Assembly: GCA_017417465.1 (NCBI GenBank)
Contig: JAFPZD010000208.1
Location: 1-43,983, forward strand
Direction: 5' to 3'
DNA from: Prevotella sp.
GTDB lineage: Bacteria > Bacteroidota > Bacteroidia > Bacteroidales > Bacteroidaceae
Length of the DNA: 43,983 bases
The notes under the pieces: model-generated
Told to the model about the DNA's origin: nothing
What the model saw: the letters and a program-made list of their open reading frames with translations, nothing else
Databases searched by the model: none
Program-made: the position numbers and the translations under genes
In this document: piece after piece, positions 1 to 43,983 of the stretch
Layout: the number at the start of each line of letters is the position of its first letter
How positions within the stretch are numbered: the first letter of the stretch is position 1

Positions 1-839
1 GACTGCTTGTCACCATGAACGGGGATACAGGTGGGGTGAATCTGAACGTAAGAGGGATTTGCAAAGTAAGCACCCTTGCGATAGCACTGAACGGCAGCGG
101 TGCAGTTGCAACCCATAGCGTTGGTGCTCAAGAAATAGGTATTACCATAACCACCAGTAGCGATCACGACTGCATTGGCGCTGAAACGCTCCAGCTTACC
201 GGTTACGAGGTTCTTGGCAATGATACCACGAGCGCGGCCATCAACGATGACCACATCCTCCATCTCGTAACGGGTGTAGAGCTTCACCTTCTTGGCCTGC
301 ACCTGTGCGCTCAACGAGCTGTAGGCACCGAGCAGCAGCTGCTGACCCGTCTGACCTTTGGCGTAGAACGTACGGCTGACCTGAGCACCACCGAACGAAC
401 GGTTGGCCAGCATGCCACCGTACTCACGAGCGAAGGGAACGCCCTGAGCTACGCACTGGTCGATAATATTGTTCGAAACCTCGGCCAGACGATAGACGTT
501 GGCCTCACGAGCACGATAGTCACCACCCTTCACGGTGTCGTAGAACAAACGATAGACAGAGTCACCATCGTTCTGATAGCACTTGGCGGCATTGATACCA
601 CCCTGAGCGGCGATAGAGTGAGCGCGACGGGGAGAGTCCTGAATGCACAGGTTGATGACATTAAAGCCCATTTCACCGAGCGATGCAGCTGCAGAAGCAC
701 CTGCCAGGCCAGTTCCAACAACGATGACGTCGAGCTTCAGCTTGTTCTTCGGGTTGACCAGACGCTGATGAGCCTTATATTCCTTCCATTTCTCAGGTAC
801 TGGACCTGCGGGAATCTTTGAATCAATTACTTTTGCCAT
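1..839 (-). CDS. sdhA: Succinate dehydrogenase/fumarate reductase flavoprotein subunit (partial, C-terminus beyond left edge)
   Basis: This is the FAD subunit that oxidises succinate or reduces fumarate at the cytoplasmic face of the inner membrane. Only the N-terminal 279 or so residues are in the window. Visible are the dinucleotide-binding segment [19 protein letters not shown] near residue 40 and the [13 protein letters not shown] segment, which in this family carries the histidine that binds FAD covalently. The ATG at 837-839 is chosen because the N-terminus [13 protein letters not shown] matches Bacteroidetes homologues. The gene lies 36 bases downstream of sdhC and is surely cotranscribed with it. 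The iron-sulfur subunit sdhB would be expected beyond the left edge. In gut Bacteroidales this enzyme usually works as a fumarate reductase (family knowledge, not visible here). Confidence 0.96.
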
Positions 840-875
840 GATAATCTTCAATTTACAATTTTCATTTTTCAATTT

Positions 876-1577
876 TTAAGCGCAGCAGCCACCACAGCAG
901 AGTGAGGGAGCACAACCAAAGGCGAATGCCAGCACAACCACGAGGAAGCAGAGCATGAGCAGGGTGACATAGATCAGACCGATAAGCTTCCAGCGGCAGA
1001 GCCAAGTCTTACCGCTCCAACCGAGGGTCTGCAAAGCTGACCAGAAACCATGGGAGAGATGGAACCAGATGGCCACAAGCCAGATAATGTAGATGACGAC
1101 GAACACTGGGTTCGAGAATGTCACCTTGATCCACTCGAAGCCGTCGGTGGGGCTGATGGCGGGCATGGCACCAATAAGCTCGGCGAACATCATGTTGTAC
1201 CAGAAGTTCCACAGGTGAATGAGCAGGCCGATGAGGATGATAAGCCCCAGCACAAGCATGTTCTTCGATGCCCACTCCACCTTGCCGGCGTTAACCGTCG
1301 TGGCCACCTCGTAGCGGTTGTCGCCACGGGCACGGCGGTTCTGTGCCGTCAGGATGAAGGCATAGACGATGTGAATCACTGCCAGGGCAGCCAAGCCAAG
1401 TGTTGCCACTACGGCATACCAGTTGGCGCCCAGGAATTCGCAAATCATGTTGTAAGCCTCGCCCGAGAACAGCGCGACAATGTTCATGCAACCGTGGAAA
1501 GTCAGGAACAAAATCAGCGCAATGCCCGTTACAGACATTACAACTTTTCTACCAATAGATGATTTTAATAACCACAT
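876..1577 (-). CDS. sdhC: Succinate dehydrogenase/fumarate reductase cytochrome b subunit
   Basis: This 233-residue integral membrane protein anchors the SdhAB catalytic subunits and binds b-type haem for electron exchange with quinone. The translation shows about five hydrophobic helices, starting with KVVMSVTGIALILFLTFHG and ending with LIYVTLLMLCFLVVVLAFAFG. Histidines suitable as haem ligands lie in the helices (HGCMNIVALF, AVIHIVYAF, WFHLSHGFWSALQ). The C-terminus is short and cysteine-rich (CAPSLCCGGCCA). Length and topology fit the Bacteroidetes cytochrome b558 type. It is the first gene of the operon, with sdhA following at 36 bases, and a good promoter lies about 120 bases upstream. 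Confidence 0.95.
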   Translation of the reverse strand: MWLLKSSIGRKVVMSVTGIALILFLTFHGCMNIVALFSGEAYNMICEFLGANWYAVVATLGLAALAVIHIVYAFILTAQNRRARGDNRYEVATTVNAGKVEWASKNMLVLGLIILIGLLIHLWNFWYNMMFAELIGAMPAISPTDGFEWIKVTFSNPVFVVIYIIWLVAIWFHLSHGFWSALQTLGWSGKTWLCRWKLIGLIYVTLLMLCFLVVVLAFAFGCAPSLCCGGCCA

Positions 1578-1695
1578 AAATGAATGAAATTAAGTTAATT
1601 AACTGTTATTGTGAATTTATAGCTTCCAAGGTTTACTACCCTCACGGGCTCGACTGAGGTACTAACAAATAAGTATGGTGTACCTATTGCGGGTA

Positions 1696-1726
1696 CAAAA
1701 TTACTATAAAAATATGAAAAAACAAA
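1696..1726 (-). promoter_or_regulatory. Bacteroidetes-type promoter for sdhCA
   Basis: Read on the minus strand, TTTG (1723-1726), a 19-base spacer and TAATTTTG (1696-1703) match the Bacteroidetes consensus TTTG-N19-TAnnTTTG. The predicted transcript would have a leader of about 110 bases before sdhC. This 205-base gap holds no other feature I recognise. Confidence 0.75.
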
Positions 1727-1782
1727 GCTTTTTTCGAAAAAAATGCATTTAAAATGGAAACAAAGGCTTTTTCCGTTCTTGT

Positions 1783-2331
1783 TCATGATTCCAAATGAGG
1801 CGAGTGGCATATATCCGCAATCTCATGGATTGACGTGACCACATGGATGAATGAGCGCCACGGACGTCGCATCATGCCCTGCTGCTCCAAGTCGTCGAGC
1901 AATGCGATGAGCTTGTCCCAGCAGTTTTTAATATTATAGAGAATGATAGGCTTTCGGTGGTAGCCTAAGGTGACACACGAGCAGACCGTGAACAGCTCGT
2001 CGAGGGTGCCGATGCCGCCGGGCAGGACGATAAAGGCATCGCTCATGTCCATCATCAGCTGCTTGCGGTCGGTGAGGTCCTCGGTGGGGATGTGCACATC
2101 GAGAAACGGTGTCAGCCGCCCCATCTGCTCAATCTTCCGTGGTACCACGCCAATTATCCTTCCGCCGGCCTCCTTACAAGCCCAGCTAACAGCATGCATC
2201 AGGCCTGAATCGTGACCTCCGAATACGATGAAATGGGCATTTTTGGCACACCAGCGCCCCAATTCCTTGGCTCTCTCAATGTGCTCGACGTCGATGTTGT
2301 CGTTGGCCGAGCAGAATACACATATCTTCAT
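1783..2331 (-). CDS. LOG family protein (nucleoside 5'-monophosphate phosphoribohydrolase-like)
   Basis: This 182-residue protein belongs to the TIGR00730/LOG ('lysine decarboxylase-like') family. Characterised members cleave the base from nucleoside monophosphates, releasing cytokinin or free base. The signature PGGIGTLDELF lies at about residues 102-112, and GGHDSGLMHAVSWACKEAGG at about 40-59 corresponds to the nucleotide-binding loop. In most homologues that loop reads GGGxxGLM, so the HDS is a small variation. I use the ATG at 2329-2331; an upstream TTG in the same frame lies inside the -7 promoter box and cannot be the start. It is divergent from the helicase gene, with both promoters in a 75-base gap. 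Physiological substrate unknown. Confidence 0.85.
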   Translation of the reverse strand: MKICVFCSANDNIDVEHIERAKELGRWCAKNAHFIVFGGHDSGLMHAVSWACKEAGGRIIGVVPRKIEQMGRLTPFLDVHIPTEDLTDRKQLMMDMSDAFIVLPGGIGTLDELFTVCSCVTLGYHRKPIILYNIKNCWDKLIALLDDLEQQGMMRRPWRSFIHVVTSIHEIADICHSPHLES

Positions 2332-2337
2332 TGCGTG

Positions 2338-2345
2338 CAAAGGTA
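2338..2345 (-). promoter_or_regulatory. -7 box (TACCTTTG) for the LOG gene
   Basis: TACCTTTG on the minus strand ends 6 bases before the ATG, so the transcript should begin at or next to the start codon (leaderless or nearly so). No clear TTTG is found 19-20 bases upstream. Confidence 0.6.
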
Positions 2346-2389
2346 CAAAAAAAAATCAATACGCGCCCCTAAATCTCAAATTATTTTTG

Positions 2390-2397
2390 TACCTTTG
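2390..2397 (+). promoter_or_regulatory. -7 box (TACCTTTG) for the DEAD-box helicase gene
   Basis: TACCTTTG ends 9 bases before the ATG at 2407. This again implies a leaderless or very short-leader message. It is back-to-back with the LOG promoter. Confidence 0.6.
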
Positions 2398-2406
2398 CAC
2401 CCGTAT

Positions 2407-4263
2407 ATGAAAACATTCGAAGAATTGGGCGTCTGTCAGGATATCCGGCAGGCCATTGAGGAGTTGGGATTTGTGCAGCCCATGCCTGTACAAGAGACGG
2501 TAATACCTTTTCTGGTTGAAGGACAGCGCGACGTCATCGCCCTGGCCCAGACAGGTACAGGTAAAACGGCGGCTTTTGGCATACCTCTCCTCCAGCAGCT
2601 TGACTTGTCGAGCCGCGATACACAGGTGCTTATTCTTAGCCCCACCCGTGAATTGTGCCTGCAGATAACCGACGACCTGCGCGACTTTTCAAAATATATG
2701 GACGGCGTCCATGTTGAAGCCGTCTATGGGGGCGCAGCCATCGAGTCGCAGATTCGAGCGTTGAAGAAAGGTGTGCAAATCATCGTGGCAACCCCTGGCC
2801 GTCTGATTGACCTTAAGAACCGTGGCTATGCTCACCTGGAGCAGGTGGCGAACATCGTGCTCGATGAGGCCGACGAGATGCTGAACATGGGTTTCTCCGA
2901 CAGTATCAATGAAATCTTCGAGTCGCTGCCTTCTAAGCACACCACGCTGATGTTCTCTGCTACGATGAGTCGTGAAGTGGAGCGCATCGCCAAGCAGTAT
3001 CTCCGCGACTACGAGACCATCGTTGTAGGTTCTCGCAACGAGGGCGCTGAAAACGTGAACCACGTCTATTATATGGTGCAGGCGAAGGACAAGTATCTCG
3101 CACTGAAACGTATTGTGGACTACTATCCTAAGATTTTCGCTATCATCTTCTGCCGCACAAAGATTGAGACGCAAGAGATTGCCGACAAGCTTATCAAGGA
3201 TGGCTACAACGCCGAGTCGCTGCACGGCGACCTGTCACAGCAGCAGCGCGACCTCACGATGCAGAAGTTCCGACAGCACTTGACGCAGCTGCTTGTTGCC
3301 ACCGATGTAGCCGCCCGTGGTCTTGATGTCGACGACCTGACGCATGTCATTAACTTCGGTCTGCCCGACGACATCGAAAACTACACGCATCGCTCCGGCC
3401 GCACTGGCCGTGCAGGCAAGAAGGGCACCAGCATCAGCATTGTCCACTCAAAGGAGAAGCACAAGATTCGCAACATCGAGAAGGAAATTGGCAAACAGTT
3501 TACCGAAGCTCCTATACCGAAGCCCGAGGACATCTGCAAGAAGCAACTTTACAAGGTGATGGACGAGATTGTCAAGACCGATGTTGACGATCAGGAGATT
3601 GCCCCGTTTATGCAGGACATCAGCCGCTACTTCGAGTACATCGACAAGGAGGAGATCATCAAAAAGATTGTGTCGATGGAGTTCGGACGCTTCCTGGCCT
3701 ACTACGCCGATGCGCCGGAGATAGAGCCCGTCAAAGAGGAAAAGGGAAAGAGACGGGAGGAGCGCGGACAGACTGACCGGCAGAAACGCATGAACAAGGC
3801 GCAGCCCGGCTACACGCGGCTCTTCATCAATCTCGGCAAGCGCGACGGCTTCTACCCCGGCGAGCTGATGCAGACGCTGAACCGCTATGTGGGTGGTCGT
3901 CAGGAGGTAGGTCATATCGACCTGCTTGACACCATCTCTTATTTCGAGGTGCCGCAGAAAGATGCCGTAAAGGTGATGACGCAACTCACGGGAATCCGTT
4001 ATCATGGGCGTCAGGTACGCTGCAACAGCGAGGACGACAAGGCTGCCCAACCCGCCAAGCGCCCAACCCCTCAAACTGCCAGGCGCCCGGCTCCCAAAAT
4101 GTCCCAAAAGCCCGATTTCACCGATAGCAAACCCCAGCGCAAGAGTCGAAAGAAGGATGACTGGCGCACGCTGATGAACGGAAAACCTTTCGACCTGAGG
4201 GGTGACGAGCCAGACTTCACAGAAGAAGGGTGGGCCCGCCGCAAGCCAAAACGTAAGAAGTAA
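2407..4263 (+). CDS. DEAD-box ATP-dependent RNA helicase with DbpA-type RNA-binding domain
   Basis: This 618-residue DeaD/CsdA-like cytoplasmic RNA helicase probably acts in ribosome assembly or in mRNA unwinding at low temperature. Ordered motifs: Q motif GFVQPMPVQ (21-29), Walker A AQTGTGKT (47-54), PTRELCLQ, TPGRLIDL, DEADEML, SATMS, then the second RecA domain with IIFCRTK, ATDVAARGLDV and HRSGRTGRAGKKG. After it a compact DbpA-like RNA-recognition domain begins at YTRLFINLGKRDGFYPGEL and ends at RYHGRQVRCN, followed by a basic tail ending in KPKRKK. The ATG at 2407 is chosen because it follows the promoter; the reading frame remains open upstream through promoter sequence. It overlaps the transporter gene by one base (TAATG). 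Confidence 0.95.
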   Translation: MKTFEELGVCQDIRQAIEELGFVQPMPVQETVIPFLVEGQRDVIALAQTGTGKTAAFGIPLLQQLDLSSRDTQVLILSPTRELCLQITDDLRDFSKYMDGVHVEAVYGGAAIESQIRALKKGVQIIVATPGRLIDLKNRGYAHLEQVANIVLDEADEMLNMGFSDSINEIFESLPSKHTTLMFSATMSREVERIAKQYLRDYETIVVGSRNEGAENVNHVYYMVQAKDKYLALKRIVDYYPKIFAIIFCRTKIETQEIADKLIKDGYNAESLHGDLSQQQRDLTMQKFRQHLTQLLVATDVAARGLDVDDLTHVINFGLPDDIENYTHRSGRTGRAGKKGTSISIVHSKEKHKIRNIEKEIGKQFTEAPIPKPEDICKKQLYKVMDEIVKTDVDDQEIAPFMQDISRYFEYIDKEEIIKKIVSMEFGRFLAYYADAPEIEPVKEEKGKRREERGQTDRQKRMNKAQPGYTRLFINLGKRDGFYPGELMQTLNRYVGGRQEVGHIDLLDTISYFEVPQKDAVKVMTQLTGIRYHGRQVRCNSEDDKAAQPAKRPTPQTARRPAPKMSQKPDFTDSKPQRKSRKKDDWRTLMNGKPFDLRGDEPDFTEEGWARRKPKRKK

Positions 4264-5213
4264 TGTGGCTGATACTTGCATTTCTGTCGGCTGCGAGCCT
4301 GGGCGTGTATGACGCCCTGAAGAAGAAGGCGCTGAAGGGCAATGCGGTGATTCCCGTGCTGCTCCTGAACACCCTGTTCTCGTCGCTCATTTTCCTGCCG
4401 TTTGTGGTGCTCAGCGCTACCACAGACGTGCTCGACGGCACCCTGCTGCACGTAGCCAGCGGCGGTTGGGCGCAACACAAATACATTGTCGGCAAGGCAC
4501 TCCTCGTGCTGTCGAGCTGGGTGCTTGGCTATTACGGCATGAAGCACCTGCCGTTGACTATCGTCGGCCCCATCAACGCCACGCGTCCCGTCATGGTGCT
4601 CGTGGGCGCTATGCTGCTGTTCGGCGAAAAGCTGAATGCGTGGCAGTGGGCAGGGGTGCTGCTGGCTGTCGTCAGTTTCTTCATGCTCAGTCGCAGCGGG
4701 CGTAAGGAGGGTATCGACTTCCGCCACGACCATTGGATTTACATGATTGTCGGTGCCGCTGTGCTGGGAGCCCTGAGCGGGCTCTACGATAAGTACCTCA
4801 TGGCTCCGCCTGGCGAGGGAGGCCTGGGGCTGGACCGCATGATGGTGCAGTCGTGGTTCACCATCTATCAGTGCGGCATGATGGCCATAATGCTCCTCGT
4901 CTGGTGGCGAAATGAACGGCGTAGGGAATCTTGCTTGTCAAATTCCGCAACCCACGTACCCGTTGCCTTTCATTGGGACTGGGCCATAATAGGCATCAGC
5001 ATTTTCCTGTCATTGGCCGATTTCCTCTACTTCTACGCCCTTTCACTGCCGACGGCCATGATCAGTATCGTCTCGATGGTGCGGCGGGGTAGCGTCGTCG
5101 TCAGTTTCCTCTGCGGCGCCCTGTTCTTCCATGAGAAGAATCTCAAGGCTAAAGCCGCCGACCTCGCCCTGGTGCTCCTCGGACTGGTGTTCCTCTATAT
5201 CGGTAGCCGATAA
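4263..5213 (+). CDS. DMT (EamA-type) membrane transporter
   Basis: This 316-residue inner-membrane protein has about ten hydrophobic helices in two homologous halves of five, the drug/metabolite transporter pattern. It starts MWLILAFLSAASLGVYDALKK and ends ALVLLGLVFLYIGSR. The segment GPINATRPVMVLVGAMLLFGE and its second-half counterpart PTAMISIVSMVRRGSVVVSF are typical EamA repeats. A basic hydrophilic loop (WWRNERRRESCLSN) separates helices 6 and 7 and looks longer than usual. Its start codon overlaps the helicase stop codon (TAATG), so the two are translationally coupled. Substrate cannot be deduced. Confidence 0.85.
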   Translation: MWLILAFLSAASLGVYDALKKKALKGNAVIPVLLLNTLFSSLIFLPFVVLSATTDVLDGTLLHVASGGWAQHKYIVGKALLVLSSWVLGYYGMKHLPLTIVGPINATRPVMVLVGAMLLFGEKLNAWQWAGVLLAVVSFFMLSRSGRKEGIDFRHDHWIYMIVGAAVLGALSGLYDKYLMAPPGEGGLGLDRMMVQSWFTIYQCGMMAIMLLVWWRNERRRESCLSNSATHVPVAFHWDWAIIGISIFLSLADFLYFYALSLPTAMISIVSMVRRGSVVVSFLCGALFFHEKNLKAKAADLALVLLGLVFLYIGSR

Positions 5214-5238
5214 ATTCAACTAAACAAACGTAAGTAAT

Positions 5239-5775
5239 ATGATGAGATTAGCATTCATAACAATGGCTTTGGCCGGACTGCTGGCAGGGTGCAGCACGCA
5301 CAAGGCGCCAACCGTCGGCGATGGCGACCAAACAGAAAAAGGTAACGAAAATATGAAAAAGTCAATGCCAGCAGGGCGCTTGCTGTCAGTAAGCTACAGC
5401 TACCAGGGAATGATGATGGAGCCGCTGCGCAACAAGGAGCTGACGCGCACGGACGGCACGCCCACCATCAAGTTTGTCTTTATGGGCGACGAACGGCAGT
5501 TCGCCGTCAGCGACACGCTCTTCGACGTGGCACGAGCCATCATCGAAGAGGAGGAGATGTTCAAATACGACGGTTACTACTCCTTTAAGTCGGAGTTCCA
5601 AATCCTTGACGGCTACAGCTGGAGTTTCGATGCCACCTTCGAGGGTAACGAAAGAATCAGCTCGGGTGGCAGCAACGTTGAGCCACGCGGCGACGGGCTT
5701 GTCAAGATTAACAAGCTGCTGCAAGACGCCGCCATACAGGCCCTGAAGGACGCCGGCGAGGAAGTGCCCTGGTAA
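5239..5775 (+). CDS. Small lipoprotein sharing a domain with the exported protein at 22309
   Basis: This 178-residue predicted lipoprotein has signal peptide MMRLAFITMALAGLLAGCS with lipobox LAGC, so it should be lipidated and envelope-located. The mature part carries the pattern GRLLSVSYSYQG, then VSDTLFDVARAIIEE, YDGYYSF, ILDGYSWSFDATFE, ISSGG, LVKINKLLQDAA. The same succession appears in the C-terminal half of the exported protein encoded at 22309-23196, so the two look like distant paralogues. I do not recognise the family. It sits 25 bases after the transporter stop and is probably the last gene of the helicase-transporter transcript. No catalytic motif is visible. Confidence 0.75.
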   Translation: MMRLAFITMALAGLLAGCSTHKAPTVGDGDQTEKGNENMKKSMPAGRLLSVSYSYQGMMMEPLRNKELTRTDGTPTIKFVFMGDERQFAVSDTLFDVARAIIEEEEMFKYDGYYSFKSEFQILDGYSWSFDATFEGNERISSGGSNVEPRGDGLVKINKLLQDAAIQALKDAGEEVPW

Positions 5776-5950
5776 CGCTTACAGTCTCAACTTCCGCAAC
5801 TTGTGAAACACTGTGTGCAAAGCCCCAACGGGGCTTGACAGCGGTAGCTATTTATATTCGCGAGATGAATTCTGAATCTCGGGATTCGCGAGTTGTGAAT
5901 GAAAAATGAAGGGTAGAAAAACAAAAACGGATTCGAATTAACAAAAAAAC

Positions 5951-6014
5951 ATCCCGCGCATCCCGCGCATCCGACGCCTAAATTTAGGCGCGGGATGCGC
6001 GGGATGCGCGGGAT
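5951..6014. terminator. 64-bp near-perfect palindrome with A/T flanks, probable bidirectional terminator
   Basis: Two 32-base arms (5951-5982 and 5983-6014) are complementary at all but two adjacent positions, with no loop. Each arm contains GCGCATCC twice. An A-run precedes the palindrome (5942-5949) and a T-run follows (6016-6021). It lies between the convergent lipoprotein and upp genes, where a bidirectional terminator is expected. Such a long internally repeated stem could alternatively be a dispersed palindromic element serving as a terminator. Confidence 0.7.
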
Positions 6015-6079
6015 AATTTTTGGTTAATGCGCAGCAGTTTTAGTTGACTGGAGTTCCGCAAGCTTCCACGTTCTTTTGC

Positions 6080-6190
6080 GTGAGGGCTGGCGCAGGGCCT
6101 GCCCCTACACCGCTCCGCCATCAGTGGTATGTATGTGCGAAGCGCACCGTGGCCGGCGTGCGCATCTGGCATCGGGCCTGCCCCTGCATT
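6080..6190. repeat. Dispersed G/C-rich intergenic repeat (GGGCCTGCCCCTAC family)
   Basis: Two copies of GGGCCTGCCCCT occur here, at about 6097 and 6175, in the gap between the palindrome and upp. The first is preceded by GGCTGGCGCA. The same words recur many times at 32820-33180, and a related GGGCTGGCACAAGGCC occurs at 27888 in the argS leader. The rest of the 5776-6219 gap holds no gene I can support. Confidence 0.6.
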
Positions 6191-6219
6191 CGACAGTTTC
6201 TGAACTTGCGGAACTTGAA

Positions 6220-6876
6220 TTACAGCTTCTCGCCGTAGCACAGGTCGCCGCAGTCGCCGAAACCGGGAACGATGTACTTATGCTCGTTCATGCCCGGGTC
6301 GATGGCTGCGCACCATAGCGTCGTGTCGTCGCTGACGGCCTGACGGAGCACTTCAACGCCCTCCGGCGTGCCGATGACGCAGGCAATGTGGACATGTGCG
6401 GGACGGCCAGTCTTCAGCAGCGCCTCGTAGGCAGCCGCCATCGAACCTCCTGTGGCCAGCATGGGGTCGACGATGATGAGCGTCTTACCCTTTGCCGACG
6501 GTGCCGCCATGTACTCGGTATGGATGCCCACCTCGGTGTGCTCGCGGTTGGTGTACATACGGAAGGCCGACACGAAGCCATTCTCGGCATGGTCGAAGAT
6601 GCGCAGGAAACCCTCGTGGAACGGCAGACCGGCGCGCAACACCGTTGCCAGCAGCACGTCGTTCTTCAGCTGTGGGATGTCGATGGTGCCGAGGGGCGTG
6701 GTCACGGTCTTCGTCTTGTAGGTCAGCGTCTTTGAGATTTCGTAGGCCATCAGCTCGCCGATGCGCTCTATGTTGTTACGGAAGAGCAGGCGGTTGCGTT
6801 GGTAGCTCTTGTCGCGAATCTCGGTCATGTACTGGTTCATCACCGAGTTCTGCTCACTGAAATTGATGACTTTCAT
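6220..6876 (-). CDS. upp: Uracil phosphoribosyltransferase
   Basis: This 218-residue cytoplasmic enzyme converts uracil and PRPP to UMP in pyrimidine salvage. The PRPP loop is seen as IIVDPMLATGGSMAAAYEAL. The C-terminal uracil-binding segment DPGMNEHKYIVPGFGDCGDLCYG is typical of the family, and length is normal. The start MKVINFSEQNSVMNQYMTEIRD matches Bacteroidetes homologues. It lies 59 bases downstream of yfhO on the same strand, with a purine-rich repeat tract between them, so cotranscription is possible but unproven. It is convergent with the plus-strand lipoprotein gene. Confidence 0.96.
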   Translation of the reverse strand: MKVINFSEQNSVMNQYMTEIRDKSYQRNRLLFRNNIERIGELMAYEISKTLTYKTKTVTTPLGTIDIPQLKNDVLLATVLRAGLPFHEGFLRIFDHAENGFVSAFRMYTNREHTEVGIHTEYMAAPSAKGKTLIIVDPMLATGGSMAAAYEALLKTGRPAHVHIACVIGTPEGVEVLRQAVSDDTTLWCAAIDPGMNEHKYIVPGFGDCGDLCYGEKL

Positions 6877-6887
6877 TTTTGGAGGAT

Positions 6888-6933
6888 TTGGGGAGTTGGG
6901 GAGTTGAGGAGTTGAGTAGTTAGGAGTTGAGTA
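6888..6933. repeat. GGAGTTG tandem tract
   Basis: This short tract is built of GGGAGTTG/GGAGTTGAG/TAGGAGTTGAG words in the yfhO-upp gap. The plus strand is purine-rich. Related heptameric tracts occur at 18057-18230, 29428-29500 and 34396-34443. Confidence 0.7.
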
Positions 6934-6935
6934 GA

Positions 6936-9527
6936 TTACTTTTTTCGACGCAGGGTGAGTACGATGCCGCCGACGATGAGTAGCAGTAGAACGACGAGGG
7001 CGATGTAGGCGATGGTCTCCGTCGTACTAATGCTCTTTGGGAAGAAGCTGAGCACCACCTCATGCTTGCCGCCATCGATGCGCAGTGCACGCAGCACGTA
7101 GTCGGCACGTCCCAGCGTGGCGGGCTGTCCGTCGATGGTGGCCGTCCATCCGGGATAGTAGATCTCCGAGAATACGACAATGCCGCCCTGCTGGCTGTTG
7201 ACGTCGTACCTCAGCTGGTTCGGTTCGTAGCTCGTGAGCATCACCGTTGCCGTCGTGTCGGTGGGCGTTGCCTCTCCCAGCAGCTGCTGGAACTGTCGGT
7301 CGGCCACTGCTTCGTGGCGCAGGTCTACTTGATAGAGTCCGTCCATCTCAGCCTGTGCGCCGTCGACATACTCCATGCAGTCTACAAACCATGCATTACC
7401 CTGCGCATGCGGATTAGGAATGGCCATGTTCTGCTGTGCGGCGAGGAAATACTTGGTGTTGAGCATGTTGAGCACCGGGCAGAGACTATCGGCCGGCGCT
7501 TGCGTGAGGTCGCCCTGATATTGGTTGATAGCAGCCAGCACCTGTTGCATCTCCTTTGAGATGTAGGTCTCGATGAGGTCCTGGTAACGGCGCAGCTTGG
7601 CGGCGTGGTAGCCACCGACACTCTTGTGATAGTACGACGTCTCGTTCTCGTTGAACGTGTTGCCAGTAAGATTCAGCACACGATAGTCGAGCGACTGGTC
7701 CTGCAGAATCAGGCGGTCGGCGTCGGTCAACGGACGGATGTGCTGCTGTTCGCGCTTAGGCTTGAACATGCTGTCGTTCAGGTAGCGCTTGTTAACCAGC
7801 CAGAGGTCGCAGAGGCAGAGGGCGCCGATGATGAGGAGCATGGGTAGCGTCTGCAGCTTTTTGGCATGGTAGAGCAGTAAGACAAAGGCACCAATGACGA
7901 TGATGCCCAGCGAGCGCCAGCAGTCTGCAACGAACACCGACTGGCGGGCCTTGCTCAGACTTGCTAGGAACGACTGCACATCGGCCTGCGGCAACATCTG
8001 TGCAAACTGCTCAGCCTCGGCGCTGGTGGTGAAGCTGAAGAACAGCGTGGGCATGAGTGCGAAGAGCAGACAGGCGCCACCTGTCAGGGCGAGTGCTGCG
8101 TACAGTGCCTTATGGAAAGTAAAGAACGACGTCTTCCCTGCCGTCTTGTTGCCTGCAGCATTGCCTTCCCTCGAATCGACGACCGCCTTTAAGGCGAACA
8201 TGGCAAGCAGAGGAATGCAGAACTCGGCCACGACGAGAATCGACTCCACGGCTCGGAACTTGGCGTACATCGGCACGTAGTCGATGAAGAAGTTGGTCAA
8301 CGGCATGAAGTTCTTACCCCACGCCAGCATGATGCTGAGCACCGTAGCGGCCAAAAGTGCCCATTTCATCGGTCCTCGGACGATGAAAAGGCCTAGTATG
8401 AAGAGGAACATCACGAAGGCTCCGACGTAGACGGGACCCATAGTACCGTTGGCTCCGGGCTCCATGCTCTCTTCCCAGTATTGCGGCATCTGGCTGAACA
8501 TGTAGCTGTAGGGCACACGCTGCCCCTCGCCGACGGTGAAGAAGTGGTTGTCGCCCGCCTTCTTGGCACCTGCGTTGTCTCCAAGCACGCGCATCGACGT
8601 GCCGCCCTTTGTGTTCGGCACCAGAAGCGTCCATGTCTCGCCAATGCCATAGCTATAGTCCGTAATGTACGAACGCGACAGTCCGCTGCTCGTCTGGTTA
8701 GCATCGTCTTTCGATGCCAGCTCGCTCTTGCCGCGCATCGTCTCCTTCGAATACTGCCATGTGTGGTAGAGGTTTGAACCGTTGATGAGCACGCCTAACA
8801 GACCGCCCACGACGCAAGCCGCTGTGGCTTTCAGCAGGTGGGTAATCCGCTTCTGGCGAAGTGCCTCAATGGCGAAGGCAATGACCATGAAGAGGATGGG
8901 CATCAGGTAGTAGTAGGTCATCTGCACGTGGTTGGCGTGTATCTCAAGGGCAGCGAAGATCGCCGTCACCACCATGCCCCAGAGGTACTTGCCGCGCCAG
9001 GCCAGCACTATGCCCGCTATCATCGGTGGCAGGTAGGCCAGCGCCATCACTTTCCAGATGTGCCCTGCGGCTATAATAATAAGGAAATAGGTGCTGAACG
9101 CCCATAGGATGCTGCCCAGGGCGGCCAACGACTGCCGGAAGTTGAAGGCTCGCAACAGGATGTAGAAGCCTAAGAGGTAGACAAACAGGTACCACACGTT
9201 GTCAGGTAGCCATAGGTGGTAGGCCTTTTCCACCCACGAGAGAGCTGTCGTGCTGTTGTACGACGGCGACATCTGGTAGGTGGGCATTCCCGAGAAGAGC
9301 GCGTTAGTCCAGCGGGTGCGCTCGCCCGTCTTCTCCAGATACTGCTGTGCCTCGTGGCCTGAGCCGATGCCAGCCGAGATGTCGCCCTGCGTCAGTACGC
9401 GGTTTTCCACGTCGGCGGGGTAGAAGTAGGCGAATGCCAATACGGCAAAGAGCACGACAGCCACCACGTCGGGTAGCCAGCGCTTTACGTTGAGTGTTGG
9501 GTGTTGAGTGTCGGTTGTTGTCTTCAT
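6936..9527 (-). CDS. YfhO family multispanning membrane protein
   Basis: This 863-residue protein has a long series of hydrophobic helices through about residue 610, then a soluble beta-rich region and a final helix (IAYIALVVLLLLIVGGIVLTL) before RRKK. The order of a polytopic GT-C-like core and a C-terminal exported domain ending FFPKSISTTETIAY is that of YfhO (PF09586). Members are thought to modify cell-envelope glycopolymers such as lipoteichoic acid in Firmicutes; the Bacteroidetes role is not established. First-loop acidic residues (GSGHEAQQYLEKTGERTRW) fit an extracytoplasmic donor site. A promoter sits 31 bases upstream. Confidence 0.88.
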   Translation of the reverse strand: MKTTTDTQHPTLNVKRWLPDVVAVVLFAVLAFAYFYPADVENRVLTQGDISAGIGSGHEAQQYLEKTGERTRWTNALFSGMPTYQMSPSYNSTTALSWVEKAYHLWLPDNVWYLFVYLLGFYILLRAFNFRQSLAALGSILWAFSTYFLIIIAAGHIWKVMALAYLPPMIAGIVLAWRGKYLWGMVVTAIFAALEIHANHVQMTYYYLMPILFMVIAFAIEALRQKRITHLLKATAACVVGGLLGVLINGSNLYHTWQYSKETMRGKSELASKDDANQTSSGLSRSYITDYSYGIGETWTLLVPNTKGGTSMRVLGDNAGAKKAGDNHFFTVGEGQRVPYSYMFSQMPQYWEESMEPGANGTMGPVYVGAFVMFLFILGLFIVRGPMKWALLAATVLSIMLAWGKNFMPLTNFFIDYVPMYAKFRAVESILVVAEFCIPLLAMFALKAVVDSREGNAAGNKTAGKTSFFTFHKALYAALALTGGACLLFALMPTLFFSFTTSAEAEQFAQMLPQADVQSFLASLSKARQSVFVADCWRSLGIIVIGAFVLLLYHAKKLQTLPMLLIIGALCLCDLWLVNKRYLNDSMFKPKREQQHIRPLTDADRLILQDQSLDYRVLNLTGNTFNENETSYYHKSVGGYHAAKLRRYQDLIETYISKEMQQVLAAINQYQGDLTQAPADSLCPVLNMLNTKYFLAAQQNMAIPNPHAQGNAWFVDCMEYVDGAQAEMDGLYQVDLRHEAVADRQFQQLLGEATPTDTTATVMLTSYEPNQLRYDVNSQQGGIVVFSEIYYPGWTATIDGQPATLGRADYVLRALRIDGGKHEVVLSFFPKSISTTETIAYIALVVLLLLIVGGIVLTLRRKK

Positions 9528-9557
9528 TGTCTGTTGTTACATGATTGTTTGTGGGTG

Positions 9558-9565
9558 CAAAGTTA
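9558..9565 (-). promoter_or_regulatory. -7 box (TAACTTTG) for yfhO
   Basis: TAACTTTG on the minus strand lies 31 bases before the yfhO ATG. A TTTC is placed 19 bases upstream as a weak -33 element. Confidence 0.55.
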
Positions 9566-9645
9566 CTAAATAATGCTGACATACGAAAGCGATTTGGGAG
9601 AATTAACGCTGTCCGCCCCAGAAATGAAGGCATTTCGAGTCTATT

Positions 9646-10689
9646 CTATGGGTCTGTTTTTGTTTTGATGATGTTTCGAATGATGTGGTATGGATGGCTT
9701 AAGGACGATAGGGAACCTTCGATGGTTGCACGCTTGCCTTCCACAGCATGAACGAATGCAGCTATTTCATTGAAATAGCCCTGTGAATAGATTTGGTTGT
9801 TTGGCAAAGTGGGGACAAAGCTGTTGCGATGGTAGAGGTGTTCGTGCATCATGGAGTGTGAATACATCTTCTCAGTGGGTATTCCGATTATTGATGATGG
9901 AGTAGGGGTGAATGTGAGATCTTCCATTTGTGCAAGATGGTAAGTGCCTGCCGTGGTGCATACTTTCAGTGACTCTTCAGCACCAGCCCATGAGTAGGCG
10001 GTGGAAAGTTCAAGGGTGCCGACAGCGTGTGCATGCTGGAGCATGAGAATGTATGAATCTTTAGCGACTTGCCGACAAGCAAGGATCTCAGCCTTTCCAA
10101 ACAGATGACACACGAGGTCGAGTGGATGGATATAGAGTTCAGTCAGTGCATCGCCCTCAGGATAGGCGCCTGTGGAATAATGCAGGTCGTAGTTAATAAG
10201 CCGCTCCTTGTCGAGCCGTTTTTTCAGCAGTTGCACAGCAGGCGCATATCGCTTTTGCAAACCAGCCATTGCTACTGGCGAGCGGTGAAGCGTCTGTAGG
10301 TCTATCAGTTGGTTAAGCTCTTCCTCTGACAGGCAGGGCGGCTTCTCGATGAAAAGGGACTTCCCGCTTCGCAGGACTCGCGAAGCGATTAGGAAATGGG
10401 CTGAGGGCGAGACCGATACGAATACGCCTTTGACCGTCTCATCGACGAGGATGCTGTCGAGCGAAGTCGTGGCTGTCACATGTGGGTATTTGTGCTCTAT
10501 CAGGTGCGCTTTTCGCTCTGAGGTGACACAGATGAATTTCAGCGGCACGCCGAGATAGTGAAGTACGGGATAAAGGTTGGTCAAAGCGTGCTGGCCCATA
10601 CCCACGAAGGCATATTGATTGTGGAACGTTTGGGCGAGGTGTCGCTCTGTGCGGAGACGCTTGTAGCGGGCTATGAGTTGTCGTATCAT
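9646..10689 (-). CDS. Gfo/Idh/MocA family NAD(P)-dependent oxidoreductase
   Basis: This 347-residue protein has an N-terminal Rossmann domain: YAFVGMGQHALTNLYPVLHY (about 26-45), then the segment VFVSVSPSAHFLIASRVLRS and the family hallmark SLFIEKPPCLSEEEL, whose EKP motif includes the catalytic-site lysine. The C-terminal half is the alpha/beta substrate domain with LYIHPLDLVCHLFG, containing the histidine expected near the active site. Substrates of this family are usually sugars or cyclitols. The gene overlaps the radical SAM gene by 4 bases (ATGA), so the two are translationally coupled and likely act on one substrate. The promoter must lie upstream of the radical SAM gene. Confidence 0.85.
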   Translation of the reverse strand: MIRQLIARYKRLRTERHLAQTFHNQYAFVGMGQHALTNLYPVLHYLGVPLKFICVTSERKAHLIEHKYPHVTATTSLDSILVDETVKGVFVSVSPSAHFLIASRVLRSGKSLFIEKPPCLSEEELNQLIDLQTLHRSPVAMAGLQKRYAPAVQLLKKRLDKERLINYDLHYSTGAYPEGDALTELYIHPLDLVCHLFGKAEILACRQVAKDSYILMLQHAHAVGTLELSTAYSWAGAEESLKVCTTAGTYHLAQMEDLTFTPTPSSIIGIPTEKMYSHSMMHEHLYHRNSFVPTLPNNQIYSQGYFNEIAAFVHAVEGKRATIEGSLSSLSHPYHIIRNIIKTKTDP

Positions 10690-11783
10690 AATTGCTTCAT
10701 AAGTTGATGATAAGTTGTGCGTGGGTCATCGGTCCACTGATATTGCCCATAGAACTGCTCGATAAGGCGTTTGGGTAACAGTCGCTCCATGTTGCGAACA
10801 AGAATGATGTCGTACTTGCGGTGGAAGTTTATCCAGCAGTCGTTGCAGTTCTTGGAATAGTGGCACTGCGTTTGGCACGACAACGAGCTGTTGAAAATCT
10901 CGTCGAGTGACTGACGGTGGATGTTGCCGAGTACGACATCAAGGTTTTGGCAGAGCGGTACGTCACCGTTGCTGTGAATGACGAGACAGCTCATAATGCT
11001 TTGACAGCGTAGTCGAAGATGTCCTTTGCGCCACTGGTCATAGAGTGCAATATAGTCGTAGTTCTCAGGAAAGTACTCTTCTTTTATGGAGAGGAGCGAA
11101 GATGGCTCTGCCGTTGACTTCCTTGATTGAAAAGGCGACCACTCCTCTGTCCTCGGGCGAGAGGCTGGGGGTGAGGCAACCATATAGGCCATTGTGCCGT
11201 AGATGCCAATGCGCACATCCACGCCGTAGTGCTTAGCCACGTCGATGACAAACGCCATGTCGTCGAACGAATTCCATGGCGACAGGCAGAACATCAGCGA
11301 CAGCGGCACTTCGTCCTTGAGGGCCTCCACCACCTGAATCACCTTGTCGTAGCCATCGCATCCCCGCATGTGCTGGTATGTCTCGCGTCCGCCGTCGAGA
11401 GAGACGTACAGATGCCGAGGCAGATAGTGACGGACGGCATCTATGACACGACGGGGCGCGAGACAGTTTGACAAAAGCGTATAGTTAGGATGATGCTCAT
11501 GGAACCATGCCATGATCTCATGGGCCTGCGGGTGAAGAACGAATTCGCCACCTTCCAGACCCACTGTGGTTCGTTTGGTCACGCAGCGGCTCTGCATGAT
11601 TCGCTGAATGTCATCCAGCGACAAGTGTACGATGGGCTTCTGCCAGATGTTGCAGTGCTTGCAGTGCGACTGGCAAGCCGTGGTGGAGTAAATCATCAGT
11701 TGTGACAGCCGTTTGTGGTGTGGCCGCACGATGTTGTTCAGGTAAAGGTAGCCATTGTAGGCGTAGTCATAAAAGCTGTACAT
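10686..11783 (-). CDS. Radical SAM/SPASM-type protein
   Basis: This 365-residue protein has the radical SAM cluster motif CQSHCKHC (CxxxCxxC) at about residue 38, followed by GLEGGEFVLHP (the GGE motif) and YVSLDGGRETYQHMRG. The C-terminal third is cysteine-rich (CQSIMSCLVIHSNGDVPLC, CQTQCHYSKNCNDC), as in SPASM domains that bind extra iron-sulfur clusters. Such proteins modify peptides, sugars or other small molecules; the substrate is not evident. At residues 205-235 or so a segment (ASPPASRPRTEEWSPFQSR) interrupts the domain and is encoded by a copy of the G/C-rich palindromic repeat family, see findings. It is coupled to the downstream oxidoreductase by a 4-base overlap. Confidence 0.87.
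   Translation of the reverse strand: MYSFYDYAYNGYLYLNNIVRPHHKRLSQLMIYSTTACQSHCKHCNIWQKPIVHLSLDDIQRIMQSRCVTKRTTVGLEGGEFVLHPQAHEIMAWFHEHHPNYTLLSNCLAPRRVIDAVRHYLPRHLYVSLDGGRETYQHMRGCDGYDKVIQVVEALKDEVPLSLMFCLSPWNSFDDMAFVIDVAKHYGVDVRIGIYGTMAYMVASPPASRPRTEEWSPFQSRKSTAEPSSLLSIKEEYFPENYDYIALYDQWRKGHLRLRCQSIMSCLVIHSNGDVPLCQNLDVVLGNIHRQSLDEIFNSSLSCQTQCHYSKNCNDCWINFHRKYDIILVRNMERLLPKRLIEQFYGQYQWTDDPRTTYHQLMKQL
11085..11175. repeat. Palindromic repeat copy inside the radical SAM gene (in frame)
   Basis: The plus strand reads TCCTCGGGCGAGAGGC followed by TGGGGGTGAGGC. This is a degenerate form of the 'CTCCCCTTGGGGAGGGG-TTGGGGGTGGG' family that is intergenic at 35175-35220. The radical SAM reading frame passes through it without interruption. 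Confidence 0.6.
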
Positions 11784-11907
11784 ATTCTTGTTCGAGTTTC
11801 TATTTAGAATAGTCCATCATGCGAGGGAAAGACTGCATAAAAGCAGGACAACTTGAGACATTTGACAGCCATTTTGCCACGGAAAGCGTACGAGGATGCT
11901 TCGTTTA

Positions 11908-13713
11908 TCACCAAGTTATTCTGACACCCAATGGCAAGGAGAGCGTTCGCGGATGCTCCGTGCGGTAGGTTTCGATGTCGCTCTGCGTCGGGATGAAGTA
12001 TTGTAGGCTTGGCTCTGCGAACAACCCGATGCTGGGCGTCAGATGGTATTGCAAGCCGATGCCAACGGTGGTTGAGAACTGCCATGGCGCATGTAAAGTG
12101 GTCTTTTCACTAAGCTCATACTGGCCATACACATAGTAGTTGGAGTGCAAGGTCGAACGGACGGGGATTTCGGTTGTCAGTCCGAGACTGCCATAGAGGC
12201 TCCATCGTTTTCCGGCATACATATTATATATACCCTTCATGGGAATGCCCAGATAGTGGATGGTCTGCTGCTCGTGAATGGTATTGCCGTCTGCTCCCAT
12301 CTCAAAATCAGACGACAGCCGACTGTAGCTCAGGCCAGACTCTATGCCAAAGTGGTTGGTCAACCTGTATTTTAGGGCCAGTGACCAAGTGACAGGCATC
12401 TGATGATGGCTCGTTCGCAGAATCTTGTCCTCACCAGAACGGTTCGCGTTGTTCAGGGCGATGCGCATGACGACGCTGCGGGTTTGGGCAGTCACGACGT
12501 CGGGATTGTTTGCCAGATAGGCAGCATAGTCTGACCAGTTGTCAATGCTGCTCGGAACAATTAAAGTGGGTGCGGGCTGAGACTGATCATCAGACGCGAC
12601 GGTCCTAAAGCTGAATGGCCGGTTGTAGCGATGCTGCTCGTCGAGTTGTCCAGCGTAAGCCAGTTCGAAAGACCATTTCTTGTCATGGCTGTTGGGGAAT
12701 GAATAATTGAGGTTGGGAATGGGGTTCTCCTTAAGCGTGCTGTCCTTGGCAGTCGGCGTACCTTCGGGGGTGCGCTGCGCGTACCCTTGGTTGCCGAGTG
12801 GCGACGGTTTCTCTGCCGTGGAGTCGTGTTGGGCTATGTGTTTAGGTAGACCCGACGGAGAACCGTCGGGAACGGCGGCTTGGGGTGGAGGGGGAGTGCG
12901 GTCGGAGGAAGATAGGCTCTTTGAATGCTGGATAGATGGTTTGGCAACACTCCTGCCCTCAGAACTGTGACGCTGTTCCAACTCAATAACCATAGGCTCG
13001 TCAGAACCTGCGGATGCCACGCTATCTGTTGTGGCCACCACTTTGGATGAGTCGCCCATCAACGGCTCTTCGTCGGTCTGCTCGCCTATATACCGTACCA
13101 GAGCTACCCCGATAGGAAGTAGCAGCAGAAGCATGGCAGCCCAATATTGCTGCATCATCTTGCGCAGCATCTTCTTGGCCCGTGCTAGCTGCGATGACGA
13201 CGAATGTGGCTCGATGCCCAGCATGGCGGCAATCTCTTTGTGCGACAACCCGTCGAACACCGATAATCGGAACACTTGTCCGTAGCCTTTAGGCAGCCTG
13301 TCTATCATTTTAACCACCTCGCTCAGTGGAATGTCTCTCACGAACTGCTCCTCGCTCTCTGCGACGCTCGTTTCTTGCGTCCCGTTGGTAGTCAGCGACC
13401 AAGGGTCGAGCGTTGCCTCGTTTGTCTCGTCAAGTGGCACCGTTGGCAATGCCATCAGCCGATCCTTGCATTTCGATGCAACATTTCTTGTAATGGCCGT
13501 CATCCAAGCCTCTGCACACCGTACATCGCGCAGCTTGTCGAACGAAGTGAAGATGATCACGAAAGCATCGTGCAGCACATCGTCCACCGTCTGCTCATCA
13601 CTGACATAGTGTCGGCATACGCCTCTCATCCTCTGGGCGTATGCCTTGTACAGTTCTTCAAGTGCATCCGTGTCACCCTGCCTGCACCGTTCTATCAACC
13701 GTGTATCATTCAT
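11908..13713 (-). CDS. ECF sigma factor fused through a transmembrane helix to an outer-membrane beta-barrel
   Basis: This is a 601-residue single reading frame. Residues 1-86 form sigma region 2 (LIERCRQGDTDALEELYKAY, DDVLHDAFVIIF, AWMTAITRNVA). Residues 128-186 form sigma region 4 with helix-turn-helix HKEIAAMLGIEPHSSSSQLA and basic KKMLRKMMQQ. Residues 190-209 are one hydrophobic helix (YWAAMLLLLLPIGVALVRYI), whose flanking positive charge puts the sigma part in the cytoplasm. Residues 210-345 are a polar Ser/Pro/Thr-rich spacer. Residues 346-601 show alternating aromatic strands (WSFELAYAG, SLALKYRLT, FGIESGLSYSRL, SLYGSLGLTTEIP, STTVGIGLQYHLT, IGLFAEPSLQYFIP) and end LPLGVRITW with the C-terminal aromatic residue typical of barrels. 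Sigma and barrel proteins are normally separate. Function inferred: envelope sensing coupled to transcription. The reading frame shows no stop or frameshift. Confidence 0.85.
   Translation of the reverse strand: MNDTRLIERCRQGDTDALEELYKAYAQRMRGVCRHYVSDEQTVDDVLHDAFVIIFTSFDKLRDVRCAEAWMTAITRNVASKCKDRLMALPTVPLDETNEATLDPWSLTTNGTQETSVAESEEQFVRDIPLSEVVKMIDRLPKGYGQVFRLSVFDGLSHKEIAAMLGIEPHSSSSQLARAKKMLRKMMQQYWAAMLLLLLPIGVALVRYIGEQTDEEPLMGDSSKVVATTDSVASAGSDEPMVIELEQRHSSEGRSVAKPSIQHSKSLSSSDRTPPPPQAAVPDGSPSGLPKHIAQHDSTAEKPSPLGNQGYAQRTPEGTPTAKDSTLKENPIPNLNYSFPNSHDKKWSFELAYAGQLDEQHRYNRPFSFRTVASDDQSQPAPTLIVPSSIDNWSDYAAYLANNPDVVTAQTRSVVMRIALNNANRSGEDKILRTSHHQMPVTWSLALKYRLTNHFGIESGLSYSRLSSDFEMGADGNTIHEQQTIHYLGIPMKGIYNMYAGKRWSLYGSLGLTTEIPVRSTLHSNYYVYGQYELSEKTTLHAPWQFSTTVGIGLQYHLTPSIGLFAEPSLQYFIPTQSDIETYRTEHPRTLSLPLGVRITW
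12755..12880. repeat. Palindromic words in the spacer-coding part of the sigma-barrel fusion
   Basis: CCCGACGG-AGAA-CCGTCGGG (12852-12871) is a perfect 8-bp hairpin. Nearby, GTACCTTCGGGGG and TGCGCTGCGCGTACCC form further short dyads. They encode the Pro/Gly-rich periplasmic spacer (VPDGSPSGLPKHIAQ to RTPEGTPTAKD). Their nature resembles the intergenic palindromes of this genome. Confidence 0.5.
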
Positions 13714-13776
13714 CGAAAAACAATTCGTCTCTATCTATTAGGTCGCAAAAAGAGGAAAAGACTGCACGGGTCTCTC

Positions 13777-13818
13777 AAAGAAAACGCGCACCGCTCTTTT
13801 GCGATGCGCGTTTTCTTT
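13777..13818. terminator. Hairpin with A-rich 5' and T-rich 3' arms (terminator or attenuator)
   Basis: Arms 13777-13790 (AAAGAAAACGCGCA) and 13805-13818 are perfectly complementary over 14 bases with a 14-base loop. The A/T-rich outer parts and G/C core allow termination in either direction. A further complementary pair, GGTCGCA and TGCGACC, brackets it (13741-13747, 13824-13830). It lies 64 bases upstream of the sigma-barrel start codon. Confidence 0.6.
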
Positions 13819-13844
13819 TCAGCTGCGACCTTGTGTTTCGTAGC

Positions 13845-13932
13845 CCTAGAAGTCTGGCGGTCTTCTCCTAGAAGTCTGGCAGTCCTCTCCTAGAAGTCTG
13901 GCGGTCTTCTCCTAGAAGTCTGGAAGTCTTCT
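13845..13932. repeat. Four tandem copies of a 22-bp palindromic unit
   Basis: The units are 13845-13866, 13867-13888, 13889-13910 and 13911-13932. Each is CCT followed by AGAAGTCTGGCAGTCTTCT or a variant with 1-3 changes. The 19-base core is a near-palindrome: AGAAG/CTTCT and CTG/CAG pair. A second array of the same unit occurs at 43426-43535. No spacers are present, so this is not CRISPR. Confidence 0.9.
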
Positions 13933-13960
13933 CGGAACGGATGTTTCATGGGTCTCTCAA

Positions 13961-14001
13961 AACAAAGGAAGCGGAAAGAAAAACTTTCTGCTTCCTTTGT
14001 T
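13961..14001. terminator. Hairpin with 18-base arms (terminator or attenuator)
   Basis: Arms 13961-13978 (AACAAAGGAAGCGGAAAG) and 13984-14001 are complementary apart from one position and enclose a 5-base loop. The word GGGTCTCTCAAA precedes or overlaps the 5' edge of this hairpin (13950-13961) and of the previous one (13768-13779), so the two hairpins look like members of one element type. Confidence 0.6.
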
Positions 14002-14116
14002 GGCCCAGTTGAAGGAGTGGTCGGTGCCCGTGGCGTAGCCCATCTTGGTTCGTTAAAAGTGGTTAATATCAGACGTTTGTGCCCATTGTTTACTGCATTA
14101 TGTTCAACGATTTGTG

Positions 14117-14124
14117 TATCTTTG
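14117..14124 (+). promoter_or_regulatory. -7 box (TATCTTTG) for the MTA/SAH nucleosidase
   Basis: TATCTTTG lies 23 bases before the ATG at 14148. No convincing TTTG is seen at the standard distance upstream. Apart from this, the two hairpins and the 22-bp array, the 13714-14147 gap holds nothing I recognise. Confidence 0.6.
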
Positions 14125-14147
14125 CAGTCTAAAACATAGATAGCATC

Positions 14148-14831
14148 ATGAGAATAGGAATTATTGTGGCCATGGATAAGGAGCTGCGGCAGTTGCAGCA
14201 GCTCTTCAGCGATGGCAGCGTGCTGGTGCAGAAGTGTGGCATCGGCAAGGTGAATGCCGCCCTCGGAGCCCAGCGTATGATTAACGAGTTCCATCCCGAC
14301 TGCATCATCTCGAGCGGCTGCGCCGGGGGTAATGGTGACGACATTGAGGTACAGGATGTAGTGGTGAGCACCGAGACCTGCTACCATGACGTCTATTGCG
14401 GTATGGCCATCGATGGCTCTACGCATTATGGCCAGGTGCAAGGCCTGCCTGCTCGCTTCGCCGCTGACCCGTATCTGCTCAGCAAATGTGAAGCGTTGAA
14501 AATGGAAAGCGACAGACGCCGGGAAGGCGCGTCCGGAGGAACGGCATTTCCTTCACTAAAAACAGGCCTTATCGTCACGGGTGACTGGTTTGTAGACACC
14601 CGTGAGAAGATGCGAGAGATCATCGGGCACTTCCCCGAGGCGCGTGCCGTCGACATGGAGTCGGCAGCCATCGCTCATACGTGCTATATTAATAAGGTGC
14701 CGTTCATCTCGTTCCGCGTCATCAGCGACGTGCCGCTGCGTGACACCAACGCCTCGCAGTACCATGACTTCTGGAATACCGTGGCCGACCGCTCGTTCCA
14801 GGTAACCAGGCATTTCGTGGAGAGCCTGTAA
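14148..14831 (+). CDS. mtnN: 5'-methylthioadenosine/S-adenosylhomocysteine nucleosidase
   Basis: This 227-residue cytoplasmic enzyme hydrolyses MTA, SAH and 5'-deoxyadenosine to adenine plus the thioribose product. Family motifs: IGIIVAMDKEL at the N-terminus, SGCAGG, the active-site segment VVVSTETCYHDV, and VDMESAAIAHTCY near residue 170 with the catalytic glutamates; ISDVPLRDT carries the catalytic aspartate. Compared with my memory of Bacteroides homologues, about 20 residues of an early beta-hairpin (before CGIGKVN) are missing. About 18 extra residues (MESDRRREGASGGTAFPS) sit in the loop before TGLIVTGDWFVD, encoded by a G/C-rich repeat-like segment. The catalytic residues are intact, so I expect activity. 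Confidence 0.93.
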   Translation: MRIGIIVAMDKELRQLQQLFSDGSVLVQKCGIGKVNAALGAQRMINEFHPDCIISSGCAGGNGDDIEVQDVVVSTETCYHDVYCGMAIDGSTHYGQVQGLPARFAADPYLLSKCEALKMESDRRREGASGGTAFPSLKTGLIVTGDWFVDTREKMREIIGHFPEARAVDMESAAIAHTCYINKVPFISFRVISDVPLRDTNASQYHDFWNTVADRSFQVTRHFVESL

Positions 14832-14912
14832 GCCCGAGAACATCAAGAGGTCTTTTCGACATCAAGACATTAAGACTTTTGTTTGACGTCAAGACTTGGG
14901 GGATAATAATGG

Positions 14913-18047
<3,135 letters not shown>

Positions 18048-18056
18048 GTTTTTTTT

Positions 18057-18230
18057 GAGGAGTTAAGAGGAGTTAGGGGGAGTTAAAGGGGAGTTAGGGG
18101 ACGTTACTTTTGTCGTTAGGGAGTTAGGAGGAGTTAGGGGGCGTTACTTTTGCTGATGAGTAATGATGGAGCAAAGGAACTATTGTCCCTTAACTCCCCT
18201 TTAACTCCCCCTAACTCCCCTTAACTCCCC
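18057..18230. repeat. Inverted repeat with 44-base arms made of GGAGTTA words
   Basis: Arms 18057-18100 and 18187-18230 are complementary at 41 of 44 positions and enclose 86 bases. Each arm is a run of GGGGAGTTA-type words. The loop contains two direct copies of CGTTACTTTTG (about 18102 and 18153). It occupies the gap between fucI and the methyltransferase gene, both minus strand, and could form a large hairpin in the readthrough RNA. Confidence 0.88.
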
Positions 18231-18268
18231 ATAAAAACAACTCCCCATAAAACAACTCCTTGAGATAA

Positions 18269-20092
18269 TCACTTGTAAATCGGTCCGAAGTTCTGGCAGG
18301 CGCGGTAGTCGGCACCTTCTTTGTCCATGCCGAAGGCGTTCCATGCGGCAGGGCGGAAGATGTCGGCATCGGGGATGTTGTGCATGCAGACGGGGATGCG
18401 GAGCATGGCGGCCAGCGTGATGAGATCGGCACCGACGTGTCCGTAGCAGATGGCACCATGGTTGGCACCCCAGTTGTTCATCACAGAGTAGACGTCCTTG
18501 AAAGCATCCTTCATGGGGTCTAGTCGTGGTGCGAACCATGTGGTGGGCCAAGTCGGGTCTGTGCGCTTGTCGAGGATGTCGTTGGTCTTCGGGTCGAGGT
18601 CGACAGTCCAACCTTCGGCCAACTGCAGCACTGGGCCGAGACCGGCGACGAGGTTCAGGCGCAGCATGGTCATGGGCATACCGCCACGGGTGAGGAAGTG
18701 GCTCGAATAGCCTCCACCACGGAAGTAGTCACGGTCGGCTGGCATCCAGCTGGTGGCCTTCAGGCAAGCCTCCATGTCGTTGTCGGTCATGTCCCAGTGG
18801 GGCTTCATCACTGGCCGACCGTCCTTGTCGCTCATGGCGCCAGTGGCATCGAGTGTCGTAGCACCGCTGTTGATGAGGTGGATAAAGCCTCCGGCAGCCT
18901 GTCCTTCAGGACGCTTGCCGGCCACGCGCTCCACGGCTTCGGGACTCCAGTAGGTACGAATGTCGGAGAACATCACGCCGCGGTTGGTGAGCAGATGGCC
19001 GAAGAGCATTGACATGCCGTTGAGGAAGTCGTTCTCGGTGGCCAGTGTGTAAGCCTCGCGCGGGCCGTTCCAGTCGAACGACGTACACATCATGGACTCA
19101 GGGAAGTCGAAGTTGGGCTTGTAGTCAGTCCACTGGCGCTGGCCCTGCACGCCGGCAGCGATAGCATTGTGGCCGATGGCCTCCTCCTTGTAGCCCATCT
19201 CGAGCAGCCGATCGCTGCCCTGCATCAGGTCGCGGATGATCATCATCGTCTTCACGGTGAACGCCCAGTCGGCATCTTTCTCCTCGCGGTTCTTGCCTTT
19301 GCCCTTGCCGTTGAACGTGGTCATTGGCACGCCAGGGAACAGCGGGCGATCCTCATTATAATCATGTCCCTCCTGCGGTTTGCAGTACTTGTCGACCCAT
19401 TGCATGGCGCGCTCGAACTCGTCCTTGTCGTAGATACCGAAGTCTACACGGCGCAGAATTTCTACCAACGAGACGTATTCGGTGCGCATGCCAAGATAGT
19501 GCTGAAGGAAGTCTGCATTGACGATGCTGCCGGCGATACCCATGCAGGTGTTGCCGAGCGAGAGATAGCTTTTGCCGCGCATCGTGGCCACGGCCTGGGC
19601 GGCACGGGCGAAGCGCAGCAGCTTCTCAGCTACATCGTCGGGAATGGTGTTATCATCGAGGTCCTGCACGTCGTGGCCGTAGATGCCGTAGGCGGGCAAC
19701 CCCTTCTGGGCATGGGCGGCGAGTACGGCAGCGAGATAGACAGCGCCGGGGCGCTCCGTGCCGTTGAAGCCCCACACGGCTTTCGGGTAGGTGGGGTTCA
19801 TGTCCATCGTCTCGGAGCCGTAGCACCAGCAGCTGGTGACGGTGATGGTCGAGCCTACGCCTTCGCGTTCGAACTGTTCAGCACAGGCGGCACTCTCGCC
19901 GACGCGGCCGATGGTGGTATTCGAGATGACGCACTCGACGGGCGAACCGTCGCCATTGCGCAGGTTCTGCTCAATCAGGTTCTTCACGGCCTTGGCCAGG
20001 TTCATGGTCTTCTCTTCCAGACCTTCGCGGATGCCGCCCTGTCGGCCGTCGATGGTCGGGCGGATGCCAATCTTTGGATAGTTCTTAGTCAT
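18269..20092 (-). CDS. fucI: L-fucose isomerase
   Basis: This 607-residue cytoplasmic enzyme interconverts L-fucose and L-fuculose (also D-arabinose and D-ribulose) using Mn2+. The translation follows the family from [20 protein letters not shown] at the N-terminus, through [25 protein letters not shown] and [22 protein letters not shown], to the C-terminal [18 protein letters not shown], which carries the expected metal-ligand histidine. Length is close to the E. coli enzyme (591). The ATG at 20092 is chosen because homology begins immediately. It lies 22 bases after the dehydrogenase stop, so it is the third gene of the operon promoted at 22142. No fuculose kinase or aldolase lies in the window. 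Confidence 0.95.
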
Positions 20093-20114
20093 GGGTTAAG
20101 GGTGTTTATGGATG

Positions 20115-21134
20115 TTATGTGAAGTCTACAAGTATGCGGAACACCTTGCCCGGGGCTTCAGCCCATCGCTGCATGGCCTCCTCGGCCTGGGCGGGCTTCA
20201 CACAGGCGGAGATGAGAATGTCGTAAGGCGGATTACTCTTCTGCAGGTAGCGGATGACGCCTTCGAAATCTTCGGGCAGGGCGTTACGCGAGCCGCGGAT
20301 GTCGAGTTCTTTCTGAACGAACAGCTTCGTGGTGAACAGCACGTCCTGCTTGGCATAGCCGATGCAGACGACACGTCCGGTGAAAGCCACCTCGGCCACG
20401 GCCATCTGGTAGGTGGCAGGGGCGCCGACGGCCTCGATGACCACGTCGCATCCCCGTCCCTGGGTAATCTCGGCAATGCGTTCGTGCACGTTCTCACGGG
20501 CTGAGTTGATGGTGTACTCGGCACCCAGACCGCGGACAATGGCCAGCTTGTCGTCGTCCATGTCGCAGGCTACGACCTTGGCGCCACGCATGATAGCACG
20601 CACCACGGCGCCCACGCCCACCATGCCACAGCCGATGACCATCACCACGTCGGTGTCGACCACCTGAGCGCGGCTGACAGCATGGAAGCCCACGGACATC
20701 GGCTCGATGAGTGCGGCGTGCTTCACGGTAATGTCGCCGATGGGGATAATCTTCTGCCAGGGCAGGGCGATATAGTCGCACATGGCGCCCCAGCGCTGCA
20801 CGCCCAGCGTCTCGTTGTGCTCACAAGCATTGTAGCGGCGGTTGCGGCATGAGGGACAGACGCCACAGTTCGTGTAGGGGTTGACGGTCACAGCCATCCC
20901 TTTCGCCAAGTGCGGGGGCACGTCGGCCCCTACCTCGTCGATGATTGCGCCTATCTCGTGGCCGGGCACCACGGGCATTTTTACCATGGGGTTCTGTCCA
21001 CGGTAAGTGTTCAGGTCGCTGCCGCAGAAACCTACGTACTGGATGCGCAGCAGCACCTCACTGGCCCCACACTGGGGCTTTTCCATCTCAATAACCTTCA
21101 TCTCGGAAGGTGCGATAATCTGAATTGAAGTCAT
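20115..21134 (-). CDS. Zinc-dependent medium-chain alcohol/polyol dehydrogenase
   Basis: This 339-residue MDR-superfamily enzyme has catalytic-zinc residues in GFCGSDLNTYRG and PGHEIGAI. Four structural-zinc cysteines are visible in NCGVCPSCRNRRYNAC. The Rossmann motif GCGMVG lies at about residue 170 and the acidic residue of ACDMDDDK suggests NAD. It resembles dehydrogenases annotated for L-galactonate, threonine or sorbitol. Context (fucose isomerase and a lactonase-like amidohydrolase) suggests oxidation of a sugar or sugar acid. Its start overlaps the amidohydrolase stop by 4 bases (ATGA), so translation is coupled. Confidence 0.9.
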   Translation of the reverse strand: MTSIQIIAPSEMKVIEMEKPQCGASEVLLRIQYVGFCGSDLNTYRGQNPMVKMPVVPGHEIGAIIDEVGADVPPHLAKGMAVTVNPYTNCGVCPSCRNRRYNACEHNETLGVQRWGAMCDYIALPWQKIIPIGDITVKHAALIEPMSVGFHAVSRAQVVDTDVVMVIGCGMVGVGAVVRAIMRGAKVVACDMDDDKLAIVRGLGAEYTINSARENVHERIAEITQGRGCDVVIEAVGAPATYQMAVAEVAFTGRVVCIGYAKQDVLFTTKLFVQKELDIRGSRNALPEDFEGVIRYLQKSNPPYDILISACVKPAQAEEAMQRWAEAPGKVFRILVDFT

Positions 21135-22069
21135 TCGCTCATATTCTTTATATAGGGTAGGGAAGGAAGCTGACCGAAGCCGTAGAAGCGGTGGGCATTG
21201 CCGCCCAGGAACAGCCGCTTTTGCTCGTCAGAGAGCTCGGCCGACTTCGTGATAAAGTCGTACGACATGCGATAGGTGATGGCGGTAATGGTGCGCGGAT
21301 AGTCGCTGCCCCACATCAGGCGGTCCCAACCCACCAGGTCAGCAGCTTCGCGAATGGCGCGGACAGCCGATGGGAAGGGGTAGAACTCCGTGTTGTAAAG
21401 CCATGTGATGCCACCCGACTCGATGTAGACGTTGTCGTGACGTGCCAGTTTAATCTGTTCACGCCAGCTCTCGTTCTCCCACGGTGGCGTGATGGGTGGG
21501 TTGGCCATGCCAAGGTGGCCGATGGCAATCTTCAGGTTGGGACATTCCTCGATGACCTCGCGCAGTTCGCCCACCTGCTGGTCGCCGTCGGCAAGTGTGA
21601 TGGAGAGTAGCACGTCGTTGGCCTCCATCAGTCGGAACATCTTCATCATTTCTGGCTCGTTGAGTTGTCGGTCTAACAGGCGGTGCCCAGGAATGGCCAG
21701 GCCACGAAAGCCGTCATCGGCTATCAGGTGGAGCGCCTGCTCGTAGAACCCGTCGTGCAGGTAGTCGGCCATGCCGAAACAGAAGAATCGGTCAGGGTAG
21801 CGCTCCTTTACCGTCTTCAGGTAGTCGTTCTGCAGACCATCGATAAACTCCTGCACCACGACGGCTGCGCCGACCTGTGCATAGTCCATGTTCGAGAGGA
21901 ACACCTCTGCGGTGTTGTGGCCGTCAATCATGAAGGGTGGCAGCATCTGCCGTTCCTCGCCGAGGAACATCGCCCGCCCGTTGGGCTTCGACTCGATGCG
22001 TAGGCCGTTCCACGTGGTGTCTTGATGGAACCATAGGTGGCTGTGGGCGTCGATTAGTTCATAGTTCAT
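21131..22069 (-). CDS. Amidohydrolase family protein, L-fuconolactonase-like
   Basis: This 312-residue TIM-barrel hydrolase of the amidohydrolase-2 type has the N-terminal metal-binding HxH in ELIDAHSHLWFH, AIGHLGMANPP mid-sequence and the C-terminal WGSDYPRTITAI with the conserved active-site aspartate. Family members in sugar operons hydrolyse aldonolactones such as L-fucono-1,5-lactone or L-rhamnonolactone, which suits this context, but other substrates are possible. I start at the ATG 22067-22069; upstream in-frame codons run into the promoter at 22142-22149. It is the first gene of the operon amidohydrolase, dehydrogenase, fucI and perhaps the methyltransferase. Confidence 0.85.
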   Translation of the reverse strand: MNYELIDAHSHLWFHQDTTWNGLRIESKPNGRAMFLGEERQMLPPFMIDGHNTAEVFLSNMDYAQVGAAVVVQEFIDGLQNDYLKTVKERYPDRFFCFGMADYLHDGFYEQALHLIADDGFRGLAIPGHRLLDRQLNEPEMMKMFRLMEANDVLLSITLADGDQQVGELREVIEECPNLKIAIGHLGMANPPITPPWENESWREQIKLARHDNVYIESGGITWLYNTEFYPFPSAVRAIREAADLVGWDRLMWGSDYPRTITAITYRMSYDFITKSAELSDEQKRLFLGGNAHRFYGFGQLPSLPYIKNMSE

Positions 22070-22141
22070 GTCACAGTCTATGTTTAAGTAAACAGTCCAT
22101 AGTTTGTTGAGCCAATCAAGAGCAAACTCCTGACCTGCCTG

Positions 22142-22173
22142 CAAAGGTACAAACTTTTATTCATTCCGCCAAA
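22142..22173 (-). promoter_or_regulatory. Promoter of the fucose-type operon
   Basis: Minus strand: TTTG (22170-22173), 20-base spacer, TACCTTTG (22142-22149). The leader to the ATG is about 65 bases. The -33 element lies inside the left arm of a 17-base inverted repeat shared with the divergent promoter. Confidence 0.8.
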
Positions 22174-22236
22174 CATTCTGAAGAAATTATTCCGCAGATT
22201 CTTCTGATTATTTTTCCGGCAGAATGTTTGGCGGAA
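22164..22236. promoter_or_regulatory. 17-base inverted repeat spanning two divergent promoters, candidate operator
   Basis: TTCCGCCAAACATTCTG (22164-22180) and its exact reverse complement (22220-22236) are separated by 39 bases. Each arm contains the -33 element of one of the two divergent promoters. This is a natural arrangement for one dimeric or tetrameric regulator controlling both directions, but part of the identity may only reflect shared promoter consensus. Confidence 0.6.
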
Positions 22237-22258
22237 AGAAAAAAACTTCGTACCTTTG
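22227..22258 (+). promoter_or_regulatory. Promoter of the exported protein-ribD pair
   Basis: TTTG (22227-22230), 20-base spacer, TACCTTTG (22251-22258). It is the mirror image of the fucose-operon promoter. The leader to the ATG at 22309 is about 45 bases. Confidence 0.8.
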
Positions 22259-22308
22259 CAAGCATCCGAGAAATAATATCAAAACAGGCTGAAAACAAAA
22301 CGAACGGT

Positions 22309-23196
22309 ATGATCAGAATAATGACGCTCATGGCATTACTCATGGCTAACATTGCTGGGTTGTCGGCCCAGACGAAGGAAGTGGTTGACGAACTGAACAA
22401 ACGTGGTTTCTGGAGACCCTACGTGATGTGTTTAGAAGACGACAGCCGGATGGAGGGCTACCTCCATAGTATGGCTGATTACGGCAGGCAGCAGCTGGCT
22501 AATACCCGTGAAATGATAGAAGAAGAGCACCAGCGCGCCCAGGCATTGCTGCAGGCCCGCATGGACATCTGTGGCAAAAAGAAAGGGAAGAAGGCCGACG
22601 CCCTGTTGGCGAAGTACTTTACGGACATCGATATGGCCAAGCGGGCCTTCGACAACGCTGAACAGACGGAGCGCCGCTACAAAATCCTGTCGGGTGCCAT
22701 CGATGATGTTCTGGCCCACCGTGCTCCGTCGGTGATGCCCGAGGGGCGACTGCTGGTCTTCAGCTATACCGAGAGCAACGGCTTTGCGGGCTATCGCTTT
22801 GAGCTGAATCTGAATCACAATAAGGAGGGCGACGGCGGCACACTGAAGTTAGAAGAGCGCCGCATGCTGCGTCCTGACTATGTAGAGAAGGAGCCCGTTA
22901 CCGTCGCCGTCGACGACTCTGTGTTCGTCCGTGTTCGCGACATTGTTGAAAAGGGCGAACTCTACGATGTGGGACGCCGTTACATGCCAGATGTTGATAT
23001 CATGGATGCCTCGAACTGGTCGATGTACTTTAAGTTCGAGAAAGGTGTCATCGATAGCGATGGCTACGCTTCGGGGCCTGACCACAGAGATACGCTCGGC
23101 GAGGTGCTGCGCTACCTCGATGGTGTCTATAAGGAGTTGACAAAGAGTGATGCCGACACAGACGAGAACGAAGAGAAAGGAGCAGCGGAGCCATGA
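22309..23196 (+). CDS. Exported protein of unknown function, coiled-coil plus domain shared with the 5239 lipoprotein
   Basis: This 295-residue protein has signal peptide MIRIMTLMALLMANIAGLSAQ and probable cleavage after the SAQ or LSA region; no lipobox. Residues 25-130 are charged and helical (EVVDELNKRGFW, REMIEEEHQRAQALLQARM, DMAKRAFDNAEQTERRYK), possibly a coiled coil. The C-terminal half has GRLLVFSYTESNG, VDDSVFVRVRDIVEKGELYDV, DIMDASNWSMYFKFEKG and LGEVLRYLDGVYKEL, paralleling the lipoprotein at 5239. I chose the ATG at 22309 because it begins the signal peptide; the frame is open upstream through the promoter. Its stop overlaps the ribD start by 4 bases. No function is recognised. 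Confidence 0.8.
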   Translation: MIRIMTLMALLMANIAGLSAQTKEVVDELNKRGFWRPYVMCLEDDSRMEGYLHSMADYGRQQLANTREMIEEEHQRAQALLQARMDICGKKKGKKADALLAKYFTDIDMAKRAFDNAEQTERRYKILSGAIDDVLAHRAPSVMPEGRLLVFSYTESNGFAGYRFELNLNHNKEGDGGTLKLEERRMLRPDYVEKEPVTVAVDDSVFVRVRDIVEKGELYDVGRRYMPDVDIMDASNWSMYFKFEKGVIDSDGYASGPDHRDTLGEVLRYLDGVYKELTKSDADTDENEEKGAAEP

Positions 23197-24116
23197 ACAA
23201 CGACGAGCGCTACATGAGGCGGTGCCTGCAACTGGCCCGCCAGGGACGGCAGAACGCCAAACCGAACCCGATGGTGGGAGCGGTGATCGTCAGCAACGAT
23301 GGTCGCATTTTGGGTGAAGGCTACCACGTGCGCTGCGGCGAGGCTCATGCCGAGGTGAACGCCTTTGCATCGGTGCGTCCCGAGGACGAGCCCCTGCTGT
23401 CGTCGGCCACACTCTACGTGTCGTTAGAACCCTGTTCGCACTACGGCAAGACGCCACCCTGTGCCGATCTGATTATCCATAAGGGTGTGATGCGTGTCGT
23501 TGTGGGCTGCATCGACCCGTTTGCTGAGGTGCAGGGCCGAGGAATACAGAAGCTCCGTGACGCAGGCATCGACATCACTGTGGGTGTGCTCGAGGCGGAT
23601 TGTCAGGCCTTGAACCGCCGTTTCTTTACCTTCCACCGTCTCGGGCGCCCGTACATTATTTTAAAATGGGCACAGACGGCCAACGGCTTCATCGATGACC
23701 ACGGCCGGGCGCTTCAGATTTCCACGCCTTTCACCCAGATGCTCAGTCACAAGCTGCGCGCCGAGGAGGATGCCATCCTCGTAGGACGTGTGACCGACGA
23801 GCGCGAGCACCCACAGCTCAACGTGCGCCACTGGGTAGGTCTCAACCCTCAGCGCCTGGTCGTCGACCACCGTCACCCGCTGAACCTTGAGTCGCTGCAT
23901 GCCCAGAACGTCCAGTCGCTCATCGTCGAGGGTGGACGGAAGACGCTGGAGTCGTTCTTGCTGCAGGACCTTTGGGACGAGATTCGTGTAGAAACCAACA
24001 TGCGGCTGACGGTCAGCGGAGGAACACGAGCACCGCAACTGCCCGCCACGGTGGCTTTGGCTAGCAGCGAGCAGTACGACGGCAACACGATTCAGCGGTT
24101 CTACCGTATGCGTTGA
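23193..24116 (+). CDS. ribD: Bifunctional riboflavin biosynthesis deaminase/reductase
   Basis: This 307-residue cytoplasmic enzyme carries out the second and third steps of riboflavin synthesis: deamination of the pyrimidine ring, then reduction of the ribose side chain. The N-terminal deaminase domain shows zinc motifs HAEVNAF and PCSHYGKTPPC, with substrate loop KPNPMVGAVIV. The C-terminal reductase domain starts near RPYIILKWAQTANGFIDD and includes LIVEGGRKTLESFL. The protein is shorter than E. coli RibD (367) because the reductase part is compact, but key motifs are present. It is coupled by ATGA to the exported protein, and its last 16 bases overlap the convergent lipoprotein gene. No FMN riboswitch was seen. 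Confidence 0.93.
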   Translation: MNNDERYMRRCLQLARQGRQNAKPNPMVGAVIVSNDGRILGEGYHVRCGEAHAEVNAFASVRPEDEPLLSSATLYVSLEPCSHYGKTPPCADLIIHKGVMRVVVGCIDPFAEVQGRGIQKLRDAGIDITVGVLEADCQALNRRFFTFHRLGRPYIILKWAQTANGFIDDHGRALQISTPFTQMLSHKLRAEEDAILVGRVTDEREHPQLNVRHWVGLNPQRLVVDHRHPLNLESLHAQNVQSLIVEGGRKTLESFLLQDLWDEIRVETNMRLTVSGGTRAPQLPATVALASSEQYDGNTIQRFYRMR

Positions 24117-24568
24117 TAGACGTAAGTCTCGGGGATGTGGTCGGTGAAGTAAGGTCCCACGTAGTGTAGTCTCAGCTGGTCGCCCTCAAGTTCCACGCTA
24201 AAGGGGGTGTCGCTACCATCGTTGCTATCGCTGACGACAATCACCGGATAGTAAGTGCCGTAGGCTGTGGGGTCCACATAGCTGTAGGTGCTCTCTTCGG
24301 CTGTGCCGTCGTCAAAGGTGTAGCAGAGACCGCCGTCTGCCATGAACTCTAAGGTGTGTGCGGCTGGTTGCGTGGCTCCGCGGTGCGTTTCGAAAGAGGC
24401 GCCGACGCCGTCGAGCATTTCAACGAAACGCCACTTCCCTTCGATGTTTTCCGTTGGGCAGACGACAAATCTGTCATCGTCGTCATCACTGTTGTCGCAT
24501 GCCGTTGCTGCCGGGAGCGTCAGGAGCAACAGGGCGAGATAGAGGTAACTTTTCTTCATCATTTTCAT
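24101..24568 (-). CDS. Lipocalin-like lipoprotein
   Basis: This 155-residue predicted lipoprotein has signal peptide MKMMKKSYLYLALLLLTLP and lipobox ATAC, followed by an acidic DNSDDDDD stretch. The body (IEGKWRFVEMLDG, LEFMADGGLCYTFDDGT, LRLHYVGPYFTDHIPETYVYQRI) has the GxW start and beta-strand pattern of the lipocalin-like/DUF families common in Bacteroidales. A start at 24559 (MKKSYLY) is equally possible. Its 3' end overlaps the end of ribD by 16 bases on the opposite strand, which is unusual and would prevent a terminator between them. Function unknown. Confidence 0.75.
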   Translation of the reverse strand: MKMMKKSYLYLALLLLTLPAATACDNSDDDDDRFVVCPTENIEGKWRFVEMLDGVGASFETHRGATQPAAHTLEFMADGGLCYTFDDGTAEESTYSYVDPTAYGTYYPVIVVSDSNDGSDTPFSVELEGDQLRLHYVGPYFTDHIPETYVYQRIR

Positions 24569-24631
24569 GCTTTTGTTTCCCCTATAACGGCGGGCATGCA
24601 GAAATCTTGCACCCCAAAAAGCATTTTTTTT

Positions 24632-24659
24632 TTAAGGTGGCCGAAATCGGCCACCTTAA
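24632..24659. terminator. Perfect 13-bp hairpin after the RNase H gene
   Basis: Arms TTAAGGTGGCCGA (24632-24644) and TCGGCCACCTTAA (24647-24659) have a 2-base loop. It lies 18 bases past the RNase H stop. In the direction of that gene the hairpin is followed by an A-run rather than a U-run, so it is not a canonical intrinsic terminator. Confidence 0.45.
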
Positions 24660-24677
24660 GTTTCGTTCGGGTACCTT

Positions 24678-25127
24678 TTACTTCCGCCCGAAGTCGGCGG
24701 GCACCTCGCCCCACTTGCTGGTCTCCCACTTCAATAATGGGTTACGGTAGTCGTGGGTGCGCAGCCACTGTTCCGCGCGAACAATAATATTATAAAGTGG
24801 CTCGGTCTGAGGTGTGCGCTCCAGTTTTGTCTTGCATTGTCGCTTCTTAACCCACAGGATGGCGTTGTAAGAGTCGGAGTAGATGGTCTTCGTGTACAGA
24901 CCCCGCTGCCAACAAAGCGCCAGAGCATGCACAATGGCCAAGAATTCCCCGATGTTGTTCGTGCCATAAACGGGACCAAAGTGGAACACCCGCGCACCAG
25001 TCGCCAAATCAACGCACTGGTACTCCATCGGGCCGGGATTACCAGAGCAGGCGGCGTCGACAGCCCATGCGTCGGCAGCTATTTCTGTGGGTTGCAGAAG
25101 GACAGAGTTGTGGTTGGGTGGAATCAT
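24678..25127 (-). CDS. RNase H-fold protein (ribonuclease HI-like)
   Basis: This 149-residue protein has the RNase HI core: first strand AVDAACSGNPGPMEYQC with the catalytic aspartate, GPVYGTNNIGEFLAIVHALAL with the catalytic glutamate, YSDSYNAILWVKK with the second aspartate, and a C-terminal PADFGRK supplying the last acidic residue. It should cleave RNA in RNA-DNA hybrids. It is short, beginning directly at the fold, without the N-terminal viroplasmin-like domain found in many Bacteroidetes RNases H. It starts 10 bases before a G-run and the CCTAGG array. I am confident of the fold, less of its cellular role. Confidence 0.85.
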   Translation of the reverse strand: MIPPNHNSVLLQPTEIAADAWAVDAACSGNPGPMEYQCVDLATGARVFHFGPVYGTNNIGEFLAIVHALALCWQRGLYTKTIYSDSYNAILWVKKRQCKTKLERTPQTEPLYNIIVRAEQWLRTHDYRNPLLKWETSKWGEVPADFGRK

Positions 25128-25147
25128 CGTTTGTTTTGTTGGGGGGG

Positions 25148-25195
25148 CCTAGGGCTTCCTAGGTTTCCTAGGATTTCCTAGGTAGTCCTAAGGCA
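25148..25195. repeat. CCTAGG decamer array, left copy
   Basis: CCTAGG occurs at 25148, 25158, 25167 and 25177, with a degenerate CCTAAG at 25187, at 9-10 base spacing with GGCTT/TTT/ATTT/TAGT fill. The array supplies the stop codon (25178-25180) and last few codons of the four-helix-bundle gene. See the larger array at 25887-26032. Confidence 0.9.
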
Positions 25196-25849
25196 GCATT
25201 TAAGGTCCATAAGTTCTTTCTTTAGTCTCTCTATTTCTGCCTTCAGCAGCTGGTTCTCGGCTTCTAAAGCTTTTAAGTAGGCATTTTGCTGCTGGCGATA
25301 ACCGGTTCGGGCAGCATACATGCGCTCCTTGATACCACCCTCCTCTACGAAACGCTGTTCTAACTTTTCTATGTAGGAGCACATCAATTTGTCAGTCTGG
25401 TGGCAGAGCGTAATGAGCAGATTTGCCATCTCCTCGTCGTTCATCTTGGTCAGTAGAGGTTCGTATTCTTGAAAGTCATTGTGAGAATGACAGAATTTGC
25501 GAAGCTTTCGCTGACGACTATGATCTTTTGGCCAAAGGCTGAGTTTATGGGTGTTGATATAGTCGTTGTAGTCAGCGCGTAGTTCCTGAAGGCTGCCGCG
25601 TGCAACATTCAGGAGCTTGATTTCCATTTCCGAACTGGTCTGCCCGTCTTCACTGCCCTCAATAATGTTTTGTTTGCCGCTTCGTGCTGCTTGTACCATC
25701 TGGTCTACTGTGCGGTCACCATAGGGAGGGAGGAAACGGTGGCAGAATTCAACCGTAAGTTGGTAGATGGTATCACTCTTTCGGTAAAAATAGAGCTTTT
25801 GCCATACCACGGCTTTTTTCAGGACAGTCCCTTTGGTGTTATATTCCAT
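25178..25849 (-). CDS. Four-helix-bundle protein with C-terminal coiled-coil suffix
   Basis: This 223-residue protein has a first part (AVVWQKLYFYRKSDTIYQLT, PPYGDRTVDQMVQAARSGKQ, NIIEGSEDGQTSSEMEIKLL, ARGSLQELRADYNDYI) that matches the four-helix-bundle family first known from 23S rRNA intervening sequences and related to the Avd proteins of diversity-generating retroelements. The distal part (CHQTDKLMCSYIEKLEQRFV, ARTGYRQQ, AYLKALEAENQLLKAEIERLKKEL) is the 'four helix bundle suffix' plus a leucine-zipper-like coiled coil. No retroelement or rRNA gene is nearby. The gene is bracketed by CCTAGG decamer arrays, and its last residues are encoded inside one. Function unknown. Confidence 0.83.
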   Translation of the reverse strand: MEYNTKGTVLKKAVVWQKLYFYRKSDTIYQLTVEFCHRFLPPYGDRTVDQMVQAARSGKQNIIEGSEDGQTSSEMEIKLLNVARGSLQELRADYNDYINTHKLSLWPKDHSRQRKLRKFCHSHNDFQEYEPLLTKMNDEEMANLLITLCHQTDKLMCSYIEKLEQRFVEEGGIKERMYAARTGYRQQQNAYLKALEAENQLLKAEIERLKKELMDLKCCLRTT

Positions 25850-25886
25850 TATTGTCTTTTTAGGTGATATTAGGGGGGGGAGTGTT

Positions 25887-26032
25887 CCGAGGATTTCCTA
25901 GGGCTTCCTAGGGCTTCCTAGGATTTCCTGGGATTTTCTAGGGTTTCCTAGGGGTTCCTAGGATTTTCTAGGGTTTCCTAGGGCTTCCTAGGATTTCCTA
26001 GGGTTCCTAGGATATCCAAGGGGGCTCCTAGA
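25887..26032. repeat. CCTAGG decamer array, right copy
   Basis: About 14 units of TTCCTAGGrn or TTCTAGGGT with 9-11 base spacing run from 25887 to the end of argS. The core CCTAGG is itself a palindrome, and the 10-base period places successive cores on one face of the helix. It fills the gap between the argS stop and the four-helix-bundle gene. Confidence 0.93.
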
Positions 26033-26037
26033 AAAAA

Positions 26038-27870
26038 CTACATCCTCTCTGGCACCTCGATGCCCAGCAGGCTCATGCCACTGCGGATAATCTTTGCCAC
26101 ATTGCTGGCCAGCACTAGACGGACGGCACGCTTCTGCTCATCGGGCTCGTTCAGGATGCTGTAGTCGTGATAGAACTGATTGAACACCTTTGTCAGCTCG
26201 TAGCAGTAGTTGGCAATGCCGCTGGGCGAATAGTCCTTGCCTGCCTGCTCAACGGCGGCGGGAAATTCACTCATCTTCTGGATAAGCTCAATCTCCTTAG
26301 CCTCTCCCAGTCCCTCCAAGGGGAGGGAAGCCTTATTGCCACTGTCCGTATGGTTGGTATCCATACCCCCCTCCTTTCGGAGGGGGCAGGGGGAGGCCTT
26401 TCTCAGAATACTCCGTATGCGGGCATACGTGTACTGGATGAACGGACCCGTGTTGCCGTTGAAGTCGATGCTTTCCTCAGGGTTGAAGAGCATGTTCTTG
26501 CGGGCATCGACCTTCAGGATGAAGTATTTCAGGGCACCCATGCCCACGATGCGGGCAATCTCGCGGCGCTCCTCCTCGGTCATGTCGTCAAACTTGCCCA
26601 GCTCCATCGAGGTCTGATAGGCATCGTCCACCATCAGCTGCATCAGGTCGTCGGCATCGACGACAGTGCCCTCGCGGCTCTTCATCTTGCCGTTAGGCAG
26701 TTCCACCATGCCATAGCTGAAGTGGGTCAGGTCCTTGCCCCACTTAAAGCCCAGCCGGTCGAGCAGCAGGGCGAGCACCTGGAAATGGTAGTTCTGCTCG
26801 TTGCCCACGACGTAGATCATCTTGTCTATCGGGTAGTCCTCATAACGCATCTCAGCCGTGCCGATGTCCTGCGTCATGTACACGCTGGTGCCGTCGGAGC
26901 GCAGCAGCAGCTTTTGGTCGAGACCGGCGTCGGTCAGGTCGGCCCACACGCTATTGTCGTCCTTGCGGAAGAAGAGTCCTTTCGCCAGACCCTCTTCCAC
27001 CTTTTTCTTGCCGCGCAGGTAGGTCTGGCTCTCGTAGTAGATTTTGTCGAAGCCGACGCCCATCTTGCGGTAGGTCTCATCGAAGCCGGCGTACACCCAG
27101 TTGTTCATTGTCTCCCACAGCTGGCGCACCTCCTTGTCGCCCTGCTCCCATTTGACGAGCATGTCGTGGGCCTCCTTGATGAGTGGTGCCTCCTGCTTGG
27201 CACGCTCCTCGTCAAGGCCCTGTGCCACGAGCTCTTTCACCTGCTCGCGGTAGTGCTTGTCGAAGAGTACGTAGTAGTCGCCAATGAGGTGGTCGCCCTT
27301 CTTGCCAGAGCTCTCGGGCGTCTCGCCGTTGCCCCACTTCTGCCAGGCCAGCATCGACTTGCAGATGTGTATGCCGCGGTCGTTCACGATGTTGGTCTTT
27401 ACCACGCGGTTGCCGTTGGCCTCCATAATCTTAGCCAGCGACCAGCCCAGCAGGTTGTTCCTCACGTGGCCCAGATGGAGCGGCTTGTTGGTGTTGGGGC
27501 TAGAGTACTCAATCATCACCAGCGGAGAAGCCTCGTTGGCAGTCTTTACGCCGAAGTGCTCGTCCTGGTCGATGGCTTCGAGTAGCTTGAGCCAGGCACC
27601 TTGGCCCACGCTGAGGTTCAGGAAGCCCTTCACCACGTTGAACTTATCCACGGCCTCACAGTGCTCCTGCAAGTACTGGCCTATCTCCTGGGCAGTCTGC
27701 TCAGGACTCTTCTTAGCAGCCTTGACAAAAGGGAAAACCACGAGGGTCAGGTTGCCCTCAAACTCGCTGCGCGTCTTCTGTAGCTGCAGCATCTTCTCGC
27801 TGGCCTCCATGCCGTAGAGTGCTTTCACGGCCTCGCCGGCGGCCTGGCTAATCATTGTCTCAATATTCAT
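26038..27870 (-). CDS. argS: Arginyl-tRNA synthetase
   Basis: This 610-residue class I synthetase charges tRNA-Arg. It shows the N-terminal additional domain (from MNIETMISQAAGEAVKALYG), the HIGH-type motif PLHLGHVRNNLLG, a KMSK-like GKMKSREGT, and the C-terminal anticodon-binding helices ending SLLGIEVPERM. I choose the ATG at 27868-27870; the upstream frame runs through a leader repeat. At residues about 489-525, before EIELIQKMSEFP, there is an extra segment (CPLRKEGGMDT, NKASLPLEGLGEA) encoded by two palindromic repeats. The essential function of ArgS implies the insert is tolerated. The promoter at 27968 gives a leader of about 95 bases. Confidence 0.94.
   Translation of the reverse strand: MNIETMISQAAGEAVKALYGMEASEKMLQLQKTRSEFEGNLTLVVFPFVKAAKKSPEQTAQEIGQYLQEHCEAVDKFNVVKGFLNLSVGQGAWLKLLEAIDQDEHFGVKTANEASPLVMIEYSSPNTNKPLHLGHVRNNLLGWSLAKIMEANGNRVVKTNIVNDRGIHICKSMLAWQKWGNGETPESSGKKGDHLIGDYYVLFDKHYREQVKELVAQGLDEERAKQEAPLIKEAHDMLVKWEQGDKEVRQLWETMNNWVYAGFDETYRKMGVGFDKIYYESQTYLRGKKKVEEGLAKGLFFRKDDNSVWADLTDAGLDQKLLLRSDGTSVYMTQDIGTAEMRYEDYPIDKMIYVVGNEQNYHFQVLALLLDRLGFKWGKDLTHFSYGMVELPNGKMKSREGTVVDADDLMQLMVDDAYQTSMELGKFDDMTEEERREIARIVGMGALKYFILKVDARKNMLFNPEESIDFNGNTGPFIQYTYARIRSILRKASPCPLRKEGGMDTNHTDSGNKASLPLEGLGEAKEIELIQKMSEFPAAVEQAGKDYSPSGIANYCYELTKVFNQFYHDYSILNEPDEQKRAVRLVLASNVAKIIRSGMSLLGIEVPERM
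26298..26405. repeat. Two palindromic repeats inserted in frame in argS
   Basis: CCCTCCAAGGGGAGGG (26312-26327) and CCCCCTCCTTTCGGAGGGGG (26367-26386) are both self-complementary stems with flanking AGCCT/AGGCC words. They are related to the intergenic G/C palindromes of the window. The argS frame continues through both. Confidence 0.88.
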
Positions 27871-27884
27871 GTCAGTATTTTCTT

Positions 27885-27962
27885 TCGGGCTGGCACAAGG
27901 CCGGCCTCGACTTTTTACTTTCTCCTCCCCTTCGGGGACGTCGGGTGGGGTTCCTCCCTTCA
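27885..27962. repeat. Palindromic and GGGCTGGCACA repeats in the argS leader
   Basis: GGGCTGGCACAAGGCCGGCC begins at 27888. CTCCCCTTCGGGGACG and CCTCCCTTCAAGGG follow, all between the promoter and the start codon. They could fold into two hairpins in the argS 5' leader. Confidence 0.65.
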
Positions 27963-27967
27963 AGGGT

Positions 27968-27975
27968 GCAAAGGT
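27968..27975 (-). promoter_or_regulatory. -7 box (TACCTTTG) for argS
   Basis: TACCTTTG on the minus strand, with start about 98 bases downstream. The -33 element is not clear. Confidence 0.6.
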
Positions 27976-28040
27976 ACGGCTTTTTTCTGACATTCATTTC
28001 ATTTTTAATGAAAAAAGCGGGCTGTTTGCGAAAAAAGTTG

Positions 28041-28048
28041 TAACTTTG
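28041..28048 (+). promoter_or_regulatory. -7 box (TAACTTTG) for murI
   Basis: TAACTTTG lies 27 bases before the ATG at 28076. The promoter is back-to-back with that of argS. No TTTG is placed exactly 19-20 bases upstream. Confidence 0.6.
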
Positions 28049-28075
28049 CACCTGAGAAACCGAACAGCACAGCGT

Positions 28076-28930
28076 ATGGAACGATCAGAAAACGGGCAAC
28101 AGACGCCATCGGCGACAGCACCCATCGGTATTTTCGACAGCGGCTACGGCGGGCTTACCATCCTGCATGCCATCCGCCAGTTGCTGCCTGAGTACGACTA
28201 TCTGTACTTGGGCGACAATGCCCGTGCCCCCTACGGCCCACGCTCTTTCGACGTTGTCTATGAGTTTACGCGGCAGGCCGTCGAAGCACTGTTCCGACAG
28301 GGGTGTCAATTGGTCATCCTTGGTTGTAACACGGCCTCGGCAAAGGCACTGCGCACCATTCAGCAGGTCGACCTGCCACGATGGGATGCACAGCGCCGGG
28401 TGCTCGGCGTCATCCGTCCTACGGCCGAAGTTATCGGCACGCTTACGACGTCGCGCCATGTGGGCATCCTGGCCACCGAGGGCACCATCCGCAGCCAGAG
28501 CTACAATCTTGAAATCTGCAAGCTCCACCCCGACATCGTGGTGTCGGGCGTGGCTTGTCCGCTGTGGGTGCCTATCGTCGAGAACAATGTCTGCGATACA
28601 CCTGGCGCCGACTATTTCGTGAAGCGTGACATCGACCGTCTGTTCAGCCTCGATCCGCTCATCGATGCCGTCATTCTGGGTTGCACTCACTATCCCCTGC
28701 TCATGCCCGCCATCTGCAGGCATCTGCCACCCCACGTGCGCCCCGTGCCGCAGGGCCGGTATGTCGCCGAAAGCCTCTCCAGCTATCTCATTCGCCATTC
28801 CGACCTCAGTGCCCGCTGCTCACGTGGAGGCACTGTGCGCTACCTCACCACCGAGAACATCCAGAGCTTCCGTGAGCACGCCCAGCTCTTCCTCAACCAG
28901 GAAGTCAGCGTGGAGAGCATCACGCTGTAG
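28076..28930 (+). CDS. murI: Glutamate racemase
   Basis: This 284-residue cytoplasmic enzyme makes D-glutamate for peptidoglycan. The two catalytic cysteines are in GCNTASAKAL and GCTHYPLL. The N-terminus has the family start PIGIFDSGYGGLTI, and YLGDNARAPYG supplies active-site residues. The ATG at 28076 follows the promoter and gives a short N-terminal extension (MERSENGQQTPSATA) before the fold. It is followed 41 bases later by tsaE on the same strand. Confidence 0.96.
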   Translation: MERSENGQQTPSATAPIGIFDSGYGGLTILHAIRQLLPEYDYLYLGDNARAPYGPRSFDVVYEFTRQAVEALFRQGCQLVILGCNTASAKALRTIQQVDLPRWDAQRRVLGVIRPTAEVIGTLTTSRHVGILATEGTIRSQSYNLEICKLHPDIVVSGVACPLWVPIVENNVCDTPGADYFVKRDIDRLFSLDPLIDAVILGCTHYPLLMPAICRHLPPHVRPVPQGRYVAESLSSYLIRHSDLSARCSRGGTVRYLTTENIQSFREHAQLFLNQEVSVESITL

Positions 28931-28971
28931 TCTTTTTTTTAACATGTTGTTGAAGCTAAGTTTAATAACCT

Positions 28972-29427
28972 ATGGAAATAACCATTCAGATTATAGACAG
29001 TATCCGCGAGGCGGCCCGTACGTTTGTTAGCAATATGGGTGACAGCCGCGTATTCGCCTTCTACGGTAAGATGGGCGCCGGCAAGACCACGTTCATCAAG
29101 GCTATCTGCGAAGAGCTGGGTGTCGACGACGTCATCACCTCGCCCACCTTCGCCATTGTCAACGAGTACAGCCTTCCCCCTGTCTCTTCCGGAGGGGAAG
29201 ACGCCTCCTCCCTTTTTGCAAGATCGGGAGGGTCCCTCTTCCACTTCGATTTCTACCGCATCAAGCGCCTTGAGGAGGTCTACGACATGGGCTACGAGGA
29301 CTACTTCTACAGTGGCGACCTCTGCTTCATCGAGTGGCCCGAGCTCATCGACGAGCTGCTGCCCGACGATGCCGTGCGCGTCACCATCACAGAGAACAGC
29401 GACGGTAGCCGCACCGTTAACTTCTAA
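28972..29427 (+). CDS. tsaE: tRNA threonylcarbamoyladenosine biosynthesis ATPase TsaE
   Basis: This 151-residue ATPase works with TsaB and TsaD to form t6A on ANN-decoding tRNAs. Visible motifs: Walker A GKMGAGKTTF (about 35-44), SPTFAIVNEY, HFDFYRI and the C-terminal FIEWPE. Between NEY and HFDFYRI most family members have only about 7-9 residues. Here about 22 are present (SLPPVSSGGEDASSLF, ARSGGS), encoded by a palindromic G/C-rich repeat at 29168-29243. The insert falls in a known variable loop, so activity is plausible. It is probably cotranscribed with murI. Confidence 0.93.
   Translation: MEITIQIIDSIREAARTFVSNMGDSRVFAFYGKMGAGKTTFIKAICEELGVDDVITSPTFAIVNEYSLPPVSSGGEDASSLFARSGGSLFHFDFYRIKRLEEVYDMGYEDYFYSGDLCFIEWPELIDELLPDDAVRVTITENSDGSRTVNF
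29168..29243. repeat. Palindromic repeat inside tsaE (in frame)
   Basis: CTTCCCCCTGTCTCTTCCGG followed by AGGGGAAG, and CCTCCTCCC with GGGAGGG further on, give two nested stem-like pairs. The composition and words resemble the other G/C palindromes of the window. Frame is preserved. Confidence 0.7.
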
Positions 29428-29500
29428 ACTCCTAACTCCTAACTCCTAACTCCCAAACTCCTAACTACCAACTCCTAACTCCTAATTCCTAACTCCCCAC
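29428..29500. repeat. CTCCTAA heptamer tract
   Basis: Tandem, slightly degenerate CTCCTAA units run from directly after the tsaE stop to near the next start codon. It is the complement type of the GGAGTTA tracts at 18057 and 6888. No terminator is evident between tsaE and the next gene. Confidence 0.85.
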
Positions 29501-29522
29501 CTCCTTTACCTCCTTTACTCCC

Positions 29523-32018
29523 ATGAAAAGACTTCTCCTGCTGATAGCCTGCCTGCCACTCTGCTTGGCCGCCTCGGCCGCCTCGGCCACCTTCGTCGGC
29601 GAGGAGGCCATGAAGGCCGACCTGCTGCAGATGCTGGCCCGCTTCACCACCTATATGAAGGCCGACTTCCAGCCCTGTGTGGCACCCAACAGCATCGGCG
29701 AGGCCTGTGGCTGCTTCCGTGGTGAGAACACGATGGGTGCCGACGAGCGGGGCGTGCGTCCCAATGCCGACCTCTCGATGATTTGTGCCTTCCTCGTCAA
29801 GTATGGCAAGGGGCAGGTTGAACTGCCTGCAGGCGTCACCTGGGCCGACCTGGAGCAGATGGCCATGCAGAGCCTGGTCTTTGCCTACTCCACCCACAAG
29901 GCCAACCGCCTGAAGGTGTGTGCCGGCAATCGCTACTGGGGCAGCGTCTCCGTGGCCGACCATGTGTGGGAGAGCTCGCTATGGGCCATGTCGGTGGCCT
30001 ACGCCGCTTTCTTCCAGTGGCATCGGCTGACTGACGATCAGCGTGGCTATGTCTACCAGTTGCTCAAGGCCGAGTGCAACTACGAGCTGGAGCGCGACAT
30101 CCCCACGGCTTTTCGTGGCGACACCAAGGCTGAGGAGAACGGCTGGGAGGCCGACGTGCTGGCTGCCACCCTCGGCCTGTTCCCCGACGACGTGCTGGCT
30201 CCACAGTGGTTCCAGCGTCTGCGGGCGTTTGCCGTCAACAGCTACTCCCATCCTGCCGATAGTGCCGACACGACCGTCATCGACCCCGCCTACGACCTGA
30301 CGACCGTCGCCGACCTCTACCGTGGTCCGAACCTCTACGACGACTATACGCTGCAGAACCACAACTACTTCCACACCAGCTACCAGAATGTCGTCGTTCA
30401 GGAGCTCGGCGAGGCCGCCTTGGCTCTGAAGCTCTTCCAGCAGGAGCTCCACGGCAGTGAGCGCTGGCATACCAATGCCTTGATGCACAACAACCAGCGC
30501 GTCATGAGCGACGTGCTCTACCACTTGGCACTGGCCGATGGCGAGTTGGCCATGCCCAACGGCAACGACTGGAGCCTCTTCCTCTACGACCAGATCACCA
30601 GCTACTCTACCGCCGCCTGCTTCCTGCGCGACCCTCATGCCCTGATGCTCGAGAACCGGGCCTACAACATGATCAAGGCGCGTCAGACCACCACGCCCGA
30701 CGGCTCGTGGCTGCTGCGTCCCGACGTCGGTGCCCGTCGCATGGGCGTTGAGGCCCACCGTGTCATGATGACGTGGCTCATGCACGAGGCACTTCCCACC
30801 GCATCGCTGACGCCCACGTCGTGGGACGACTTCAACCGCCAATACGGAGCGGCCAAGGTCTTTGACTCGCAGAACATCGTCCGTGCATCCACCGACCACC
30901 GCTTCGTCTGCTTCTCGTGGAGCGAGGGTCTGCGGAGCTATACTGGTTATATCGCCGACCATACGCTCGCGGTCAGCAACCTCATCGTCCCCTTCCGTGC
31001 CAACAACACCGGCAACTTCCTTGGGTGGTACGACCTGCAGGGGCGCCGCACCAATGCCGTGCCCGTGGTCAGCGGCCACTATGCCCTTGACGGCAACAGC
31101 TACGTCATGAATGGTGAGCTGCTGACTAACGACAGCGCCCTCGACCAGCGGTTCGCTATCTATGCCACCCCTGGCAATGCCGTTCTTTATATAAATAATG
31201 TACGCGCGAAAACCGACTGCACCATCAACCGTGAGCGTGGCGCCCTGACGGCTATCAGTGTCGACCCCTTTACGAAGACCAGTCGCACCCTCTACACCTC
31301 TGGCCACCGTGCCGACACCCTCGACGGCACCCACCTCACGCCTCTGCATGGCGCATGGGTGAACATCGACAACGCGTTGGGCATCGTCAGCTCGAAAGGT
31401 CAGATGGCTTTTGGCGACCGGGCCAACAACAACTCTATCCTCACCGCTAAACTCTACGCCCTTTACAACGACCAGCCGCGTAGCGTCCTTCGTGGTGACC
31501 TTGTCGACTGCAGCCACGCCGTCTGGTACACCCACGTCACCGCGGCTGAGACACAGCGCCTGAGCCAAGGGCTACAGGTCGCCACCGCCACCGACGGCTG
31601 GCATGCCATCATCGCCGTCGACCCCGATTCGGTGGCCTACCTGCTGCTTTCCAATTTCGAAGGGCCGCAGCAGTGTACGCTCACCGCCGCTGCCACCCAT
31701 CGCGGAAGCCCCGTCTTCAGCGTGCCCACCAGCATCACTCCCCAAGGAGCCACGGCCCATTTCACGGCCGACCAGAACCGTGCCGTCACCAACGTTGTCC
31801 GCTTTTTCGTCACGGGCAGCAATGTCGAGGCCACCCAAGCCGAGGGCGATCCCACCACCATCTTCCTGCGCAACAAGTCAAAGGGCAGAAACCGTCTGAC
31901 CGTCCGCGCCGTCGACGACGGACAGATCATCACAAAAGTCCTCACACTGAAACAGAACGCCGTAAAGGTCAGCGTCAGCGGAGGCAAGCTTTGTCTATCC
32001 CATAACTTGTCACAATGA
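29523..32018 (+). CDS. Large exported protein, possible polysaccharide lyase-like fold, not identified
   Basis: This 831-residue protein has signal peptide MKRLLLLIACLPLCLAASA. Residues 25-450 are rich in amphipathic helices and aromatic residues (VWESSLWAMSVAYAAFFQWH, YTLQNHNYFHTSYQNVVVQE, WHTNALMHNNQRVMSD, GNDWSLFLYDQITSYSTAAC), suggesting an (alpha/alpha) toroid. Residues 450-831 look like beta-sandwich strands (CFSWSEGLRSYTGYI, GHYALDGNSYVMNGELLT, VAYLLLSNFEG). This order, toroid then beta-sandwich, with Asn/His/Tyr clusters, is that of PL8-like or heparinase-like lyases, but I do not recognise diagnostic catalytic motifs and leave it unassigned. No lipobox or sorting tail is seen. The C-terminal part is codon-regular, and no frameshift is evident. 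Confidence 0.75.
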   Translation: MKRLLLLIACLPLCLAASAASATFVGEEAMKADLLQMLARFTTYMKADFQPCVAPNSIGEACGCFRGENTMGADERGVRPNADLSMICAFLVKYGKGQVELPAGVTWADLEQMAMQSLVFAYSTHKANRLKVCAGNRYWGSVSVADHVWESSLWAMSVAYAAFFQWHRLTDDQRGYVYQLLKAECNYELERDIPTAFRGDTKAEENGWEADVLAATLGLFPDDVLAPQWFQRLRAFAVNSYSHPADSADTTVIDPAYDLTTVADLYRGPNLYDDYTLQNHNYFHTSYQNVVVQELGEAALALKLFQQELHGSERWHTNALMHNNQRVMSDVLYHLALADGELAMPNGNDWSLFLYDQITSYSTAACFLRDPHALMLENRAYNMIKARQTTTPDGSWLLRPDVGARRMGVEAHRVMMTWLMHEALPTASLTPTSWDDFNRQYGAAKVFDSQNIVRASTDHRFVCFSWSEGLRSYTGYIADHTLAVSNLIVPFRANNTGNFLGWYDLQGRRTNAVPVVSGHYALDGNSYVMNGELLTNDSALDQRFAIYATPGNAVLYINNVRAKTDCTINRERGALTAISVDPFTKTSRTLYTSGHRADTLDGTHLTPLHGAWVNIDNALGIVSSKGQMAFGDRANNNSILTAKLYALYNDQPRSVLRGDLVDCSHAVWYTHVTAAETQRLSQGLQVATATDGWHAIIAVDPDSVAYLLLSNFEGPQQCTLTAAATHRGSPVFSVPTSITPQGATAHFTADQNRAVTNVVRFFVTGSNVEATQAEGDPTTIFLRNKSKGRNRLTVRAVDDGQIITKVLTLKQNAVKVSVSGGKLCLSHNLSQ

Positions 32019-32125
32019 TAAGCCCACGTCTCGGATTTAACAGCGGCAGCAAACGCTTCACTATTAGCTTTTTTTGATTACTGTGATCACTGGGACGGTT
32101 GACTTTCCCTTCGGCCGTCGAGCTA

Positions 32126-32188
32126 AACCTTCTTGCGTCCCTGCGTTAGCAAGCGAGCAGTGCTCGAGCGCTGCCAAAATTTTTTTAA
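32126..32188 (+). terminator. Possible terminator after the exported protein
   Basis: CGAGCAGTGCTCG (32153-32165), with its 5-bp stem, and the complementary surroundings AGCGC/GC precede a T-run at 32179-32186. It is about 150 bases after the stop codon. Assigned weakly. Confidence 0.35.
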
Positions 32189-32325
32189 TGAGTACGAGTT
32201 CTTTTCTGCATTCGCTGCTCCATTATTTGACTTATAGTCGAATAATGTCACGACTCAGCAGAGTGAAAACTAGTTTTCCTCTGCATTCGCTGTTCCATTA
32301 TGTGGAAGAATAATAGTTAATTGTT

Positions 32326-32382
32326 CAACCCTTCATTCTAATTGTATGTATCTATGTGTTAGAGAGATACGGTGAAGGGTTG
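32326..32382. repeat. Inverted repeat CAACCCTTCA/TGAAGGGTTG
   Basis: Exact 10-base arms at 32326-32335 and 32373-32382. A related AACCCTTCACCGG occurs at about 33229, 850 bases to the right on the same strand as the left arm. Nothing else in 32383-32718 is recognisable to me. Confidence 0.55.
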
Positions 32383-32718
32383 GTTTGGGCGCCTTGCCGT
32401 TGAGGAAAAAGGGACCTTTTGGGTGAGTTGCTGTCGGGGATCCATGATGTGAACCTCGGGATGCAAAAAGGGGAACGAAGTATTGGCACTCGATAATCGC
32501 CTGTTTCTGACACACGTAAGTCATAGGTTTACGACAAGGAAACGGCATAGTTGCGACATGAAATTACGCTAATCAGGGCAAACGTGCAATGCTTTTCGTC
32601 ACCATGAAATCATACCCAGTCTGCGGTGTTTTGTGACTCAGCGCCAGAGGCAAAACTTGCGTGACTTGGAGTCTGATATTTTTCGTGATTGTATTGTGTT
32701 GAAAGACAGGATAATGTG

Positions 32719-32808
32719 TTGCTGACGTTCGTCAGCAGATTTGCCGACCTTCGTCAGCAGATTTGCCGACCTTCGTCAGCAGATTTGCTGACCTTCGTCA
32801 GCAGATAA
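32719..32808. repeat. 22-bp tandem repeat (TTCGTCAGCAGATTTGCCGA type)
   Basis: Three full 22-base units (32728-32749, 32750-32771, 32772-32793) are flanked by partial units. Units are nearly identical. The left junction is a perfect dyad GCTGAC-GTTC-GTCAGC. Sequence is unrelated to the 13845 array, but the period is the same. Confidence 0.92.
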
Positions 32809-32819
32809 TGGAATCGCTA

Positions 32820-33180
32820 TTTGGGGCTGGCCGCCAGTGTAGGGGCAGGCCCCGTGCCAGCCCGTTGGCTCGATAGAGGCAGTGTTCGCGAGAATGACAA
32901 TGGGCACACTGGCCCTGACGGGTCATCGGGCTGGCACAAAGGCGCGGTAGGCGAGCTTGCTCGGGAATGGGCCTGCCCCTACTTGCGGCGGCATCGCCTG
33001 TCCTTTGACACTGGCCCTGACGGGCCATCGGGCTGGCACAAGGCCTGCCCCTACTTGTGGCGGCATCGCCTGTCCCTTGTCACTGGCCCTGACGGGCCAA
33101 CGGGCTGGCACGGGGCCTGCCCCTACACTAACGGCCTGCCCCTACACTAACGGCCTGCCCCTACACTGGCGGCCTGCACT
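32820..33180. repeat. Cluster of GGGCTGGCAC/GGCCTGCCCCTAC intergenic repeats
   Basis: Three direct units beginning CACTGGCCCTGACGGG (32909, 33012, 33083) each continue CATCGGGCTGGCACA or a variant, then GCCTGCCCCTAC. An inverted copy (TAGGGGCAGGCCCCGTGCCA) lies at 32840. CGGCCTGCCCCTACACTAA repeats three times at 33120-33170. It forms the core of a 1.4-kb gene-free stretch and could fold into a large hairpin. Confidence 0.88.
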
Positions 33181-33441
33181 GGCGAGACTGTTGCCTCTGT
33201 CTGTTGCAATTTGAGTCGTTTACAGGAACCCTTCACCGGAACGTGCTTGCAATGAGGCGGTTGCGGGGAATGTGAATGGTTGTAAGGTTAGTGCTTAAAG
33301 AATTAATATAGTAGCGTTGTCAGTCGGCACAAGACGCTTTTGGCGTTATGTACCTACTCTTTTGTCGCGTAGCTAAAGGCACGTTTGTGCATCCCTTTTC
33401 CCCACTTTTTGTGTTTTCTTTGAAAATTTATGGCGAAATCT

Positions 33442-33472
33442 TTTGGGCTTTCAAATATAATTCGTATCTTTG
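33442..33472 (+). promoter_or_regulatory. Promoter of the exported protein at 33549
   Basis: TTTG (33442-33445), 19-base spacer, TATCTTTG (33465-33472): an exact Bacteroidetes-type promoter. The leader is about 75 bases. Confidence 0.8.
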
Positions 33473-33548
33473 CAGCCGATAGAGATAATCAATCCGGTAG
33501 CTTCGGCGCCCGAAAAACGTAATTTTATAACCAAAAACCTATAGAAAG

Positions 33549-34319
33549 ATGAAACACCTCGTACTCACCATCGTGGCAGTCGCCACGCTCTGCACCACCC
33601 AGGTTGTGGCCCAGCAGAGAGTAAGAAACCTGTCGACGAGCACTAACAAGCTGAACGTCGAACTGTTACAGAACACTGAGCAGACGGTTCAGATGAGCCG
33701 CTACTTCTTTGCTGGCTATAACACGCTGTGCATGCCTATGGCAATGACGGCCGACCAGCTGCAGACTGCCGCTCCGGGGCTTACTGTAGAGCGCTTTGCC
33801 GGCATCCAGCAGGATGGCACCAATCTTTGCCTGCTTTTTGTCGACTGCACCAATGAGGGCATTCAGGCCGGCGTGCCTTATCTGGTCTATTCGCCCAAGG
33901 CACAGACCATGTTTGTGCGCAACACCGACGCCATGAGCATCGGCACCGAGACCTACACCGTTCGCCAGAGCGACAATGCTGGCAATACCGTGGCCTTCAG
34001 CAGTAGCTGGGAGAGCATGGCCCGCGAGGGACGCTACGGCATTCCCGCTCAGCAGAGCGTCACGCCGCTGGAGAGCATCCTTATCCGCACTGAGGCCGAC
34101 AAGACATTCTTGCCCACCCGTTGCGGCTTCGCTTGGGAGCAGCAGTCGGCCAGCGCCAGCAAGCTCCTCATCAAGCACGTCAGCGCCAATGAGGTGACGG
34201 CCATCAACAACATTGTCACCGAGCAGACTTCGAACGAGGTCTACGACCTCTCGGGACGTAAGGTGGGCGCCGCCCACAAGGGCCTCGTCATCGAGAATGG
34301 CAAGAAGGTGGCGAAGTGA
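33549..34319 (+). CDS. Exported protein with C-terminal sorting-like tail
   Basis: This 256-residue protein has signal peptide MKHLVLTIVAVATLCTTQVVA-QQ. The body is beta-rich and unassigned (RYFFAGYNTLCMPMAM, GVPYLVYSPKAQTMFVRN, IPAQQSVTPLESILIRTEAD). The C-terminus EVYDLSGRKVGAAHKGLVIE followed by NGKKVAK fits the 'vYDLsGRkv...kGlyi.nGkKv' tail of many Prevotella surface proteins, related to type IX secretion sorting tails. It stands alone between its own promoter and a strong terminator, so it is a monocistronic unit. Function unknown. Confidence 0.8.
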   Translation: MKHLVLTIVAVATLCTTQVVAQQRVRNLSTSTNKLNVELLQNTEQTVQMSRYFFAGYNTLCMPMAMTADQLQTAAPGLTVERFAGIQQDGTNLCLLFVDCTNEGIQAGVPYLVYSPKAQTMFVRNTDAMSIGTETYTVRQSDNAGNTVAFSSSWESMAREGRYGIPAQQSVTPLESILIRTEADKTFLPTRCGFAWEQQSASASKLLIKHVSANEVTAINNIVTEQTSNEVYDLSGRKVGAAHKGLVIENGKKVAK

Positions 34320-34348
34320 GAAAAGAATCGATAAGTGATAAGTGAAAA

Positions 34349-34390
34349 GTGGGCTGCGCATCGAAACGGTGCGCAGCCCACATCATTTTT
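34349..34390 (+). terminator. Intrinsic terminator of the 33549 gene
   Basis: GTGGGCTGCGCA (34349-34360) and TGCGCAGCCCAC (34370-34381) form a perfect 12-bp stem with a 9-base loop, followed by CATCATTTTT. It begins 30 bases after the stop codon. Confidence 0.85.
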
Positions 34391-34395
34391 GGGGG

Positions 34396-34443
34396 AGTAG
34401 AGGAGTAAAGGAGTAGAGGAGTGAGGAGTAGAGGAGTAAAGGA
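34396..34443. repeat. GGAGTA/GGAGTAAA purine tract
   Basis: Degenerate tandem GGAGTAGA/GGAGTAAA words, a further member of the heptamer-type tracts seen in other gaps. Confidence 0.7.
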
Positions 34444-34545
34444 GCCTCCCTTCGCTCCTTGCTCAACTCTTTGGGCTTTTATACCTATTGGAGACCTCCC
34501 CTAACTGATACACTCACTCAAGTTCCCCACGACTAAGACTTCTTA

Positions 34546-34875
34546 TAACAACGAATTAAGACGAATGTCACGAATTACACGAATGAGAACAAGTTTCACG
34601 AATTACACGAATGAGAACAAGTTTTCACGAATGACACGAATTTGCTACGCTCAGGTATCGCTGATTGCAGCGAAAATCGCGAACTTATTTATTGCGAAAG
34701 CGCACGAAAATCGCGAACTACGCGAAAATTTCATTCTTTGTATATATCCCACGTTTTCGCATCCTTTCGCTCTTTCGCATGTTTTCGCAATCCCAAACAA
34801 GCTTTCGCAATCGCAAACATGCTTTTTACAATTATAATTCGTGCAATTCGTGATATTCGTCTTAATTCGTTGTTA
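34546..34875. mobile_element. 330-bp element with 39-base terminal inverted repeats (MITE-like)
   Basis: Left end 34546-34584 and right end 34837-34875 are complementary at 37 of 39 positions, starting TAACAACGAATTAAGACGAA. The interior has direct repeats of CACGAATTACACGAATGAG (34589, after one at 34570) and many CGCGAA/TTCGC words in opposite orientation. So most of the element can fold back on itself. It encodes no convincing protein. No target-site duplication could be identified with confidence. Confidence 0.7.
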
Positions 34876-34888
34876 AGTAATGACAATA

Positions 34889-35019
34889 AATAAGTTGGTA
34901 CGATTTTGAATGAAAGAAATTGGCAACAATTAGAAAGAATTACATCCAGAAATTTATCATTGTTGGAAATTATTATTTCTAATTGTTGCTGATTTCTTTC
35001 AAAACAATACCAAGTTATT
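34889..35019. repeat. 131-bp imperfect palindrome
   Basis: The ends AATAAGTTGGTA (34889) and TACCAAGTTATT (to 35019) are inverted copies. The arms continue with TTTTGAAxxAAAGAAAT, GCAACAATTAGAAA and their complements, leaving about a 25-base centre. It adjoins the 330-bp element. It is A/T-rich, unlike the G/C palindromes, and may be another non-autonomous element or a strong terminator-like fold. Confidence 0.7.
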
Positions 35020-35174
35020 TTCAACTTCTACCTAAAAAGAAAAGGGCGAAAAAGTTCAATACACTTACCCTCACTCGCGTCCGAAGAAACCTCCCCTAAC
35101 CCCTCCAGTTAGGACAATCTTTTTCAAGCCGCAAAGTTAAAGTAGGAGGGGGATAAGTTACCTCTTCCGCAGAA

Positions 35175-35260
35175 AATCTAACCCAAGCCCCTCCCTTGGG
35201 GAGGGGTTGGGGTGGGTCTTAGGGGTTAGGGGTGGGCTTTCAGGGGTTGTTTTTGGTCTT
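35175..35260. repeat. Intergenic copy of the CCCCTCCCTTGGGGAGGGG palindrome downstream of tnaA
   Basis: Stem CCCCTCCC/GGGAGGGG (35188-35195, 35199-35206), then TTGGGGTGGGTCTTAGGGG. This is the intergenic form of the repeat found in frame at 15577-15815. On the minus strand it follows the tnaA stop by about 70 bases and may contribute to termination. Confidence 0.8.
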
Positions 35261-35274
35261 TTAGGCTTGCTTTT

Positions 35275-36651
35275 TTACCCCAGCCGCTTCAGCTGAACGG
35301 TGAAGTGGCGCATGAGCGGTGCCTCCCAGGTGATCTCGACGCCACGGGTGATCTCGTTGCGGCGGTCGTAGACGTTTTTCAGGGCGGCGGCGATGACGTT
35401 CATGTGGTTGTCGGTGTAGACACGGCGGGCGATGCACAGGCGCAGCAGGTCGAGACCACCGAAGCGGTTCTCGCGTGTCACAGGGTCGCGGTCGGCCAGG
35501 ATGTAGCCAATCTCACAGCCGCGGATGCCAGCCTCGAGGTAGAGCTCGCAGGTCAGCGTCTGTGCGGGGAACTCCTCCTTGGGCACGTTGCACAGCACCT
35601 TGTCGGCATCGATGAACAGGGCATGACCGCCCACGGGACGCTGGTAGGGGATGCCGTACTCGTCGAGCTTCTTGGCCAGGTACTGCACCTGGTGGATGCG
35701 CGTTTCGAGCATGTCGAACTCAGTGTTCTCGTCGAGGCCCACGGCCAGGGCGTTCAGGTCGCGACCGTTCAGACCGCCGTAGGTGAGGAATCCCTCGAAG
35801 GGTATGCAGAACTGCTTGGCACCCTCGTACCACTCTTCCTTGTTGGTAGCGATGAAACCGCCCATATTGACCAGTCCGTCCTTCTTGGCCGACATCGTCA
35901 TGGCGTCAACGTAGGAGTACATCTCGCGTGCAATTTCCTTGATGGTCTTGTCGGCATAGCCGGCCTCGCGCTTCTTGATGAAGTAGGAGTTCTCGGCAAA
36001 GCGGGCCGAGTCCATGACCACGGGCACGCCGTAGCGATGGCAGAGCTCGCAGGTCTCGCGGATGTTCTGCATCGACACAGGCTGTCCGCCCACGGTGTTG
36101 TTGGTCACCGTCAGCACCATGAAGGGTACGTTGCCGGGGTTCTCCTTCAGCACCTTCTCAAGCTTCTCCAGCGAGACGTTACCCTTGAAGGGCAGCTCCA
36201 GCTGGGTGTCCTTGGCCTCGTCGATGGTCACGTCGATGGCCTTCGCTTTACGAAACTCGATGTGGCCCTTGGTGGTGTCGAAGTGAGCATTGCCGGGAAC
36301 GACATTGCCTTCCTTTACTAAATAGGAGAACAGCACGTTCTCAGCGGCACGGCCCTGGTGGGTGGGGATGACATACTGGAAGCCGAAGATGCGCTGAACG
36401 ACCTCTTGGAACTTGTAGAACGAGGTGGCGCCGGCATAGCTCTCGTCGCCCAGCATCATGGCCGACCACTGGCGGTCGCTCATGGCGCCGGTGCCCGAGT
36501 CGGTGAGGCAGTCGATGTAGACCTGCTCGGCCTTCAGCATAAACACGTTGTAATGGGCCTCTTTCAGCCACTGTTCGCGCTCGGCGCGTGTACTCTTACG
36601 CAGCGGTTCGACCATCTTGATCTTCCACGCTTCAGCGAAAGGTATTTCCAT
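35275..36651 (-). CDS. tnaA: Tryptophanase family PLP lyase (probable tryptophanase)
   Basis: This 458-residue cytoplasmic beta-eliminating lyase splits tryptophan to indole, pyruvate and ammonia (or tyrosine to phenol for the sister enzyme). Landmarks: DSGTGAMSDRQWSAMM, IPTHQGRAAENV, VVMDSARFAENSYFIKKREA and the PLP-lysine segment MSAKKDGLVNMGGF. The tyrosine phenol-lyase arginine motif GVRSMERG is replaced by GIRGCEIG, closer to tryptophanase GIRAVEIG, so I favour tryptophanase, though LRLCIARRVYT departs from both. The ATG at 36651 is chosen by homology; an in-frame GTG at 36753 would add a non-homologous extension. A 25-codon open frame lies in the leader. Confidence 0.85.
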   Translation of the reverse strand: MEIPFAEAWKIKMVEPLRKSTRAEREQWLKEAHYNVFMLKAEQVYIDCLTDSGTGAMSDRQWSAMMLGDESYAGATSFYKFQEVVQRIFGFQYVIPTHQGRAAENVLFSYLVKEGNVVPGNAHFDTTKGHIEFRKAKAIDVTIDEAKDTQLELPFKGNVSLEKLEKVLKENPGNVPFMVLTVTNNTVGGQPVSMQNIRETCELCHRYGVPVVMDSARFAENSYFIKKREAGYADKTIKEIAREMYSYVDAMTMSAKKDGLVNMGGFIATNKEEWYEGAKQFCIPFEGFLTYGGLNGRDLNALAVGLDENTEFDMLETRIHQVQYLAKKLDEYGIPYQRPVGGHALFIDADKVLCNVPKEEFPAQTLTCELYLEAGIRGCEIGYILADRDPVTRENRFGGLDLLRLCIARRVYTDNHMNVIAAALKNVYDRRNEITRGVEITWEAPLMRHFTVQLKRLG

Positions 36652-36778
36652 AATGATAGAATGATAGATTAAAGGTTTTGAATATAAGGTTGGGTGTTCA
36701 AAAATGGGGGAATGACTGCCGATTGGCAACCACATGGCGACAACCGTAGACACTCGCGGGGAGGCCTACAGCCGCACA

Positions 36779-36856
36779 TCAATAAGCGAAGCAATCGCGC
36801 TTCTTGATGTAGATGAAACGGCGGGAAACAAGGCCCGCATTCTGTTGCTCTTTCAT
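36779..36856 (-). CDS. Possible 25-residue leader ORF upstream of tnaA
   Basis: MKEQQNAGLVSRRFIYIKKR plus DCFAY starts 23 bases after the -7 box and stops 127 bases before tnaA. Its position suggests a leader peptide, but it has no tryptophan, unlike E. coli TnaC, so the same mechanism is not implied. It may be chance. Short dyads (GCGGG/CCCGC within it) could form RNA structure. Confidence 0.35.
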   Translation of the reverse strand: MKEQQNAGLVSRRFIYIKKRDCFAY

Positions 36857-36878
36857 CTGGCGTCGCACTTTCGGTGTG

Positions 36879-36886
36879 CAAAAGTA
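36879..36886 (-). promoter_or_regulatory. -7 box (TACTTTTG) for tnaA
   Basis: TACTTTTG on the minus strand gives a leader of about 225 bases before tnaA, long for this genome and consistent with leader-based regulation. Confidence 0.55.
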
Positions 36887-36991
36887 CGGCTTTTATCCGA
36901 GAAACCGATGAAAGGAGCACATTATTTAACGTATTTTGGATTATCCGGCGAAAAGAATGTTGATGCTCTTTTGCAAAAAAACGCCAAAAAG

Positions 36992-37023
36992 TTTGGCTAT
37001 TCGGAGATTTTGGCGTACCTTTG
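36992..37023 (+). promoter_or_regulatory. Promoter of tRNA-Leu
   Basis: TTTG (36992-36995), 20-base spacer, TACCTTTG (37016-37023), 27 bases before the tRNA. The -33 context GTTTGGC is the same as at the fucose-operon and sufC promoters. Confidence 0.8.
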
Positions 37024-37050
37024 CACTCGCAATGCCGAAAAGCACTGTCG

Positions 37051-37135
37051 GCCGCGATGGTGGAATGGTAGACACGAGGGACTTAAAATCCCTTGACCAG
37101 GAATGGTTGTGCGGGTTCGAGTCCCGCTCGCGGCA
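37051..37135 (+). tRNA. tRNA-Leu (anticodon TAA)
   Basis: The acceptor stem is GCCGCGA (37051-37057) with TCGCGGC (37128-37134) and discriminator A. The anticodon stem-loop GAGGGA-CTTAAAA-TCCCTT gives anticodon TAA (reads UUA). The long variable arm ACCA-GGAA-TGGT is the class II type of leucine tRNAs. The T arm is GCGGG-TTCGAGT-CCCGC. The 3' CCA is not fully encoded (ACCT). A T-run at 37138 can terminate it. Confidence 0.95.
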
Positions 37136-37167
37136 CCTTTTTTGACTAATCATTATTTCATAACGTT

Positions 37168-38841
37168 ATGCAGAAAAAACAAATGCTTTTGTTGTCAGCC
37201 GCCGCAGTGCTGCTGACCTCATGTTCGAGTAAGATGGGCGCTCTGTCGAGCGACTACTTCACCGTAACTCCCAACCCGTTAGAGACTTACGTGGGCGAAG
37301 TGCCCGCTACCATCGACGGCATGTTCCCCGAGAAGTACATGAAGAAGAAGGTCGTGGTGACCGTCACTCCTGAGCTGCGCTTCGACGGCCAGGCCGTGCA
37401 GGGCCAGAGTGCCATGTTCCAGGGTGAGAAGGTGCAGGGCAACGCTCAGACCATTCCCTACAAGGTGGGTGGCCGCTACTCGATGAAGACCAACTTCAAG
37501 TATGTGCCCGAGATGGAGCAGAGCGACCTCTACCTGACCTTCGATGCCATGAAGGGCAAAAAGAAGATCAATATTCCTGCCGTGAAGGTGGCCACTGGCG
37601 TCATTGCTACCAGCGAGCTGTACAAGCGTACGCTGGCTTCGGCCCAGCCCGCCCTGGCTCAGGACGGTTTCCAGCGCATCATCGCCAAGAAGCAGGAGGC
37701 TAACGTGAAGTTCCTCATCAACCAGGCCCAGCTGCGCAAGAGCGAGCTGCAGAACAACTCCGTGCAGGAGTTCGTGCGCCTGCTCAAGGAGATTGCCGAC
37801 CACCAGGAGACACTGGCCTTCGAGGGCATCGACGTCTCGGCTTACGCTTCGCCCGACGGTACCTATAACTTCAACGAGCGCCTGGCTGGCAAGCGTCAGG
37901 ACGTGGCTGCCGACTACGTGAAGCAGCAGATGAAGAAGGCTGGTGCCAACGCCAACGTTGAGACAAAGTACACCGCCGAGGACTGGGAAGGCTTCCAGGA
38001 GCTGGTGGCTAACTCGAACATTCAGGACAAGGATGTCATCCTGCGCGTCCTCTCAATGTATCAGGATCCCGAGGAGCGTGAGGCTCAGATCAAGAACATC
38101 TCGGCCGGCTTCCGCGAGCTCACCGACGGCATCCTGCCTCAGCTGCGTCGTGCCCGCATGACCATCAACTACAACCTCATCGGCCGCAGCGACGAGCAGA
38201 TCCTGTCGCAGATTAAGGACGACGCCTCAAAGCTCAACGTCGAGGAGCTGCTCTATGCCGCCACCCTCTACAACAACGACGCCAACAGCGCCGAGGAGGC
38301 TTACAAGAAGGCCACCCAGCTGTTCCCCAACGATGCCCGTGGCTTCAACAACGTAGCCATGATGGAGTATGCCAAGGGTAACTACAGCGAGGCTCAGAAC
38401 TGGCTCGAGAAGGCTGCCCGCGTGGCTAACCTGCCCGAGGCCAACGCTAACCTTGGACTGCTGTCGCTGCTCAATGGCGACGTTGCTACCGCTGAGAACT
38501 ACATCGCCAAGGCCTCCACGGCCAATGGCATCGGCGAGGTGCTTGGCAACCTGCACCTGGCTCAGGGCAAGTATGCTCAGGCTGTTCAGGACTTCGGTAA
38601 GGTGGCTTCCAACTCGGCTGCCCTCGCCCAGCTCCTTAACAAGGACTACAACGCTGCTGCCCAGACCCTGAAGATGGTGAAGAACGCTGACGGCGTGACC
38701 GATTACCTCAGCGCCATCGTCAGCGCCCGCACCGGCGACTACAGCGCTGCCGCTCAGGCTCTTCGCAAGGCCATCACCAAGGATCCGTCGCTGGCCGAGT
38801 ATGCCGCCAAGGACCTGGAGCTGGTCAACGTGTCGAAGTAA
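37168..38841 (+). CDS. Envelope lipoprotein with OmpA-like middle and TPR C-terminal region
   Basis: This 557-residue predicted lipoprotein has signal MQKKQMLLLSAAAVLLTSC with lipobox LTSC. Residues 25-160 are beta-rich (TVTPNPLETYVGEVPATIDG, VVVTVTPELRFDG). Around 180-290 an OmpA/MotB-like segment is visible (VKFLINQAQLRKSELQN, IDVSAYASPDGTYNFNERLA, KRQDVAADYVKQQM), which may bind peptidoglycan. From about 355 on there are TPR-like helical pairs (LYAATLYNNDANSAEEAYKK, FNNVAMMEYAKGNYSEAQNW, GKYAQAVQDFGKV). Codon choice is strongly biased to GCC/AAG/CTG-type codons, suggesting high expression. It may act as an abundant periplasmic scaffold. Confidence 0.85.
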   Translation: MQKKQMLLLSAAAVLLTSCSSKMGALSSDYFTVTPNPLETYVGEVPATIDGMFPEKYMKKKVVVTVTPELRFDGQAVQGQSAMFQGEKVQGNAQTIPYKVGGRYSMKTNFKYVPEMEQSDLYLTFDAMKGKKKINIPAVKVATGVIATSELYKRTLASAQPALAQDGFQRIIAKKQEANVKFLINQAQLRKSELQNNSVQEFVRLLKEIADHQETLAFEGIDVSAYASPDGTYNFNERLAGKRQDVAADYVKQQMKKAGANANVETKYTAEDWEGFQELVANSNIQDKDVILRVLSMYQDPEEREAQIKNISAGFRELTDGILPQLRRARMTINYNLIGRSDEQILSQIKDDASKLNVEELLYAATLYNNDANSAEEAYKKATQLFPNDARGFNNVAMMEYAKGNYSEAQNWLEKAARVANLPEANANLGLLSLLNGDVATAENYIAKASTANGIGEVLGNLHLAQGKYAQAVQDFGKVASNSAALAQLLNKDYNAAAQTLKMVKNADGVTDYLSAIVSARTGDYSAAAQALRKAITKDPSLAEYAAKDLELVNVSK

Positions 38842-38853
38842 GCTAAAGCGACA

Positions 38854-38975
38854 AGCCCCCCTATAGCCCCCGAGGGGGCTTCTATAGTTTCGAGTCAAGT
38901 AACAAAATAGTGAATAGTAATATGCAACAGCTGATGAAGAACTATAGAAGCCCCCTCGGCGGCTGTAGGGGGGCC
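38854..38975. repeat. Inverted pair of a 34-bp repeat spanning the intergenic region and the start of the next gene
   Basis: Copy 1 (38854-38887) and inverted copy 2 (38942-38975) match at 31 of 34 positions. Each has a CCCCC/GGGGG internal stem. Copy 1 serves as a likely terminator for the OmpA/TPR gene. Copy 2 encodes YRSPLGGCRGA of the following lipoprotein. The pair can form a long stem enclosing the start codon of that gene. Confidence 0.9.
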
Positions 38976-39974
38976 TTGTTTTTCCTCCTCGCCTTCCTCC
39001 TCTTCTCCTGTGGCACGCCCACCGGGCGCTTTCGTGTGGAGGGACGCTTCAAGAACCTGAACCAGGGCGAGTTCTACATCTATGACTTTGACCACGGCGT
39101 GAAAGACACCATCGCCGTGAACGACGGGCGCTTCGTCTACGACATCGCCCTGCGCGACACGGTGACGTTCAACCTGCTGTTCCCGAACTTCTCAGAGATG
39201 CCCATCTTCGCACGTCCTGGGGTGACGGTGAAGATCGTCGGCGACGTGTCGAGTCTCCGCGAGACGACCATCAGTGGCACGAAGGAGAATGAGGCGATGA
39301 CCGACTACCGCCTGCATACCAACGACATGACGCCCCCTGAACAGGTGGAGGCTGCGCGCCAGTTCATCACCGACAACCCCACGTCGCCCATCAGCAAATA
39401 TCTGTTGCGGCGCTACTTTATCCTGACGCCACCCTTCGACGTCACAGGCAAGCCACGCTACAAAGAGGCACTCGCACTCTGTAACACCATGCTCGACGCA
39501 CAGCCGCAGGACCTGCGGCTCGTACAGCTGCAACAGCAATTGGAACGGCTGCAGAACCTGCGTGACAGCGGGCAGCTGCCCTCGTTCAGCACCATCGACA
39601 CGAAAGGGCGCAGCGTTGGCAACATGCAGCTGAAGAGTCGTGCCAACGTCATTCTGGCATGGGCAACGTGGAGCTTCGACTCGCAGACAATGCTCCACCA
39701 GCTGTGGTCACTGCGGAAGAAGAATGCGGGGCGCCTTGCTATCGTCACCGTCTGTCTTGACGCCAGCCCCTCAGAAGGCCGTCGTATTCTGGAGCGCGAC
39801 ACGATCAGCTGTCCCACCATCTGCGATGGCCGCATGTGGCAGTCGCCACTCGTCAGCACCTTGGGCATCACCTCTATCCCTACCACTATCCTGACCGATG
39901 CGCAGGGCAACATCATTGCCCGCAACCTCACTTACAACGCCCTCAAGACAAAAATCGACTCACTACTCCATTAA
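38922..39974 (+). CDS. Thioredoxin-like lipoprotein with DUF4369-type N-terminal domain, CxxC lost
   Basis: This 350-residue predicted lipoprotein has lipobox LFSC after an unusual n-region MQQLMKNYRSPLGGCRG encoded by a dispersed repeat. The N-terminal domain (FRVEGRFKNLNQGEFYIYDF, VKDTIAVNDGRFVYD, PIFARPGVTVKIVGDVSSL) matches DUF4369. The C-terminal domain is a TlpA/thioredoxin fold (NVILAWATWSFDSQTMLHQL, LAIVTVCLDASP, LGITSIPTTILTDAQGNIIA with the cis-proline). The expected WCxxC is WSFDS, so it cannot do disulfide exchange at that site. I start at ATG 38922; the first base of the open frame upstream is a GTG. Likely an envelope protein with structural or binding role. Confidence 0.85.
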   Translation: MQQLMKNYRSPLGGCRGALFFLLAFLLFSCGTPTGRFRVEGRFKNLNQGEFYIYDFDHGVKDTIAVNDGRFVYDIALRDTVTFNLLFPNFSEMPIFARPGVTVKIVGDVSSLRETTISGTKENEAMTDYRLHTNDMTPPEQVEAARQFITDNPTSPISKYLLRRYFILTPPFDVTGKPRYKEALALCNTMLDAQPQDLRLVQLQQQLERLQNLRDSGQLPSFSTIDTKGRSVGNMQLKSRANVILAWATWSFDSQTMLHQLWSLRKKNAGRLAIVTVCLDASPSEGRRILERDTISCPTICDGRMWQSPLVSTLGITSIPTTILTDAQGNIIARNLTYNALKTKIDSLLH

Positions 39975-39978
39975 ACTC

Positions 39979-40911
39979 ATGCGGAAAATCATTGGTATCG
40001 GCGAGACCGTCCTCGACATCATATTCAAGCAAGACCAACCCGTTGGAGCCGTGCCGGGTGGCTCAGTGTTCAACAGCCTTATCTCTTTGGGGCGTGCAGG
40101 ACTTAGCTGCGCGTTCATCAGCGAGACGGGTAACGACCGTGTAGGGCGGCGCATCCTTTCGTTCCTCAAAGACAATGGCGTCGACGCCTCATGCGTCTAT
40201 GTCTATCCCGACTCCAAGTCGCCCATCACGCTGGCGTTCCTTAACGACAGCAACGATGCCGAGTACCTCTTTTATAAAGATCATCCTAACGACCGCTTGG
40301 AGTTCTCGTATCCCGACGTGCAGCCCGACGACGTGGTGATGTACGGCTCATACTTCGCCGTCAACCCCGTCATTCGTCCGCAGGTGGCGGCTTTCCTCGA
40401 GTATGCCCGCCAGCGTGGGGCGCTGCTCTACTATGACGTCAACTTCCGTGCCTCACACCGCAACGAGGTGATGAAGCTCACGCCTAACATTCTGGATAAT
40501 CTTGAGATGGCCGACATCGTGCGTGGCTCAACTGAGGATTTCGACGTGATGTTCCGCATGACCGACCCTGATCAGGTTTACCGTTCGCAGATTGCCTTCT
40601 ATACCCGTAAGTTCATTTGCACTTGTGGCGCCAGCCCCGTGCAGCTGCGCGCAGAGAATGGCTTCCGTAAGGAGTACGCTATTCCGAAGACACCCACCGT
40701 CAGCACCGTTGGCGCTGGCGATAATTTCAATGCCGGCCTGGTCTACGGCCTCATACGCTATGGCATCACTCGTGACGCCATCGACCGCGGTCTCACCGAG
40801 CAGCAGTGGGACGACATCATCAGCTGTGCCATCAGCTTCTCGGCTAATGTCTGCCAGCACATCGACAACTACATCTCCCCCGAATTCGGACGGCAGATGC
40901 AGATGGAATGA
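39979..40911 (+). CDS. PfkB family carbohydrate kinase
   Basis: This 310-residue cytoplasmic sugar kinase of the ribokinase/fructokinase family has N-terminal IIGIGETVLDIIF, PGGSVFNSLISLGRAGL (substrate and glycine motif), and the C-terminal catalytic motif GAGDNFNAGLVYGL, where the aspartate is the base. The sequence resembles fructokinases of Bacteroidales but the substrate is not decided by sequence. The ATG at 39979 lies 4 bases after the upstream stop, suggesting coupling with the thioredoxin-like lipoprotein gene. It converges with sufD, with only 8 bases between the stops. Confidence 0.9.
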   Translation: MRKIIGIGETVLDIIFKQDQPVGAVPGGSVFNSLISLGRAGLSCAFISETGNDRVGRRILSFLKDNGVDASCVYVYPDSKSPITLAFLNDSNDAEYLFYKDHPNDRLEFSYPDVQPDDVVMYGSYFAVNPVIRPQVAAFLEYARQRGALLYYDVNFRASHRNEVMKLTPNILDNLEMADIVRGSTEDFDVMFRMTDPDQVYRSQIAFYTRKFICTCGASPVQLRAENGFRKEYAIPKTPTVSTVGAGDNFNAGLVYGLIRYGITRDAIDRGLTEQQWDDIISCAISFSANVCQHIDNYISPEFGRQMQME

Positions 40912-40919
40912 TTTTAGTT

Positions 40920-42329
40920 TTACTTGCAGAGCTTGCAGCCCTCGCACTTGTTGAGCTCACCTCGGAAACGCTTGTCGACGAGGTAGTGCAGACGGTCACG
41001 CAGTGGCGTAAGTGCAATGCTTTCAATGACTTGGATGATGAAAGCCACTTGTAGCAGCGTGCGAGCCTCGTGCTCGCTGATGCCACGCTGACGCATGTAG
41101 AAGAGTGCCGCGTCGTTAAGCTGGCCGACAGTGCTGCCGTGGGCGCATTTGACGTCGTCGGCATAAATCTCGAGCATCGGCTGTGTGTACATGCGGGCTT
41201 CGCGGGAGGCGCAGAGGTTCTGGTTGGTCATCTGCGAGACCGTCTTTTGAGCACCGTGCTCCACGAGGACACGGCCAGCAAAGGCGCCCGTAGCCTGGTC
41301 GTCGAGCACGTATTTGTAAAGCTCGTCGGAGGTGCAGTGCTGCGCATGGTGCACGATGAGCGTGTTGTTGTCGACATGCTGCCGCTTGTCGCTGATGGCA
41401 CAGCCGAGGCACTCGCATGAGGCTCCCTCGCCGCTGAGGTGCAGGTCGAGCTTGTTGCGGGTGATACCGTTGTGCAGGGTGATGACGTTGTGGCTTACTT
41501 TGGCATCGCGCCCGAGGTCCATGTAGGCATTGCTGAGCCGCACATTCTTGGCGTGGGTCTCTTCCAGACAATAGAGGTTCACGTGGGCATTGTCATAGGC
41601 AAACACCTCGATGACCTGCGTGGTAAGAAAATGACGGTCGTCGGCAGTATGGTCACAGAAGAGGAGCGTCACCTCGGCGCCCTCCTCGGCAATGATGAGC
41701 ACGCGGCGATTCACCATCAGTGCATTCCCGCCAGTCTTTCCCAGTAGGGTGGGAGCTTTCAGAATGTTGATGACCTGAATGGCACGGTCGACCACGACAC
41801 CACGTGGCACATAGACCAGCAGACCGTCCTGGGCGAGCATCGTGTTCAGGTCGGTGATGGCATCGCCATCCTTCCCTGCCAGGCGGTTGTAATAATCTGA
41901 AAGAAGGTGGGAAAGGGGCGATTCAGGGGCGGAAAGACTGTTAAGCGACCCTATCACCACGCCCTCTGGCAACTTTGCCGAGGCTATGGGTAACCTCTCT
42001 TCTCTCTCCTCTTTACTCTCGTCTCTTTTATATACCCCATCGTTGACAACGAAATAGAGCAAGGTCGACAGGTTCGGCACGTCGCACTTGAAAACGTCGT
42101 AAGGGTTGACGGGAACGTCCAGCCGGTTAAGGTTCAGGCCGTAGTTGGGTGCCATCAGCTTCGCAATGTCGGTGTATTTATAGCGCTCCACCTTCTTCGA
42201 GGGGAAACCGTTGGCTTTGAAACGGCGGAAAGCCTCGTCGCGGTGGACGTTCATTGCTGGCGCTGAGTGGTCGCAAATCAGCTGCCGGCACTGTTCGAAG
42301 ATTTCGATGTATTGCTGCTCGCTGTTCAT
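40920..42329 (-). CDS. sufD: Fe-S cluster assembly protein SufD
   Basis: This 469-residue protein forms the SufBCD scaffold for iron-sulfur cluster assembly. The right-handed beta-helix core shows repeated hydrophobic short strands (VLIIAEEGAEVTLLF, AHVNLYCLEETHAKNVRLSN, VSHNVITLHNGITRNKLDLH). The conserved C-terminal region includes ADDVKCAHGSTVGQLNDAALFYMRQRGI, with the functional histidine and cysteine. The C-terminus CEGCKLC is cysteine-rich, as I recall for other Bacteroidetes SufD. It overlaps sufC by 4 bases (ATGA). SufS is not downstream in this window. Confidence 0.94.
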   Translation of the reverse strand: MNSEQQYIEIFEQCRQLICDHSAPAMNVHRDEAFRRFKANGFPSKKVERYKYTDIAKLMAPNYGLNLNRLDVPVNPYDVFKCDVPNLSTLLYFVVNDGVYKRDESKEEREERLPIASAKLPEGVVIGSLNSLSAPESPLSHLLSDYYNRLAGKDGDAITDLNTMLAQDGLLVYVPRGVVVDRAIQVINILKAPTLLGKTGGNALMVNRRVLIIAEEGAEVTLLFCDHTADDRHFLTTQVIEVFAYDNAHVNLYCLEETHAKNVRLSNAYMDLGRDAKVSHNVITLHNGITRNKLDLHLSGEGASCECLGCAISDKRQHVDNNTLIVHHAQHCTSDELYKYVLDDQATGAFAGRVLVEHGAQKTVSQMTNQNLCASREARMYTQPMLEIYADDVKCAHGSTVGQLNDAALFYMRQRGISEHEARTLLQVAFIIQVIESIALTPLRDRLHYLVDKRFRGELNKCEGCKLCK

Positions 42330-43075
42330 TCTGCCTCCTGTTTTATCCAGTCGTAGCCCCGCTCTTGAATCTCTTTGGCCAGCTCCGGACCGGCGGTCTT
42401 CACGATGCGTCCCTGATAGAGCACATGAACGATGTTAGGACGAATCATTTCCAACAGACGGTCGTAGTGGGTGATAACGATACACGACGAGTCTGGCGTG
42501 CGCAGCTTGTTGACGCCTTCGGCAACGATGCGCATGGCATCAACGTCGAGGCCCGAATCGGTCTCGTCGAGGATGCTTAGCTTCGGCTCGAGCATGGCCA
42601 TCTGGAATATCTCGTTGCGCTTCTTCTCGCCGCCGCTGAAGCCCTCGTTCACCGAACGGTTGGCAAGTTTCTGGTCGAGCTCTACAATCTTGCGCTTTTC
42701 ACGCATCAGCTTGATGAACTCGCCAGCAGACATCGGCTCCAGACCCTGTGCCTTGCGCTTCTCGTTGATGGCCGCCTTCATGAAGTTGGTCATCGACACT
42801 CCGGGAATCTCCACTGGGTATTGGAACGATAGGAACAGTCCCTCGTGGGCCCGGTCCTCGGGCTTCATCTCCAGCAGGTTCTTGCCGTTGAACCAGGCCT
42901 CGCCCGCAGTGACCTCGTACAGCGGATTGCCCACAAGAACGGCGCTTAGTGTCGACTTCCCCGAGCCGTTAGGCCCCATGATGGCATGCGTCTCACCGTC
43001 CTTGATCGTCAGGTCGATGCCCCGTAATATTTCCTTATCGCCAATTCTGGCGTGCAAGTTTCGTACTTCTAACAT
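42326..43075 (-). CDS. sufC: Fe-S cluster assembly ATPase SufC
   Basis: This 249-residue ABC-type ATPase of the SufBCD complex has Walker A GPNGSGKSTLS, the signature FSGGEKKRNEI and Walker B LSILDETDSGLDVDAM with the SufC-specific DETDSGLD. It is the first gene here, with its own promoter 34 bases upstream. In many Bacteroidetes sufB precedes sufC directly; here the upstream 470 bases contain no sufB. Confidence 0.96.
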   Translation of the reverse strand: MLEVRNLHARIGDKEILRGIDLTIKDGETHAIMGPNGSGKSTLSAVLVGNPLYEVTAGEAWFNGKNLLEMKPEDRAHEGLFLSFQYPVEIPGVSMTNFMKAAINEKRKAQGLEPMSAGEFIKLMREKRKIVELDQKLANRSVNEGFSGGEKKRNEIFQMAMLEPKLSILDETDSGLDVDAMRIVAEGVNKLRTPDSSCIVITHYDRLLEMIRPNIVHVLYQGRIVKTAGPELAKEIQERGYDWIKQEAE

Positions 43076-43108
43076 GATCTGTTATTAATCCTTTTTTCTT
43101 TCAGCTTG

Positions 43109-43140
43109 CAAAGGTACAAACTATTATTCATTCTGCCAAA
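43109..43140 (-). promoter_or_regulatory. Promoter of sufCD
   Basis: Minus strand: TTTG (43137-43140), 20-base spacer, TACCTTTG (43109-43116). The 31-base region differs from the fucose-operon promoter at only 1 or 2 spacer positions (GTTTGGCAGAATGAATAATA against GTTTGGCGGAATGAATAAAA). Confidence 0.8.
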
Positions 43141-43317
43141 CTTTTCAGCGAAAAACGTTTTTGGACTTCTACTTACAATTGCTGCCTCGCAATATGTTCC
43201 GCATCGCACTGGCTTGATGCGAATATCGCTCGGCAGACGCTCGTTGCATTGCTGCCATGTCAATTGTTTGCTAAATTCCCTGAGCCGTTCTTACCGGACA
43301 CCAATTATTAATGAGCA

Positions 43318-43355
43318 TTATTCTGGAGGGCGCATCACTGCGGCCTCCAGAATAG
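43318..43355. terminator. Hairpin ATTCTGGAGG/CCTCCAGAAT
   Basis: Exact 10-base arms (43320-43329 and 43344-43353) extend by one A-T pair, with a 14-base loop. It lies about 200 bases beyond the end of the transporter gene on its strand, after the 22-bp array, and may terminate it. No T-run is evident, so assignment is tentative. The rest of 43141-43317 shows nothing I recognise. Confidence 0.45.
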
Positions 43356-43425
43356 TCCCGGGAATTATTCTTACTAACTTTACTGATTCTTTGTACGGTT
43401 CTCAGAGTCCGTTGATGGCATGACT

Positions 43426-43535
43426 CCGAGCGGATTGACAGTCTGCTCCTAGATGTCTGGCAGTTTGCTCCTAGAAGTCTGTCAGTCTTCTCCGAGAGGA
43501 CTGGCAGTCTGCTCCTAGAAGTCTGGCAGTCTGCT
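43426..43535. repeat. Five tandem copies of the 22-bp palindromic unit (second array)
   Basis: Units start at 43426, 43448, 43470, 43492 and 43514, then a partial unit. The core AGAAGTCTGGCAGTCTGCT is the same family as the array at 13845-13932, 29.5 kb away. Outer units are more degenerate (CCGAGCGGATTGACAGTC). It lies directly downstream of the transporter gene. Confidence 0.92.
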
Positions 43536-43552
43536 CGGAGATGTGTGATTTT

Positions 43553-43983
43553 TTAAGATGAATGAAGCATCGTGTTTGACATTTGTTTGCCATGCAACTG
43601 CCTTACGATGATAATGCCCAGGTTTTTCAGTTTCGGCATCTTGCTCATGGTGCTACGCACGGGTTGGACATCGTAGAGCAGCATGAGCAGCAGAACGATG
43701 GTGCCGACGATGCACATCATGCCAAACATCTCCTTGACCGCCACCATGAGGATGCTCTGATAGTCGGTGTGCAGACCTCGGCTGAGCGTATCGGCTACCT
43801 GATGGCGCAGACCGTAGCTATACACGCCTGAACACATGGACTCAGCGACACCGTTGCGGATGAAGCCTGAGATGGTGAGCGCATGAAAGAAGAAGGGAAA
43901 CTCGATGAGGTCTTTCAGGTAGAGCGTCATCGTGGCAAAGAAGATGCTGTAGCCAAATGTGCGCAAGAAGGTGGGCAGCCACA
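43553..43983 (-). CDS. Probable MFS efflux transporter (partial, C-terminal part only)
   Basis: The N-terminal portion lies beyond the right edge. About 140 residues are visible, with hydrophobic segments (FGYSIFFATMTLYL, FFFHALTISGFIRNGV, MFGMMCIVGTIVLLLMLL) and a basic C-terminal tail KMPKLKNLGIIIVRQ. The spacing and the long loop between the last helices (VADTLSRGLHTDYQSILM) resemble the last two or three helices of DHA2/EmrB-type drug efflux pumps of Bacteroidales. The assignment rests on that resemblance alone, so substrate and even family are provisional. The 22-bp array follows 18 bases beyond the stop. Confidence 0.6.
   Translation of the reverse strand, partial: WLPTFLRTFGYSIFFATMTLYLKDLIEFPFFFHALTISGFIRNGVAESMCSGVYSYGLRHQVADTLSRGLHTDYQSILMVAVKEMFGMMCIVGTIVLLLMLLYDVQPVRSTMSKMPKLKNLGIIIVRQLHGKQMSNTMLHSS

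Follow-up and report, generated by a model that had tools for sequence, protein, structure and literature searches.

Dma (dual membrane-spanning anti-sigma) proteins are the closest described systems. According to PMC13088901, anti-sigma factors of the Dma1/Dma2 type possess an N-terminal cytoplasmic anti-sigma domain, a single transmembrane helix, a long disordered tether and a C-terminal barrel, and the cognate ECF sigma factor is encoded by a separate adjacent gene. In Dma3 of B. thetaiotaomicron (bt_2778-2779), another member of the family, the adjacent ECF21 sigma gene is replaced by the protein's own N-terminal sigma-factor domain; by that account, very little else is known of Dma3, and the dma1 and dma2 mutants stayed hypervesiculating when it was deleted (PMC13088901). 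A similar pair in P. vulgatus, M0N98_03760/03761, consists of a sigma gene followed by an anti-sigma gene, the product of which is predicted to span the periplasm and to end in an outer-membrane barrel; in a system of this type loss of the anti-sigma factor lengthens the O-antigen, and EcfO of B. fragilis was grouped with such sigma/anti-sigma-barrel pairs, as cited in PMC9308784. Fusion of a sigma factor to a membrane anchor has been described for IutY of Pseudomonas putida (ECF243), where the sigma factor is joined to an anti-sigma domain in the aerobactin cell-surface signalling system and is activated via Prc/RseP proteolysis (PMC8999054). The text on Dma3 was the only one found in the literature on a fusion of sigma factor and barrel; a fuller account may be contained in the 2024 PNAS paper which first described Dma3.

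Results and Discussion

Domain structure of the fused protein

The window, i.e., the whole stretch of DNA that was analysed, comprises 43,983 nucleotides from a Prevotella sp. The gene considered here and the parts of its product are as follows.

11908..13713, (-): the entire fused gene, a single frame of 601 codons and a stop
13477..13653, (-): ECF sigma region 2, residues 21-79 (Pfam PF04542; fold match to region 2 of E. coli sigmaE)
13165..13320, (-): ECF sigma region 4, residues 132-183, with PHSSSSQLARAK (Pfam PF08281)
13087..13140, (-): the only transmembrane helix (residues 192-209, approximately), which contains Pro200 and has basic residues towards the sigma domain
12679..13086, (-): tether, residues 210-345, disordered and rich in Ser and Pro (pLDDT below 50 over residues 210-342; composition and length)
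11911..12678, (-): outer-membrane beta-barrel, residues 346-601, with C-terminal Trp (domain search, structure model and fold match)
12445..12537, (-): helical insert in the barrel domain, residues 393-423 (structure model)

A single frame of 601 codons thus encodes both sigma regions, the transmembrane helix, the disordered tether and the barrel. The initial annotation had described a sigma factor, one membrane span, a polar spacer and a barrel in a single chain, and Pfam matches and the structure model bear this out; since the predicted model shows a barrel, structure prediction does not speak against the fusion. The protein belongs to the ECF sigma factors, with both regions above the curated cut-offs and a score of 71.8 bits with TIGR02937 (cut-off 42.9). 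Residues H170, S172-S174, Q175 and L176 of region 4 were invariant in a 17-row alignment of fused relatives; in the AlphaFold model this region was of low confidence (pLDDT 42-49). By sequence similarity, the sigma part resembles unfused sigma factors located beside Dma-like genes; the sigma partners of Dma proteins belong to the ECF21 group.

The net charge of the 20 residues before the transmembrane helix exceeded that of the residues after it in 99 of 106 fused frames, a bias which suggests an N-in topology. The proline of the helix is missing in 17 of the 106 frames, including those of the Bacteroides lineage; it is therefore not required, and its role as a universal protease signal was dropped from consideration. 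Estimated tether lengths were only 47-58 residues in some fused members, and 47 residues may be short for spanning the periplasm. The barrel is OmpA/OprF-like, with strong conservation of its core and of the C-terminal segment; in the helical insert, the segment NW.DYA is kept in close relatives. An internal start, from which the barrel half alone would be produced, was rejected by inspection; Met186/187 is constant in close relatives and missing in divergent ones.

The window protein shares its single helix, long tether and C-terminal barrel, as well as the possession of a cognate ECF sigma factor, with the Dma1/Dma2 type, but the sigma factor is encoded in the same frame and the anti-sigma domain is absent (PMC13088901). 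Because that domain was tested for and is absent, the protein is not a Dma anti-sigma factor. M0N98_03760/03761 and EcfO likewise differ in being two-gene systems with an anti-sigma factor, whereas the window protein is encoded by one gene and has none (PMC9308784). With Dma3, compared here by its published description, it has the same architecture, namely an N-terminal sigma factor on a Dma-type membrane and barrel protein. By that description it is a protein of the Dma3 type, and the earlier statement that no such protein was known does not hold, a protein of this layout being already in print (PMC13088901).

Occurrence in relatives

Among 181 loci, 118 frames contained matches to sigma factor and barrel with no stop between them, and 106 of these were distinct. 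The search for the same fusion in close genomes, which the initial annotation had suggested, was thus successful. The fused relatives came from many assemblies, one-contig genomes included (G024), and nearly all belonged to the window's own family, i.e., Prevotella and kin. Among the matches listed for 148 genomes of the order, G507 alone had a full-length one outside the family, and its frame was confirmed. Fused frames of the same clade also occur in the genus of G296, which is probably Bacteroides (compare Dma3 of B. thetaiotaomicron); at least 8 of its 95 genomes have a confirmed fused frame (L140, L162-L167, L170), and two others, G151 and G204, have only broken copies among the matches listed.

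The genome of the window itself contains a second single-frame fusion on contig C7, with 37-42% identity over the matched parts. It contains also, on C116, an ordinary pair of genes for a sigma factor of 182 aa and a barrel protein of 428 aa, which overlap by 4 nt (ATGA); about 56 residues precede the transmembrane helix of the barrel protein. The two-gene arrangement which the initial annotation had called common in Bacteroidales, a sigma gene followed by a gene for an anti-sigma, transmembrane and barrel protein, is therefore found in the same genome.

Such an overlapping pair could suggest that two genes were joined in the window by an error of assembly or by a frameshift, and the frames of five close relatives are indeed disrupted by stops or frame changes (L037, L102, L119, L169, L171), in L037 exactly at the junction of sigma factor and transmembrane helix. 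An artefact is considered virtually impossible and is already refuted by the existence of single-frame relatives; there are 106 distinct ones from many assemblies, so that the relatives do not all have two separate frames. Besides, one frameshift would not delete the anti-sigma segment, and selection on the sigma and barrel parts also argues against an artefact. In 14 close pairs, dN/dS was mostly 0.05-0.25 in sigma factor and barrel and mostly higher in the tether; four higher values for sigma factor or barrel were among the least diverged or patchy pairs. Sigma factor and barrel are under purifying selection. Contig ends cut two further close relatives, leaving the barrel half of L025 and the sigma half of L030.

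Twelve "open frames" of 599-647 aa (L126-L137) were rejected as fusions, since all of them are two adjacent in-frame genes with a stop between. In these unfused pairs, TAA or TAG separates the two genes and the barrel start follows a few codons on; L130 and L132 have a second stop between the sigma and barrel frames. This layout is close to a fusion.

Origin of the fusion

The barrel proteins of unfused relatives have a cytoplasmic segment of about 50-60 residues ahead of the transmembrane helix, which in Dma proteins is the anti-sigma domain (PMC13088901). In the 106 distinct fused frames the helix follows the sigma HMM match at a distance of -2 to 8 residues (median 2), and thus the anti-sigma segment is gone, in agreement with its absence as noted initially. 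An anti-sigma domain of the IutY type between sigma factor and helix is absent from these frames as well; IutY itself is not known to have a barrel in its chain.

A single clade, with support of 100/100, united 42 of the 43 fused representatives in the sigma tree; it was nested among unfused sigma factors, and an unfused pair, L149, was its sister (support 99/96). One fusion, L138, was placed outside the main clade; a single origin was not rejected (p-AU 0.204), and a second independent fusion event was therefore not adopted. The barrel tree gave a similar result, with only 2 changes needed. Judged from these comparisons, the ancestor of the fusion was a two-gene sigma/Dma pair, whose anti-sigma segment of about 50 residues has been lost.

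Promoter-like elements and neighbouring genes

A promoter-like element is present before the fused gene and again just past its stop, ahead of the neighbouring gene:

13727..13766, (-): promoter-like element of the fused gene, TGCAGTCTTTT, in which GCAGTC lies 52 nt ahead of the ATG
11796..11837, (-): second copy of the element, TGCAGTCTTTCCC...GGACTATTCTAAATAGAAAC, before the radical SAM/SPASM gene
10686..11783, (-): radical SAM/SPASM gene, predicted target, which recurs beside the fused gene in relatives
9646..10689, (-): gene for a Gfo/Idh/MocA oxidoreductase, overlapping the radical SAM gene by 4 bp

The consensus is TGCAGTCTTT-N-GGACT, with a second half that varies by clade. The window deviates from it, since the second element has TTTC for TTTT and the gene's own element has GCGACCT and lacks GGACT. 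Upstream sequence of 150 nt or more was available for 102 of the 106 loci, and exact TGCAGTCTTT was detected in 84 of these; on the downstream side, 73 of 106 fused genes had it at a distance of up to 400 nt, compared with 0 for four control motifs; when one mismatch was allowed, the numbers were 92/102 and 90/106, with 0 to 2 for the controls. Ten of the 102 genes, among them the C7 copy of the same genome, were without the element even at one mismatch. Among close relatives, TGCAGT occurred in 46 of 48 upstream regions and GCAGTC in 47 of 51 rows, beginning 51-52 nt ahead of the chosen start codon in 44 of the 47. Upstream of 42 unfused sigma genes exact TGCAGTCTTT was found once, in L149, and TGCAGTATTT in 19 cases; most of the rest had neither. 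The element thus tracks the sigma clade, because unfused relatives have TGCAGTATTT but L149 has TGCAGTCTTT, and according to L149 the change in the element (A to C at position 7) seems to have preceded the fusion.

A two-part motif gave 24 matches in 13 of 15 genomes scanned (none in G037 and G081), versus 4 for the reversed control, and 22 of the 24 were within 1.5 kb of a fused gene. The bare motif TGCAGTCTTTT was not enriched genome-wide in the window's genome (3 matches versus 2 for the control); its weight as evidence comes from its position. Scans for promoters of the sigma-70 type and terminators added nothing, nor did an Rfam scan, the sole match of which was one tRNA, far off.

Several further observations on these regions were made. 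The two remaining matches of the two-part motif, L200 (G097:C177) and L201 (G120:C114), are located away from any known fused gene and look by inspection like remnants; in L200 the element is followed by an apparent truncated start of a radical SAM-like gene. By subclade, the second half of the element reads GGACTATATAAATAGAGA, CTCTTAACAATAAAAGA or TATCTATCCCTATAGAGA; in the subclades L031-L035, L107-L110 and L111-L115 it is often an inverted repeat, e.g., CTCCTTTTAATAAAAAGGA and TCTATCCCTATAGA. By eye, the two arms of this repeat seem to vary in concert, and it may act as an operator or form a hairpin in the leader. Positions 13845-13933 of the window, which lie upstream of the fused gene, contain four copies of a 22-bp tandem repeat, CCTAGAAGTCTGGCAGTCTTCT, with 91% matches.

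When 17 genes of the window were tested against 37 loci (flanks up to 6 kb), only the radical SAM and Gfo/Idh genes recurred; the other 15 were found in none. A readable start follows 74 of 76 downstream copies of the element, and three kinds of gene cover 70 of them: a small lipoprotein (38, by signal sequence), a radical SAM/SPASM protein (16, identified from the window gene and L096) and a methyltransferase (16, identified from three examples). Three examples of the lipoprotein, when scanned, matched no Pfam family at cut-off. From the types of target gene, and from the O-antigen effect described for an unfused relative in P. vulgatus (PMC9308784), it might be guessed that the predicted targets act on surface glycans.

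On the same strand, positions 14913-18047 encode a MetH-like protein of 1044 residues, in which a homocysteine methyltransferase domain occupies residues 417-720 and corrinoid domains occupy residues 835-1031; no Pfam match indicated a pterin-binding or an activation domain. The N-terminal 416 residues yielded no Pfam family and no convincing PDB sequence match; by eye, these residues resemble methyltransferases of the uroporphyrinogen-decarboxylase type.

Being direct repeats on either side of the gene, the TGCAGTCTTT elements could serve in recombination or termination and not as promoters. This reading appears very unlikely, in view of the spacing from the start codon, nearly constant at 51-52 nt among close relatives with GCAGTC, and of the change from TGCAGTATTT to TGCAGTCTTT with the sigma clade. 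A further point against it is a copy (L195, 2321-3176, G000:C111) before a methyltransferase gene like the usual partner, on a contig where no fused gene was found. The element is more plausibly a promoter of the fused sigma factor.

Proposed mechanism

A probable explanation is that the protein is a functional, self-regulating and membrane-tethered ECF sigma factor, inhibited by its anchor and freed by proteolysis, which would drive its own gene and one adjacent operon, and which is a Dma3-like descendant of a two-gene sigma/Dma system. One protein would span both membranes: the last helix of the cytoplasmic sigma factor would run straight into the single inner-membrane helix, and the flexible tether would cross the periplasm to an outer-membrane barrel of the 8-strand type. 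With the anti-sigma segment lost, the membrane anchor alone would keep the sigma factor off, because region 4 lies within a few residues of the bilayer. An event at the outer membrane, e.g., a ligand, a toxin or failed assembly of the barrel, would result in a cut within the helix or close to it, in the manner of IutY, and the freed sigma factor would then transcribe the following operon as well as its own gene. The sequences suggest that the anchor is inhibitory and that the sigma factor controls both its own gene and the neighbouring one; the nature of the inducing signal and release by a protease of the RseP type are speculative. An RseP-type protease is encoded in the window's genome (184.9 bits, cut-off 147.55).

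The sigma factor could also work while tethered, transcribing nearby promoters from the membrane, with the barrel acting by conformation or clustering and without cleavage. No sequence feature demands cleavage, the helix proline not being universal (missing in 17/106), and the predicted targets adjoin the gene, which would fit a factor that is synthesised and anchored close to where it is encoded. We regard this as unlikely, since the distance of about 0-8 residues between region 4 and the span leaves little room for core enzyme and DNA, and since IutY, the only fused ECF sigma factor known to have a characterised activation of this type, needs cleavage by Prc/RseP (PMC8999054).

A variant of the proteolytic explanation, doubtful yet with a better chance than activity in the tethered state, is that the barrel is a sentinel and not a ligand sensor: if the assembly machinery failed to fold the protein's own barrel, the unfolded chain would be cut and the sigma factor released. 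The strong conservation of barrel core and C-terminal segment would fit, as would the response of the unfused sigma/anti-sigma-barrel pair of Phocaeicola vulgatus to the toxin BcpT, which switches on many of the genes that bacteroidetocin A, an inhibitor of BamA, also induces (PMC9308784). The latter evidence comes, however, from unfused relatives, and ligand binding would be an equally possible role of the conserved helical insert (393-423).

The explanation by anchor inhibition and proteolytic release may be extended, with slightly less than an even chance of being correct in all parts. The entire trans-envelope circuit would then reside in one polypeptide, with the anchor as sole inhibitor without an anti-sigma domain; TGCAGTCTTT, followed by a second half specific to each clade, would be a private promoter that serves almost only the gene itself and one adjacent operon, often of the surface-modification type; and promoter specificity (A to C at position 7) would have changed before the fusion.

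Experimental Section

Fused frames: Stop-to-stop frames only were considered; the 106 distinct frames are the 118 frames minus identical sequences.

Phylogenetic analyses: Sigma trees contained 43 of the 106 fused rows, after reduction at 80% identity and omission of rows with 150 or fewer aligned residues, and 34 unfused rows, obtained by reduction at 85% from 42 with sigma scores of 100-190. This score range omits six close relatives with a sigma half only, i.e., the five disrupted ones (L037, L102, L119, L169, L171) and L030, which is cut by a contig end.

Neighbouring genes: The loci L038-L074 minus identical sequences, plus the window, were used for clustering.

Conclusions

The overall layout was already in print for Dma3; its spread, the missing inhibitor part and the likely target promoters were worked out here. 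If the proposed mechanism is true, one protein would read an event at the outer membrane and directly supply the transcription factor, with no partner but a protease. The predicted promoter and target operon adjoin the gene, and thus the idea is open to a reporter test. A handle is gained on Dma3, which is the least understood protein in a family linked, in gut Bacteroides, to vesicle production and colonisation. The fused proteins also provide a natural experiment in doing without an anti-sigma domain.
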